A DNA stretch of 64,000 bases from Diplonema papillatum (Eukaryota > Euglenozoa > Diplonemea > Diplonemida > Diplonemidae). The stretch spans positions 124,001-188,000 of the forward strand of contig JAPJBO010000106.1 of the NCBI GenBank assembly GCA_030068145.1. The letters are read 5' to 3'. The notes below the pieces were generated by a model, which saw nothing but the letters and a program-made list of their open reading frames with translations, ran no database searches and was not told where the DNA came from. The position numbers were made by a program, and so were the translations under genes. Below are positions 1 through 64,000 of this stretch, in pieces; within the stretch, counting starts at the first letter, position 1; each line of letters opens with the position of its first letter.

Positions 1-546
1 TGCGGAGTCTATCGTGGGTCAGCTCCAACCCTCTCCCGACGACAGGCGTGGAACTCGCGCTTGATTTTGAGGCATTTACGCGTTCGAAGCTCCCAGGGAG
101 AACCTTCGCCGAGAAGGGGCTGCAAATTGGGTACCTTATGCGAGCTATCAACGACCTGTGCTGCGCCGACTCAGGAGTCGCCTCCTTCCCTGGGAAGTGG
201 CGGCAGGGGGTCTGTTCCCTCCGCTGTTTTGGTGCGCCGGCTATGCCGGGTTGTACCCACCGCCCACGCTTTGCGGCTGGACGGAAGACCGAGTGGATGT
301 TGGGCAAGCTGGAAACAATTTGCGCCCGTAACAGCTGGAACGATGCCGTGCCTGAATATCCGCACGACGTACCCTATGTTCAGTGGGAGTTGAGATTCTC
401 TGTCAAGATGCTAGCCGCCGCCATAGGGCGGGCTATTGCCAAAAGGAGGAGAGCCCGCGAAACAACGTGTCAACACACGCCTGCCAGGCGGTCTCGTCCG
501 CCAGTCAGAACGCCCCCGTGCGCCACCATCGGTGCAACAATCATCT
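1..546 (+). pseudogene. 3' end of an APE-type LINE ORF2, 5' part outside window
   Basis: The sequence matches 13093-13640 of the full LINE downstream with only about three differences over ~545 bases: one G/A near the start, one T/C near 469, and two missing bases near 519. The reading frame is that of the ORF2 C-terminus, open from base 3, and the two-base loss shifts it into a stop at 582-584. Homology to the LINE stops abruptly after 546, where Penelope-like element sequence begins, so the LINE 3' UTR and its CT-rich tail are missing here. The near-identity to the second copy implies recent movement of this family. Confidence 0.85.
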
Positions 547-1203
547 CCATCAGCCAACCGGCGTACACCGAAGCAGCATGTTAGTTTTCCATACGTCTTC
601 CCACGCGAACTTTATCGCACACCACCCGTACAAAGACGCGAACCGGCAACCACAAAGTTTTGACAAGACGCACGGCCGCCGGCTGGCAACAGACCGCAGC
701 AACACACTCCAACCCTATCAGACAAACGCCACACACCGAAAGGGCATAGATCGCCAGACGTTAACCCAGGCGTGCCGCACCAAACTGCTTCTGCAGCAAG
801 ACGCGATCCTACACACTCACAGCGTCGCCAGTCCCGACTACCGCCGACGTCGAGCACCAAACCGCAGCCACACATACCAACGCTACCATCCCCATATGAC
901 ATCCGCTGCACACCGAAAAAGCCTACTAAAGCTGAAGGCGTCGTCCCACTCGAATTGAATCACGCTTACGCCGCAGCAAGACACCAGGCGTCATACACGC
1001 CGTATTGTCAAATTCCACTGCCGCCGACGCCGCACACCGGACTGCAGCCACCCACTACATCTTTACCATCGCCATCAGATGACCGCTGCATACCTAAAGG
1101 GCCTCCCAGTCCTTACGTCTTCCCACGCGAACTTTATCGTACACCGCCCGCAGCAGTACACGAGCCTACTTACGCACCATATCACCAGGTACCACCGCCA
1201 ACG
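547..1203 (+). other. 5' leader of the Penelope-like element, with an internal repeat
   Basis: The stretch at 593-627 (encoding YVFPRELYRTPP in one frame) recurs at 1113-1147 in the frame of the main ORF, so the leader carries an imperfect ~520-bp-spaced direct repeat. The main reading frame is open from before 772 but contains no ATG until 1204. Translation therefore starts at 1204, at a non-AUG codon, or after splicing or a join upstream. Confidence 0.5.
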
Positions 1204-4200
1204 ATGCTGAGCACGCAGACACCTAAACAAACCAGAACCCCCACACAATACCGTAACACCACACCCTCACCCATCATACACGAAATAGACAACACCACAC
1301 CGACCTCCAGCACCATCTCAGAAGCACAATCCAACGATTTTCACGACCACTCACAAACAAAACCTCTTGCCCCCAACTCCACGAGCAGTACGACACTCGC
1401 TACCGACACGCCGATCACACCTACATTCGCACGCCGCATGTCAAACCATACTACTCACGACGCATCCCCTTTACCCACTTACCAGGAAGCGATGACACAC
1501 AGGACGCATCAGACTACACCTCCAAACTCGACGCCGTCCCACCAAACACACCCGCTAGCAAAACCCACACCGCCATCCGCCGAACTTAGCTCACACCAAA
1601 GCGACGCACTCAAACACATACCGACTAACAACACCATGCCCGGGCGCGACACATACAAAGAAAGTATACAAAGGACAACCGAACACCCAACACCTTCGCC
1701 ACCGCCTGTCCTCACACCCTTCGTACGCGATAGCCACCGCCATAAACTGCCGCACACCCGAACTCGGGAGACCTACACCCATGTCACCACAGACACTAAC
1801 CTACAACAACCCAACCACACTCCATCACAACGACAAGCGACCTACAGCAACTGGCACTACCGACCTACGACTAATGCAACGGAACACACACAAAGTACAC
1901 CAGAAGACATCCCCGCTAATTCCACCAACTCACCCAGCAAAAAGGATTTCCAGAAGCACACAATCGTCCAGAACGCGATAAATTCACAGGACGCACGAAG
2001 GCCGGAGTTTCACAAGAACCCTTTCCTGACATGCTTTCGAACGAAAGCCAAATTCAACTACGGAAAACAGTTTTGGAGTGAGTACGAAGCACGACGAAAA
2101 GAAGCCGAGAAGACGTTTCTCGCCAAGTATCATCGCAAACTGGCAAAAGGATGGAAACACTGCGACGCAGACAAAGCAAGTTATGCCGACAAAGGAGTCG
2201 TGTATGCACTGGTAGACGAACGCGGTAACCCTCGCTACGTCGGCCAGACCAAACACACCGCGCGCGAGCGCTTAGATTCACATTGGTACGCTAGACGTAA
2301 CGGCACACCCGTAGCGTCCGCGATGTTGAAAAGAAACTACCCGCTCTTCACCGTCCCCCTAATTAAGATCAAAATTGCCGACGACGCCTCGACGGAAGAC
2401 TTCAGACGTCAAGCCCTCCCGCGAGAAAACTTCTGGATTTCGCACCTCAACACCGTCTACAATGCGCAACGATACATGAGAAGCAACACAGGACAGCACC
2501 GCAGTCGCAACAAGAAGTCAAACCAAGAACGTTTCCGACCTCCGAGTGCACCGTCCAGCACCGTTTGGGCATGGATAACGGACGGCCAACTACTCATCAA
2601 CCAGACCACCGAAGGCCGCGCTTACTCCATACGCAAACAACTCCACCATCTCCTCTCGCTCAACGACAAAGACCTCTTTAAATACGATTTCAGCTCGATG
2701 GGACGGCCGAGGGCACGACGTCTGCTCAACTGGATAGCATCGAACGCACCAACTAGTAACCTACCGAAGAACGTCATCACGTTGGAAACCCATTTGAAGG
2801 ATAGGCTCAGCGAAGTCACGTTGTCGAAAGTCGAGAAGAATGACGGCGCACCAGCACGACTGATCATCACACACGGAAGCGACCACATACACCGACTCCA
2901 CCTCAACGACCTACTCCAACAACCACAAATACGCGAAGCATGCCCTAACCGACGCACTCTAGATCGTACCAAGACAACGTTCCGACTAAACCCACCCCTG
3001 TTCCTACGGGTCCAGAACGTCACAGAAGTCAGTAAAAGCCTGCCAGACCTCGCACTCGGTCCACCCGATCAATGCGCGTGCCGACACTACCGCGGCGACA
3101 AGAACATTCAAGGACACGCGATCGGGCACCTTTTCGATATAACACAAGACAAAGGCCTCACTGAGTGTATCAAACGCGGACGAAAATACCGCTGCTACCA
3201 GGACCATCACGCACTCGAAGAGGGACTACACACTTCCATAGACGAATACGTAGAAAAATACTACCCGTCGGAACCAAACGCTACCGCTTTTGGAACCGCG
3301 TTGAAGGACGAACTTTCGGGACGCCTAGCCACTTTACCACCATCTGACGAAGAAACTTTGAGCCGTATCGCATCGCAAGAACTCAAGAGACTCAAACAAG
3401 ACTTGGTGATACTGCCCGTAGACAAAACCACACACGACTTCGGGTTTTGTTGCAAGGCGTACTACACAAACACACTACGGGAGCAAATACAAACCAGCGC
3501 CACATACAAGAAGGAAAATATAACGAAGACGCAGCTTCAACAACAACACAAGCAGCAGCTCGAGCCTTTCAAATTACAAGCACAAGGCGGACTACCATAC
3601 CTCTACGGCAGTCTCAAATTGCATAAAGCCGAACCGAGTTTCCGGTGGATCGCGGGCGTAGCGACAGACATCGTAAGGAAAGACAACAAGGCAGCTGCGC
3701 GCAAGCAGAAACCGAAAGCAACTACTACGAACGCCCACCTAGAGCTGTCCGGTCTGCTGAAGGCGATTATGCGGACGATAAAGGAAAAGGACCGACGGAA
3801 CCAACGACAGACGGGAATAAAGAAGGTCTTCTTCACCGAGAGCCCCGACGACATAGCCCTCAACGTCAAACAGCGTCAAACCCATCTGAGATACAAAACA
3901 CCCACCGACCACGACTTCACGACAATGTACACCAACCTACCGCACGCAGATCTCAAGCGCAGGGTTGGTTCAGCTGTCGACGAAGCTTATGAATACGAGG
4001 AGAAGCACGGCAACAACCACCTCACCCGAGGAGCTAAGCAACAGGGCAAAAAGACTTTTAGTTTCGGCAAAGGGGCGAACAACACCAGCCGAAACTATAC
4101 AAAAGAAGAGCTCAAAGCCCTCCTCAACTTTGTCATCGACAATGCCTACATCGAGCAAGACGAAACCATACTACGCCAAACGGAAGGTATTCCGATGGGA

Positions 4201-6447
4201 GGCAATGCAAGTTCGGACCTGGCCAACTTGTATTGCTACAGTGTGGAGTCCGAGTACATAGACGGACTGCTCGCAGAAGGCAAAGTCGACGAAGCCAAAG
4301 CCCACGTCGACACATGGCGTTTCATTGATGACTTCCTCCAATGGGACTGCAAACCACCACCTCAATCACTCTATCGTATGGAGTACAAGGAGACGACAGC
4401 AGCACGCGACGACATCGTCTTCCTTGGAATACGTATACGTATTGAACGACCCGCAGCACCACACCCGCCACACATAAGACTAAGCGTACACCCAAAAACC
4501 TTCGGCACACGTTTCACACACTACCAGACCACCGCCCCCAAATCACAGGCCAGCGGCATTTTCAAAGGGTCTCTCATCAGGGCAATTCGACAGACCAACC
4601 ACTGGCAGGACCTTCGCGTCGAGATCCAGCGCAACGTATACGCGATGCTCGAACGGGGGCACCACCCCAGAGTTCTCTACCCCCCTTGGCAAGCTTGGCT
4701 GACGGAGGAGTTCCGAACCCTACCACGACTACACAGCCAGTTAAAACCGTTCCTAGGGTACAGCATTGCGCGTTTCAAGAACGGCAAACCGCGCATGAAA
4801 GAGCCAGATTTCGCCGGAAGACACCAACCCCTTAACTTCAAACCAGCCGAACTGCCAGTAACACCGGAGGATCTCGACTCAACGACAGACAGCCACTCCA
4901 CAACAATCCTTGAACACGAGGAAAGACCAACAAACCTCCTTTCACAACCACAACCTCAGTTCACCTTGAAGCACCGAGTAGCCAACCTAGCTGCAACCAT
5001 CACCTTAGCAGCAGCAATCGCAGCCGCCGGAGCGAGGACCATGTCTAAACTCACGAGATACACCACCACAAACTCCTGTTTTCTGCAAGCGGCCCTTAAT
5101 TTGATCGCCGCCACAGACATGGCACAACAAGTAGTCACATACCACGACTGCCCAACACACACGAAAGGCGAATGCACGGCAGCCGTACACGCTTGGGTGA
5201 CAGGAAAGCGGACGCAAGCAACTCTGCTGCACGTTTTCGCCAACATCGACGGACCGTTCGGCAACGGGCAGCAATGCGACCTCGGGGAAGTTTTAAGAGC
5301 CATCACCACAGCACTTCTTGACGAAAACCTCGCACACCAAACTTGCCAACAACATCGCCCTGACGCTTTCAACGGTCTACGACATACGACGACGACGACA
5401 ACTACTTGTAAAAACTGCAACCACAACAAAACCAACCCACCCGAAGACCACGACATAACCTTCCTACCTCCAATCGACAACTCGATCCAACGGTGCCTGA
5501 ACAATCACATCAAACCTGGCCCCGCCGCCGACTACAGATGCGAAGTCTGCAAAATCACCGATACCACCCTCGCAACAACAACATTTCACCGCATTAATTC
5601 AATGCTGTTGATCCAGCTTCAAAGAGCCCGTAGACGCCAAGCGACGAACCGTACCGCTATACGCGCCGACCACTCTATCACGCTTCCAGGACAAAACACA
5701 CCACTCATACTCAAAGCCGTAGCAGTACACTCCGGCCACAACAACGCCGGGCACTACGTCATTCACGCCCTCAACGATATCGACGCTAACCAACGTTGGA
5801 CTCGCTTCGACGGACTACAGACGCACTCCACTTCGACGCAAAACTACACCGACAACGAAGTATACCTCTGCGTCTACCAGCTCAAAGACAACCCACAGAC
5901 AGGTGTCCCTCCACCCATTGACCCATCATACCACAACCACTATGAACCCCCAAAGCCTGCCACGCCCAGAACCACAACACAAGAGCCGGACTCGACTCAA
6001 AGCATACTTAGAGCTATGCGCGGAGACGAGACATCTACCGACACACCCACACAACGACACGACAGCACACCCCCCACACGAACACCCACAACACCAGGCA
6101 CGTCACAGACCTCCAGTACCACCGCGGAAACAGAGACCAGCAGTGAAGACGACTTACGATGTCCCCACTGCCACACACGCACAACAACAACCGGCCTCAA
6201 ACTGAAGGGAAAACAAGGATTACGGACGCACCTACGTTACTGCAAGAAGAAACCACCCAGAACTAAGTCACAAACAGAAACAACGCTGCGAAGCACCACC
6301 CAGAAACGAGATAGATGTCCCTACTGCCACAGCGACGGACGAACCGTGGGGAAACCACGCTTCAAAAGTCTACGCCACCATAAGCCCTGGTGTAAAAAGA
6401 AGCACTGTAAACGACGCACAGCAACGACGACTACATCAGACGAATAA
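1204..6447 (+). CDS. Penelope-like polyprotein: GIY-YIG nuclease - RT - USP deubiquitinase - zinc fingers
   Basis: From the first in-frame ATG the product is 1747 aa (the frame is open upstream to at least 772). Residues 1-~300 are Pro/Thr/His-rich and look disordered. GIY-YIG: GVVYAL at 2194 and RYVGQT at ~2233, followed by RERLDSHW. A PLE-typical CxC...GHLFD...RGRKYRC block lies at ~3070-3200. RT: YGSLKLHK at ~3604, TTMYTNLP (motif A) at ~3919, GIPMGGNASS (motif B) at ~4186, and RFIDDF (motif C) at ~4318. USP (C19) domain ~5041-5880: Cys box NSCFLQAALN with candidate Cys codon 5077-5079, zinc ribbon CKNC (5407) and CEVC (5539), LLIQLQRAR, and His box HSGHNNAGHYV with His codon 5752-5754, then WTRFDG with Asp 5809. 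Two C2HC-type fingers begin CPHC (6160) and CPYC (6316). RT and nuclease would copy and insert the element. The protease role is unknown: host ubiquitin removal or polyprotein processing are both possible. No frameshift is seen, so the copy could be active. Confidence 0.85.
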   Translation: MLSTQTPKQTRTPTQYRNTTPSPIIHEIDNTTPTSSTISEAQSNDFHDHSQTKPLAPNSTSSTTLATDTPITPTFARRMSNHTTHDASPLPTYQEAMTHRTHQTTPPNSTPSHQTHPLAKPTPPSAELSSHQSDALKHIPTNNTMPGRDTYKESIQRTTEHPTPSPPPVLTPFVRDSHRHKLPHTRTRETYTHVTTDTNLQQPNHTPSQRQATYSNWHYRPTTNATEHTQSTPEDIPANSTNSPSKKDFQKHTIVQNAINSQDARRPEFHKNPFLTCFRTKAKFNYGKQFWSEYEARRKEAEKTFLAKYHRKLAKGWKHCDADKASYADKGVVYALVDERGNPRYVGQTKHTARERLDSHWYARRNGTPVASAMLKRNYPLFTVPLIKIKIADDASTEDFRRQALPRENFWISHLNTVYNAQRYMRSNTGQHRSRNKKSNQERFRPPSAPSSTVWAWITDGQLLINQTTEGRAYSIRKQLHHLLSLNDKDLFKYDFSSMGRPRARRLLNWIASNAPTSNLPKNVITLETHLKDRLSEVTLSKVEKNDGAPARLIITHGSDHIHRLHLNDLLQQPQIREACPNRRTLDRTKTTFRLNPPLFLRVQNVTEVSKSLPDLALGPPDQCACRHYRGDKNIQGHAIGHLFDITQDKGLTECIKRGRKYRCYQDHHALEEGLHTSIDEYVEKYYPSEPNATAFGTALKDELSGRLATLPPSDEETLSRIASQELKRLKQDLVILPVDKTTHDFGFCCKAYYTNTLREQIQTSATYKKENITKTQLQQQHKQQLEPFKLQAQGGLPYLYGSLKLHKAEPSFRWIAGVATDIVRKDNKAAARKQKPKATTTNAHLELSGLLKAIMRTIKEKDRRNQRQTGIKKVFFTESPDDIALNVKQRQTHLRYKTPTDHDFTTMYTNLPHADLKRRVGSAVDEAYEYEEKHGNNHLTRGAKQQGKKTFSFGKGANNTSRNYTKEELKALLNFVIDNAYIEQDETILRQTEGIPMGGNASSDLANLYCYSVESEYIDGLLAEGKVDEAKAHVDTWRFIDDFLQWDCKPPPQSLYRMEYKETTAARDDIVFLGIRIRIERPAAPHPPHIRLSVHPKTFGTRFTHYQTTAPKSQASGIFKGSLIRAIRQTNHWQDLRVEIQRNVYAMLERGHHPRVLYPPWQAWLTEEFRTLPRLHSQLKPFLGYSIARFKNGKPRMKEPDFAGRHQPLNFKPAELPVTPEDLDSTTDSHSTTILEHEERPTNLLSQPQPQFTLKHRVANLAATITLAAAIAAAGARTMSKLTRYTTTNSCFLQAALNLIAATDMAQQVVTYHDCPTHTKGECTAAVHAWVTGKRTQATLLHVFANIDGPFGNGQQCDLGEVLRAITTALLDENLAHQTCQQHRPDAFNGLRHTTTTTTTCKNCNHNKTNPPEDHDITFLPPIDNSIQRCLNNHIKPGPAADYRCEVCKITDTTLATTTFHRINSMLLIQLQRARRRQATNRTAIRADHSITLPGQNTPLILKAVAVHSGHNNAGHYVIHALNDIDANQRWTRFDGLQTHSTSTQNYTDNEVYLCVYQLKDNPQTGVPPPIDPSYHNHYEPPKPATPRTTTQEPDSTQSILRAMRGDETSTDTPTQRHDSTPPTRTPTTPGTSQTSSTTAETETSSEDDLRCPHCHTRTTTTGLKLKGKQGLRTHLRYCKKKPPRTKSQTETTLRSTTQKRDRCPYCHSDGRTVGKPRFKSLRHHKPWCKKKHCKRRTATTTTSDE

Positions 6448-6582
6448 CCTCACTAACCACGGGTACCCAGTGTGCCCAGAGTGCCTTAACTGTGGCGAGC
6501 AACGAACAGTTTTACCCAGCAAATCTACCCAAAAAAAACCTTATATTAGGGCGGAAGCAACCCGCACCACGTGAAGCACCGC
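6448..6582 (+). other. 3' trailer of the Penelope-like element
   Basis: Short non-coding stretch after the TAA stop, with an A-run near 6531-6538. No repeat, ribozyme or terminator structure was recognised. The end of the element is not defined by a duplication. Confidence 0.35.
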
Positions 6583-6900
6583 AAGTGTCGCGAAACCCAA
6601 GCACTACTCTACGAGAAAATACATAAAAACGCGGACAACAGACCGGTACGGGCTACAAGGCAACCCCTGCTCAACTTGTAGAACGTGGGGGGCCCAAGAT
6701 TACACTCCACGAAGGAATGTACTTGGTGTCGGTCACAAACAGTCCCGGATATGGCTAGCCATAACCCATAACGAAAGCATGCACTAAATATACAATCCGT
6801 AACCATAAAGCCCTTTCTTGCTCTAAGAGAACCCATTCATGAACGGTCACACGGAGACCCTAAAACCCCGGTATTTCAAGCGAACTTTAACTCTAAAAAT
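6583..6900 (+). repeat. Dispersed repeat family A, copy 1
   Basis: About 320 bp that is repeated with small indels at 61041-61395 (shared landmarks: GCAAGTGTCGCGAAACCC at the left, CTCAACTTGTAGAACGTGGG in the middle). It ends in the short module described at 15633 and elsewhere (CGGAGACCCTAAAACCCC then CAAGCGAACTTTAACTC). Non-coding. It could be a SINE or a solo end of a larger element. Confidence 0.75.
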
Positions 6901-8110
6901 TTTGGGTCAAAAAAATCGGTCAAAAAAAATCGGTCAAAATTTTGGCCAAAAATGTTGGTCAAAAAAATCGGTCAAAAAATTTTGGTCAAGATTTTGGGTC
7001 AATTTTTTTTTGGTCAAAAGATTTTGGCCAAAAAATTTGTTCAAGAAAAATCGGTCAAAAATTTTGGTCAAAAAAGTTGGTCAATTGTTAGCCAATCTGA
7101 GAAAAATCACACACGGAATTCGAACCCAGAAAACCCTTTGCCGTGCTGTGCCAGCTACTGGAGTGGCCACACCTATTTGCACACGTTCATCTTCGCTGCA
7201 GGTAGGGGTTTTCGGGCCCACCCGGAGCGAGTCCAACCTTCTCCACGTCTTATCATCTCATCACTCGAAACAGTCGTATCATTTTATCATTGCTTGAATT
7301 TTTGGAGTCTGATACTCGAAACAGTCTAGATAGGGTCACCCACGTGTGTTTACGCCCGAAGGCTACATAAGAACCGACTTGAAAAATCGTCCACAAAGAG
7401 CTTGCCGCCGTTTGCGTTAAAGAGAGTGTCATCGAAAAGTACTCTGGTCTGAACTCTGCGAGCTATGTATCATGTTTCCCGGTTTCTCTTTCAGCACCCG
7501 TATGCTCGCAACATTCATGCCCGGTACTTCCAGTCTTTTAGCGTGTTGCACCCCTTGCTCCCACTACGGCCGTCCAGATGCCGCCGGGTTGCAGGAATCT
7601 GATAGTCCCTGTCACGAACACCGCCACGAACTCGCTGACGAAGAAGGTTGTTGGAGGTCAAGAGAGTTAACAACGCAATGGTTGCCAAAGTGTTGCGCCG
7701 CAAGTCGGCAGTCGCAAATCGGCAGAAAGGGGGTCCAAGTAAACGAGACCTATGCAAAGTTGAAATGGGATGAGATTAGACGCTACCCCAGAATCACCTT
7801 GACTCCCCCAAACGTATCCCACACATTGAAGCTTAAAACCCGCAACTTGAAACTTCGGCTAGAGTTCGAATCCAAATCGCACAGTTGTCACAGTCAATGG
7901 CTGGGTAAATGGTTCGAATCCCGCCATGGGTGTGTTCTCAGGGATTGGAGTCTATTTGTAGACCAAAAAAATTTGACCAAAATTTTGACCAAAAAAAATT
8001 GACCAAAAAATTGACCAAAAATTCGACCAAAATTTCGGCCAAAATTTTGCCAACTCAGAAAAATGACCAAAAATTTGCAAAAAATGACCAAAAATTTGCA
8101 AAATGTGGCT
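6893..8110. repeat. GTCAAAA/TTTTGAC-rich repeat clusters flanking ~850 bp
   Basis: 6893-7090 is packed with variants of GGTCAAAATTTTGG. 7960-8105 is packed with the complementary GACCAAAATTTTGACC. Together they form a loose inverted arrangement around 7100-7950. Both clusters adjoin a CTGAGAAAAAT or CTCAGAAAAAT string. No protein is recognised between them. A MITE-like or foldback element is plausible but no clear termini were found. Confidence 0.5.
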
Positions 8111-8216
8111 CGAAGCTAATAAAAAAGTTTTTTGTAGCTATAATGGTGTTACCCACAATGCTGAATATAGAAGTTTGATAGAAGTTGTATGGAGTAGGGG
8201 GTGTCACTTTTTATTG
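8111..8216. repeat. Dispersed repeat also found at 15320-15430
   Basis: Shared strings include CTGAATATAGAAGTTTGAT, GGGTGTCACTTTTTATT (as AATAAAAAGTGACAC in the other copy) and GTGTTACCC. Parts lie in opposite orientation between the two sites. Non-coding. Confidence 0.55.
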
Positions 8217-8491
8217 TTATAATGATGGGACGTTTTCTTGAGCCGAACTCCCGTTTTCTGTGCGCAAGCCCAACTGCGGTTGTGGTTCGCGCTGCACGCG
8301 GCCCTTTGGACCCATTTCGGGCGAGGTAAAGACACTGGCCTTGCCAACACCTCCAGTACTTTCTGACCACCTGTGATGTTCATCTTGGCAAGGGGCCAAT
8401 GTGCAAGCGACCTTGCGTTTCTTGTGCTGATGCACTGGATGGCTCGCCTCGGCCTTTCCCTGCCACCAGCTCACAAGGGTGTTGTCCTGGC

Positions 8492-8668
8492 GGCTGGCTG
8501 GGCAGCTGGCTGGGCGACTGGCTGGGCAGCTGGCTGGGCGACTGGCTGGGCGACTGGCTGGGCGACTGGCTGGGCGACTGGCTGGGCGACTGGCTGGGCG
8601 ACTGGCTGGGCGACTGGCTGGGCGACTGGCTGGGCGACTGGCTGGGCGACTGGCTGGGCGACTGGCTC
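8492..8668. repeat. 12-bp minisatellite
   Basis: About 15 tandem copies of GGCTGGGCGACT, with GGCTGGGCAGCT variants at the left edge. The 12-bp period leaves all frames open, so apparent ORFs on both strands across it are artefacts. 8669-8923 shows nothing further. Confidence 0.95.
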
Positions 8669-8923
8669 CGTTTTGCATCACAGCCGCGCCAAAACGACGG
8701 GCCACCGGCGTTGCTGACGTGGTCACCGTATTTCAAAACAGCCGCGGCAATCCCGCCATGCACTGCTCGTAAGCGCTCAGTGCTATCTGGGAGAGGACTG
8801 GTGCGGTTTCTGCTGCCATCTTTCCTTGTTACAGCATAACTTTGTTCACGATCGTCGTGAACGTACATGACATTGTTATGTGCAGATTTGTTCCTTCCCT
8901 GGTTCATCCATTTAACCCCTTAA

Positions 8924-9325
8924 CTCCAGGCTCTCAACTTTTCCCTGGCTATTTGGTCGAAATCCAAGCTTAAAAGCCTCAACGAACGGCCCGAGCCGTC
9001 TCCGGGCCAAAAGAGGGGACGCACAGAGGATGAGACAACTGAGTCCCAGGAAAAGCTAGCACGGGTGGACGGCAAGGACAACATGGTCACCGACTGCCGG
9101 CACACCAGCTGGCAGGAAGCACACTCGAACGCCGAAGCTTTCCTCTGCGTGGTCTGCGCCAAAGGCATGCAGGTCGGACAAGCCAAGCGGCTTTGCGCGC
9201 ACGGCCCCTGCCAGGCTGCAATCTGTCACGCATGCTGGACTAAGTCGCGGGCCACGCCGACAACTTCATCTCCCTCGCCCGCGCAGGCGACCGCCGACGT
9301 CCCCCCCCCGGAGTCACAATGGTGA
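8924..9325 (+). CDS. LINE ORF1-like zinc-finger protein
   Basis: Open frame with no ATG before 9083; it begins after a stop at 8921, so it is either 5'-truncated or uses a non-AUG start. The C-terminal half has closely spaced cysteines (FLCVVC, then RLC, PC, AIC, ACW), resembling a RING/PHD-like treble-clef finger, preceded by a charged KRGRTEDETTE segment. Its TGA (9323-9325) overlaps the ATG of ORF2 (9319) in the string ATGGTGA, suggesting coupled or re-initiated translation. It would bind element RNA or assist ORF2. The assignment rests on position and the finger only. Confidence 0.5.
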   Translation, partial: LQALNFSLAIWSKSKLKSLNERPEPSPGQKRGRTEDETTESQEKLARVDGKDNMVTDCRHTSWQEAHSNAEAFLCVVCAKGMQVGQAKRLCAHGPCQAAICHACWTKSRATPTTSSPSPAQATADVPPPESQW

Positions 9326-12300
9326 TCCACGCCAACGATTTGTCCCCCCAGCCGACGAGAGAGTTCTATCTGGCCCTCGTAGCGTACGCGCTTCTCGTGA
9401 CTCAAGGTATCGAACCCAACCCTGGCCCTCCACCAATTCGAATTGTGACTATAAATGTCACGTCCTTGATGAAGAACCTGTACCTCCTCATCTGCATAGC
9501 GGCGGACATCATCTGTGTTCAAGAAACGAAGTTGACGAGTGCCGGGCAGAGAAGTATCCGGATGGCCCTGAAACAAGCCGGCGCCCTTGATGTATGGCAA
9601 CCCTTCTTCGGCAGCTGCTGTGTTGGGCGGAAGTGCGGCAACAGCGTCCCATCCCAGGTTACAGGAGGTAGTGCAGGAGTCGCGATTTTCGTCAAGAAAG
9701 GCTTGCCTGCATGTATCGTCGAGCCTTTTGACGCAGCCGAGCAACGTGCCTACGAATCGGCCCGCTTCTTGCATGTACGTGTCGCGACAGGTGTAGGTAA
9801 AGGAGCCGTACACGTGGTGTCATTGTACGGTCACTGTGGCATTTCCGAAAAACCCGAGCGGGAAAGGTTGATCGAGGGATCCCTGTGGGGATTGCGCCAG
9901 CGCTTGGGTGCTGTGCCCCTTGTCGCCGCCGGCGATTTCAACACGACCCCCCTCGGTTCCCCGGCGCTCCGATTCGCCTTGCGCAACGGCTGGTCGGACT
10001 CTGCCGAGCTGCAAGCTGAAGCCCTGGGAAGTCCTGCAGAGTTTACATGTTACCACGGTCAGCCGTCACGCATCGACCTTCTTCTCACCAACGAAGTCGC
10101 TTCTGCCGCTCTCGGTCGCGTGGAGACTTTCGAAGCCGGCCTCCCTACGCACAAGGCGGTCCGAGCCACCTTTAATCTTGCAGTATTCCAACAACTGAAC
10201 CCGGTACTCCGGTACCCCCGGGCAATTCCAAGCACCGGGCTGAGCGGCCTGGACGACCCGAATGCCCTCCGGAACGTCTCTGAGAAGTACCGCCTCGGGG
10301 ACCCTTGCCCCCCCGGGCTCGAAGGTAGCCCCCGGGTGAACTTCCTCTGGCAACGGACTTCGCGAGCTGCGGAAGAGTACCTCATCCTCAAATCCGGAAT
10401 CGAAGGCAACCTAACCGGGTACTGTGGCCGTGGCGTACGTCGGGAATTGAACTCTCAGCGAGTATCGGCGAGGCCGTCCCCTGAAGGTGCGGGAGCCGAT
10501 ACAGCTTCTTTGAAGAGAGCCAGGTGTCTCCTTGGGCGCATACGGGAGTACGCAGCCGCCAGAGCCAAATGGGAAAGCACAATCGTCTCCCCTGGCCCTT
10601 TGCCCTTCCAGCTTGAGGGACAGTGGACGAAAATACGCTCCTTTCGAAGTTTCGTGTTGCAGCGCACGGATGGGAAGTGTGCTCTGCCACCCGAGCCGCC
10701 GTCAGCGAAAATCGGAAGAGGCCTCGCGTTTACCGTCTCAGGACTGTGTCGTGACCTGGCGCATAGCACGCTAACTTCGAGATACCTGAAGAGCGCGAGG
10801 AGTCAGCGGGAGCTTCGCGACCCCCTGGGGAAGGAATCGTTCGCTTGGGTGAAGAAAGACGCGCCATCGGGGTTATCGTTTGTAACTGGGGCCGATGGGC
10901 GGCTCACTGCGAACTTGGCAGAAGTTGACGCGTTGGTGAGGAGGAGTTGGGATCCAGTGCTCCGCATGTACGCCGAGAAGAGGGAACCCGAGTTTGCCCC
11001 TTTCTTCCAGGAGTACAAAGACTTTATCACGCAACACCCATGCAATCTAAATCCGATCACGGCCGAGCGGCTTCGTCAGGTGGCGAAAAAGAAGAGCGTA
11101 CAGACGTCTTGCGGTGTCGACGGCTGGCGCATGCGTGAAATCGCCGTTCTGCCGAATGCAATCCTGGAAAGCTTTGTCGCGGTGCTCAACGAGGTAGAGG
11201 AAACCGGCTTCTGGCCCGACGGAGTCCTGGACGCAATGGTCACCTTAATTCCTAAAGGAGAAGGGAGTGATCCACTGAAGCTGCGTCCGATTACTGTCTC
11301 GAGCGTGGTATACCGACTCTGGGCTAGCGTGCGCCTACAGGATGTCATGCTCTGGCAAGAGCTATGGATTCACGGGTCGCAACATGGTTTCCGGCACGGC
11401 CACTCCTGCGACGACGTGGTCATGGATATCGCCCTATCCATAGAGGAATCACTGACAAACGGTACACCCCTGTGCGGGGTCGCACTCGACTTTGCCAAGT
11501 GCTTTGACCGCGTCCCTCAGGCCCTGGTGCTCGACTTGATGGAGGCGCTTGGGCTTCACGAGCGTGTGCTGGCACCCTTACGCCACATATACAAGCACCT
11601 GCGGCGTCGCTTCCGGTACCCCTTGGGAGTCGGCGAGATGTTCACTGTCACCAACGGAATTCTCCAGGGCTGCCCGATATCAGTGGTCCTGATCAACGCG
11701 CTCCTCTCTGTTCTCTCGAAGGCCTTGGTCAGCCGAGCTCGGGTGAGTCCGAAGTCGTTCGCCGACGATCTGTACCTGCTGTCGCAACTTGCGAGGCTAC
11801 TCCAAGAGGGAATTCGAACCACAGAGGTGTTCGACAGCCTGACAGGCTTTGCCCTCAACGAGGACAAGTCGGTCTCCTTCTCGACGTCCCCAGAGCCTCC
11901 TCGCCTCGTGATCGGTCGCAAAATAATTCGATCGAGCAAAATAGTGAAGGTTTTGGGTGTCCCCCTGGGCACAGAGGGACCCGTTGACAACCGCAGGGCC
12001 AACGCCACGGTCGAGGCCGCGGCCAGACTTGAGGCGGCGCCGCTCATGCATCGCACGAAGTTCCGCATAATGCAGACGATCGCAGCCTCCGCGTATTACG
12101 GGGCGGCCTACTGCACGAATACAACAGGTGGCTTCGTCAACAGCTCAACGCTCCGAACGGCACTCTCCGCTTGCGTGATCCCTCGATCTAACCGGGCGAA
12201 GAGCCCTCTTGCGGTTCTCTCCCTGGTTGCAAAAGCACACCTGTGTGATCCGGCATGCGCCTCAGGTTTCAGCTTATTCCGCACGTTCGTGAAACAATAC

Positions 12301-13698
12301 GGGAAAGAGAGGTTTCGGGTGAGGATGGACGCTCTCCTTCGCGTGGGAGCCGACTCGTCTATCAAGGGTCCCGTAGGTCTTATGGCTAATCTTCTGCGGG
12401 AGATAAGATTCCTACGGGCCACGCAGCACAGCTTCCAGTCCCTGTCTTTCGACGGGACTCCCGTGTCGCTACTCGGTAAAGAAGCCCCACACCTCTTTCG
12501 TGAGGGCCTGCGTCTGCGCGCGTGGCGTTACTTGACCACACAGAGACAAGGATTTGACGGAATCGAAGGAGGGGTGGACGTACGTGCCATGAATCGGCTT
12601 TGGCTGAACCGCGCGACGGACCACAAATTGAGTTCCGCGATCAGTCGATGTATTGGGGGAGCGGTGTACTCACGGGAATGGTGCCGCAGGAAGTGGGGTT
12701 CGGGGAGCGGCGACTGCGAGTTCTGCGACAGCGGTGCGACGGGGACCCTGTGGCATTACTACTGGCAATGTCCGGGCCCAGGTTGTAGATGGAACGAGCT
12801 GCGATCCCGGTTTTGCATTGCTGAGGCGATGGTCCGGGACATGCCCCAGTGCTTGTGCATTAGAGGGATACCCCCCTACGGGACCCCTCCTGACCTCCTG
12901 GAGAAGATCCAGAGGCTGATCGGTACGATCTCAATCGAGATGGCGCAGGCGCAGCGGAGCCTTGCGGCAACACGCCCTTGGGAACTCGCCTCAGGTGCGT
13001 CGACGAAATACGACGTACACTTAGCAACGGACAGTCGTAAGTTGCTAACGACCAACATCGGAACCCGCTTCGCAGCGACGTTGGTCTTCTGGCTGCGGAG
13101 TCTATCATGGGTCAGCTCCAACCCTCTCCCGACGACAGGCGTGGAACTCGCGCTTGATTTTGAGGCATTTACGCGTTCGAAGCTCCCAGGGAGAACCTTC
13201 GCCGAGAAGGGGCTGCAAATTGGGTACCTTATGCGAGCTATCAACGACCTGTGCTGCGCCGACTCAGGAGTCGCCTCCTTCCCTGGGAAGTGGCGGCAGG
13301 GGGTCTGTTCCCTCCGCTGTTTTGGTGCGCCGGCTATGCCGGGTTGTACCCACCGCCCACGCTTTGCGGCTGGACGGAAGACCGAGTGGATGTTGGGCAA
13401 GCTGGAAACAATTTGCGCCCGTAACAGCTGGAACGATGCCGTGCCTGAATATCCGCACGACGTACCCTATGTTCAGTGGGAGTTGAGATTCTCTGTCAAG
13501 ATGCTAGCCGCCGCCATAGGGCGGGCTATTGCCAAAAGGAGGAGAGCCCGCGAAACAACGTGCCAACACACGCCTGCCAGGCGGTCTCGTCCGCCAGTCA
13601 GAACGCCCCCGGCTGCGCCACCATCGGTGCAACAATCATCTTTGACAGGGCCACGGCTCGCTCCGCGCCCACGGCGCAACGACTTGCGCCCGCCGTAG
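9319..13698 (+). CDS. LINE ORF2: APE endonuclease and reverse transcriptase
   Basis: 1459 aa. Residues 30-37 read GIEPNPGP, a 2A-like motif preceded by LLVTQ (the usual Asp is Gly here). The APE/EEP endonuclease follows: VTINVTSL at ~9447, VQETKL at ~9519, GDFNTTP at ~9931, SRIDLLLTN at ~10066, PTHKAV at ~10144. RT motifs: LIPKGEGSDP at ~11248, LRPITVSS at ~11281, HGFRHGHSCDDV at ~11383, ALDFAKCFDRV (motif A) at ~11482, GILQGCPISV (motif B) at ~11659, SFADDLYL (motif C) at ~11755. A C-terminal CCHC knuckle CEFC-x9-H-x4-C lies at ~12715-12771. No RNase H is visible. The frame is intact, so the copy may be competent. Target-primed reverse transcription is the family mechanism. Confidence 0.92.
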   Translation: MVIHANDLSPQPTREFYLALVAYALLVTQGIEPNPGPPPIRIVTINVTSLMKNLYLLICIAADIICVQETKLTSAGQRSIRMALKQAGALDVWQPFFGSCCVGRKCGNSVPSQVTGGSAGVAIFVKKGLPACIVEPFDAAEQRAYESARFLHVRVATGVGKGAVHVVSLYGHCGISEKPERERLIEGSLWGLRQRLGAVPLVAAGDFNTTPLGSPALRFALRNGWSDSAELQAEALGSPAEFTCYHGQPSRIDLLLTNEVASAALGRVETFEAGLPTHKAVRATFNLAVFQQLNPVLRYPRAIPSTGLSGLDDPNALRNVSEKYRLGDPCPPGLEGSPRVNFLWQRTSRAAEEYLILKSGIEGNLTGYCGRGVRRELNSQRVSARPSPEGAGADTASLKRARCLLGRIREYAAARAKWESTIVSPGPLPFQLEGQWTKIRSFRSFVLQRTDGKCALPPEPPSAKIGRGLAFTVSGLCRDLAHSTLTSRYLKSARSQRELRDPLGKESFAWVKKDAPSGLSFVTGADGRLTANLAEVDALVRRSWDPVLRMYAEKREPEFAPFFQEYKDFITQHPCNLNPITAERLRQVAKKKSVQTSCGVDGWRMREIAVLPNAILESFVAVLNEVEETGFWPDGVLDAMVTLIPKGEGSDPLKLRPITVSSVVYRLWASVRLQDVMLWQELWIHGSQHGFRHGHSCDDVVMDIALSIEESLTNGTPLCGVALDFAKCFDRVPQALVLDLMEALGLHERVLAPLRHIYKHLRRRFRYPLGVGEMFTVTNGILQGCPISVVLINALLSVLSKALVSRARVSPKSFADDLYLLSQLARLLQEGIRTTEVFDSLTGFALNEDKSVSFSTSPEPPRLVIGRKIIRSSKIVKVLGVPLGTEGPVDNRRANATVEAAARLEAAPLMHRTKFRIMQTIAASAYYGAAYCTNTTGGFVNSSTLRTALSACVIPRSNRAKSPLAVLSLVAKAHLCDPACASGFSLFRTFVKQYGKERFRVRMDALLRVGADSSIKGPVGLMANLLREIRFLRATQHSFQSLSFDGTPVSLLGKEAPHLFREGLRLRAWRYLTTQRQGFDGIEGGVDVRAMNRLWLNRATDHKLSSAISRCIGGAVYSREWCRRKWGSGSGDCEFCDSGATGTLWHYYWQCPGPGCRWNELRSRFCIAEAMVRDMPQCLCIRGIPPYGTPPDLLEKIQRLIGTISIEMAQAQRSLAATRPWELASGASTKYDVHLATDSRKLLTTNIGTRFAATLVFWLRSLSWVSSNPLPTTGVELALDFEAFTRSKLPGRTFAEKGLQIGYLMRAINDLCCADSGVASFPGKWRQGVCSLRCFGAPAMPGCTHRPRFAAGRKTEWMLGKLETICARNSWNDAVPEYPHDVPYVQWELRFSVKMLAAAIGRAIAKRRRARETTCQHTPARRSRPPVRTPPAAPPSVQQSSLTGPRLAPRPRRNDLRPP

Positions 13699-13790
13699 TA
13701 GTACGGGATAGTAGTGGGGCGACCGGATACTCCTCGGAGAGATGGTCCCTGCACTCTAACTCGTCTCTCTCTCTCTCTCTAAAAGTTCGG
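13699..13790 (+). other. LINE 3' UTR with CT-repeat tail
   Basis: After the TAG the element runs through GGAGAGATGGTCCCTGC and ACTCTAACTCG into (CT)n, ending near 13781. The same sequence closes the tails at 24700-25043 and 33946-34170, so it is probably the RNA segment recognised by the RT and the true 3' end. Confidence 0.8.
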
Positions 13791-15306
13791 CCCCCTCCTT
13801 AGCGGTCTCGAGGCCCTTCGAGGGTGCATTTGAAGCTTGTGTGATATTCTTGCAACTGAGCTCTTCGCATTTGAGAGTTTTCCGTCTGGTATACACACGG
13901 TGGCCCTCAGGACAGGATGTCTGTCGAGCGTCGAGCCTATCCTGAGCTTCTGGATTGGTTAGGGCCTTTTGCCCACCCCCGGCCACCCGACCAGCATTTT
14001 AGCTAAAGGTGGCCAAATACCACCGCTAGCTCGGTAAGTCTTCTGAGGGTTGTTCTAAAATACGTGGTATATCAGTCATTCCCAGAGAAGCAAGAGGAAG
14101 AGTACCGGGAGTTTCTGTGCACAGTTTCCGTCTCCGATCGCACTAACTGCGCCGGCTCTTTTTGTTTGGACGGTCGTCGCTTGCAGAAGTGAGAGTAAGA
14201 TACGCTCACCTTCGAATCCTGCATGATAATACGATGTCCGGCTTGTGCACAACCTGTGGAACGCCCCACCTTCTGTGCCGTCTTGAAGAGTACCCGTTTA
14301 TTTTGCTGCCGGCTGGTATCAGGCGCACTACCATCCCGATGCGATAATGCGTTGTATTCCTTGTACGGCCGAGGTTTTGCGGCTGTCAGCAGGCTCCTGA
14401 AGAATTCTCTGCAACTGCATCCGAATTCTTCAATCGCAAAACGTTGCATGTTCTCCTTCTCATTGTATTCCATGTCAACGAGCTGTGTTGCAAAACCATG
14501 CGGCAAATCCTGGTAGTGTCGGAACCTCGATAAAGAATGCGTGTGGCATTGTTCTCACCAGCCGTGGTCGGCACTTTGCCCGAATTTGCTCCTTCCAGAG
14601 GATATCGAGAGGCAGATGGGTTCTGCTCCGCCGAAAGGCACGCTGTGTAGCATCCGAAGCAGAATACTTCTGGGGGGTGCATAGACAGGAGCGTTCACAA
14701 CATGCATCCAACTCGGACAGCTTGAAGACGCCTGTCCAAGTAGTCGTTTTGGAACCTTGCACCTTGCCGTCGTAGTTGTTGCTGCAGTCGTAGTCGTGTG
14801 CACTTCCTCCGCGTGGCACCACACTCCTGGAGGCACTTCAAACAGATGAATCCTCTTGTACCAGTCTCTTCTTCACTTCGGGCTGAGGAAACGAAGCAAC
14901 CTTTCTCCAGGTTTTCGCACCGCAGATTTTGCAGCATCCCTGTTCTTCAGTACCTGCCATCCCAGTTCTGAAGTGCGCTCATAGGGGATGGCAATATGCC
15001 TGGTGAAGTGAAGTGCAAAAGGAGGGGCCATGGGGGACAACCTTTTTGGGATCCGAGGTGGTATTCTGACGATTTCGTGACCGATCTTTCCATTCCGTGT
15101 CTTCTCGGGAGCAACATGCACATATCACACGTATCACACGCGCTCCCGGTATGATCTAAATATAATTATATCGGGTTGAACGCGTCCAAGGGGGGTCATC
15201 TTTTTTTTCTAAACCCTCGGGAACAGAGAGACCGGGGACACCTGCGCTCATAGCATCAAAAATTGGTCGATTTAGTGAAACCTTTGGTGACTGTGTGCGC
15301 TGCCAT
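13791..15306. other. Intergenic; possible decayed minus-strand coding relic
   Basis: No intact gene. Between ~15120 and ~14072 the minus strand has several overlapping mid-length open frames with protein-like stretches, including Cys pairs FICLKC near 14850 and a PHAFFIEVPTLPGF segment near 14540, split by frame changes. They match no family I recognise. This could be a dead transposon gene or chance. Confidence 0.25.
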
Positions 15307-15540
15307 AGGGTGGTCATTTTTTGACATATCAAAATAAAAAGTGACACACACCCCCTGAATATAGAAGTTTGATAGAAGTTTTGTAGGCTCCTAGTGGGTA
15401 ACACCATATAAGCTAAATAAAAAGTTTTTTGTGGCAATAAGCTAAATAAAAAGTTCCAGGCCCTCCTGGCTATAAGCTAAATAAAAAGTTTTTTGTGGCT
15501 ATAAGCTAAATAAAAAGTTTCTTGGTGGCTATAAGCTAAT
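15307..15540. repeat. AT-rich tandem repeat (ATAAGCTAAATAAAAAG unit)
   Basis: From ~15407 a 28-34 bp unit, ATAAGCTAAATAAAAAG plus TTTTTTGTGGC, is repeated about five times. The left part (15320-15410) is the repeat also found at 8111-8216. Non-coding. Confidence 0.8.
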
Positions 15541-16825
15541 TATCCCCAAACAAAAACTCCGGAAATGACGAGACACATAGGAATTGAGAGCGCCCTACGA
15601 TTAGTCGATTCGTCGGCAATCGGCAGCAAATAAACACACAACCACGTGCTGCCACCAGCAGATACGATGCGCACTAGTAGTATACGATACCGTACAGGCC
15701 CCTTACGACAATGTCACCTGGAGACTTTAAGCCCCCGGTTCTCTGAGCGAACTTACACTCTAATACACAACTTCATCAGGAGGGTCTCAGTGCTGAAGCC
15801 GCCATCGATCGCGTGCGCGAGAAGCGTCCCGGGTCCATCCACAAGAAGGTGCAGGAAGAGTCGCTTTACGAATTAGAGGCTGAGCTCTGCGGGTGCAGCT
15901 GTCTTCCCGACGAATAACCCTGCCGGCGAAGAGCGACTTTGATACTCAACCCACTTTTCGGTCAGAAGAAAGACTCCTGGCCTCCACTGAAAAATAATGG
16001 ACCCTTTTCGGACGGGGGGGACTCTGTCCTAGTCGAAAATATGTCCATACGTTGTACCTCGGGCCTCGGGCGTGAAAACACATGCCCAAGGATCCATTGC
16101 TTCAATCCTTTCCAATGTTTGCGAGATCCGAGCAGTAATCTTCTATGGCAATAACCGCGTTAGTCAATATACGCTAAAAAAACAGCGAACGGAAAAGGAA
16201 AAGAGAACAGATTGATAGCGGAAACCAAAGGAACAAGAAGCGTCGAAAGGCACCAGACTGTACATCAACCCCGGTTGATTGTTGGCAGCACAGAAGACGG
16301 TTAGCAGCATATCGTGTCGTGTACCCTAATCAAATAGAACTGCACACGCACTAAGGAGCCTTTTGCTGCCAAGCTCCGAAAACCACCGTGCCGACCGGCA
16401 CCCGACAGCTCGTTGGCACAGAGGGGCGAACATTTCACGGTGATGTTTCTGACGGATGAGCTGCACATAAATCTGTGATGGTCAACTGAACGATACTTGG
16501 CTCACCCAACCACGAGAATTACAGTCCTCGAACTAGCAGCTGCATCGAGGTGCAATTGACCGCATCGTACGTTTGGGTACTTGGGACAGGTGTCTACATA
16601 TCAGTGTAGCAGATAGATCAGTTACGGAGTGTTACACACCTTCTTTTCCATCCCTTTTTCTTCGAAAAAGACTTGATGCCAGCATCAAACGTTCACCAGA
16701 GACAGTGTTCTAGTGTTCTGCCTGCCTGAATATGGAAAAGTAAGATCCTCCGTCCGTAAAGGGTTAACGGGTAGGCGTCCGAGTGATGTTGTTTCCCCCC
16801 GTTTTTTTTTTTTTGTATAAGCACC
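15541..16825. other. Intergenic, no gene; holds two short dispersed modules
   Basis: 15633-15762 is a copy of the recurrent module (ACGTGCTGCCACCAGC, then CCTTACGACAATG, then GAGCGAACTTACACTC). 16665-16735 is a degenerate copy of the CTTGATGCTAGCATC...GAGGCAGTGTTCTG module seen at 46715 and 52235. Nothing else was recognised. Confidence 0.5.
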
Positions 16826-17062
16826 TGCTTTGTGGGAAATACTTGAGGAGACTGCCAGTTGCGAAGTCTCAACGGTGTCACGTAGCGAAAGGCAGGCATA
16901 GTTTGGTACTCATCGGCATGCCGACTCCCCACTATCGCAACAATCGAAGAGGTAAATGTGCTGTAGCCCACACGAAACATAGGTAAATCTGGGTGTAGTG
17001 TAGCGGGCGTACGCGTTCAAAAAAAAAAAAGGTCCACTTTTGTAGTGTGTTCTCCCTAGCCT
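16826..17062. repeat. Dispersed repeat family B, copy 1
   Basis: Shares GGAAATACTTGAGGAG, GAGGTAAATGTGCTGTAGCC, CACGAAACA-AGG and GCGGGCGTA-GCGTTCAA with the copy in an intron at 44585-44870, and part of it with 19160-19265. Contains poly-A and poly-T runs. Non-coding. Confidence 0.7.
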
Positions 17063-18163
17063 CCTTCGAAATGAGCACGAGGCAGTCCCTCGGGTATTAG
17101 TTTTGGAAATCAAAGGATGCTTGTCTACATTCCTTTCCAATGTCCGCACCTTACTCAATACATACCCGACTCCACCCCCCTTTCCACTCCCCAGGGGTAA
17201 AGAAAACAGGCGACTTGTCTCCCCCGAAAATATCCCCTTAGCCCTCTTCCCGCCTGTCATGACGACAAACATTCGCCCAAAACCAGAAACCTACCCCTCG
17301 GGTGGTCCTAAAATGCTCGGGAAATTCAAAATAACTGGTCGGATGCTCGTTTAGGCTGAAAGAACGGCTGCAGAATGCAAAAACAAGACAGAATCACCTC
17401 CCACAAGGCAATTCCTTAAGGAAAACATCAGAAAACCCAGGGGGGGCGTCACCACCCTCCAACGGGCTGATATAGAACAGGCTCTTCAAAGCCTCAGACT
17501 CAGAAGGATTTCCTCAGAAATGCAAAAGGCCGAAAGAAGTTGCGGGTTTTCCGGTTCAGACACTTGCAAATTCCCCGCTCGCACTCTACGGGTCAGTCGT
17601 AAAGCGCTGAAGCGGTGGTGTGCATGATGGGCGTGCCGCACACAAAAATTTACCCGGAGTTTTATGTCAGTTAAATCCGACCAAAGCCTTCGTGGGCTTC
17701 GCAATTCAACACAAACCGAAGTAATTCGTCAGTTAAAGCCTTCCGTCTTCAGTACCCTGCGCCTTCTTTGTGCAACCCACTCATTGCGATCTGCCGCTCT
17801 TCCCTGTATCAACCCGCTACGAACGGGGAAATCTATCCGTGTCGAAAAAGCCAAAACCTGAGCTGGATTCGGACACGGTGCCTTTTTCAGAGTGAAGACA
17901 TGTAAAAAAAGGTCAATGTTTTGCTGCTGTGAAGAGATGTGTTGCACAACCTTACCAAGGAGCACCAGGTTTCCCATTTTGGAGTCGTAACACTCTCGAG
18001 TTTGACCCCATGGATTCCTAAGAAGGCTTAATCCCAGAGTACCGGAGTTGTGTGTGTGGGAGTTCGAACCGTTCCGTCTCCATCTTCTGCACCTGCTTCG
18101 GTCTTTTGGATTTCCTCCGGGACCCGAAGAAGGCGGGCGCCGCCCCCCTCATCCCGTCCGTGT
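17063..18163. other. Intergenic, nothing recognised
   Basis: No conserved coding pattern, tandem repeat or clear structure was found. Short open frames are scattered and lack recognisable domains. Confidence 0.4.
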
Positions 18164-18900
18164 GGGCCTCCTCCCCGTGACGGATTCGCCTGTGCTCTAG
18201 TAGCACGGGTGGTCCTGGCTGTGACGAGCTACGAACAGCCGCCTGCCAAACCTGACTCACACTGCTGTCCTGTCTGCAGACACTCAGGTGCCGTGCTGAT
18301 GATGGCCCGCCTTATGTGTGGCGTTAAGGACCGAAACACGGTGCAGACGGGCTAGTGCGGTGTTGAACACATATCCATTCCAAGCACGTTCTTGCTATCC
18401 CCCCCCACCCCGTCCCAAACATATGGTTCTTTCCGGCATTCGGTTTCCGTGGCGATCCGATTCCACCTTTTCCGCTTCCCTCTCTGCCCCCCCTCCTTCT
18501 ATTTCAATATCTCAGGCCATTTAACCCGTCCCCCACCTCCCAGGAAGATTTGTCGGCCGAAAGATGTGGCCGAGGGGTACACAGGGGCGAGGGGAATTGT
18601 TTCCTCAATCGAATGAGCGCATGGTGCGTGCCACCGGGGGGGGGGGGGGGGGGGGGGGGTTTGCAAGAACGTGCTTGGAATGGGTATGTGCTCAACACCG
18701 CACTGGTCCCGTCTGCGCCGTGTTCCGGTCCTTTAAGCCACGGACACATAAGGCGGACCATCATCAGCGCGGAACCTGAGTGTCTGCAGACAGGACTGCG
18801 GTGTGAGTCTGGTTTGTCAGGCGGCTATTCGTAGCTCGTCACAGCCAGGACCACCCGTGCTACTAGAGCACAGGCGAATCCGTCACGGGGAGAAGGCCCC
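18164..18900. mobile_element. Foldback element with ~230-bp inverted arms
   Basis: The left arm, 18164 to ~18392, begins GGGCCTCCTCCCCGTGACGG. It is the reverse complement of the right arm ~18660-18900, which ends CCGTCACGGGGAGAAGGCCCC, with modest divergence. The ~270-bp centre holds C/G runs, including a long poly-G at ~18637-18660. No coding capacity. CCGTGT occurs just outside both ends but is too short to call a target duplication. Confidence 0.85.
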
Positions 18901-19679
18901 TACAACCGTGTCTGAGCAATCAGTTAAAAAACTCAGGGCACTCGCCCTGATTGTGACTGCGACTCGCTAGGCAGCACTGACTTGTCTTCTTTTTACGGTG
19001 GCAATCTGCGAAGTAAACTCCGGGGGGGGGGGCATGTTGCGTTCGGCGCAACACCGCGGACGTGTGGGGAGGAAATCTGTAGGCAGTACCGTGCACCCAC
19101 AGCTTTCCCACAATGTGGTCAGAATAGCCACACGCTGTGACTAGAATCGACAAAAATCGCACCTGCTTTAGGAAATACTTGAGGAGGCTGCCTCTCAAAA
19201 GGAGGTAAGTGGTGCTGCAGCCCACACGAAACACAGGTTCGTCTGGGGGTAGTGGCAACAGTTGACGACGCTCCACAAGGACATCTGTCCCATCCTGCCC
19301 CGCCGGCATACCTCGAGCCGGCCGCGCAAGAGTATTATCAGCCTCCATGTAAAAATACTACCAGTGCAAGCCCCCTCGGGAAATCAGGCCTCAGTCACAT
19401 CTGGCACAGACACCGACAGCGTGGTCACGTACCTGAAGGAGGGGGCAAACGCGTACCCTCGTTCATAGTATGCAAGTAAAGCAAACAATGAGCAAATCAA
19501 CTTTTTTGAGAAAAAAGCAAATTAGGTTTGCCTTTATTTGCCTTATATGCTTTTATTCTGCAAATATACACGCCCTCGACCCAAAACGTGTTGGGATGCG
19601 GGGCGGTAAATCGGCGTTTATTGTCCCGCATGATTACATCCAAAACGTGTGGGAGCGTGAAATAAACTGGGGTCTGCGG
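18901..19679. other. Intergenic with a partial family B repeat
   Basis: 19160-19265 matches family B (GGAAATACTTGAGGAGGCTG, CACGAAACACAGG). Around 19478-19560 AT-rich strings such as GCAAATCA and TTTGCCTTTATTTGC recur, and these return at 21535-21615. No gene. Confidence 0.5.
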
Positions 19680-19898
19680 GGCAATAATAAGCATTTATTC
19701 GGCAAGATAATTTCCGTTTATTTTGCCGAGGTGTCGGTTTTAGTCCCGAGGGAGGCCCGAGGGGGGTTTGCAACCCCGAGCCACGAGCGGAGCGAGTGGC
19801 GAGGGGTTGCAAACCCCCCCGAGGGCCTCCCGAGGGACTAAAACCGACACCGAGGCAAAATTGGCGGAAATTATTGCCGAATAAATGATTTTATTGGG
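19680..19898. mobile_element. Short foldback/MITE-like palindrome
   Basis: Almost perfect inverted repeat: GCATTTATTCGGCAA near 19691 pairs with TTGCCGAATAAATGA near 19875. The inner arms GTGTCGGTTTTAGTCCC and GGGACTAAAACCGACAC enclose CCACGAGCGGAGCGAGTGG. It would extrude a stem of ~100 bp. Confidence 0.85.
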
Positions 19899-20404
19899 AA
19901 AACTAAATTCCCGAGGATGGAAAGAAAACCATACTGCTTTGCAGTTATGTTGGTGTCTAGCAGAACGTTGCGTAGCAAATGTGCACGGCAGAACGTTGTG
20001 TAAGACGTTGAGCATATTGCTTTGCAGTTACGTTGGTGTTTAGCAGAACGTTGCGTAGCAGAACGTTGTGTGTCTGAGACATTGCGTAGCAGAACGTTGT
20101 GTAGGAGTGGAGTTGTTGTAAGCAACTGGGGGAGTCCCGGCAGGTTGACGTTGTAGTTCACAACATACGATGCTGCTTGCATGGGCGCTTGCATGAAGGA
20201 CTGCACAGGTGCTGTGCTGGGTAGGACTGTTGGATGAGCGCTGCTGACAAGTGCTGCGGTTTTCTTTCTGCGAGGTCTTGATATGGATCAGAAAGGATGA
20301 ATTAGACTCAAAACGAGCTCAAAACACGCGATTTCACTCACCACAGGGAGAAAAAAAATTTTGCGAGGGGTCTCCCCTACAGATTTCTGCCTACGACCTT
20401 ATTC

Positions 20405-20505
20405 TGCGCCGCCAGCTATTTTCAGTCGGAAAAATAAACGAATTTATTTCCCTAGGGACAATAAATTTCATTTATTTGTTTCGACTGAAAATAGCTGGCG
20501 GCGCA
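20405..20505. repeat. ~100-bp palindrome, AT-rich family
   Basis: TGCGCCGCCAGCTATTTTCA and its complement flank AATAAACGAATTTATT-type strings. The same AATAAACGAATTTATT motif is scattered to ~20740, implying several related AT-rich insertions between 19.5 and 20.8 kb. Confidence 0.75.
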
Positions 20506-22320
20506 AAATAAATTCCGAGATCGGAAAAAATAAATTCGTTTATTTGTCCGGCCTGTGTAAACACAACGGAATCCTGTCAAAAAATAAACGAAATTTATCG
20601 TCACTCTCCTCAAGCCATTTCCACCAGAGGGAATTTATTTTTCCCAATAAATTCGTTTTTTGCCCCGACGCGTTTTTACACTGAGATGCTCTCAGAAAAG
20701 TGCGTGTAATTTATTCGTTTATTTTTTTACACGTGTTTTGGGTTAGTCTTTACTTATTTCATTACTGGAGGCGACCGCTGCACGGAAATGTCATCGCTTG
20801 GATCTGCTCTGTCGGACCTCACGCGTGCACGAAGCAGGTCTCTTTCCTCAATGGGGCCGAATTCTTGGACGTGGAGACCTCGGGAAGAAGCTATGCACGT
20901 AGCTTCTGGAGAACCGAAGGTTGGGTACTCAGCGCATTCACAATCGCTAGTAAAAGAGCCCAACCTGGGCCCCCACCGACAGAAGCGGCTCTTGAACCAG
21001 CTGATCTGGTTGAAATTTGGAGAGTTAATCACAAAAATAAAGCGCCAAAAAGAATCGAAACCCGGGTATGACAGCGGACAAGCGGGTAAGAACGAACATG
21101 CAGGAGTGCTTTGACAACTCCATCAAAGTTGTCCGAGTGGGCAATCTCGAAGTTGCAAAGCGTGGTCATGGACAGGTAGGGCTGCGGCCCCGCAAAAAAC
21201 ATTTTTGTTTTGAGTAGCGTGTGAAGTCGAGGCCGGTCACATCCGCACGAACGGTGTGACAAGAAGCGTTTGAGAGTTTTGTGTGTGCGCACTAGCGGAA
21301 CTCACCTGCTTTGGTAAGTTTCATGTAGTACGCTGCCATCTACTAATTCTTAGTACCAACAATGCATTGTTAACACAAAAAAACAGCTGGACACAGTTTC
21401 TGAGAAGGCTGGCGCCGCTGACTCTGTAGGTTCCTCCTTCCTTCTTGCGCTTGGCCGGCTTTGACGCTGGGTTTGCGACTCTCTCATTCTCGGACAAAAT
21501 CACCCTAGAAACCTGGGTGTTTTGCTCTGATTCGCTTTTATTTGCTTTTATTCGCCTTTATTTGCTTACTAAAAAGGCGAATAATGAGCAAATCAAAAAG
21601 CAAATAAAAGCTGATCATTGATTTGCTTCCATACTATGCTCATTGGAACCTGAGGCTGATTGGTGGTGACCCGCAGCGAAATTGCGTGCGTTAGACCCCC
21701 GCCTCCCCCAGGGTATTGTTGATTTTTTTTTCCCGACACTGCCTCCAAGGGGGGGTAAATGGCCACGATCTTCGCTACCAACAACGCGCACACATATATA
21801 TTGCAAGCTCGCTTGAGCGCCATAGGCGCGATTAGTATACGCGATGCCTCTTGTGCTTCAATGAATTTCTCATTCCTTTTTAGCTCTGTGTTCACCAGCA
21901 GGGTTGAAGAACCCTGCCACATCCGATGCGAGGGAGAGATCACTCAAACCAGGATCGGAAATAAAGGGATTCCATACCCACGCACTCCCCACCGTTTTCT
22001 CTTCGAACAATCACCTTTTCATCAAGCTTGCACCGACCATCGCACCAAGCGACCGTTCGCGCCCGAAGAACGCCTCTCCCCCGGCTGCGCCAGGAGTGAA
22101 AGAGTACGTACGATAGTGAGAAGAGAAGAGAACGAGTGCGAAAGAAGTTGGCGGTAGCACAAACTACCGGGCCAGCGGAGACCACCGCAAAAAGATTTCT
22201 TATTTTTCCTTATCCCTCAAAAACCAGCACCAATAACAACGTCCCCCGACTGCGCCAACATCGGCCCCGCTATCCTGGTACCTTGTTGCACCTCTGCCCG
22301 TTTGGAGTGCACGTCTCTAT
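20506..22320. other. Intergenic, no gene recognised
   Basis: Mixed-composition DNA with short open frames of no recognisable family. 21535-21615 contains TTTATTTGCTTTTATTCGCC and its approximate complement, related to ~19500. Confidence 0.4.
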
Positions 22321-22375
22321 CTCCCGCGTAATCGAGCTCAGGTCGCGTTCAGGGAGGTTAGGTGAATTGGCTCAA
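22321..22375. repeat. Solo right end of the MITE seen at 57078
   Basis: CGCGTAATCGAGCTCAGG and GCGTTCAGGGAGG...GTGAATTGGCTCAA match the right end of the 57078-57217 element. The left terminus is absent here. Confidence 0.55.
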
Positions 22376-22579
22376 GGGAACATTTCCGGGACAACAGTTG
22401 CGTATGAAAGAGGAAACCGACCGCTTACCACAAGAAACAGTCTAAGAAACGAAGCCAACGAAAAAGTGCCCGTGCAGGAAGCCCTCCAGAGAGGTTTATA
22501 CCCTGTGTCATTCTCCTCACCCGTGGTTAGCGATGGCTGAGAGAACCCATGCAGATGGACGGGGAGAGGCCCTGGGACT

Positions 22580-22744
22580 GGTAAGGCGAGTCTGGTAAGG
22601 CGAGTCTGGTAAGGCGAGTCTGGTAAGGCGAGTCTGGTAAGGCGAGTCTGGTAAGGCGAGTCTGGTAAGGCGAGTCTGGTAAGGCGAGTCTGGTAAGGCG
22701 AGTCTGGTAAGGCGAGTCTGGTAAGGCGAGTCTGGTAAGGCGAG
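22580..22744. repeat. 14-bp minisatellite
   Basis: About 12 near-perfect copies of GGTAAGGCGAGTCT. The apparent frames across it are repeat artefacts. The flank at 22797-22870 (TCTCAAGCAACTC, GTAGATGTGCCAA, GCACCCGCCCG) recurs at 23757-23827 and 23890-23945. Confidence 0.95.
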
Positions 22745-23064
22745 CCAACCTTCGCCTCTGTCTCTCCGAATCTGTTGTTTGCAAAGCGGTTGCTGCATGC
22801 AAAGTCTCAAGCAACTCCGTAGATGTGCCAATTCCTTTTGTGAGGACGCAGCACCCGCCCGTGCCTGTTTTCAGGGGATTAGTTTACGTTGCAGATTCAG
22901 ACCAACGGTCTATATCTGCAAACCGGGGTTGACCGGGGGGAAAAAATAAGAAATCGTCGGAAAACGCAAACCACAGCGTTTCCAGGAAAGGGTGGTATTT
23001 GCACGGTGCGCGCGCAGGCGCCGGGGGCGCTGGAGGGCAGACCCATGCGATACAAGCCGCGGTT

Positions 23065-23543
23065 ACTTTTGGACAAGGGAAAAGTGCCTTCGGGGACTAG
23101 TCTCAATGTGAAATGTGCCCTTAGGGGCCTAGTCCCTATTTTGCATTACAATTCCTGGTAAGAATTGCAAAAAAGTTACAAAGTGCATTTCCCAGTACTT
23201 CCCAATGAAAATGTGCCCTACGGGGGACTAGTCCGCTAAGGGCAAACAATTTCATTGGACTTTTTGCCAGGGAAGTGTACTTATCTGAAAAACCTGAAAA
23301 TTCCCGAATTTTCGGATCGGCAACGATGGGCAAAAATGGGCAAAAATGACCAAAATCTGGAAAAATCGGCCAAAATCTGGAAAAAAATGAAATTTCCAAA
23401 ATTTGCTCAAAATTTGCCGAGTGCATTTCCCTGACAAAAGCACTCTAAAAGTCAAGGTAACAATTTCCGACTGGGACTAGTCCCCTATGGGCACATTCCT
23501 CATTGGGACTAGTCCCGAAGGCACCTCACCCTTTGGACAAAGT
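23065..23543. mobile_element. MITE-like element with ~80-bp terminal inverted repeats
   Basis: The left end ACTTTTGGACAAGGG...GTGCCTTCGGGGACTAG is inverted at the right end, which finishes GGGACTAGTCCCGAAGGCAC...CTTTGGACAAAGT. The interior is AT-rich with ACTAGTCC palindromes and AAAATGGGCAAAAATG strings. No ORF of note. Confidence 0.8.
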
Positions 23544-24291
23544 TGCGGAGGTGTGTCCAGCTCCGAGCCACCGAAACGAAAGCTGACCAAAGCGCCTCGA
23601 ACCACCCCCACAAACGGTCAACATCTGCAAACCCCTGGAACCTCTGAACTAATACCCTGCTGTTTTACCAAAAAACAAAAAAAAGGAGATTCTGAGATTG
23701 CGAGTACCACCTTAAAGCCTAGCAAACGTGTAAGGACTCCTTTCGATCCGTGTTTCAAGTCTCAAGCAACTCAGTAGATGCGAAAATCCCTTTTGAGGAT
23801 CCAGCACCCGCCCGAGCCTGGTTTTACTAGAAAGGAGGTTTGAGCTTGCAGGGCTGCCCACCCTAGCCTCGCAAACGTGTCCGACTCCTTTTGGTCCGTG
23901 TTTCAAGACGCATCTCAAGCAACTCAGTGGATGTGCCAAGTCCTTTGTACGTCCATCTTGCGTCTGTTTAGCAGATGCGTCGCGTACCACTGTTCTTTTC
24001 TCCAACGGAAACACCACCGTCCACCGAAGAAGAATCGAAAGCTACAGTTTTTTGTTGACCGCTGTGCACCACCCAGGGTCCTACTTTGTGTGGGGTGGTT
24101 TAGCTTCCATTTTCGGCCAAGAAAAACAACAGCGAATTGCAATCCCCCGACACGTTTCCGTGCGTACAAACAAGCACTTGCCTACTACTATATCCCCTTC
24201 CCCGTCGCCAACTCGGAGAGTCTAGCTTTATCGATTCGAATTTCTTAGTTGGAGCTAAGGCAGTCCCTCGAGTATTTTTTTTTACATAAGC
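23544..24291. other. Intergenic with short duplicated blocks
   Basis: 23727-23827 and 23874-23945 are diverged copies of one block (CAAACGTGT, GACTCCTTT, CGTGTTTCAAG, CAAGCAACTCAGT), also related to 22797-22870. No gene. Confidence 0.5.
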
Positions 24292-24577
24292 GCCAGCTTG
24301 AAAGGAAATGCTCGACGATGCTGCCCGACAAAGAACAGAAGGGATCCAAAGTGCTGTAACTACCGAACCACGTGTTGAACGGACGTGAGGTCATGCGGGT
24401 CTACCCCTACACGACAAATCACACAAACACAACAGGTCAAAAGTCCTGAGTGAGAAAACAACACACGGTGGTGTAAGCGAAGAACAAATCAGATTGTGTT
24501 TGTATTGTATTTGCCCCTTACCTCTATATTTCCCCCCTTCCATTCGGAGTCGAAGCAGCTACGTCGAGTATTTTTTT
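24292..24577. repeat. Dispersed repeat family C, copy 1
   Basis: ~285 bp that recurs at 60627-60911 with roughly one change in every 15-20 bases. Landmarks are GAACCACGTGTTGAACGGAC, GTGGTGTAAGCGAAGAACAA and TTCCATTCGG-GTCGAAGC. Non-coding and in the same orientation in both places. Confidence 0.85.
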
Positions 24578-24699
24578 TGCGACAACAGCTTCTGCTTCCC
24601 CTCTGAAGACAGCGTTTGTCGCAGCTAAAGAACCATGACAGCGGTGTAACCAGAACACATGCAATGGTTAAATCGCACAAAAACTTGTCGGCGCATTAC

Positions 24700-25043
24700 G
24701 CGTAGTTGGTCGGTGAGGAGGAGAATCAAACCGAAGTTTCCCATCAAGGCGCTAGCCGCCGCCGTAGGCCGTGCAATTGCCAAGAAGAAGAGAGCCCGCG
24801 ACGCGTCAAGACGGTGCTCCCCCGCGAAACGGGCTCGCCCGCCGGCCAGATCGGCCCCGGTTGTGTCAACACCGACGCCGTCACCCTCGGTGACGGGGTA
24901 GCGGCCCGCACCGCGCCTCCGACGGAACGACCTACGCCCGCCTTAGAAGTACGGAGTTGAAGTGAGGCGACCGGAAACTCCTCGGAGAGATGGTCCCTGC
25001 ACTCCAACTCGTCTCTTTCTCTCTCTCTCTCTTTCTCTCAAAG
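24700..25043 (+). mobile_element. 5'-truncated LINE tail (diverged family member)
   Basis: The conceptual product around 24740-24800 (ALAAAVGRAIAKKKRAR) matches the ORF2 C-terminus (MLAAAIGRAIAKRRRAR at ~13501). The 3' UTR then follows with GGAGAGATGGTCCCTGC, ACTCCAACTCG and a CT-rich tail. The copy is more diverged from the 13 kb copy than the 1-546 copy is. Confidence 0.8.
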
Positions 25044-25738
25044 TCTGGACTCGGCGTGGCCGACAGCAGGGATGCGCTTTCGCCGGCGCGTTATGCCCGG
25101 AGACGAGTATCCAACGGAAACTCGGTTTGCCCCCCCCAGGCATCTTGTTAAGAACCATCCATCCATCCATCAGCCGGCTGACCCCCCCCCCCCTCATAGG
25201 CTATTTTCACTGTGGAGGGGGGAGACGCTACCTGTCACACTCTAAGGTGGTCACCGCGGTGGGCGGTCAGAAAAAAAAATTTTTTTTTTGCCCCAAATAC
25301 CCCAAATACCACACTTTGGAAAAATTTTGTGGGCCCACTTTTGGCAGGGAATTTTGACCATTTCACCTTAGAGAATTTGACCACCCAGCCTCCAAGGCAA
25401 CTGCACTGTAGAGGGGGGGGGGGGGGGTCTGGTTTATCCGGCCATCCGGCCAAAGTGGCTGATCCTTAACAAGAGCGCTGCCCCCCCCCCCCCCCCCCCG
25501 CGGTTGATGCGTTACGCTCCCGCCACCGAATGGTCTTTCAATGAAAAACCCCGCCAACGCAGGAGGCCCGCAACTCTTTTAAACGAGAGGGGAACGCCTC
25601 CTCCTCTTTTCTTCCATCGGTTCCTCCATTTCGGCCCCTATCGGCGGTGCACCCATTTTCATGGGGGGCTCCGTCGGCAGGTGCAATGCAAGCAACTATG
25701 TCTGATATATCGTTTTATTTTTAGTCCAGCCCGTGGTC
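25044..25738. other. Intergenic with homopolymer C/G and A/T tracts
   Basis: Contains C-runs near 25181-25192 and 25481-25499, a G-run near 25413-25427, and an A9/T10 tract near 25271. CTAAGGTGGTCA near 25243 and TGACCATTTCACCTTAG near 25357 form weak inverted repeats. No gene. Confidence 0.5.
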
Positions 25739-26110
25739 CGTCTGATCTGAGCTCGTTAGGCTGTAATCTGATGGTGTCAGGCTGTTGTCTGACTTCGTTT
25801 GACTTTAGCCTGACAACGGCCGGAAAATGTCTGGCCGGCTCTTCTTTTTGAACTTATCCTGGTCGCGTCTGGCTATCATTTGACTTCGTTTAACTTCAGC
25901 CTAGTCTGATGTTCGATAGACTGTAATGGCTGTGTCTGACTTCGTTTGACTTTTTAGCCTGACAACGTCCGGAAATTGTCTGACTTCAGCCGACTTTTTC
26001 TTTTGACCTCAATATTTGGTCGCGTCTGGCTATCGTTTGACTTAGTTTAACTTCAGCCTTGGCCTGATGTTCGTTTGACTTGATTCTGATTGTGTCTGAC
26101 TATGGTCGAT
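25739..26110. repeat. Degenerate CTGACTTCGTTTGACTT repeats
   Basis: Irregular, diverged copies of GTCTGACTTCGTTTGACTT followed by AGCCTGACAACG or CAGCCT. Related CAGGCTGGC/GTCAG strings appear near 40760-40820. Non-coding. Confidence 0.6.
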
Positions 26111-26218
26111 GAACCTTCTGGCCTTCGTCGTGAGTCGGTCACCACGGCTTTTCTCGGACCAGCACCTTCCTGAGCTCAGACGTCACAGGACTCACTTCTA
26201 GCTTTGGATTTTATTTGT

Positions 26219-26448
26219 ACCTACCCTCCCCCGTGCATAAGATGGATGAATAATTCGGGTTTTGGCGGTATCCATCTTAATCAAGGGGGGTATCCATCTT
26301 AAACACGGGGGCACTCTAGACTACAATGCAGTCGCCTTCCACGGGGGTTCCTCACCCCGTGTTTAAGATGGATTGGCATTCTCGCCCGTTATCCATCTTA
26401 ATCAAGGGGGTTTGGCTATCCATCTTATGCACGGGGGGGGTAGGTACC
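26219..26448. mobile_element. MITE with nested inverted repeats
   Basis: The outer ends CCCCCGTGCATAAGATGGAT and ATCCATCTTATGCACGGGGG are inverted. An inner pair, CCGTGTTTAAGATGGAT and ATCCATCTTAAACACGG, lies in the opposite arrangement. ATCCATCTTAATCAAGGGG appears twice. The outer flanks GTACCTACC/GGTAGGTAC are themselves complementary. Confidence 0.75.
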
Positions 26449-27842
26449 TGGATTTTGATCGCAAGGATGAAATTGATGGAGGCGACCCTGCATGAGAGCG
26501 ACTGGCGATTTCCAAAGCCATCTATTCGACCCGTATTAGCACAAACAAGTCCTTTCTTCGGCTTGTGAACTCGAACGAAAACGCTGGCGGTTAACTATCC
26601 TGGAAAGCTGCACTTTCTTCGTGTAGTAGGGTGTCTTGTGGATGTGCTTGGAAAAAACAGGGGAGATCTCATTCTCTTGCATCGGGCCGTACCGTTAACC
26701 GCAATAGGTCTCCTAGGCTAAAAGCCTCTGGCCGACAGAACAATATAGGTAAGGGAAGTCAGTGTGTTTGGGAGGAGGTGAGCCTGACGATCATGTTCAC
26801 TCACTAACAGGCTAACTTCCCCCGGCACGTACAACCAAACATCGCGCTCGTTCTTGTTGTGTCCCTCCATCTCCAACAGTAGGTTTTCGGGTGTTAGACC
26901 TGCGCTGGCTGTACGATAAGATTGTTAACACGAAGTCGTTGGCACTCCTGAACCCGCGTGTGCCATTCATTTGCATTTTGCGTCGGGATTTGGTGTTGCC
27001 TCGAACACTGTTACGGGCAAAAGCCCCGTGTGTGTGAGCGATCTTCGCAACTCACGCGCTGGTCGACGAGAAACGCGCGGGAGAGAACCGATTCTGAACT
27101 TGTCGCCAGTTTATCCACATTTGACGTGGCAAAGCGTGACCCTTTTTGGCCACCCAACGAGAAGTTGGCCTGGTTGGTGGTGATTTGTCGGGTTGATTCC
27201 GTTAAACAACGAGATTTCGACCCTTAAATAGCTGGGCGTGCCGTTGTAGGGGGTGTCTTTTGGCAACGGCGGCTTGCTGCTTTCCCGAGACGCGCACTAC
27301 TTCTGGAGGGGACTGCGCGCGACTGGGCTTCTCACTTGCCATGCAACCCCCGTCGCAACAATGAGCGCGTTCGTGAACCTCCTCGTCACAAACCAACCAA
27401 CGGACAGTCTGTCGTCCAAGGACTCCACCTCGAATGCCAGGCGGAGCCATGCATGAACGGTGGGGCAAGAGACACCGCTTCCCCCTATCGCCGGTAGACG
27501 ACCCACACATGCAACAACGAGCACACAACCACCTAGCAAGTTTAGCGCTCTTGAAGCACTGGGCGTTCGCCGCAAGCGTCGAAGTGTCCACTCTCCCCCC
27601 CACCTTTGCAGCAGAGTTTTACTGGAAAGCCGGCGTATTGCCTTCAAGCTGGTGAGCCGGGGTCCAAGGTACGCCGACCCGCCAAGAGCAGTCCCGGAGT
27701 TGAGGACTACGAATATGATAAGCAAAAGGCAAAAGTTGTATCGCGTGACCGGCCCTGACGTTACCCCCCCTCAGTGGTAACACTGAACCACGTTTATAGC
27801 CATACTTTATCCCTCTGGTTCTTTCGCGTGTGTAGACAGTAG
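26449..27842. other. Intergenic; one dispersed module
   Basis: 26755-26870 matches 48470-48590 inside an intron (GTGTTTGGGAG, CCGATCAT-like core, CCCCCGGCACG). 27200-27780 has open frames on both strands but no recognisable domain. Confidence 0.4.
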
Positions 27843-28020
27843 ACACGGTGGAACCCAGCCTCCGAAGCCGGAGCTAAAGCTCGAGTTCAGAAGCCGGTGC
27901 ACTTCAGCACTCGGTTTCCAGGTGGACTTTTATTGATTTGCACGCGTTTTGGGCGAGCATACCCGCTTTTCGGGGTTGGTGTCTCGCTACCGCCAGCTGC
28001 TGAGGCTGGGCTCCACCGTG
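27843..28020. mobile_element. MITE family D, copy 1
   Basis: Terminal inverted repeats ACACGGTGGAACCCAGCCTC and GAGGCTGGGCTCCACCGTG, 178 bp in all. The second member lies at 52996-53176 with the same ends and a related interior (GGGTGT or CCCGCTTT strings). Confidence 0.8.
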
Positions 28021-29189
28021 CAGATTATAACTCTGCTCCCTTCAGGGTTTATTCTAGAGAGGGTCCAACAGGTCCACCCGGTTTGCCGGTTTCAGAATTG
28101 GAGGTACAGGCTCCCGGTACTCATGCAACTGCATAGTCTGACCAACACTGAGTTAGAAAAGAGCATCTATTTGGTACCGGAAAGTAGGTGCGAGATCAGG
28201 CAAACCTTGTGCGCCCAAATTCTCGCTTTCATTTCAACCCTGTGACAATTATCATCTTCACCGTTTCTGCCAACGCGACCTTTTTCCGCATGGGAAACAA
28301 AAACGGTGAGTGAACAGAGCCGGACCTCTAAAACCGAAAATCCAGTATCCTAGAATAAACCCTGCCGTTTGCAAAAAAAACAAAGTCGCCAAACATGAAA
28401 ACGACGTTTTTCGTCGGCCGCACAAAAAAAAAAAAGCACACCTACAAGGTCCCCCTTTCCACCTTTCTCGTCTTCGGCGCTCGGCCGCCAACAGCAGCTG
28501 TTTATACTTTCCGTCTTCTTTGTAGAAAAAGCTGCAAAAAGAAATATGTGTGTGGCGCAAAAGGAAAAAAAAGCAGACGAAGCCACACATTCCTCCCGCA
28601 GAACATACAAGATCTTGGCCCAGTTCCACATCCTCGTTCGCCTTGTCATTGCGTGCATCTGTCGCGTCAGGCACGATTGTGGTGCACAATTGTGGTGCAC
28701 GATTGTGGTGTGGAAGATAGGAGAGTGCAACGATCGCCGGATGGCGGAGACTCAGTCTAGCCAACCAGTAGCTGGTTTCACTGTCGTCCGCCTTTTTGTG
28801 CGAAGAAACCGTCCGGTGCTGCTGGATGAACTCCTGCCGGAGGCTCCGATCTTGCGCCCGGCGGGACCGGGGCTGCAGCTGCCTTTTTTTCGCGTCCTCG
28901 CGGACTGTCGCCCGCAGCAGGTCGAGCGCCCGCTTGCTGCTGCCGTCATCCCATTGCAGACCCTTCTTCCCGTGCACGCATATTGAGCCGGTCCGTCCCT
29001 ATCTCTTGAAACGATCGCATCGAAGTGCCTGCCGCTGTTACTCACATCCACCACGGTCTATCAGGTCCATTCCTAGTCCCTAGAGCTGCATCGAATTGCC
29101 CGGAGCTGTATTCTTCGGTCTATCACGGTCTATCAAGAGGGATGGACCGGCTCACATAAACGGCGGAGAGGTGTACTGCAGTGCGGTCA
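28021..29189. other. Intergenic; weak minus-strand open frame
   Basis: A minus-strand frame at 28258-28977 (239 codons) has a charged N-terminal half (KRALDLL, RSLRQEFIQQHR) that looks protein-like, followed by a Phe-rich low-quality half over A/T tracts. No family was recognised and it may be only an exon or chance. 28669-28712 has three copies of GCACGATTGTGGTG. Confidence 0.25.
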
Positions 29190-29405
29190 TGTCCAGCGGA
29201 AAAGAGAAGAGGAAGCTTGATGCGCGCCGGATCTGCAGGCGAAGAGGCCGCGCGCCGCGGACGAAGCCGGCGCGAAGCAGCAGCATGCCAAGCCACCGGG
29301 CAAACCGGCTCCCGTACTGAGTCTAGCCGGCTTGTTTTCGGCCGATCCTTTCTGCTTCGCGCTGGCGAACGCCTTGGCCGGCCGGGGGCGTCGTTGGGCC
29401 ATGCC
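29190..29405 (+). pseudogene. Rearranged partial copy of the 29701 gene 5' end, with inverted segment
   Basis: 29190-29310 is a forward copy of 29701-29805 (ATGTCCAGCGGAAAAG, then CAGCATGCCAAGCC), with substitutions and indels that break the frame. ~29325-29402 is the reverse complement of ~29803-29883 (GGCCGATCCTTTCTGCTTCG against CGAAGC/AGAAGCAGAACGGATCGGCC). The copy therefore contains an internal inversion. Confidence 0.8.
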
Positions 29406-29700
29406 ACGTGCTCAAAAGACATGGAGGAAATGCAAAAATCGATCATGTGCCGAAGCAATGCAACAGTCCACTACCTCCTAGAACACGTTGCGTTCAAAGA
29501 ATATCCACGTTGCTGAAGTCGCCCGGAGATAAAACCCCGGAATTTTCAAGGGAACTTTTCACTTTGAAAAAAATGGTCAACCGGAGATCCTAAAACACCC
29601 GAACCTCTAAACCACACTACACGCTCAAAATCTACAAGTAACGCTGACAAACAAGCCATCAGGGAGGGGTGTGTGGGGCGCTGGGCCGGGGGGTGCGGTC
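29406..29700. promoter_or_regulatory. Upstream region of the 29701 gene with recurrent module
   Basis: 29517-29570 is a copy of the recurrent module (CGCCCGGAGATAAAACCCCGG, then TCAAGGGAACTTTTCAC), ending 131 bases before the ATG. A shorter echo, GGAGATCCTAAAACACCCG, follows at ~29584. Whether this is a promoter or a transposon end cannot be decided here. Confidence 0.35.
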
Positions 29701-32700
29701 ATGTCCAGCGGAAAAGCGAAGCGGAAGCTCGATCCCGCGTCGGATCCGCAGGCGAAGCGGGCGAAGCCGCAGCAGCAGCATGCCAAGCCGCCCGGCAAGC
29801 CAGGCCCCACGACGCCCCCGCCTGGCCGGAGGCTGGCCCAGGCGTCCGCCGGCGCGCAGAAGCAGAACGGATCGGCCGAAAAGCAGCTCAACGGCGCGCC
29901 TCCGAAAAAGCACGACGACGCCCCGCCCGGCGACAAGCCCGGCGCGAAGGACCGAGTGTCCACCCAAGGCCGGACGCGGGCGGATCTGCGCATGAAGATG
30001 ATCGCCGGTGCCGTCGCGGCAAAGGCGGCGGCGTGCGTCGCGGCCGTCGCCGCCTGCGCGCCGCCGGACGGCAAGCGGGCGACGCCCGCCGCCAAGGCGC
30101 TGGGGTCCCCCGCGGTGGTGAGGGAATCGAAGCCCCCCGTCCCCGCGCCGAAGATAAACTGGCTCGAGCAGTCCCCCAGCGGCGCCGCCGCCGACTGGAG
30201 CGAGCTGAACCCAGCCGGGCTGTACCTGGTCGCACCGGTATTCCGCGTCAAGCCGCTGCGAGGGCTTCCCGAGATCGCGCGGAACGACCTGTGGGTGGAC
30301 GCGATTTCGCTCCCCGGATTCGTGTCGATGTACGGGCAGGAGGCGGTGTCCCTGAAGAACCTGCGGAAGCGCACCTTTTTCGGCCTCCTCTCCCGCGCCC
30401 GAGCCGCCCACGCCGCCGGCGACCCCGGCGAAGCCGGTCGGCTGCTGGCATGCGCGGACGACGTGCTGCGAGCCCTGCAAGGCGACGCGTCGGCGCTCGA
30501 GTTTTCGGTCGCAGAGCGTGAGTTCGACGACACTGTCGGCCTGCTGCGCCCCGCCGAAGGGGGGGGGTCCGGTGGCGGTGCGGGGGAAGGGGGGGGAGGA
30601 GGAGGGTCGCCTTCGAAGCAACCCGCCGGGTCGCGCTCGGCCTCGCCGGCGTCCGGCGACTCAAACGACGCGCCGTACGTCCCCGCCGCGGGCAGCGCCG
30701 CGGCGCCCACGCAGCCGGAAACGGCGCCCCAGCCGCAGGCCCACGAGCAGGCGGCGGCGGCGGCGTACCAGGCGCCGTTCCCTCCGTTCGGGTACCCGCC
30801 CATGTTCCCGTTTCCGCCGCACCCGTACGGGTTTGCGCCGCCGGACGCGTTCTTCGGGTACCCGCCGCCCCCGGCGGCGGCGTTCATGCCGCCGCCGCCG
30901 CCTGCGGGCTTCGCGCCGCCGCAGCCGGGGCCGCCGCCGGCTCCGCCGGTGGCGGCGCTGCCCGTCCAGCCGGCAGCGAAGCCGGCCAGCGGTGGCGCCA
31001 ACCCGGGCCCGCCGGCGGGGGCGGCGGCGGGAAGACCGCTGCGGGCGGGCGCCGGGCCGGCGGCACCCCGCAAGCGGGGGGCCGCCGCCGCCGGCCCCGC
31101 CGTCGCGCCCGTCGACTTCGCGGCGCGCCGCCGCGCGCCGCCCCAGCAGCGGCCGGACCCCCCTCCGCAGCAGCAGCAGCAGGCTCCAGACCAGCAGCAG
31201 AAGGTCCCTCCAAACCACCAGCAGCAGAAGGTCCCTCCAAACCACCAGCAGCAGCAGCAGCAGCAGGCTCCAGACCAGCAGCAGAAGGTCCCTCCAAACC
31301 ACCAGCAGCAGAAGGTCCCTCCAAACCACCAGCAGCAGCAGCAGCAGCAGGCTCCAGACCAGCAGCAGAAGGTCCCTCCAAACCACCAGCAGCAGAAGGT
31401 CCCTCCAAACCAGCAGCAGCAGCAGCAGCAGCAGCCGGAGCACGTCAAGCGAAGCCCGTCGCCGGACAACGAGCCGATTGTGGTGGTTCCCAGCACGTTG
31501 GCAGCCCAGCGGGCGGGCTCAGCCCAGTCGTCTCTGCTGGACTACACGTCGGCGTCGGCCACGGCGTCCCCCGAGCGCGACTCATCGCCGGCGGCAGCCC
31601 CCGCCGACCAACCGCGAGGCGGAGCCACCAGCGTCCCGGAATGCAGCGGCGGCGGGAAGCCGGCCGCGCCGGGTCCAGCCGACCAACCCCGCCGCCATTC
31701 GTCCGATTTCGCTTCCCCGTCGCTTCCGGAGGCTGCCCCGTCGGCACCGACCAACGGCACCGTTGACCAGCCAGCGGAGGGCGGCTCGGCTTCGGCTCCA
31801 TCGTCGCTTGAAAAAGCTGGGCAGGCGGCCGCGAACAGCGCCGCCGGCAAGCGTCAACCGCCCGGTGACAACCCGCGATCACCGCCCAGCGACCCGGCTG
31901 CCTTAGCTTCGGCAATGCCGAAGGAAGCCGATGCGACGGCAGCACGCAACACCGCTGAACAGTATCCACCACCTCATAGCAACGCGCGGTCACCGTACGA
32001 CGATCCATCCAGATTCGCCTCTTCGTTACCGACGCAGAAGGCCGAGTCGATGGCAACGTCCAACGGCGCTGCACAACCACCACGTATCGATCCATCTGCC
32101 GCCGCGTCTTCGTTACCGAAGGAAGCCGACTCAATGACAGCGCCTAACAACACCGTTGCAGGATATCAACCCCGTGGCCCCCCGCAGCCACCGTACAGCG
32201 ATCAATCTGCCATCTCTTCGTTGCCGAAGGAAGCCGACTCAATGACAGCGCCTAACAACACCACCGTTGCAGGGTACCAACCCCGTGGCCCCCCGCAGCC
32301 ACCGTACAGCAATCAATCTGCCATCTCTTCGTTGCCGAAGGAAGCCGACTCGACGACAGCGTCCAACAGCACCGCCGACCCGTGTCAACGCCCGCAGCCA
32401 CAGAAAAGCGACCGACCCGAACCCGCGCTGCCGACGGGAGCCGACTCAACGGCAGGGCCTTACAGCAACGCTGGACAGTATGAACCGTACGGCGAGGAGT
32501 CTGCCTTTCCTTCATTGCCGAAGGAAGCTGATTCGACAGCGTCTTACAGCCGTGCTGACCAGTATCAACCCCGAGACCGCCCGCAGCCGCCGAACAGCGC
32601 CCGACCCGCCCTCGCCGACTCAACGGCAGCGTCTTACGGCACCGCCGACCAGTATCAGCCTCGTGACCGCCAGCAGCCGCCGCAAAGCGACCGACCCGCC

Positions 32701-33591
32701 GCCCCAGCCCCTTCGCCGAAGAGAACCGACTCAACGACAGCGTCTTATAGCAACGATGAACAGTATCAACCATACGGCGATAAGTCTGCCTTCTCTTCAT
32801 TGCCGAAAGAAGCCGGCTCTACGGCAGCGTCTTACAGCAACGCTGAACAGTATCAACCATACGGCGATATGTCTGCCTTCTCTTCATTGCCGAAAGAAGC
32901 CGACTCAACGGCAGCGTCTTACAGCAACGATGAACAGTATCAACCGTACGGCGATAAGTCTGCCTTCTCTTTGTTGCCGAAGGAAGCCGACTCGACGACA
33001 GCATCTTACAGCACCGCTGGCCAGTATCAACCCCGAGACCGTCCGCAGCCACCGAAAAGCGACCGACCCGCCCCCTCCCCTTCGCTGCCGAAGGGAGCCG
33101 ACGCGAAGGCGGCGGGCCCTGCCGGCGGGAAAAAGGCGGCAGCCCTCAAAGCGGCGTCGATCATCAAGGCCGTCGACCTCACCCGCCTCAAGAAGCGGCG
33201 CGCGGACGAAACCCCGCGCGGGGCTGCGGACGGCGCCGGCGGCCCGGCGATGCCTCCAGCCGACCCCGAACCGCCCGCGAAGCGTAGCGAGCCGGCGCCC
33301 AAGCCGGCAGGCGCGGATGCCGGAGAAGCCAGCGACGAGGACGTGTACGTGCCCGTGTCCATACCGGCGGCAGACGCGTCCGCGCACACCTCGACCTCAA
33401 GCAAACCCGATACGTCCTCCAGGTTCGCCAGCTACCGGCCGCCGCCCCGACCAGATCCACCCAACGGCGAATCCCCAGCGGTGAGCGCAGCGCGAACTTC
33501 GCAACGAGAGTATGCTCCATGTCATCTATCCGAGGGGGTGTGGTGGTGGTGGACGGGTGGGGGTGGTTTTAGCTCAAACCTCATGGGGTAA
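29701..33591 (+). CDS. Large disordered repeat-rich protein, probably nuclear
   Basis: 1296 aa from ATG 29701 (the sequence context repeats at the pseudocopy 29190, supporting this start). The N-terminus is basic, with KRKLD and AKRAKPQ NLS-like strings. Residues ~150-282 are the only globular-looking part (INWLEQSP to FDDTVGLLR). A Gly linker, a Pro/Ala/Tyr-rich segment (~330-487) and three Gln-rich repeats of KVPPNHQQQ plus QAPDQQ (31184-31437) follow. A long array of diverged ~38-residue repeats with SSLPKEADS and YQPYGD or YQPRDRPQ cores covers ~32000-33110. The C-terminus has a basic patch (LTRLKKRRADE) and an acidic DEDVYVPV. Function unknown. A possible donor GCG|GTGAGC at ~33480 means the last ~36 residues, including a WWWW run, may be intron. 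Confidence 0.75.
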   Translation: MSSGKAKRKLDPASDPQAKRAKPQQQHAKPPGKPGPTTPPPGRRLAQASAGAQKQNGSAEKQLNGAPPKKHDDAPPGDKPGAKDRVSTQGRTRADLRMKMIAGAVAAKAAACVAAVAACAPPDGKRATPAAKALGSPAVVRESKPPVPAPKINWLEQSPSGAAADWSELNPAGLYLVAPVFRVKPLRGLPEIARNDLWVDAISLPGFVSMYGQEAVSLKNLRKRTFFGLLSRARAAHAAGDPGEAGRLLACADDVLRALQGDASALEFSVAEREFDDTVGLLRPAEGGGSGGGAGEGGGGGGSPSKQPAGSRSASPASGDSNDAPYVPAAGSAAAPTQPETAPQPQAHEQAAAAAYQAPFPPFGYPPMFPFPPHPYGFAPPDAFFGYPPPPAAAFMPPPPPAGFAPPQPGPPPAPPVAALPVQPAAKPASGGANPGPPAGAAAGRPLRAGAGPAAPRKRGAAAAGPAVAPVDFAARRRAPPQQRPDPPPQQQQQAPDQQQKVPPNHQQQKVPPNHQQQQQQQAPDQQQKVPPNHQQQKVPPNHQQQQQQQAPDQQQKVPPNHQQQKVPPNQQQQQQQQPEHVKRSPSPDNEPIVVVPSTLAAQRAGSAQSSLLDYTSASATASPERDSSPAAAPADQPRGGATSVPECSGGGKPAAPGPADQPRRHSSDFASPSLPEAAPSAPTNGTVDQPAEGGSASAPSSLEKAGQAAANSAAGKRQPPGDNPRSPPSDPAALASAMPKEADATAARNTAEQYPPPHSNARSPYDDPSRFASSLPTQKAESMATSNGAAQPPRIDPSAAASSLPKEADSMTAPNNTVAGYQPRGPPQPPYSDQSAISSLPKEADSMTAPNNTTVAGYQPRGPPQPPYSNQSAISSLPKEADSTTASNSTADPCQRPQPQKSDRPEPALPTGADSTAGPYSNAGQYEPYGEESAFPSLPKEADSTASYSRADQYQPRDRPQPPNSARPALADSTAASYGTADQYQPRDRQQPPQSDRPAAPAPSPKRTDSTTASYSNDEQYQPYGDKSAFSSLPKEAGSTAASYSNAEQYQPYGDMSAFSSLPKEADSTAASYSNDEQYQPYGDKSAFSLLPKEADSTTASYSTAGQYQPRDRPQPPKSDRPAPSPSLPKGADAKAAGPAGGKKAAALKAASIIKAVDLTRLKKRRADETPRGAADGAGGPAMPPADPEPPAKRSEPAPKPAGADAGEASDEDVYVPVSIPAADASAHTSTSSKPDTSSRFASYRPPPRPDPPNGESPAVSAARTSQREYAPCHLSEGVWWWWTGGGGFSSNLMG

Positions 33592-33737
33592 GAGAGAGGC
33601 CCCTCTCTCTCTCTTTTTTACGGAGTCTCAGCTAGTCGGCAAAATATGCATGAGAAGCAGCTTTTACTTTTTGAAAGTGTGCCTAAAGGGGGTTGGGCAG
33701 AAAAATCTCGCAGTACGGTGCAGCATGTGATATATGA
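33592..33737. other. Short spacer with CT run
   Basis: CT-rich tract at ~33603-33615 and a weak copy of the ATGCATGAGAAGCAG module. No gene. Confidence 0.4.
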
Positions 33738-34029
33738 AAACGTCTCTACTTTGGTCGAACCGAGCTGGAGTTCGGACACTGCGCCGTGCTTTTCGTCTTC
33801 GTTCTCATTGCGATGGCCGTCGGCTGGGCGTTGTGGTCTGAAGACTACGCGACTTTAAGATTAAAGACGAGTATGCCGTCAACTACGGCCCGATCTTCCT
33901 GGTCGTTGGATTCGTCTTTGGGCTGGCCAACGTCATCATTCTACAAGGCGGCGGTCCGCCGCGAGACGAGCTCACCCGCCGGCCAGAGCGCCCGCTGCAG
34001 CACCAACTCCGGTGCCGCCACTCACTGTA
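33738..34029 (+). pseudogene. Membrane-protein fragment with a frameshift
   Basis: One frame (33738-~33848) encodes a hydrophobic segment, VLFVFVLIAMAVGWALW followed by SEDYA. The next (33851-34029) continues DFKIKDEYAVNYGPIF and a second hydrophobic segment, LVVGFVFGLANVIIL, ending in a stop. Restoring continuity needs a one-base shift near 33850, so this is a broken two-helix fragment. The family is not recognised. It abuts or overlaps the LINE tail from ~33946. Confidence 0.45.
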
Positions 34030-34170
34030 GCAGAGCCGCAACCTGCAGCGCGCCTCCGGAGCGACTAACGCCCGTCGTAGCAGCGCGAAGAGAAGTGAGG
34101 TGACCGGAAAGATCCCCGGAGAGATGGTTCCTGCACTCTAACTCGTCTCTCTCTCTCTCTCTCTCTCTGA
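33946..34170 (+). mobile_element. 5'-truncated LINE tail
   Basis: Carries the family 3' UTR: GGAGAGATGGTTCCTGC, ACTCTAACTCG and (CT)n to ~34169. The upstream part (CACCCGCCGGCCAGA, CTAACGCCCGTCGTAGCA) is related to the tail of the 13 kb element. Confidence 0.75.
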
Positions 34171-35235
34171 TTCTTGTCGTTTCAGGCATTCTGAAGAGCA
34201 GGACGCCTACAACGCCTCCAGTGGGCGAAGACGCGTCATAAAGGGATCAACGCGAACCAGCGCGAACAGCTAAATATTCTGAACCGAAGTGCCACGATAC
34301 TTTTCCTATGGGCCCCGGGGTTCCCCATTCACTACCGCAGATACGGTACGCAGTATACGATACATTGGAGGAACCTTTACGACAATGGTCACCCGGAGGT
34401 TTCCTGGTCCTCCAATGTTGGTGCCAGAAAGCCTAAAAACCTCGTGAGATCGAACCATGCACTGGGCAACCCTCCGTCTGTAAGGGGCTAACGTTTGATC
34501 GATTCCGGGACTTTCAAAGTCGCTGGGTGCCCCAACGAACCCCCAAACACCTAAAGTCGACCGTTGGGCATCCACAGATCCGACCAAACGTCTGGGAGTG
34601 CGGGCCTTTCTCCAGAGGGGTCTCGCGCACTCGAACGCGACTTACTTCGGCAAAAAAAAAGATACACGCACACGTACACTTGCTGCCACTGCAGCAGATA
34701 CGATACGGCTTGAAAGAACCTTTACGACAATGGTCACCCGGAGACTACAAAACCCCGGATCCCTAAGCGAACTTGCAATTTGTCTGTACGTGCCGGTTGA
34801 TCGTTCTCCCACTTGTATTTACCCTAGGTAAGGAATTCTGATCAACCACCAAAACACGCTGCCTACGTCTTTTTAGCCTGCACAATACATTGAAGGGCAA
34901 CCCACAAGATTGTTAGTACTAAAAGTCTGTCACAAGGCGGGGAGGTGGCGTCACTCACCCACTCACCTTTATCTAGGAGGCAACCGGATCCAGGCTTAAG
35001 CTCCGTTTTCGCCTCAGAGAAAAGACGTGTGGTCCACATGTGGGCGCTTAAGGTTCGAGGGAACAAAACCTTTCCCCCTCCTATGTGCGGCGGGCAAAAA
35101 GAAAATAGCCCCACTACTACTGGACTTGGCAAGCCCTGATCGGGATCCCGAAGCGAACTTACACTCTACAAAAACAGGGCGCCGCCCGACGCTGCCGACG
35201 GAAGCAGCGCGAAGCGCGGAGGCAGCGAGAAGGAC
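34171..35235. other. Intergenic with several recurrent modules
   Basis: 34333-34400 and 34663-34777 are copies of the GATACG...TTTACGACAATGGTCACCCGG module. 35140-35170 is its terminal part (CGAAGCGAACTTACACTC), 66 bases upstream of the next ATG. 34808-34925 is an inverted copy of the repeat at 46316-46420 (GAATTCTGATCAACCACC, GACGTCTTTTTAGCC-like, GTATTG). No intact gene. Confidence 0.55.
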
Positions 35236-37182
35236 ATGCCCGCCGGCCGCGCCGCCGCCGCTGACGGGGCGGGCGGCGCGCTGCGGCCGCCGGCGCGGCA
35301 GGCGGAGTCGCTGTTCGGGCCACCGCCGCCGACCCTGCGGGAAAGGGGCGGGTTCTCGTGGCCGTCCCGGCCGCAGCCGCCGCCGCGCCACTTCGACAGC
35401 CCCCTCGACACCGTACTGGGCGGGAGCGCCAAGACGCAGGGCACATCACCGGGCAAGCCGACGATCCAAAGCCCTGCAGTCTCCTCCCCTCGAAATCCAC
35501 GGAGGCAGCCCGGGAGCCGCTTCACAGGCCCCGACACCAGCAGCACCGACGGCCCCACCGAGCCAAGGTGGAATTCGAATTCAAAGATCGACGACACACC
35601 CCCCACCAGGGAAGATTCAGCAGCCTCCTCTCTCCCTCGAAACGCGCGGCCGAAGGCAGCCGGCCGCTTCGACGCTCGCCCGGAGCCGAAGTGGGACGCG
35701 GAAGCCAGGAACGACGGCTCGACCCCCAGGGAAGATTCAGCGGCGGTTGCCCAGAGTAAGCGCACGAGGCCGAAGGCAGCCGGCCGCTTCGACACCCGCC
35801 TCGAATCGAAGTGGGGCGCGAGCGCCGCCGACGACGACACATCCCCTACCAGGGAAGAGCCAGCGACCGTAGAGAGCCCGCCAGTCTCATCCCTCCCGCG
35901 CAACGCAAGGCCACAGGCGTCCGGCCGCTTCGACATCCGCTCCGAATCGAAGTGGGGCGCGAACACCGCCAACGACGACACACTCCCCACCAAGAAAGAG
36001 CCAGCGCCGGTAGAGAGCCCGACAGCCTCATCCCTCCCGCGCGACGTAAGACCGCAGGGGACCGGTCGCTTCGACATCCGCCCCGAACCCACGTGGGCGG
36101 CCGCGGCCGCCAGGACCGACGCCGGGGAAGAGTCGGCGCCGGCTGCGTCGGATACCGGGGCAGACAACCCGCTGGTGGTCCCCCCCGCCCCTGGCAACTA
36201 TGCGGGCACGCGGCGGAAACGGAACCCGCCCCCGAAGCCCGCCGAAGCCGTGCCCGACTCGCCGCCCCGCTTCCCGGAGCCGGTGAAGGTGGAGCCGCCC
36301 GACGAGCCACCTGCCGAACCCGCAAACGGGAGCAAAGCGCCCGCGCCTGCCAAGGCCAGGAGCCCACCCCCCGGCAAGCGGAATCTGCCCCGCCTCGCCC
36401 CGCTGGCGGACCCGTCGGCCGACGCCTTTGCGACTACGTTCGCAGGGTACCCGAACGGGCCGTACGACAAGCCCTTCGTCCCCCAGGGGACTTCCGAGAT
36501 CTTGAAGCCGGGCTTGCTGTGTTTCGCGGGCGAGCCGACCGACACGTTCCAGCTCGCGAACGTGAAGGAAGAGCCCCGCGACACTTCTCCGCCGGTGGCG
36601 CGGAAGAAGAAGGGCAAGGCGCTGCTGCCCGCGCTGTCGACCAGCCGCAGCGTCGAGCCCTTGGTCAAGATCGAGCCGGGGAGCCTCCTCGGCCCTCCGC
36701 CGCCCGCGACGCCCCGCGGCAAGGCGGGCGGCGCCCCGGCGGCGGACGAGCCGCCGACGCCGCCGCCGCTGCCGTTCCTGATGGACTTCGACGCATACGA
36801 GTACGCAACTCCGTCGTACGCGCCGCAGCACGTCGCGTACGACGTCCACATGTCGGCGGGGCCTGCGGCGGGCGGCTGGACGCCGGCCGCGTCGGCGAAG
36901 AAACGTCCGCTCGACTGGGGGATCGACAGCCCGGCCCTGCCGCCGCCGCCGACCAACAAGCGGCGGGACACCGGCTGGTACCCGTACGCCTCCGCCGCCC
37001 CCGCCGCGAAGGACGAGTTCGCGCCGGCGGCGTGGGGCGACCCGACGCCGCCGGAGCTGCCGCCGCTGCCGTTCGACTACAGCCCGCAGTTTCCCATGCC
37101 ACCCGGCATGCCCGGCCTGCCCGAGTCGCCGCCTTTCCCGTCGGCGGCGCCTCCCCCTTTGCCGCGCGACATGGGCGTGTGA
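35236..37182 (+). CDS. Disordered Pro-rich protein with RFD-KW repeats and SUMO-type motifs
   Basis: 648 aa from ATG 35236. After a Pro-rich start (SLFGPPPPTL), five diverged ~45-residue repeats carry the core SSLPRNARPKAAGRFD, then EPKW or ESKWGA, then a Thr-Pro/Glu linker (~35505-36110). Three PsiKxE sites, each followed by Pro, are present: VKVEPP (aa 350), VKEEP (aa 443) and VKIEP (aa 477), which are typical sumoylation consensus sites. RRKRNPPPK and KKKGKALLP are NLS-like. The C-terminus is Pro/Tyr/Met-rich. No catalytic domain. Shared SSLPK/SSLPR repeat cores suggest a distant relation to the 29701 gene product. Probably a nuclear scaffold or regulator, but this is inference from composition. 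Confidence 0.7.
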   Translation: MPAGRAAAADGAGGALRPPARQAESLFGPPPPTLRERGGFSWPSRPQPPPRHFDSPLDTVLGGSAKTQGTSPGKPTIQSPAVSSPRNPRRQPGSRFTGPDTSSTDGPTEPRWNSNSKIDDTPPTREDSAASSLPRNARPKAAGRFDARPEPKWDAEARNDGSTPREDSAAVAQSKRTRPKAAGRFDTRLESKWGASAADDDTSPTREEPATVESPPVSSLPRNARPQASGRFDIRSESKWGANTANDDTLPTKKEPAPVESPTASSLPRDVRPQGTGRFDIRPEPTWAAAAARTDAGEESAPAASDTGADNPLVVPPAPGNYAGTRRKRNPPPKPAEAVPDSPPRFPEPVKVEPPDEPPAEPANGSKAPAPAKARSPPPGKRNLPRLAPLADPSADAFATTFAGYPNGPYDKPFVPQGTSEILKPGLLCFAGEPTDTFQLANVKEEPRDTSPPVARKKKGKALLPALSTSRSVEPLVKIEPGSLLGPPPPATPRGKAGGAPAADEPPTPPPLPFLMDFDAYEYATPSYAPQHVAYDVHMSAGPAAGGWTPAASAKKRPLDWGIDSPALPPPPTNKRRDTGWYPYASAAPAAKDEFAPAAWGDPTPPELPPLPFDYSPQFPMPPGMPGLPESPPFPSAAPPPLPRDMGV

Positions 37183-39230
37183 CCCGACCTACAACAATCG
37201 GCCCGTTTGCGTGCATTCGAAGGCGTAGATGCCTTCCTTCAATGTACTTATGCATCCGGGTCGACACCGGACGTTTGGAATTCCGGGGCCACGCATTTGT
37301 AGTGGTTTGTCCCATGTTTGAAGTGTGAGTGGCGTTCGTGCTGCATTCACGTGGCATTGACGTATGTGTCCACGCTTACCACAAGCGGACGGCGCGCATC
37401 ACCCTGTGCTGCGAGCTGCGGCGAACAGCGACGATTTCGTAGAAAAGTCAGTTTCTTCTATTTTCCCTTTCTTTTTTCTTCTCTTTTTAGTACTGAGCGG
37501 GGTTGCCCTACAATGTACTACGAAGGGTTTAAAAAAAAAAAAAAGACGTAAGGTAGCGTGTTTTGGGGGTTGACCAGAATTCTTCACCTGGAAAAAAATG
37601 GAGCAGGGAGGGATTATCCGGCATGGTTAAAAAACATTCGCCAGCGACACGGAGGCTAGAGGACCCGCAAGACCCACAGGTGGGGTCTACAACAAAGTGG
37701 CGAAGCAGCAACACTCCCACGAAGGTCGCGCACCAGGATTACAGGTCATCAAAAAAACCTCGCTCAACGCGGAAAAAAAAATCTCTCCGGCCATGCTACA
37801 GACTTTTTAACCATGCTTTTCCCGAATTTCAGGGATTAGAATAATCCCTGGAGCAGGGCAGTGTTCGCGCTAAGGAAACAAAGCGGCTGATTGCAGCCGG
37901 AAAGAAAATTCTTGAAGCGGCGGAAAGAAAATTCTTGACCGGCTGATAATCAGCCGGCTGATATTTGGAAGGTCTGCCGATCAGAAAGGTTTCACGACAA
38001 CATCCGCTCCATGGGCGGCATATCCAAAGCATACTCTTGAAAATCGGCTGATTTTGTGCGAGTCTGCTGGTAAAAAAAGGGCTCGAAATGTAATCAGCCG
38101 GCAAGGCGGCTGATCGCGCGCACACTGGAGCAGGGGTGAAAAGCAAAAAAAAAACGAGTACGTGAGCGATCAACCGGCACGCACGAACAAAACGAAGCGC
38201 CTGTCTGTATTTGGTGGTACCGTTGTACTGAAGAGCAGATTCCGGAACAGTGGATGCGCATGGAGAAGGCGAAACGAAGCCGACCACAGAGTGCGCGTTC
38301 AGGAGCGCGACGAATAAGCAATCTTTTACCTTGTCATCATCTTCACTATGGTCGCTCGTCGTTTCGTTCATCACTGCGCGAATCGGACTCCGGGATGGTT
38401 GTTGCCGCGCCAGGCTCCCCACGAGAGGCGCCGACTCCGTTGGGCAATCCTTTCGTGACATCCCCACTCCCCCAATCCCCCAGCATTTCTGACCCTCCGT
38501 GGGACCTACATTAAACCTCGCTTCATATTTTTTCGTTTTCTGGCAGTTTTCATTAGTAGGCGGCCGACCCCTGTTGTCCTCCGCGCTCGTTCTCGCTGAA
38601 CCCATCACCTCACGTTCTGGCAACGCAATTGGATCTCTCGGACCGCACTCCTCAGTCCTCATTTTGCAACGCGTTCGTCTCTCTCCCCTTTTCTGAATGA
38701 GACGCCTTCTTGCATCGCCAGACGGAAATGTCGTGCACAATGCGGAAGAAGTGCCACGGCTGCATGGCGCAACCGCCCTGCTTAGATCCCGCGCAAGTGC
38801 AAAAAAATCCTCAAGAACGCGTTTTTGTCTCCGTCAGTCTGCGTATCTGACTGAACGACTACGAGAGCATCACGGTAGCCATGGCAGATCGAGAAAGCCA
38901 TGCATGACAAATTACCGAACGTGTATCCGAATGGACGAGGGAAGGCAGACAGATCAAAACGCCATCGAAAATGAGAATTGCGAAGTTCTCTCCGGTACTG
39001 GATGGTTGACCACAGAAGCAAAAGAAAAGTCCGGTACTGGATGGTTGACCACAGAAGCAAGAAAAGAAGACCTTGCTGTTTCGGCAGCTCGCCAACAAAA
39101 TCCGACGTTTCTGCCTCGAAATGGAAAGAGTCCAGATCATCGAGAGTTCTGTTCCGCAGAAAGTAGCTCATTGCCGTGCTTGACTGTGCTAATTGATACT
39201 CTTCGCCCTCCACCCGGTTGCCGGCGACAA
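37183..39230. other. Intergenic with small inverted repeats, no gene
   Basis: 37480-37580 is a diverged copy of the repeat at 46316. 37597-37640 and 37800-37860 are inverted copies of each other (GGGATTAT, GCATGGTTAAAAA), a likely small MITE. 37870-38120 repeats GGCTGAT/ATCAGCC. 38995-39070 holds a 2x tandem of TCCGGTACTGGATGGTTGAC plus ACAGAAGCA. No coding pattern was recognised. Confidence 0.5.
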
Positions 39231-40545
39231 GTTTGGGAGCCCAAGTTTGGGAACTGAAGTTTTGGAACCCAGCGGGACAACCATACCGCCAAGTGGGATG
39301 GACAACAATCCCATCAAGTGGTCATCCCGTAACGTGTTTACCCCGTCACGTTTGTATCCCATCACGTGTGTATCCCGTCACGTGTTTATCCCGTCACGTG
39401 GAATTCCCGGCAGTCCCGTCACGTGTTTATCACGTCAAGTCGGACGAGTGCCAAGTAGAAAGGGACAACAATCCCGTCAAGTGGAACGGGACAACAATCC
39501 CGTCAAGTAGAAGGGACAACAATCCCGTCAAGTGGAACGTGACAACAATCCCGTCAAGTGGAACGTGACAACAATCCCGTCAAGTAGAAAGGGACAACAA
39601 TCCCGTCAAGTAGAAAGGGACAACAATCCCGTCAAGTAGAAAGGGACAACAATCCCGTCAAGTAGAAAGGGACAACAATCCCGTCAAGTGGAACGGGACA
39701 ACAATCCCGTCAAGTGGAACGTGACAACAATCCCGTCAAGTAGAAAGGGACAACAATCCCGTCAAGTAGAAAGGGACAACAATCCCGTCAAGTGGAACGT
39801 GACAACAATCCCGTCAAGTGGAACGTGACAACAATCCCGTCAAGTGGAACGTGACAACAATCCCGTCAAGTAGAAAGGGACAACAATCCCGTCAAGTAGA
39901 AAGGGACAACAATCCCGTCAAGTAGAAAGGGACAACAATCCCGTCAAGTAGAAAGGGACAACAATCCCGTCAAGTAGAAAGGGACAACAATCCCGTCAAG
40001 TGGAACGGGACAACAATCCCGTCAAGTAGAAAGGGACAACAATCCCGTCAAGTAGAAAGGGACAACAATCCCGTCAAGTGGAACGGGACAACAATCCCGT
40101 CAAGTAGAAAGGGACAACAATCCCGTCAAGTGGAACGGGACAACAATCCCGTCAAGTAGAAAGGGACAACAATCCCGTCAAGTAGAAAGGGACAACAATC
40201 CCGTCAAGTAGAAAGGGACAACAATCCCGTCAAGTAGAAAGGGACAACAATCCCGTCAAGTGGAACGGGACAACAATCCCGTCAAGTGGAACGGGACAAC
40301 AATCCCGTCAAGTAGAAAGGGACAACAATCCCGTCAAGTAGAAAGGGACAACAATCCCGTCAAGTAGAAAGGGACAACAATCCCGTCAAGTAGAAAGGGA
40401 CAACAATCCCGTCAAGTAGAAAGGGACAACAATCCCGTCAAGTAGAAAGGGACAACAATCCCGTCAAATTCAACGTGACAACAATCCCGTCAAGTGGAAC
40501 TAGACAACAATCCCGTCAAGTGGAACGGGACAACAATCCCGTCCC
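39231..40545. repeat. 26-bp satellite array preceded by a 16-bp CACGTG array
   Basis: 39320-39440 has ~6 irregular copies of CCCGTCACGTGTTTAT. From ~39455 to 40545 there are ~42 copies of a 26-bp unit with invariant core CAATCCCGTCAAGT and a variable linker of three types: TAGAAAGGGA, TGGAACGGGA and TGGAACGTGA. The types occur in runs and are interspersed, which reflects past unequal exchange. Non-coding. Confidence 0.95.
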
Positions 40546-41102
40546 CACCAGTCATGTTCCCGGGCGGTCAAACGACACCACACAGATCCCGACAGGACAA
40601 AAGAAAACACTACCATCATCTGCGGCCGAAGGCGGCGCCTGGTATCATCGAGCGGGAGGCATCGGCGGCGGCGGGTCGTGAATAGCCCAACGTCCACACC
40701 GCGTCGACGGTGTTCAGGTCCAGCGGCCGAGGACCCGTTGTGTTGGCGCTCAAGGTGTCGGCGTCAGGCTGGCAGTCCGGGTCAGATTAAAGTCAGGCAA
40801 GTCGAGTCTGGCTTTAGTCCGGCCATTGATATTGGTCAGGGGGACCGCTTTGACGCCACTCGAGGGTCGCCGTGCTTCTAGCCGCGGCTGGCGGACCAGC
40901 AGCTGAGAACACGGCCTCCCGCAACGAGCTGCTGCAGCTGCGGCGGCGGTACGGGAAGGGTTTACTTCCGGTACCGGGAGGGTAGAAGGGCGAGTGCGCA
41001 CCACACCGCAAAAAGATAAAGAAGAAAGAGGAAGTCCCCCCTCAAGGTTTTCATACCCCCGTACCGTGCGGAGTCTTACTACGCGGCGCGCGTCCTGCCA
41101 AG
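40546..41102. other. Region upstream of the HPS3-like gene
   Basis: Mixed sequence with CAGGCTGGCAGTC/GTCAGG strings related to 25739-26110. Line-up with any other gene was not found. The promoter of the gene starting at 41103 should lie here, but no TATA-like or other motif is convincing. Confidence 0.4.
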
Positions 41103-42317
41103 ATGCCCAGCGAGGCCCGGCGGCGGCCGATCACCGTCGTAGCGAGCATCGACGAAATCGCGACCGAGGGGGGGGTCGAGTGCTGCGCCGTCGGCGAGGA
41201 GGCGACGATTTTCGGCCTCTGCGGCGGCGTCCTGCATGCGGTCACCGGACCCAGCGGCGGCCAGACGCTGTTCAAGGCGCCGTGCGCGACCGGCGGCGCG
41301 CTGCTCGACGTCAAGCTGGTCGAGGCGCGCGGCGCGTTCGTGACCATAGAGCGGACTGGCCCGTCAACCGCGTCGTCCGCGCACGAGCACCCGATCGCAA
41401 GCGACAAGACCCCCGCGGTGGGCGCCGTGCTGTACCGGGCAACCCGGCCGAACTACACGGGCACCCTCCTCGCCAACGTCATTCCGACCACGGGCGGTGA
41501 CGTGGTGGCGTCGGCGGTGTGCCCGCGCACGGCGCGGGTCGCTATCGCGACGAAGCACATCGTCGCCGTGTTCAGGCAGACCGACGCCGGCGGCGGCGGC
41601 ACCTGTGTGGCGCCCGAACACCTCGCAGGCCCTGCCAGCGGGGAACCCGCCGACCCCGCGGTCGAGCTGCTGGTCGAAGTGCACACGCCGCTCTTCCTCC
41701 GGCACGTCTCCCTCTCCGCGGACGTCCTCGCCTACGCCGCCGCCGACCAAGTCTGGTGCGTGTCCATCGCACCCACCACCCCTGCTGGCCAGTCGGACTC
41801 CGCCGGTGCGGCGAAGGAGATTGCGGAAGGAGTGCGCGACGTCTTCAGCAGCCCCCGGGCCAGGAGTCAGAAGGCGCTCAAAGAGTCAGAGGGGGCTGAC
41901 GAGGCGGGGGGGGGGGCAGTAATTGACCGGCGGGGAGGAAGCCGGCGGTGTGAGGACGAGCTGGCCGGGATGAAGCTGACGAGCACCGCAACGCAGGCGG
42001 GGTGGCACCCTTCCTTTGTGGAAGTGCGGTTTGGGACGCACGCGCAGCGCGAGGCCGCGTCTGGCTGGGTCGCAGAGCGAGACACCATCAACGCCGCCGT
42101 CAACGACGAGCTGATCGTGGCGGCCGGCGCCGGCACCGGGCGGCGCGGCCGCCGCCGCGGGCTGGCGCGCCGCAGCGCGGACGGCGAGCCCGACACGTCG
42201 GCCTCCAGCGGCCGGCGGACCGGCGCGCGCGAGCCGCTCGACGCCAGCCTGCCGCCGCCGGCCGACCCGCAGGCGAAGCTGCACCGCAAGCAGCGCAATG
42301 CGTCGACGCTGGTGCAG
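41103..42317 (+). CDS. HPS3: HPS3-like gene, exon 1
   Basis: 405 codons from the ATG in CCAAGATGCCC. Ends TGGTGCAG|GTACGT in phase 0. A stretch of repeated basic residues and an acidic/Ser region (RRGRRRGLARRSADGEPDTSASSG) lies near the end and is probably disordered. The frame continues open into the intron only because the 15-bp minisatellite there has no stops. Confidence 0.75.
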
Positions 42318-45300
42318 GTACGTCGTCTTTTTGTTTTGTTTGAGCACCTGTGTCTCGACAGTGATTGGACAGTCGGGATGCCGGGGGCGGGTCTCCATGA
42401 AGAAGAAGAGAAAAGCAAAGCAAGACCTGCCCCCTGCGCCTGCTGTCTCCGGCATTTTGTGTACGGGCATTTTGTGTACGGGCATTTTGTGTACGGGCAT
42501 TTTGTGTACGGGCATTTTGTGTATGGGCATTTTGTGTACGGGCATTTTGTGTACGGGCATTTTGTGTACGGGCATTTTGTGTACGGGCATTTTGTGTACG
42601 GGCATTTTGTGTACGGGCATTTTGTGTACGGGCATTTTGTGTATGGGCATTTTGTGTACGGGCATTTTGTGCACCTCAAAGTCAGCAGACTTGCAGCTCC
42701 CCCTGCATATCGCTTCGGAAGCTGCAAGCTTGCTGGAAGAGCTGCTCCGCGCACCTGACAGTCCCAACACCATCCGCGTGGGCACAAATCCTCCGCGGAA
42801 ACGTCGGGCGACAGCGTTGAACTTCGATCCAACCCGCTCCAACGACCAACGTGAATCTGGCCCCAAATAGAAGGGTTAGGAAACCCACGTGTACGACTCA
42901 TACCCCGGCACGTTGCAAAACGCGGTGACCGAAGGCGCTGTAGCAGGCAACAACGGGATCTCCCATGTCGACCCTCGGCGGCGCTGAGTCTTTCGTATGA
43001 GTTGACAGGTGAAAACTGTTCGGTGTGGAAGGCAAGACAACGTTTTGCAAAGTGTAACAAACAGCTATCTTCCTTAAGGCCGTCCCCTATCCGGCTTGTT
43101 CTAAGGAGGCTGCGTACGCATTCGGGGTGGAGCAGAACTGGCCGACTCTGTCCAGGTCGTCGCGGACGAAGCACTTGAAGAAGCGTGGCCACGTCGCTGC
43201 TCAAGGTGTTAAGCACCGCCGCCACAAAGAAGCACGGGCCCCACGAGACATCCGGGAGCTCATCGGCGTGTGGGTGAAACTGCTCTTGTCTCGGTTACGA
43301 CAGGATCTACTGCTCACGTGCCCAACTGCGTACTGCCTTTGTTCTTCCTCGTTGCCGCAATGTGGTGATGACGTCTGGCCGTCCGGTTGCGGTGGCCCAC
43401 GATCAACAACGCTCGTGCATAACGAATCGAGTCTCAAGTGCGAAGCCCTGTGATAGGAAGGTCCACCCCACGATCAACCATCATACTTTTAACACTCGTA
43501 CTTGAGCCGTGCAAGTTCACTTGCAACGCGCAAGGGGCATGGCGTAACCACAGCCGTGGACGATACGTGCTCCTTCCAATCGGAGCCAACACGTAAAGGG
43601 GAGGTCCGTGGCAGAGTGGCTATGGCTGTGGGAAATTACCGACTTGAATGCAGAAAGCGTCAGGAAGCGCACCCAGACTGAATATCAACCCGTGCTCGAT
43701 CCCCAAGACAGGAAGGTTCACCCCTGTCAATCATCACACTATCAACCATCACGCTACCAACACTCGTGCAGAACCCGCGCAGCCGGAAGCCATCGACGCC
43801 GAAAAAACCGCGGGGGAGAGCCGACGCCGACCCCAGCGGCGCGCCGGATGCAGCGAACACCCACAGCCCCACCGACCGCGCCAACAACAACAACACCACC
43901 AACGCCGCCAAGCAAGAAAGCAACTCAGACGACCCTGCGGCGCCGCCCGACGCCGCCAGACCCGACGAGTCTTCGACGCGCGACGCGTCACCCGGCCCGC
44001 TCATCCCGGTGGCCAACCGGGGGAAGAAGGAGAGCAGAAACTTGCTCAGCCGCCTGAACCAGTCGTTCAACGCGGTCTTCCGCCCGTCTCCGCCGAACTC
44101 GCAGGCGGCCGGGCCGCCGGGGCTCTACGCCGACGTGGATCCGACTGTGGACAAGCCGGTGGCAACCGGTGACGAAAGCACCCGACCGCCGCGGCGAAGT
44201 GCATCGTGGCGGTTCTCCGCTCGGTTCGGCGGGCCCGTCCGCGACTCCCTTTCGTCGGCGGGGGGGCCGGCGCCGCCGCCGCAGCAGGAGCAGCGGCAGG
44301 TGACCGTCGACTACATCCACCGGAACGGCAGCGTCAACCCCGTCGCCCTGTGGGAGCGGGCCGCGCTGCCGGCGGTGGGGGGCGGCGGGCAGGAGCTCCC
44401 GCACACCGAGCACGCCGTGTTCTGGTACGCGGCCGAAAAACGGCGCTGCGTCCTGCTTTCGAAGAAGCGGCTGCTGAAGGACTCCGCCGACGGCCGTGTG
44501 CTGCACCTCGCCCTGCTGCCCGGCGAATCTCCCGTTGGGGACAGGTGTGCTTCCTCGTGCTTCGCTGTGTTCTGCTGCATTTTTTTTGTACGTGCTTTGT
44601 AGGAAATACTTGAGGAGGCTGCCAGCAGCAATAGATCAAAGGAGGTAAATGTGCTGTAGCCTACACGAAACACAGGTGAATCTGGGTTCATTGGCGGGCG
44701 TAAGCATTCAACAAAAAATGCCGAAGCAATGTGCTGGATGAAGAGGGTGGTCGGGACTGATGTCCCGTCCCTTCTTTCATTCACCGCCAACTGTCGGCTC
44801 GCGGCTGGCGGGCGTAAGCGTTCAAAAAAAGGACCCACTTTGTAGTTGTATTGTTTCTCCCTCTCTAGCCTGAGGAGGAAATTGGGTCCGAAATCGGGTC
44901 CGAAATCGGGTCCGAAATCGGGTCCGAAATCGGGTCCGAAATCGGGTCCGAAATCGGGTCCGAAATCGGGTCCGAAATCGGGTCCGAAATCGGGTCCGAA
45001 ATCGGGTCCGAAATCGGGTCCGAAATCGGGTCCGAAATCGGGTCCGAAATCGGGTCCGAAATCGGGTCCGAAATCGGGTCCGAAATCGGGTCCGAAATCG
45101 GGTCCGAAATCGGGTCCGAAATCGGGTCCGAAATCGGGTCCGAAATCGGGTCCGAAATCGGGTCCGAAATCGGGTCCGAAATCGGGTCCGAAATCGGGTC
45201 CGAAATCGGGTCCGAAATCGGGTCCGAAATCGGGTCCGAAATCGGGTCCGAAATCGGGTCCGAAATCGGGTCCGAAATCGGGTCCGAAATCGGGTCCGAA

Positions 45301-48300
45301 ATCGGGTCCGAAGATTAGGAAATCGCGTGGAGGCCTGCTCCACGTTTTGTAACGGGTTCTAAACAAGTACGGAAACCACAGGCACGAACCTCGGGGGGAA
45401 CCCGCTGGCGAGGACGACACGGCGGACGTGCAGCTCGTGGTTGTCACTACGCGAAAAGGCTGGCTGGCCACCGCCAACGGAGACCTGCGGAGCGAGTTCC
45501 GCTTCAGCCAGCCGAAGCGGGCGGACGCCGTGTCGTGCTGCGGGAACAACAGCACGTTTCTGTTCGTCGTCACGAAGCACGGGTCCCTCGACGTGTACCC
45601 GCTGCGCGGAAAAACGCCGATGACCGAAGAGCACTCGCCGATCGCCGCGGCGAAGGCGAGCCCCAGCCGGTTGGTCGCCCGACTCTCCCGCCTCCAGCAC
45701 CACGAAGAAACCACCGCTTCCCCACCGGACTCCCCGTCGGGCGGGCTGAGCGTCCAACCGGCCGGCACCCGTGCGTCGTGGGCTGGCACGTTCGATCCGT
45801 ACGTTTCGAACGAAGACAGCAACATGCGGCCCGTGCACTCCCGCTGGTCGATGGTCTCTTGGGGACGCGGCGCGACGCCGCCGGTCATCCTCCCGCCCGT
45901 GTCTGTGTCGAGCCCTCGACAAAGCCTCACCGCCGCACCATCCGCAGGCGACCGGGGGGGAAACACGGGTACGTCGGTTCCGCTGTTCAATTTAGACGTC
46001 CCGGCGCTGCAGTCGCAGACGATCGGACACGTCGTGGTGAAGGTGGCGTGCTCGGAAGGGACTGTGTACCTGCTGCAGCCGAGCCGAGGGGTGAACGCCA
46101 CGATCCAGGGCCCCGACGACGACGGCGGCGGCGGCGCCAACGACGTAAACTCGCCGGACGCAAGGCCCCGGGGCGGCTCTGTCGCGTCGTCGGGCGCGTC
46201 GTTTCCCGACGCCCCCGGCTCTGCGGAGAAGACGCTCCGGGGAGGGGTTGTTGCGAGCCAGTTGTGGTCCAACACGTCGTACTGCAAGCTCGCGTCGCCG
46301 CCGGAGTACCTGCAGGTAACTCCTTTTTTAATACGAACGATCTTGCGGGTTGCCCTTCAATGTATTGTGCAGGCTAAAAAGACGTAAGGCAGCGTGTTTT
46401 GGTGGTTGATCAGAATTCCTTCTAGCAGCTCCATCTAGCAGCTTCCGCGACTTTATCCACCACAATCGCCAGGCATTCCGTTTACGGCTTCCGGAGACCT
46501 CAAGTCTGCCTAAGACAAAACATGCCATGGCCATGAGAAGAGTTGTGTGCAAAGAGCTGGCCGGTCTGATGGCAAAAACCGAGAATGGGCTATGCAAAAT
46601 TTTCCTACCGAACTCCTCATTTGCGAGACCCCGGAAAAATAGAAAAAATGTCGAAAGGCAACGGACCGTTAGGAATCCAAGCCCCCCCTCCACCATCCCT
46701 TTCCTAGACGACATCTTCCTCGAAGAAGACTTGATGCTAGCAGCAACCATGCATGAGAGGCAGTGCTCTGCCTAACATTAAACTAAGATTTTCCCCCCCG
46801 CGCAGGACATCTTCAAGGAGCACCGCCGGGCGCAGTTCTTCGACGAGATGCAAGCGCTCGCGCTGCTGTACGAGGGCTACTCGCTGCTGCGGCGGCGGAT
46901 GGCCGCCGGCGGCGGTCGGTCGGCCGGGGCCGGGTCCGGGGCCGTGACCGTGACCCCAGTCGGGCTGGCTGACGGGCTGGCGCGGTACAACGGCGCGGCG
47001 CTGATGAAGAGCGTCGCGACGGTCCTCGGCGACGTCCTGGCCAAGGTCGAAGCCTTCGCTGTGCACGGAGCCGCCGGCGCGGCCGAGCCGCTGTCCGCGC
47101 GCCGGTCGGCGCGGGACCTCGACTCCGCGTCGAACGACGGCTCGCCGCTGTTCGTCAACAACAACAGCCTCACCATCGTCGGGCACTCTGCCGCCGGCTT
47201 CGACGACGACCCCCTCGCGAAGACGCACGCGTCGGCCGCGAGCGCGGCCATGTCGTTCGCGCCGGCGGCGCCGAGCAACCTGCTGGGGGCCTGCGCCTTC
47301 CTTGCGAACACGCGGCCGGGGCTCATGCCGCGGTCGTCGTGGCTGTTTTACGCGCTTTCCGACCGGACCTTCAAGCAGGTGTGCTTCATGCTCCGGAAGG
47401 ACACTGTCGGGCTTCTCGCCTATTTGGAGGCCGTCCTGTACCAGGACGCGCACCCGAACACGCTGTCGACCAGCGCCGAGAGTGCCCAACTGCCGCTGCT
47501 GCCCGCCGAGGCTGGCAACCAGCTGGTGGCGACGTACGCGAAGCACTGCCCGGAGCGCCTGCGGGCCCTGGTCTGCGACAGCTGGCTCGCGCGGCGGCGC
47601 GGCGGGCGCAACTGCTTCTGCCCGGCGACCGCGGCGGACCACCTCGACGAGCTGACCACGCGCGGCGGCAGCCGGCAGCCTGGGCGGTTGTGCGAGAGGA
47701 ACCTCAGGGGGTCGGTCCTCTCCGACGGCCCTGAAGGCGACTTGCCGGCTGGCGGCGGCGACTCGGGCCGGTCTAAAAAAGAGGACCCCGCCACAGTCGC
47801 CCGCTGGGCCCCGCAGCCCCCGGCGCTGCCCTTCGCGTCCGGGCTGCTGCGCCTCGACGCCGGCGAGACGCCGGCCTGCGTCTCGGCGTGGGCGGGCATG
47901 GACCCGCGGTCGCTGGCGGACGCGCTCTGCGCGCACGCATACGCGTTCCGCAGCGATCCGAGCGACGACGCGGTCTCCCGCTGCGCGGAGAACCTGCGGG
48001 GGTACCTGCGGGGGTGCGAGGGGTCGGCGGCGACGCTGACTGGGGTTCAGAGGCTGGTGGCCGAGGCGGCCAGCGGCACGACGGGTCAGCCGCTGCCGGC
48101 GGCGTGTGCGGTGGTCGCGCGGCACTTCCCACATGTGCTCGTACCGGTGCTGCTGCGGCTGTTCGCCGCCGGCGCCGTGGCACCCGGGACCGCGGCGCGC
48201 ACCGTCTCGGCCGCCGCTCGCCTGCCGCAGCGCGTCCGCGGCGTGCTGCTGGCGCAGTACCTAGCCGCCGCGTCCATGCTCACCGCCGCGTTCTCTCCCG

Positions 48301-50634
48301 CCGAGCGCGCCGAAGCGGCCGCCGGCTTCGGGACGCTCCCGTTCGCCCCGCCGCCGGCCCAACCGGCGGCGCCGACGACGCAGGACTTGCACCTGTTCAC
48401 CGCGTGCCACCTGATGCGGGAGCTCGTATGTCTTTTTTTTTCTCGTGATTCCTATTCATTGTAAACACGAAGAGAACGCTAGCAGCGTGTTTGGGAGAAA
48501 TTAGCCTACCGATCATATTGACTCACGAACGGGCTAATCCTCCCCCGGCACGCACAAACAAACATTGCGCCTATTCTTTTTGTTGGAAGTATGCGAATCC
48601 TGCAGGGAATAGTTGACTAGACCTCATGAGTTGGTGCTAGCCACGATTGCGGGAGTCTGAGAAACCGACATACCCTACAACAGCTCCAACCCCTCCCTTT
48701 CGTGAGAAAAAGCGAATGAAAACACCTTCCTTTTTCTATCTGTTTTGTCAAGAGCTGCGACTCAACTATTCTGTACTAACGCGTGCTTTTCTGGTACTAA
48801 AAAATAGTAGTCGTCGGGGGAAAAAAAAAAAGTAGTTGGCGACGTATTACACGAAGCGCACAAAGACAGGCGAGTTCCGCTGTTGCGCACAACAGGACGC
48901 TCTCTAAACTCTCTTTCCGGCGGATGCTAGCATCAAACAAGCGCAAGAGAAGCAGTTCTTTTTGACTGAACATGAACTGTTGAACGAAATAAGAAGCTCG
49001 CCACCGCAAACTGTGGCGTTTCCCCCTCACTTGCTCCAGCTTTGTGTCAAAACGATCAGGCATTGCCTTCGACGCATTTCACTAAATACACTACATTTCA
49101 CAACTTTCACCCGCATCTAATATCAAATCAGACGATCCATGGCTCTGCGTGTGATGCCGCGTCAACCGACGGATCGCGGGTCAGCGACGACGATGTCGGC
49201 CTTTGCAGAGATGACACGTTCGACGCGGCTCTGCTCCCAGACGTTGAAGCTGATAATCACACAAGCCCCATGACCGAGCCGGTAGAACAGGGTATGCACT
49301 TTCGTTTGATTTTGTTTACAAAACTACGAATACGGCAGATGACACCTCCAGCTTCTCTTCGTCTTTCAGTCAAGACCATGGGTTTCGTGCCCGGCGTCAG
49401 CGTTCTACAAAAAAGAACCGGAGCCCTCTGTTGATAGACTGTTGTCAACAGTGTTGATAGAAGCCTGTGATAGTTTGGATTAAAATGCAAAGAATCTGTG
49501 GCAGGAATCTGCAACCTGTGAGGAACTGCTACAGACTTCGAAAGCAGCATACAGCCCGAGTGACTAAAATGCAGACCATCGCCATGCATTCTAACCCCCC
49601 AAACTTTCAGCACACAGACCACACCTCAACACACAGACCACACTTCTACACACAGAACGCACACCTCAACACACAGACCACACTTCAACACACAGAACGC
49701 ACGCCTCAACACACAGACCACACTTCAACACACAGAACGCACACCTCAACACACAGACCAACACACAGAACGCACACCTCAACACACAGACCGTCCGCGA
49801 CAGCGAAAGAGCAGCGACGCGGGAGCTGCACCCAAATTCGGGCTGTGGGCGCCCGAGGCCTGCGGCGACGCGGCGGCCCCCGGCGACAGCGGCTCGTTCC
49901 GGGAGAAGGTCGCGTCCGGCGACGAGCCGACCAGCGGGCTCGCCGAGGAGTTCCTGCTCTACTGCTTCGCGCACCACGCGGCGCCGCCGTGGACCAGGGA
50001 CCCGGCCGCGGCCGCCGCGCTGTCGTGGCTCTGCGACCTGCGGCCGGCCCACGCCTCCGCCAACACGGTGCTCGAAGCAGCCCTGTGCGCCCGGGGCGTC
50101 GAACAGTCGATGGCTGCCTTCCAGTGGACGGCGGAGGCTGCGCAGCTTATCCTGGTGAGAGGGTGTCTCCCGTGCGAACTCCGGTCGCTGGTGGTCGGCG
50201 AGGCGCGTGCCGCGTCAAGCCGCCGCCACCGCTCCACGAGCCAGCAGGGGAAGCCGGCTGCCTTCACGGAAGGCGCGCTGGGCGCGTTGGCTGCCACGGT
50301 GCTCGCCAGCCAGGGCGAAGGGGCTGCTGCGTTGGTGGCGCTGGGCGCCGTGGCGCCGGCGGCCGTCGTGCTGTCCTTCGGGGAGGCGTGCGTGGGCGGC
50401 GACGTGCTGGCATGGCGGGTCTGCGTCGCGGACGCCGTCGCCGGCGGCCGGAAAGCGGCGGTGCGCGCGCTGCTGGCGCGGCTGGTGGAGGTCCTGTCCC
50501 TCGACGGGTTCCTGTCCCTGCTGCCCCGCGGAGCAAACGCGCGCTTCTTCCTGCCCTTCGTCGCAGCCGCCGTCCGGAGGCACGAGTCTGCGGTGCTTGC
50601 GAAGGAGATCGCCGCCGCCGCCAGCGAGGCTTGA
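41103..50634 (+). CDS. HPS3: HPS3-like BLOC-2 subunit, five exons
   Basis: Join 41103-42317, 43772-44544, 45382-46315, 46806-48425, 49804-50634. All four introns are GT-AG and all phases fit (0, 2, 0, 0), giving 5373 nt, 1790 aa and a stop. The N-terminal part (exons 1-3) is beta-rich and probably a propeller; LANVIPTT...VAIATKHIVAVF and LRHVSLSADVLAYAA align with corresponding HPS3 blocks. Exon 4 opens with IFKEHRRAQFFDEM...LLYEGYSLLRRRM, like the LYKEMVDYS...LLSEAHLLVRA region of HPS3. The C-terminus GFLSLLPRGANARFFLPF matches the DFMNVLPEDG-TATFFLPY ending. Known family role: BLOC-2 with HPS5 and HPS6, in endosome to lysosome-related organelle traffic. The protein is longer than animal HPS3 (~1000 aa) because of low-complexity inserts. 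A VPS-C/CORVET-type subunit is the main alternative. Confidence 0.7.
42318..43771 (+). other. HPS3-like gene, intron 1
   Basis: 1454 bp, GT-AG. Holds the 15-bp minisatellite (42451-42675). The last ~90 bases before the acceptor (GGAAGGTTCACCCC, CAATCATCACACTA, CAACACTCGTGCAG) have a diverged copy ~270 bp upstream (43456-43510), so the acceptor region itself appears duplicated. Confidence 0.65.
42451..42675 (+). repeat. 15-bp minisatellite in intron 1
   Basis: About 15 copies of GGGCATTTTGTGTAC with a few TAT variants and a final GCAC variant. The period is a multiple of three and has no stop in several frames. Confidence 0.95.
43772..44544 (+). CDS. HPS3: HPS3-like gene, exon 2
   Basis: Begins after CTCGTGCAG| in phase 0 and ends GGGGACAG|GTGTGC with two bases carried over. 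The first third is Asn/Thr/Pro-rich and low complexity. The rest is more ordered (NLLSRLNQSFNAVF, VDYIHRNGSVNPVALWERAALP, HAVFWYAAEKRRCVLLSKKR). Confidence 0.7.
44585..44870 (+). repeat. Dispersed repeat family B inside intron 2
   Basis: Matches 16826-17062: GGAAATACTTGAGGAGGCTG, GGAGGTAAATGTGCTGTAGC, CACGAAACACAGGTGAATC, GCGGGCGTAAGC-TTCAA, CCACTTTGTAGTTGT and CTCTAGCCT-AGG. Confidence 0.75.
44884..45312 (+). repeat. 12-bp minisatellite in intron 2
   Basis: About 36 nearly identical copies of GGGTCCGAAATC. It encodes GPKS repeats on the plus strand and GPDF or RTRF repeats on the minus strand. These are artefacts of the period. The homogeneity implies recent expansion. Confidence 0.97.
45382..46315 (+). 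CDS. HPS3: HPS3-like gene, exon 3
   Basis: Starts after CCACAG|; its first G completes an AGG codon with exon 2. Ends GTACCTGCAG|GTAACT in phase 0. Encodes beta-rich blocks (VQLVVVTTRKGWLATANGDLRSEF, STFLFVVTKHGSLDVYPLRG) typical of propeller blades, then a Ser/Pro/Gly-rich loop, then VVKVACSEGTVYLLQPSR. Confidence 0.75.
46316..46805 (+). other. HPS3-like gene, intron 3, built from two dispersed repeats
   Basis: 490 bp, GT-AG. 46330-46430 is a repeat also at 34808-34925 (inverted) and 37480-37580 (GGGTTGCCCTTCAATGTATT, GGCAGCGTGTTTTGGTGGTT). 46715-46790 is the CGAAGAAGACTTGATGCTAG...ATGCATGAGAGGCAGTG module, also at 52235-52320, reaching to within ~15 bases of the acceptor. Confidence 0.7.
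46806..48425 (+). CDS. HPS3: HPS3-like gene, exon 4
   Basis: 540 codons, phase 0 at both ends (CGCGCAG|GACATC and GAGCTC|GTATGT). Encodes the helical C-terminal region: FFDEMQALALLYEGYSLLRR, WLFYALSDRTFKQVCFMLRK, LLAYLEAVLYQDAHP, ATYAKHCPERLRALVC, VARHFPHVLVPVLLRLF. Very GC-rich third positions compared with the introns. Confidence 0.75.
48426..49803 (+). other. HPS3-like gene, intron 4
   Basis: 1378 bp, GT-AG (ends GCGACAG|). 48470-48590 matches the intergenic module at 26755-26870 (GTGTTTGGGAG, CCCCCGGCACG). 48910-48960 is a degenerate copy of the GATGCTAGCATCAA module. The 3' end holds a ~40-bp minisatellite. Confidence 0.65.
49616..49795 (+). repeat. ~40-bp minisatellite abutting an acceptor site
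   Basis: About 4.5 copies of a unit made of two ~20-bp halves, CACCTCAACACACAGACC and CTTCAACACACAGAACG. It ends within ~10 bases of the AG at 49802-49803 and supplies the C/A-rich, T-poor tract before the acceptor, which is an unusual polypyrimidine region. Confidence 0.85.
49804..50634 (+). CDS. HPS3: HPS3-like gene, exon 5 (C-terminus)
   Basis: 276 codons plus TGA. The frame is fixed by the phase-0 join and by the conserved end GFLSLLPRGANARFFLPFVAAAV. Includes FGLWAPEACGD, FLLYCFAHHAAPPWT and a long Ala-rich helical stretch. The last part from 50361 is the parent of the downstream tandem copies. Confidence 0.75.
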   Translation, partial: RKSSDAGAAPKFGLWAPEACGDAAAPGDSGSFREKVASGDEPTSGLAEEFLLYCFAHHAAPPWTRDPAAAAALSWLCDLRPAHASANTVLEAALCARGVEQSMAAFQWTAEAAQLILVRGCLPCELRSLVVGEARAASSRRHRSTSQQGKPAAFTEGALGALAATVLASQGEGAAALVALGAVAPAAVVLSFGEACVGGDVLAWRVCVADAVAGGRKAAVRALLARLVEVLSLDGFLSLLPRGANARFFLPFVAAAVRRHESAVLAKEIAAAASEA

Positions 50635-50860
50635 TCCCTTCAAAGCCGCAACTATGCGTGCACACGTACTCCACGCCTGTTCGGTGCCAAAACTTCGTCA
50701 ACTTTGGAGTGTCCTGCGTTTCACGAGCGAACCCTATGCGATACATTTTGATGCATGCAACTTGCATTGCAAGACTACCGCAAAATGGTCGCACAATCAA
50801 GTGTTGACTGAAAACCATTGTGCATTGGAGTTAGTCGCTGTGTGCGCCGTTTGCATGAAC

Positions 50861-51137
50861 GGCCGTCGTGCTGTCCTTCGGGGAGGCGTGCGTGGGCGGC
50901 GACGCGCTGGCGTGGCGGGTCTGCGTCGCGGACGCCGTCGCCGGCGGCCGGAAAGCGGCGGTGCGCGCGCTGCTGGCGCGGCTGGTGGAGGTCCTGTCCC
51001 TCGACGGGTTCCTGTCCCTGCTGCCCCCGCGGAGCAAACGCGCGCTTCTTCCTGCCCTTCGTCGCAGCCGCCGTCCGGAGGCACGAGTCTGCGGTGCTTG
51101 CGAAGGAGATCGCCGCCGCCGCCAGCGAGGCTTGATC
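50861..51137 (+). pseudogene. Second, frameshifted copy of the HPS3-like C-terminus
   Basis: Near-identical to 50361-50634, but one extra C in CTGCTGCCCCCGCGGAG shifts the frame, so the final GANARFFLPF block is lost. It lacks upstream exons and cannot be expressed as a full protein unless used as an alternative last exon. Confidence 0.85.
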
Positions 51138-51382
51138 CCTTCAAAGCCGCAACTATGCGTGCACACGTACTCCACGCCTGTTCGGTGCCAAAACTTCGTC
51201 AACTTTGGAGTGTCCTGCGTTTCACGAGCGAACCCTATGACGTAGGTGGTCGATACATTTTGATGCATGCAACTTGCATTGCAAGACTACCGCAGGCTAC
51301 TGCAAAATGGTCGCACAATCAAGTGTTGACTGAAAACCACTGTGCATTGGAGTTAGTCGCTGTGTGCGCCGTTTGCATGAAC

Positions 51383-51659
51383 GGCCGTCGTGCTGTCCTT
51401 CGGGGAGGCGTGCGTGGGCGGCGACGCGCTGGCGTGGCGGGTCTGCGTCGCGGACGCCGTCGCCGGCGGCCGGAAAGCGGCGGTGCGCGCGCTGCTGGCG
51501 CGGCTGGTGGAGGTCCTGTCCCTCGACGGGTTCCTGTCCCTGCTGCCCCCGCGGAGCAAACGCGCGCTTCTTCCTGCCCTTCGTCGCAGCCGCCGTCCGG
51601 AGGCACGAGTCTGCGGTGCTTGCGAAGGAGATCGCCGCCGCCGCTAGCGAGGCTTGATC
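51383..51659 (+). pseudogene. Third, frameshifted copy of the HPS3-like C-terminus
   Basis: Shares the same extra C and the same GTG to GCG (Val to Ala) change as copy 2. Copies 2 and 3 therefore arose from one another after the frameshift, not independently from copy 1. Confidence 0.85.
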
Positions 51660-52150
51660 CAAAATGAGCGTCAAAGCCGCAACCATGCATGCGCAAATGC
51701 GCACGTACTCCACGCCTGTTTGGTGCCAAAACTCCATCAGCTTTGGAATGTCCTGCGTCTCACAAGCGAACCCAGACTACCGGACTACTGCCAATACGGG
51801 ACTTTTCGGTGCCGTCCGGGGCCCGAGTCTGCGGTGCTTGCGGAGGAGATCGCCGCCGCCGCCAGTGAGGCTTGATCTAAACCGGCACGCAAGCCGCAAT
51901 CAATACGTGCCTGCCTTCGTGAGCTCTGATGTTCGAATGGTCGGCGTCCACGAGCTGGAACCTGCTTCTCTTCAACGTTCTTCGGCGACGCTTGCGGAAG
52001 GAGATCACCGCCGCCCAGCAAGGCAGAACGGGCACCCGCGCCGCAATCATGCCGCGTACTCCCCAAAATTTGTCAACGGCTGCTCTTCCCCATTCACAGG
52101 ACCCACTGATGAGCTCCAGCGTTGGAATGGTCTGCGTTGCGCGTACTAAA

Positions 52151-52995
52151 CCCGAGAAAAACGAGGTGCACGCAACACCGCGGTGAAAAAGGGAAACTCC
52201 CGGAGGGCCAGTCCTTAAATTTTACTTTACCCTCTTCTTCGAAGAAGACTTGATGACTAGCATCAACCATGCATGAGAGGCAGTGTTCTGCCCAAACGTT
52301 AAACCAAGTTTCTCCCCCATCGCACGATGAAAAACGCAAAACGTCAGCTTCTCCCGGTCGCACTCGCTGGCTCAAAAACACTGGAACCAGCGTCCTCGCC
52401 CACCGAAGCCTGCCTGCTAGTGTGGCCAAGCCCCTCCCTGCCGGCGTCAAAACATTCCACAGCAACCAATATCCGCAGGAGGGCCCGATTTCTTAAATAC
52501 GGAATGAATCCCTTCTTGAGTTCTGCGTGCTCGTTAGAAATAAATACGCGAGAAGGTGGGACGTGTGTTGTTGCCTGCATGAAACTCAGGGGCAATCTGG
52601 GCTTAATGCAGGCGGAGGCATCCAAAAAATGTTCCCATTCGTGCTGTCTCCCGTCGAAATAGGCACCGGGCGACCCTTCCAAGTATTTTAGTAGTGTTGT
52701 ATTGTTGTCCGCCTTCTCTTGTGCGAAGAAAAAGCGATTCTCGTGAGTGCTTTGCTGCGAATCAGTGGGAGGTATGCCCCGACCCTAGGTCGGCAAATCC
52801 ACATCGCATGGCGGCGTGCACAAGGAAAAGTCGGACTTGAAAGTAGGCAGCAGTGGGTCAGCCAGCTACCTTACCTAGTTGCGCGGCGCCTCTTCCCCCT
52901 CTATCGAGCTCTCGGATCTACGCGCACCTGGTGTCGCTGTTGTTCTCAATCCCTGCTTCGTATCGAAGCACACAATGAACGATCCTGCAACACGT
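52151..52995. other. Intergenic with one dispersed module
   Basis: 52235-52320 is a good copy of the intron-3 module (TTCTTCGAAGAAGACTTGAT, ATGCATGAGAGGCAGTGTTC, TTTCTCCCCC). 52555-52650 shows weak similarity to family B (GAAACTCAGGGGCAATCTGG). No gene. Confidence 0.5.
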
Positions 52996-53176
52996 ACACG
53001 GTGGAGTCCAGCCTCAGAAGCTGGAGTTAAGAGCTGGAGTTAAAAAAGCGGGTGTCACACCCGCCTTTCGGGTTTGCGGGATTTACACACATTTTGGTTG
53101 CGGCACACACGCTGTTCGGGTGTGACTCGGGCACACCCGCTTTAACTCCAGCTTCTGAGGCTGGACCTCACCGTGT
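52996..53176. mobile_element. MITE family D, copy 2
   Basis: 181 bp with terminal inverted repeats ACACGGTGGAGTCCAGCCTC / GAGGCTGGACCTCACCGTGT, extended by AGAAGCTGGAGTTAA and its complement and by GCGGGTGT/ACACCCGC. Same ends as 27843-28020. Confidence 0.85.
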
Positions 53177-53420
53177 AACACCTTTGCACGGGAAGATCGC
53201 CGGTCGAGCGTACATTTACTACGGGGACGCGCACCGCCGAATGCACGTGACATCTTCTTGCTCAGCAGCTTTCGTACACATATGCCCGCGAAAAGGAAAG
53301 TCTCGTGCTAGGGTTTGCCAGGCGCACCCTGAGCTGCGCCGCCGAAAGATAAGGGAAGCCTGAACGAAAAAAGGACTCGGCGCCTTTCGCATTTGCCACC
53401 TGATCCCGGCTCAGAGGCAG

Positions 53421-53488
53421 TTCCCCGAAACTCCCCGAAACTTGCTCGAAACTCCCCGAAACTCCCCGAAACTCCCCGAAACTCACCC
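53421..53488. repeat. Decamer array (ACTCCCCGAA), copy 1
   Basis: About six units of ACTCCCCGAA with one GCTCGAA variant. The same decamer forms a longer array at 55081-55181. Confidence 0.9.
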
Positions 53489-53515
53489 CGTTTTTGGGAG
53501 AAAAAGTGGATTTGC

Positions 53516-53600
53516 TTGGGTGGGTGGGTGGGTGGGTGGGTGGGTGGGTGGGTGGGTGGGTAGGTGGGTGGTGTGTGTGTGGGTGGGTGGGAGGGTGGTG
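53516..53600 (+). repeat. (GGGT)n microsatellite, G-quadruplex prone
   Basis: About 17 units of GGGT with a GTGTGTGT interruption. Runs of three G spaced by one T on the plus strand are a strong potential quadruplex former. Confidence 0.9.
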
Positions 53601-53650
53601 AGTAGAAGGAGGTTTTCATCTCAGCACTACCGGCATGACGCATGACGACG

Positions 53651-54295
53651 AATGTTTGAAGAACGGTTTAGACTTGGAGGTTCAGCGGAGAAGCAGGCAC
53701 CACCACTTCGCACCGTCTGGTGCTGTGCTACGCTCCACAAACCCAACCCGCAACGTACCACAAAACTCCCGCATCAACAAATCCACAAGACCCAGACTGT
53801 AAGAGCCGAACCAAATCACCATCGCAAAAAAAGAAAGTGCCGTTTGTGGCGGTCGAGGTGGTCGTTGACGAGGTGATGCAGACACCGCAAAGTGTACCGT
53901 ATACTGGATGATGCACGAATGGTTGAAGAAACATTTAGGCTTGGAGGTGCGGCGGGGAAGCGAGGCGCCGCCACTTTGCACCGTCCGGTGCTCTGATACA
54001 CTTCGCAAATACAACACATCACAACCCCCCGAATCAACAAACCCCAAGATCCACACCGTAAGCGCCCGAATCAAACCACCATGGCAAAAAAGGAAAATGC
54101 CGTTCGTGAAGGTCAAAGTGGTCGTTGACGAGGCGATGCGGACTCCGCAGAATGGACCGTAAACTGGATGGCAATGACAAATGTTTGAACAAGGGATTAG
54201 ACGTGGAGGTGCAGCGGAAGTGAGATGCCGCCACTTTGCACCGCCCGGTGCACTACAGTTCGCAAACCCGACCCGCAACACATCACAAAAACCTC
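53651..54295. repeat. ~265-bp tandem repeat, 2.5 copies
   Basis: Units start at 53651, 53918 and 54180 (the last truncated at ~54295). Shared blocks include TTAGACTTGGAGGT or TTAGGCTTGGAGGT, CACTTTGCACCGTCCGGTGC, and GTGGTCGTTGACGAGG. Apparent open frames on the minus strand follow the repeat and are not supported as genes. Confidence 0.85.
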
Positions 54296-55080
54296 CTCCT
54301 GCAGTAAATTAGAGTAGTTTACGACCTGTGATCACGAGCTCGCACTCAGCTCCTGTGGCCATGGGCACCACTCTCCCTCCCCAAGCCTTCCCCTGCCTGC
54401 CTCCCCGCTTATACGCTAAAGCCACACCCACCTCGTGTGGGGCGTATCCTTTTCCGGTGATACCATTCCTTCCTCGTTTTCTTTACGCTGGAACGAGGGG
54501 ACTGTGTACGCCTGCACACTGGCGGGCAAGAACAGGCAACGACAGGCTCGGCACAGCCATGTTGTACTGTCGGGTGTCCGATCGAGAAAACACCCAAAGC
54601 CCGAACTGCAGACGCCCTGCGCGCATAAACAAAAGGACCCACGGCTCCTGAGGGAAGAGACGTATTCGCAAAGAAACGGGCCGAGGGCACGAGCCCCGAC
54701 GTAACCAGGGGCAGTGGGGTCTGTATGCTACGGCTGCGACGAACACGGTTCCAATCCAGTTATTGGGTGGTTGACGGCGGCGCATCCGCAGCAGCAGCGA
54801 AGTCAACCACCGCCACCGTCCACGCGCGGGCGGGGATGAACACGGAACCTTCCGAACCACGGAGAAGAAGAAGGCAGAGGAGAACCGGGGGTAGTGAAGT
54901 AACGAAGCCCGCGGGGTATCGGCACCAGTCTGTCGTGAGCGTGCCACACCCTGGCAAAGACAAGCACATTTGGCCAGGCGTGCAGGAGATTACTTGCGCA
55001 CGTGCCAGGCAAGCACCGGCAGCACAGGTCGCAAGTGCCAGCGAGGTAGTCGCATGGGGACCCCCAGTCCCAAACAGGGA
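54296..55080. other. Intergenic, nothing recognised
   Basis: Mixed sequence with short open frames on both strands and no family match by eye. Confidence 0.4.
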
Positions 55081-55181
55081 AACTCCACGAAACTACCCGA
55101 AACTCCCCGAAACTCCCCGAAACCCCCCGAAACTCCCCGAAACTCCCCGAAACTCCCCGAAACTCCCCGAAACTCCCCGAA
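55081..55181. repeat. Decamer array (ACTCCCCGAA), copy 2
   Basis: Ten units of AACTCCCCGA with early ACTCCACGAA, ACTACCCGAA and ACCCCCCGAA variants. Same unit and phase as 53421-53488, ~1.6 kb away. Confidence 0.92.
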
Positions 55182-56009
55182 ACCTGGGTCAGGATCAGGT
55201 GGAATTTGAAACAGAGCAGCAAAAGAAGACAAAGGAAGCAACCCGGCGTTTAGCTCTGCTTCACCGCCCCCTCAGGGCAAGTTCTCAGTACCGTTGTTTA
55301 ACCCCGTTCACTTCCTGTTACTAGGAGCCTCGCTCTCGGGTGCTACCCGCGGCTCCTGATTTCTTCCAGGCCTTCTTGCATGTTGTGCCCGCAATGAAGT
55401 GTCAGCTTGGAACTGTTACGAACAAGAGGAATCCAACTGGTTAATTAAACCACAGCATTTCGCTTCATCACAGCGGTGGCGAGTGGAATGTGACTTCTGC
55501 ACAGTGCCCTGTGCCGGTCACGAACGAAGTGGTCACAGGGTCGTAGCTACGGGCGGCCCCCGACGACAGCAAGTGTCCGACACGTTTCCTCCCCCATCTC
55601 GACTCGAGGTTTGCGTCCTTTCCATCATGTGCTGGTTCGCTTGGTTCCTGGGAGTGGTTCATCTGCCGAACGCGATAGCCACCGGTTCAGTTGACTCGGG
55701 GGTGTTCTCGCTGGTCAGTCTGCGCCTTGTTGTAGCTGACGCTGCAATCTGCGCACCCCGCGTGTGTCACCTAGATCTGCTGTAGCGCGCCCTCTCGCAA
55801 TACCCTCACCGTGACTTTACTACCCGACTCCCAGTCCCAATGGTCGGAGACTCTAAAACACTGGAGCCTCTAAAAACCCTACCCTTTAAACCTCAAAAAG
55901 CGCCATCATTTAGACAGTTTTTCAAGCACACCTCATGATTGCACCCTACAGGTTCCGAAAGAAAGAAAGACAACCCCCCGCACTCCTTCCGTCCTCCCGT
56001 TTGAGATCC
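55182..56009. other. Upstream region of the GRAM-domain gene
   Basis: No gene recognised. 55837-55890 (ATGGTCGGAGACTCTAAAAC, then CCTCTAAAAACCC) is a degenerate copy of the recurrent module, ending ~120 bases before the ATG. 55672-55702 resembles the reverse complement of 56078-56108 inside the gene. Confidence 0.4.
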
Positions 56010-56750
56010 ATGGCGACGAAGTTGGAGCTGCATGCGACGTCAACAGGACCCGCCCGGTACACTGGCATGCCGCCCGAGTCTACAGAGCCGGTGGCCATTG
56101 CATCGGAAGAGGAACTCCTGCAGTGCCGGCAGCAGTGCCAGGGCAAGTCGAAGGCGGATGAGCGCGTGCAGCACGCGGAGGCCACGCGGCAAGAGGGCAA
56201 AGGACCCGCGAAGAAGGGCTTCGTCGACAAGGCGCGCGCGGCGACCCTCCTGGCCGGGGCCAAAGCCGCCGCTTCGGCGGCGCGCGCCCGGCGCACGGTG
56301 GCCGGGCGGCTCCACAAGAAGGCGAGCGAAGCCGAGGAAAACTGGTTCGAAGGCTGCTTTCCGGAACTGCGCGGCAGCGAAACCGTGCGCAAAATGTACC
56401 GCTGCACCTACGTGGACGGGCACCAGCAGGAGCACCTGGGGAGGCTCGCTGTGACGGGCAAAGGCGTGCACTTTGCCGACGGCACCACGGCGGCGAAGCT
56501 GACCGTCAAGGAATCGGCGCCGTTCGCCCTGGTTGCGAGCTTGTATATCACGCAGGCGCATCCGAAAACGCTCGAAGTGTACACTCAGGACCGCCGGGCG
56601 TATCGCTTTAAGAACGTTAAATCGGACGAACGACCCAACGCCTGCGTCGATGAAACGCTGCTGGAGGCGCACCACTGGATGACTCACTACGTGAAGGAGA
56701 TGTACGACAACGAGAGCCAGCTCCCTGCCAAGGCGAACTGCTCGTCGTAG
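56010..56750 (+). CDS. GRAM-domain protein, small
   Basis: 246 aa from ATG 56010 (context ATCCATGGCG); an in-frame upstream codon at 55935 would add 25 residues but lacks a good context. Residues ~50-110 are Ala/Lys/Arg-rich and helical (KAAASAARARRTVAGRLHKKASEAEE). From ~112, WFEGCFPELRGSETVRKMYRCTY...GRLAVTGKGVHFA has the pattern of a GRAM domain (Phe-x-Gly/Leu start, Tyr-x-Cys, Gly-Arg-Leu-x-Val, Phe), ending near YRFKNVKS, followed by a C-terminal helix HHWMTHYVKEMYD. GRAM domains bind membrane lipids. No partner catalytic domain (such as VASt/StART or a kinase) is present in this single-exon frame. Confidence 0.65.
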   Translation: MATKLELHATSTGPARYTGMPPESTEPVAIASEEELLQCRQQCQGKSKADERVQHAEATRQEGKGPAKKGFVDKARAATLLAGAKAAASAARARRTVAGRLHKKASEAEENWFEGCFPELRGSETVRKMYRCTYVDGHQQEHLGRLAVTGKGVHFADGTTAAKLTVKESAPFALVASLYITQAHPKTLEVYTQDRRAYRFKNVKSDERPNACVDETLLEAHHWMTHYVKEMYDNESQLPAKANCSS

Positions 56751-57077
56751 AATTCTTTGATTACCTCAAAGCAGGTCCCAGGGAAAGCCTGCTACGCGGA
56801 AGCCGAGCTTCACGTGTTCGGCGGTACTGCAGAGCCACGGGCCTACGGGTCAAGTATCGACTTCCCAAACTAAAGCATCAAGGCGTGGCGCTCCTTGGGG
56901 CTTGGCGCTTGCGCTGAACACAAGCTCGTCGAGACGGTCAGCCTCAGGGCAGAGCGGACGGGGTTGTAGCACTGTGCTGCCTCCGACTCAAGCTTCGCAA
57001 GCTGTGGTTGACCGTCACGTTCCTGGACCAGGAGCGGCCTGTTTCTGTTTCTACCTCAATGCATCCGCAGAAGAACT
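56751..57077. other. 3' flank of the GRAM gene, nothing recognised
   Basis: No coding pattern or repeat was found. No clear polyadenylation signal is seen. Confidence 0.4.
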
Positions 57078-57217
57078 GAGCCAATTCACCCCCTGCCCGA
57101 TCGAATGTCGTCGAGCCTTGTAGAATGTTTTCGAGTTTTGTAGAGCGTGATCGAGCGGCAAATCGAGTAATCGCCGCGTAATCAAGCTCAAGTAGCGTTC
57201 AGGGGGTGAATTGGCTC
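57078..57217. mobile_element. 140-bp MITE
   Basis: Terminal inverted repeats GAGCCAATTCACCCCCTG and CAGGGGGTGAATTGGCTC, 18 bp and perfect. The interior has repeated TCGAG and TTGTAGA strings. A solo right end lies at 22321-22375. Confidence 0.85.
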
Positions 57218-58718
57218 AAAACCGATCCCCGGGTTTCACGTTTCTTTCGGGCGTACCGCGGCATGGGATATTGTCGCTACTGGGAACTGACTCGTGCACC
57301 GCCCAGCTGGTGCCTTCCTCATTCGTTGATGAAGCCCGTCATTAAATGCACCCGATTCCTTACTAACCGGTCAGTCAGGCGCAGAATACTGGACACAATC
57401 AAAAAGAACGGTCCGGGACAACCGACAAGCGTTCGTCGCCAACACAAAAAAAAAAAAAAGCCTTCCTCGTTCCACGCAAATTCCGCCCTGACACTTGCCG
57501 TCGTTAGGGGAGGAGAGGGAGACAAACCCCAAAACCCTTCGTCTCTAGCCTTGCTTACGCCGGTGCCAAGCGACAGTCAGCGCCTTTGCAGGTGTGTGCA
57601 AGCTTTGGCGCCAGTGCTGTACGCAAAAAATTATACCTCTCCCCGCACTTTAAGTGCTCAGTGTTATCACCGACTCAAAGTCGCCTACCTGACCTGCTTA
57701 CCCGAAGCGTACGTGTAATACGTGTTATAGTCAGCTGAAAAGAGCAGACGCACGTATGCACAAAGGACTTTCGAACGACGAAAATCGTCGACCGCATAAA
57801 ATGTCTGAAAGCCACTCGGTCTGGCAGACGAGGCAGCGCGGCACTATTACACTAGAAACCGAAAATGCCCCGTCGCAAGCTTTTGTCGCTCGAGCGCACA
57901 GAGCGGCTCAGACGGTTAGGAGATTTTGAAGATCTCTGAATAAAAGGGCGTTCTGTTTGTTATTAGTGCACGTCCAATGAGTTACTTTGCTGTGTCAAGA
58001 AATGGTCGGACCCCTACCTGAAGACCATTTCAGACGAGCCGCTTGCCGTGTTTGAACAAACCATTTCTTTTTTTTTAACTTCACCGTTTCTGCAGCGCAA
58101 CTGAAAGAGACGGCGACAGAGAACGCGACCAAGCGGAGACGTATCGGTCTTAAAGGATGACTGCTTCCCCGACTATTAGCGTTCTGCAAAAACAGGGCTT
58201 CTACCTTACTCGTTTCACTTTAGGGATTGGCGGTGCGTGTGCGACGCACGGTGGAACTGACCGAGGATTATGACCTTCGCCGGCAACCGATCGCATCAAA
58301 TCACGAGTTGCATCACACGTCGTAACCGGGCCGAAAGTGACCCTTCCGAAGTCATGTGGCGGAAGTCACTTATCAGCGTGCCGAGGGCTCCCCTCACTAA
58401 CGCAACGAGCCCTAAAAGAAGAAACTGTGTGCTGATCCACGGAGTGTAGCGTTCAACACAGGCGACCGAGAAGGTTGGTAACTTGGCACCAGCTCAGTCT
58501 AGTCAATACAACATAGGTTCGCTGGGCCAGCGGAGGCCGGCCGAGAGTACGCTGCCTACCACAGCCTACGAGTGTGATATCTAAAGCACCCGAAGTTGAA
58601 CAAAATCATCAGGAAGGGGGAAAAGGCGCGACAAGACAGCTGATCACCGAAGAAACAGAATTCCTGCTGTACCGCGCGCGTTTTGACGCCGGTCGAAGGG
58701 TATCACAACAGAGAAAAA
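57218..58718. other. Intergenic, promoter side of the ZIP gene
   Basis: Contains poly-A (57447-57460) and poly-T (58067-58075) tracts. No gene, no copy of the recurrent module and no convincing promoter motif. Confidence 0.4.
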
Positions 58719-59846
58719 ATGTCGTGGGGGGTAGGTGATTTAGAGAGCCATATCAAGGGTACGATCATCACGTTGGTATGGCTGGCCGGTTTCACCGGGG
58801 CCATTTGGCCGCTGGGGCTCAATTCGAAGCCCGAGACGCTCTCGTTCTTGTCTTGCTTTAGTGCGGGAGTCATCTTGAGTGTCGCTCTGCTGCATCTGCT
58901 CCCAGACGCGGAGGGGGAATTACAGCTGACAACGGACTACCCACTGGGCAACTTGCTGTGCTGCCTCGGGCTGTTCATCGTGCTTTTTGTGGAAAAGGTG
59001 ATCATGGGACCGCATGAGGCAGTCATCGGCGATTGGCATGGCCACGGCGGTCACGCCACTGCCGAGCGGCCCCTGGAGTCAGACCAGGACCCTATTCTTG
59101 CCAAACAGCCAGAGAAGGTGCGTCATGCCTTGCATCCGACGGAGGCGCTTGACTCGACCTGCACGTACACGCCTGGCTGCGAAGACTTGAAGAGTCCAAT
59201 GGACACCGGTGGGCTTGCCCTCCCAGCGTGGGACACGACGCTGTCTAAGCGAACTGTTTGCAACGCGCCCGTGGAACACCATCACCATTTAGCATACCAG
59301 TCGAAGCAATTCCGCCAAGGGCTTGAAAGCGGTATAAACTTTGCGAAGCACATGAACAACGAAGTCAACACCGACGTCCAATACGATGAACGCTCACCTT
59401 CCCGCTGGGTGCCTCTCACGCTCCTCTTCCTTCTGTCCTTCCACTCGATCCTTGAAGGCTTGGCGCTCGGGTCCGCCCAGACAGACCGGGACATCTTTGT
59501 CCTCGCAGTCGCGATTCTGTCGCACAAGTTCCTCGCCGCCATGTCGCTGGGGATCTCGTTCGTGAAGTCGAACATCCCCTCGCACACGCACGCCACGTAC
59601 GCCGTCTTCTTCTCGTCGATGACTCCCTTCGGCGCCCTGCTCGGCGTCTTCGTTTCCGAGATTCTCGACGACAAGTTCGTCCGCCTCTTCGCAGCGACTA
59701 TGCAGGCCCTTGGCTCCGGCTCCTTCGTGTACATCGCCCTCATGGAATTCATCCCCGAGGAGCTCGTCGGCGAGCAGTCGGGCTGGAAGCTTTTCGTTTG
59801 CTTCATCGGATTCGCGGCTATGGCCTTGGTTGCTCTCTACGTCTGA
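58719..59846 (+). CDS. ZIP family metal (zinc/iron) transporter
   Basis: 375 aa from ATG 58719 (GAGAAAAAATGTCG), intronless. TM1 TIITLVWLAGFTGAIWPLGL, TM2 SFLSCFSAGVILSVALLHLLPDA and TM3 LLCCLGLFIVLFVEKVI lie in the first ~110 residues. A ~110-residue cytosolic-type loop follows, with HGHGGH and VEHHHHLAY His clusters. TM4 carries FHSILEGLALG (His242, Glu246) and TM5 LSHKFLAAMSLGISF (His269), the metal-site signature of the family. Three further hydrophobic helices end at MALVALYV with almost no C-terminal tail. Members move Zn2+ and similar ions into the cytosol across the plasma membrane or from organelles. Substrate specificity cannot be read from the sequence. Confidence 0.93.
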   Translation: MSWGVGDLESHIKGTIITLVWLAGFTGAIWPLGLNSKPETLSFLSCFSAGVILSVALLHLLPDAEGELQLTTDYPLGNLLCCLGLFIVLFVEKVIMGPHEAVIGDWHGHGGHATAERPLESDQDPILAKQPEKVRHALHPTEALDSTCTYTPGCEDLKSPMDTGGLALPAWDTTLSKRTVCNAPVEHHHHLAYQSKQFRQGLESGINFAKHMNNEVNTDVQYDERSPSRWVPLTLLFLLSFHSILEGLALGSAQTDRDIFVLAVAILSHKFLAAMSLGISFVKSNIPSHTHATYAVFFSSMTPFGALLGVFVSEILDDKFVRLFAATMQALGSGSFVYIALMEFIPEELVGEQSGWKLFVCFIGFAAMALVALYV

Positions 59847-60626
59847 CCAGCAAAACGACCGCAGCGCTGCTCTGGCCCTATCAGGCCGGCCGCAGCAGAT
59901 CAAGTGGGCACTAGCGCATCCAGACGTGATGCCCCTCAGACGCAGCTTAGCGCGGGAACACCGCCCCGCAATCGGCTGTGGCGTGATGCTGACTGCGGTT
60001 GCCATCGCGCATGGTCGCTGGGATCGGAACGTTTCGCCAGAGAGTGAGAGAGTGAGAGAGTGGGAGAGATAGCTTCGCGGGAGACGTGAAAACAGACGTC
60101 GCGAGGCACCAAACTGCTTGTCTCGCGGAGTCGACGGCGCGTGCAAAGAGGAAAAAAGGCTGCGCGTCGATAGCAGCGAGGACCGCAGCTGAGTGCTGGG
60201 CTCGTTGGGACCTGCGAGCGAACGAGGTGAAGGAGTAGCACCGTCGGTTACTACAACGGGCCCCCTCGGTTGCCAGTGTGAACCGTTTTCGACCGGCGTC
60301 ACTGCTCCAATCCCAGACAGGAAAGGTGCAGAACGCGCCTCGCCGTCGAAATTGTGAAGAAAGGCATTCTTTGAGAAGCGTCACTCCGGCCCGCAGCGTG
60401 GCGACTTGGTGTTGTCGTGGTCGGTTTGTGTTTGCACACCGCTGCACAGCGACCCACGCACTCGCCACGCGCCGTGAGACAGGAGCAGCCGGCTTCCAGT
60501 ACCAGATCAAATGATGTCACCTCCAACCAAGTAAAAAAAAGACGGAAACAAGAGTCTTGTGCTTTCGCGCGTGTCCAGGTGTACAGGGGCGTTCCTGTAC
60601 CAACTCTTTGTTACATCATCGGGTTT
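59847..60626. other. 3' flank of the ZIP gene, nothing recognised
   Basis: Short GAGAGTGAGAGAGTGAGAG run at ~60040-60065. Short open frames lack any recognisable family. Confidence 0.4.
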
Positions 60627-60911
60627 GCACCAGCTTGAAAGAAAATGCTCGACGATGCTTCCCAACAAAATAACAGAAGGGATCCCAACGTGCTGTAACT
60701 ACGAACCACGTGTTGAACGGACGTGAGGTCATGCGGGTTTACCCCTACGCGACAAATCACACAAACACAACAGGTCAAAGTCCTGAGTGAGAAACCAACA
60801 CACGGTGGTGTAAGCGAAGAACAAATCAGACTGTGTTTGTATTGTATTAGCCCCTTACCTCTATATTTCCTCCCTTCCATTCGGTGTCGAAGCAGCTACG
60901 TCGAGTATTTT
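60627..60911. repeat. Dispersed repeat family C, copy 2
   Basis: Counterpart of 24292-24577 in the same orientation. Shares GAACCACGTGTTGAACGGAC, GGTGGTGTAAGCGAAGAACA and ACCTCTATATTTCC. Confidence 0.85.
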
Positions 60912-61040
60912 TGTGATTGACCTCGGTTAAAAAAATCAAACGAGGGCCAACGCGCCCGAAGGAAGCGAAAGGAGGGGAGCAATGGACGTCCTGACCTAAG
61001 AATACGTTTTCCAGCCAATATTTGATTTTGCGTACAAAAC

Positions 61041-61395
61041 GCAAGTGTCACGAAACCCAAACACTACTCTACGAGAAAATACATAAAAACGCGGACAACA
61101 GACCGGTACGGGCTACAAGGCAATCCCTGCTCAACTGCTCGCCTGCCTTGATGGCACTTGCACCTTAAAGAACTCAATGCTCAACTTGTAGAACGTGGGG
61201 GGCCCAAGACTACACTCCACGAAGGAAAGTGTTTTTGGTGTCGGTCACAAACAGTCCCCCATAACGAAAGCGTGCACCGAATATACAACCCGCAACCATA
61301 TAGCCCTTTCTTGCTCTAGGAGAACCCATTCATGAACGGTCACACGGAGACCCTAAAACCCCGGAATTTCAAGCGAACTTTAACTCTAAAAACAA
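61041..61395. repeat. Dispersed repeat family A, copy 2
   Basis: Counterpart of 6583-6900, but with an extra ~50 bp insert after CAATCCCTGCTCAACTG and a deletion near 61256. Ends in the recurrent module. Confidence 0.85.
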
Positions 61396-62020
61396 GACGA
61401 TACGACTGCAAACAGACCACTAAGCACACACCGACCAAGTGTACTACAACCCTTTCAACGATGTCGTCCGGAGACTTTTAGAAACGACCAGGGAAATTTT
61501 GGGCAGATTCGACAGTTGCAGGCCCGACGAACGCGTTCAAAAGAGGTGCTGAACGTGAGGGGGAAGCCCACAGTATGCCCAGCCTGACGGGGCAACGCCG
61601 CACTCTTTGTGAGCTTCAAGGAGTCGATGCTTAGGCCACAAAAAGGTGAACCCGATGCTGGCTGAGCTCGGGCAAATCATTGTTTTTCAGGATCTGAAAC
61701 CCAAATGTTGCGGGAAAAAATTAGCGCGTGGCGAGACACCAGGCTCGCCGATTCCCGGTTGACTGTCGGCAACACAATCGGAACCGCTCACAAAAACCTT
61801 TTTTGCTCTAAGAGAACCCATTCATGAACGGTTACACGAAGACCCCGGAATTTCAAGCGAACTTAAACTCTATAAGTGGCACGCGTCGATAATTCGATGC
61901 ATGCAATACTACCAGGCTACCGGACGGAATACTCCGCAAAAAGGGGACTTTTTTGGTCGCGAAATCAAGTATTGACTGGAAACCATTGGCGTTAATACGC
62001 TATATGCGCCGCTTGCTCAC
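61396..62020. repeat. Cluster of recurrent modules and the repeat shared with the HPS3-like duplication
   Basis: 61451-61490 (CGATGTCGTCCGGAGAC) and 61812-61872 (GAACCCATTCATGAACGG, CAAGCGAACTTAAACTC) are module copies. 61883-62020 (GATGCATGCAATACTACC, AATCAAGTATTGACTGGAAA, ATGCGCCG) matches 50740-50855 and 51250-51378. Confidence 0.65.
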
Positions 62021-63050
62021 CTTGGCACCGGTATCGAAAAAATAAAGGAGGGAAAGCGCTGCCCAGTGGATAGCTCCTCGCTGGGGAGCCTAGGCCGCAC
62101 GGTAGCGAAAAAAAAAAAAAAAGAATGGCGAAACGACCGACTTCATAGTTTTTCCCTTTGCGCCTGGAAGAAAAGGTTGCGGCAAGAACCTTTTTACCAA
62201 GTTTAGACCTTTTCCCAGCTACCAGACAGGTGCGCAACCATTGTCGGTGCCGGGGGGTTGCTGTTGAGACCTGTTGGTGGCACCAGTAACTCTCTCGGTG
62301 GGTCTGAGTGCAATAGGACGCTCCGCATCTTAAGTGTTTCCCGGGGCTGCCTTTGCAGGTGCATTCTTAGGTTTCAGCGGGTTCGACGGTTCGCAGGTTG
62401 CAGTTGTGGTTCCACCTTTTCGCACTCGCTCGTACTATTCCCGCATGCGACAATTTCATGCGAGTGTATAGTGTGGAGAGTTCTTCGTGAACAACTTCAC
62501 GTGCTTGACAGTATTGCAGAGAAGCCAGGCCACGTGGGTGCAACTTTCCCATACTCGAGCCGACCGTAGCTGAATCGAGGGGGGAGCAGATCTCTTTTTA
62601 AATCCTGTTGTACTGAAGGAAACATTTTCCAGAACACCGGCCGCTCATGAGAAGGGCAGTATGCGCGCAAAGGCGTCCTATTTGCCACCCCCAGCCGCTT
62701 TGCTCGCTCCAAGTTGAACTGATGCATCTCGCGAACCGGAAGGTCCGTTCTTGAGTCGGGGAAAACCTCAAGGGTACCTACCGCACCCGATGGGAAAAAT
62801 GACCCCCCCCGACAAAGCCCGTCTGGGTCACAGAATACTTTGTGGCGATCGTCTGCATTAACCGTGTGACAACCGGCGGGCAATGCGATGCTGTTCAGAA
62901 GGTCCTACTCGGGCGGTTCAGTTTCCTCACGCATTGCATGCAGCCAAAAGGAATTTGGCCGCATGAGGCGGCCGCGAAACAAGCAAAGGTCGAAAGCCAC
63001 CTAAACGCAAAGTGCTTCAGCGGGGCGCACAAGAGGGAGGGGGGGCAAAC
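62021..63050. other. Intergenic before the WWE genes
   Basis: Poly-A at 62107-62122. 62896-62940 (AGAAGGTCCTACTC, GGCGGTTCAGTTTCCTCAC) recurs at 63286-63320, marking the flank of the tandem duplication to its right. No gene recognised. Confidence 0.45.
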
Positions 63051-63284
63051 ATGCCGAAGGAAGGTCCGCCGGCGGGTTTAGGGTACTTCAAAAAGGATGG
63101 CCGGAAGCGGAACTCGGACGCCACCGCCACCGTCCTTTACTTCGAGGAGATGCGCCGGTCATGCGACAGGACGTCGTCGGCCGACGAAGCCTCCGAAGCC
63201 GACCCTCCCGTCAAGAAGGAGAAACTAGACCTTTTTTGTCGACCGCACCACCCCGAACCCAAATCTGAAATTCTGGTGGCATGA
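63051..63284 (+). pseudogene. Deletion-bearing copy of the WWE-domain gene 5' end
   Basis: The same upstream string (GCTTCAGCGGGGCGCACAAG) and start (ATGCCGAAG) as 63458. Encodes YFKKDGRKRNSDATA, then jumps to VLYFEEM, so the central WWE core (WQPYSG to AVGD) is missing. Two or more further short deletions follow before DEASEADPPVKK. A stop-free frame of 77 codons remains, but without the domain core it cannot fold as WWE. Confidence 0.8.
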
Positions 63285-63457
63285 TCAGAAGGTCCTACTC
63301 AGGCGGTTCAGTTTCCTCACATTGCATTGTGGCCAACAGAAGTTTCGCCGGAAACACAAGAAAAACTCACTCGCGAAACAAGCTTGAAAGAACCAATCCG
63401 TTCGTCGGAAACACGACATCTGCTTCAGCGGGGCGCACAAGAGGGAGGGGGGAAAAC
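63285..63457 (+). other. Spacer between WWE copies
   Basis: Begins with a copy of 62896-62940 and ends with the duplicated upstream string at 63421. It is the junction of the tandem duplication and the likely 5' UTR of the intact gene. Confidence 0.55.
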
Positions 63458-64000
63458 ATGCCGAAGCAGGGTACCAGCGGATTTTGGTACTTCAAAAAGG
63501 ATGACCGGAAGCGGAACTCGGACGCCACCGCGTGGCAGCCGTACAGCGGCGCCGAAGGCGCGCGGATCGAGCGCGCGTTCCAAGGGAAGCACAAGTCCGT
63601 AGCAGTCGGCGACTACGTCCTTTACTTCGAGGAGATGGTCCAGCGGCGCAAGGACGACAAGAACAAGGAACGCCCGGTCATGCGGCAGGACGTCGTCGCG
63701 GCCGACGAAGCCTCCGAACCAGCCGCCTCCCCTGAACCCGAGCGGGCCGTCGGAAAGAAGGCGAAGGCCGCCGAAGCCCCCCCAGCCGACCCTCCCGTCA
63801 AGAAGGGCAAAGCGCCGGAACACGGCGAAGCCGGCCCGCCGCCCGGAAAAAAGGCGAAGCTCGCCAAAACCCTCGGCAGCCCCGCGGCCGCCAAGAAGGC
63901 GAAGCCGCCGCCGCCGCAGGAAGACGACGAAACCACGGAAGACGCCGCCCCCGCCAAGCCCACAGCAGCCCCCGGAAAAAAGGCGAACCCGGCCAAAACC
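63458..64000 (+). CDS. WWE-domain protein, C-terminal part beyond window
   Basis: 181 codons from ATG 63458 with no stop by the window end. Residues ~8-65 (GFWYFKKDDRKRN...WQPYSGAEGARIERAFQGKHKSVAV...YVLYFEEMVQRR) fit the WWE pattern: aromatic start, Trp then Tyr-Ser, Ile-Glu-x-Ala/x-Phe, and Phe-x-x-Met-x-Gln. WWE domains bind poly- or iso-ADP-ribose and sit in PARPs and ubiquitin E3 ligases. The rest is Lys/Ala/Pro/Glu-rich with repeated GKKAK and PPVKKGKAPE strings, disordered and NLS-like. A catalytic domain, if any, lies to the right of the window. Confidence 0.75.
   Translation, partial: MPKQGTSGFWYFKKDDRKRNSDATAWQPYSGAEGARIERAFQGKHKSVAVGDYVLYFEEMVQRRKDDKNKERPVMRQDVVAADEASEPAASPEPERAVGKKAKAAEAPPADPPVKKGKAPEHGEAGPPPGKKAKLAKTLGSPAAAKKAKPPPPQEDDETTEDAAPAKPTAAPGKKANPAKT

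Follow-up and report, generated by a model that had tools for sequence, protein, structure and literature searches.

A ubiquitin-specific protease domain in Penelope-like retroelements and a probable LINE of Diplonema papillatum

The window copy and its reading frame

The window, a stretch of 64,000 nucleotides of the Diplonema papillatum genome, contains a copy of a Penelope-like element (PLE) whose single reading frame encodes a GIY-YIG endonuclease, a reverse transcriptase (RT), a ubiquitin-specific protease (USP) of the C19 type and two C-terminal zinc fingers (Table 1). Matches to the diplonemid spliced-leader motif with at most one mismatch number 645 in this genome, against 0 for the reversed motif used as control. 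The limits of the copy were determined by blastn against fetched copies. Homology to the window element began at 542 in four copies (L010-L013) and at 544 in a fifth (L014), and these copies were near-identical or 94-95% identical to it. At the other end, homology stopped exactly at 6899 in 10 of the 15 copies compared (L009-L023) and within 8 bases of this position in three more; it stopped at 6085 in L015 and continued to 8103 in L023 through a shared flanking repeat. The conserved 3' end of the element, ...AACTCTAAAAA, is common to other copies and subfamilies. The 3' flanks differ between copies; the one exception is a repeat that borders both the window copy and L023. Since sister copies join the homology at 542 and have a common end at 6899 with differing 3' flanks, the window copy is 5'-truncated. 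A preliminary description of this DNA had taken 1204-6447 as the element, a span that the copy comparison extends on both sides. The uninterrupted frame with GIY-YIG, RT and USP that it reported was confirmed, with a length of 1891 aa. In sister copies the frame, taken from stop to stop, is as long as 2602-2762 aa, and in L012 and L019 the additional part is repetitive Pro/Thr/Ser-rich sequence.

Table 1. Features of the PLE copy, in positions of the window
Feature	Positions	Strand	Basis
PLE copy, 5'-truncated	542-6899	+	blastn against fetched copies
Single open reading frame, 1891 aa, stop TAA, 5'-truncated	772-6447	+	sequence, sister copies
Pro/Thr/Ser-rich N-terminal region, weakly constrained	772-2190	+	sequence; dN/dS 0.28-0.39
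N-terminal GIY-YIG endonuclease (VVYAL, YVGQT, R, E of RENFWI, N)	2194-2523	+	Pfam PF01541
PLE-type reverse transcriptase	3403-4668	+	motifs, relatives
Ubiquitin-specific protease (C19/USP) domain	5047-5934	+	Pfam UCH E=9.8e-12; PDB profile search
Catalytic Cys codon; Thr (5062-5064) replaces usual Asn at -5	5077-5079	+	alignment of USPs
Q and D of QxDxxE motif	5272-5280	+	invariant in 13/13 aligned USPs
Zinc-ribbon cysteines (5407, 5416, 5539, 5548)	5407-5550	+	invariant in 13/13
Catalytic His codon	5752-5754	+	invariant in 13/13
Third catalytic residue, Asp (Asn in L033)	5809-5811	+	Asp in 12/13
Two C-terminal CCHC-like zinc fingers (6160-6243, 6316-6393)	6160-6393	+	named by eye
3' untranslated region up to conserved 3' end	6448-6899	+	copy comparison

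The GIY-YIG domain of the window copy (aa 474-513) scored 17.7 bits in the Pfam search, below the cut-off of 22.6. The same domain was above this cut-off in families L033 (25.3) and L034 (23.0) and below it in L035 and L019. At a loose limit of E<=10, PF01541 was found in six of the seven members of the GIY-YIG/RT alignment (best E=7.5e-6), the seventh being without the region. The Pfam model RVT_1 had no match in the window copy and matched one of the seven aligned members at E=0.03, and the group II intron RT model matched four of the seven (best E=0.0035). A search of the RT against the PDB gave no match, and hhalign of the GIY-YIG/RT alignment against the LINE inside the window gave no meaningful match. 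The RT of the window was called from the motifs DFTTMY, GIPMGGNAS and RFIDD together with relatives; its motifs start at 3403 (LVILPVDKT), 3592 (LPYLYGSLKLHK), 3910 (HDFTTMYTNLP), 4177 (QTEGIPMGGNASS), 4318 (RFIDDFLQ) and 4420 (FLGIRIR). With the RT recognised in this way, GIY-YIG and RT lie in one ORF, as in PLEs. The window RT also aligns over its length with four loci on MAG contigs (L057-L060), whose own putative PLE status derives from GIY-YIG in three of the four and from RVT_1 below the cut-off in three of the four.

PLEs with an N-terminal (permuted) GIY-YIG, the Naiad/Chlamys clade, were reportedly described by Craig et al. in 2021. The Diplonema PLE resembles this clade in having an N-terminal GIY-YIG followed by the RT in a single frame, and it differs from such relatives by the added C-terminal USP and zinc fingers, the first of which (6160-6243) is also found in L033, L034 and L035. 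The MAG-contig relatives L057, L058 and L060 have the same domain order and showed no USP in frames of at least 150 aa. They carry a Cys pair just before YVGET/YIGET, whereas this pair is missing from the Diplonema GIY-YIG.

Among the six copies with a known 5' junction, one clear target-site duplication was found, of 16 nt in L017; an 11-nt low-complexity match at the junction of L023 was excluded from this count. Nothing longer than 9 nt was found in 11 further copies whose 5' end is not fixed. A control of 30 mismatched flank pairs also contained one 16-nt match, which stems from the TTTTGGTC repeat next to L023 and the window copy, and the rest of the pairs reached 7 nt. Candidates for a head-to-tail partial tandem (pLTR) were observed at two of 20 loci, a picture that separate insertions could also give: the 3' tail abuts a truncated body in L024, and tail and body are 97 bp apart in L026. 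The hammerhead ribozyme is not present in all PLEs; none was seen among 20 Rfam rows at E<=5 from seven loci, a search that divergent forms could escape.

The USP domain and its conservation among PLE families

The USP motifs were located exactly in the preliminary description: NSCFLQAALN at 5071-5100 with the Cys codon at 5077, CKNC at 5407-5418, CEVC at 5539-5550, LLIQLQR at 5605-5625, GHYV at 5749-5760 with the His codon at 5752, and WTRFDG at 5797-5814. The C19 assignment was supported by Pfam, where UCH (PF00443) matched aa 1432-1702; the score was 45.4 bits (E=9.8e-12), well over the cut-off of 23.9. UCH was above the cut-off in all five PLE frames scanned (window, L019, L033, L034 and L035) and in the frame of a LINE (L029), with 31.5-82.4 bits across the five frames other than that of the window copy. 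A profile of 13 aligned USPs matched 105 distinct PDB sequences at E<=0.01. The best match was USP36 (2.3e-26), and USP12 and USP46 were also ranked at the top, a ranking that gives no substrate. Eleven of the 13 lie in retroelement frames that we read, and L053 and L055 were assigned by similarity; the USP copies L025, L026, L030, L031 and L032 were left out of the alignment. In the trees described below, L053, L054 and L055 are labelled as PLE by USP similarity alone, with no RT listed beside them.

All 13 aligned USPs kept the Cys-His-Asp/Asn triad, QxDxxE and the four zinc cysteines, and the third catalytic residue was Asp in 12 of them and Asn in one (L033). The element USPs share the Cys and His boxes, QxDxxE and the zinc ribbon with cellular USPs (USP36, USP12, USP46). 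They differ from these in being distant by sequence and embedded in a retroelement polyprotein and, in the window type, in having no Asn at position -5 of the catalytic Cys. In USPs, this Asn forms the oxyanion hole. All 13 host USPs have it, as does the L034/L035 type, whereas window-type and LINE USPs have Thr or Lys; in the alignment, Thr or Lys was found in nine of the 13 USPs and Asn in four. As the Asn is missing in the window type and the LINE, the activity of their USPs may be altered or lost. A window-type USP that had lost catalysis would serve as a ubiquitin-binding or scaffolding domain, and both the replaced Asn and the Asn at the third catalytic position of L033 are compatible with such a role. 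Mere binding would not need the Cys, His, QxDxxE and zinc cysteines, which are nevertheless invariant in 13 of 13, and CYLD is active without the Asn at -5. The L034/L035 type, moreover, has the canonical residue at every one of these positions: its boxes read GLPNLGNTCF and QHDAHE, and UCH scored 82 bits in L034 and 74 in L035. We consider loss of catalysis improbable, and the assignment to the USP family was kept despite the missing Asn because the other features are present and because the oxyanion role of this residue has an exception in CYLD.

The preliminary description had allowed for a chance local fusion, in which the domain would be absent from the other copies. In this study, the USP was found in many copies and in diverged families. 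The USP query gave at least 106 genome matches, from 100% to 46% identity, when the best 104 of 914 candidates were scored; all genome counts given here are lower bounds since only the best candidates were scored. Among the 106 matches listed, 94 had no internal stop, and 14 were at 100% (rounded) over the whole query. Some copies are near-identical and have kept long open frames, which suggests that activity has been recent. For 98 of the 105 listed RT matches, a USP match was located at most 2 kb downstream on the same strand, and seven had no listed USP match. This pairing used all 106 USP matches and 94 of the 133 entries of a further list, 37 of the 39 omitted entries being places already among the 106.

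The domain was also carried by families that are well separated from the window copy. L033 was 64% identical to the window copy in the RT (RT columns) and 38% in the USP. The RTs of L034 and L035 were 40% and 38% identical to that of the window copy, and both carry a USP. For the L034 type, 77 of the 111 listed RT matches had a listed UCH match downstream and 34 did not; conversely, an RT match was found upstream of 76 of 112 repeat-type UCH matches, which had been picked by eye from 149. Thirteen of the 34 RT matches without a listed USP form a single subfamily, 79% identical and with an ORF of up to 1590 aa, so that a PLE family lacking the USP may exist. Four scans of viral contigs found no relatives. 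The USP was at the same position in each family read. At the level of sequence, these results establish the USP as a recurrent C-terminal module of the N-terminal-GIY-YIG PLE lineage in Diplonema papillatum. A chance fusion confined to the window copy is ruled out by the occurrence of the USP in many copies and several families.

Selection on the domain was assessed by dN/dS, using single copies as family representatives. When the window copy was compared with L019, the USP had a dN/dS of 0.156 (95% bootstrap interval 0.096-0.230), the RT one of 0.036, GIY-YIG 0.039 and the N-terminal spacer 0.276. The corresponding values of the L034-L035 pair were 0.130 (USP), 0.056 (RT) and 0.065 (GIY-YIG). 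The USP value was 0.13-0.17 in five of seven PLE pairs and 0.41 in the window-L033 pair, and the window-L028 pair, with 80% identity in the RT and 54% in the USP, was saturated. Upper bootstrap limits were 0.22-0.29 in the three pairs bootstrapped. For comparison, the N-terminal spacer gave 0.28-0.39 and the RT 0.03-0.06, the latter computable for three pairs only, as the rest were saturated or without RT. These substitution patterns indicate firmly that the PLE USP domain has been kept under purifying selection. Where both were computable, the USP value was 2.3 to 5.3 times that of the RT. Faster evolution of the USP than of the RT fits adaptation to changing host ligases, and a relaxation of constraint would give an identical pattern. 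The data are genome sequence only, with three loci behind the LINE described below and a single one behind L059, and the USP might on these grounds be regarded as a passenger acquired by chance fusion or produced by an assembly artefact. We give this next to no weight in view of the many copies, the several diverged families, the selection against amino-acid change and the constant position of the domain; for the PLE families, it is contradicted by the RT-USP pairing and by dN/dS.

Exchange with a LINE and origin of the USP

One of the USP matches (L029) lies in a non-PLE frame. This frame contains a CCHC motif (CRICK...HALNC) and a stretch (RPGLVPGDV...SVDVTIVNP) that by eye resembles the restriction-like endonuclease of R2/NeSL-type elements and makes it a probable LINE, with the USP downstream of the endonuclease in the same frame; Pfam matched only UCH. 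LINE RT motifs were recognised by eye just upstream in L056 (copy C1429), which is 99% identical over the endonuclease query. The USP was also present in a second LINE copy (L036) and in L037, which represents another family with 64% identity over the endonuclease region. Three loci were thus read for the LINE USP, and 68 matches are listed for the endonuclease region. The dN/dS of the LINE USP was 0.21-0.38, compared with 0.23 for the preceding linker (dS 3.76, near saturation). As the LINE USP is not clearly more constrained than the linker, the evidence for selection on it is weaker.

A tree was built with 13 host USPs. The LINE USPs fell within the window-type PLE USPs, with support of 100/100 for the joint group and 97/99 without L033. 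Because of this nesting, the USP module appears to have moved between retroelement classes, and an exchange between PLE and LINE is well supported by the tree. A clade of all 12 PLE-labelled USP rows without the LINE was rejected (p=1.3e-7). A clade of the seven window-type rows without the LINE was marginally rejected (p=0.043), and for the six closest rows such a clade was not rejected (p=0.125). On these tests, a transfer from PLE to LINE is favoured as the direction of the exchange, and not proven.

Capture of a host deubiquitinase had been proposed in the preliminary description. This is plausible, but none of the 13 host USPs in the tree, read out of 36 UCH matches judged not to be of repeat type (some being pieces of one gene), is close to the retroelement USPs. 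The PLE, its C19 USP and the presence of the domain in other copies stand, and the host parent gene was not found among those read. The retroelement-type USPs were on one side of a branch with support of 99/92, or 86/91 after the long L059 row was added. The join of window-type and L034-type USPs in the tree with L059 carries a long-branch warning, and this possible artefact makes it uncertain that the Diplonema USPs have a single origin.

The four loci mentioned above came from searching prokaryote genome contigs with the GIY-YIG/RT alignment; they lie on short MAG contigs, which we take to be eukaryotic contaminants. One of them, L059 (29% GC, open at its 5' end), has a single frame of 879 aa that encodes both a PLE-type RT and a USP (UCH E=5.6e-27). 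The other three, with GIY-YIG and RT, had no USP in any frame of at least 150 aa. The RT of L059 grouped with those of the three USP-less loci at 100/100. Its USP was outside the Diplonema USPs in the tree, where a single origin was not rejected (p-AU 0.34); of 200 bootstrap trees of the RT, 28% separate the USP carriers from all other elements by a branch. The USP of L059 is possibly a second acquisition, seen at this one locus.

Proposed role of the USP and comparison with known systems

We propose that the USP would be an active deubiquitinase acting in cis. It would travel with the RT and the endonuclease to the target site and would strip ubiquitin that host E3 ligases attach to the retroelement protein or to its binding partners. 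The integration complex would thus escape degradation until target-primed reverse transcription ends. We put the probability that a cis-acting deubiquitinase protects the retroelement integration complex from ubiquitin-dependent removal at roughly 0.5. In this proposal, two retroelement classes with different nucleases share a USP because both would be subject to one ubiquitin-based control. We favour a protective role for the retroelement protein because it explains this sharing and because there is a precedent in L1 ORF2p: TRIM41 is reported to ubiquitinate human L1 ORF2p, and retrotransposition falls (PMC10716122).

The main rival to cis protection is that the USP acts at the insertion site, on chromatin or on repair proteins. 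It would deubiquitinate histone H2A/H2B or a repair factor such as PCNA, which would open the target or steer repair of the target-primed intermediate. A DNA-cutting domain is found in both carriers, GIY-YIG in one and, by eye, a restriction-like endonuclease in the other, and would bring the USP to chromosomal DNA. The PDB matches of the 13-USP profile include entries named 'Ubiquitin carboxyl-terminal hydrolase 8', which we take to be yeast Ubp8, the SAGA H2B deubiquitinase. Repair has also been proposed as the target of transposon ubiquitin/SUMO proteases (PMC2836005). We nevertheless think this action rather unlikely, as the sequence holds no hint of histone or PCNA as the substrate and the best profile matches are several different USPs.

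The product of the ORF is a multidomain polyprotein, 1.5-2.7 thousand aa in length, and by analogy with viral cysteine proteases the USP might be a self-processing protease that cuts it. USPs cut after the C-terminus of ubiquitin, and the Pfam scans of PLE and LINE frames detected no ubiquitin-like domain; self-processing therefore has very little chance of being the role of the domain.

We suggest tentatively, and at somewhat less than even odds, that in target-primed retroelements the USP could be a selectable and exchangeable counter-defence module, with at least two acquisitions by PLEs of distant organisms (Diplonema and the host of L059) and a transfer from PLE to LINE. If this is true, protist cells would restrict retroelements through ubiquitin. 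Diverged PLE families have kept a deubiquitinase-type domain, and a LINE of another class has it in common with them; mobile elements may thus escape or manipulate the ubiquitin tagging of the cell. The domain is also seen in a PLE unrelated to these. This recurrence makes a direct test possible, namely whether a retroelement needs its own deubiquitinase to move, and in answer to which host ligase.

Diplonemids are abundant in the sea, but little has, to our knowledge, been written on their mobile elements, and we know of no settled role for Ulp1 or OTU proteases in retroelements and DNA transposons. In the paper on the Diplonema genome, the element types given in the main text are LINE-1, SLACS, R2, jockey and DNA transposons; the words Penelope and ubiquitin are absent from that main text. 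In the literature searched, which did not include Craig et al. 2021, no retroelement or PLE with a USP was found; absence from print is not thereby established.

Several related combinations have been reported. According to PMC4640811, NeSL and Utopia LINEs carry Ulp1. They resemble the Diplonema LINE in joining a retroelement with a restriction-like endonuclease to a cysteine protease of the ubiquitin/SUMO kind, but in the account of PMC4640811 Ulp1 is at the N-terminus, whereas the Diplonema USP (C19) is downstream of the endonuclease. The DNA transposons Ginger1, Helitron and Mutator carry OTU or Ulp1 (PMC2836005), and the discussion of the same paper mentions a single Trichomonas transposase_11 protein with Peptidase C19. 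A transposon protein is fused to a ubiquitin/SUMO protease in these cases too, in one of them to C19; the carriers treated in PMC2836005 are DNA transposons, while those of Diplonema are retroelements. In bdelloid rotifers, LTR retrotransposons and Athena PLEs have accessory ORFs in common (PMC5408684), which likewise represents an exchange of accessory enzymes between retroelement classes in which PLEs are involved. The enzymes named for Athena and the LTR elements in PMC5408684 are a DEDDy exonuclease and a GDSL esterase, whereas in Diplonema a ubiquitin protease is common to PLE and LINE.

The 3' end of the window element and its relatives

Inverted arrays of TTTTGGTC/GACCAAAA units bound approximately 1.2 kb at window 6895-8106, and this region resembles a foldback or MITE-type repeat. 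One TTTTGGTC/GACCAAAA array was the place where the window copy of the Penelope-like element (PLE) terminates. The same repeat was also adjoined by L023, another genomic copy of the family, with 77% identity across window 3830-8103.

In the sister copies L012 and L019, the long N-terminal region of the frame contained tandem peptide repeats, for example near DWYVPT and YIPRRPSPRF. A piece of the large-subunit rRNA gene (297 bits) was located at positions 1-1000 of the locus carrying the copy L024; the Diplonema genome paper gives about 3600 scattered 28S pieces in the genome. Two PLEs from other organisms, L058 and L060 on short MAG contigs, had a short ORF upstream of the element (1-453 in L058, 214-867 in L060). 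In L060, a close copy of its short ORF was found again past the element (5487-6050), as in a tandem arrangement.

LINE copies elsewhere in the genome

SLACS/CRE elements insert at spliced-leader genes. In D. papillatum contig C233, a match to the LINE endonuclease (4373-6160, in a 3806-aa frame) and a spliced-leader motif (12930-12951) were found on the same strand, with the motif about 6.8 kb upstream of the match. This arrangement may represent a trans-spliced retrocopy or an insertion at a spliced-leader gene.

Several LINE copies (in C6, C364, C703, C104, and others) were located no more than 15 kb from the beginning of a contig and were oriented with their 3' end facing outward. A poly(T) run opens contig C364, and the sequence next to it also occurs at the 3' end of the LINE in C6. 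These copies could mark either assembly-breaking clusters or chromosome ends.

Further window features and USP pieces elsewhere in the genome

The window also contains a second retroelement, a LINE, in which a Pfam scan gave no match to UCH (USP).

Additional features of the window
Feature	Window position	Support
LINE with AP-type endonuclease and RT	9319-13698	Exo_endo_phos E=1.6e-12; RVT_1 E=7e-19
ZIP zinc transporter	58683-59846	E=5e-47
Minisatellite, 12-base unit	8489-8667	
Minisatellite, 14-base unit	22578-22744	~12 copies, 100% uniform

C-terminal USP halves with equal scores were found in 334-aa frames on three D. papillatum contigs (C287:32645-33004, C1461:11799-12158, and C1783:4421-4780). 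These half-copies are perhaps a further repeat family with a USP piece.
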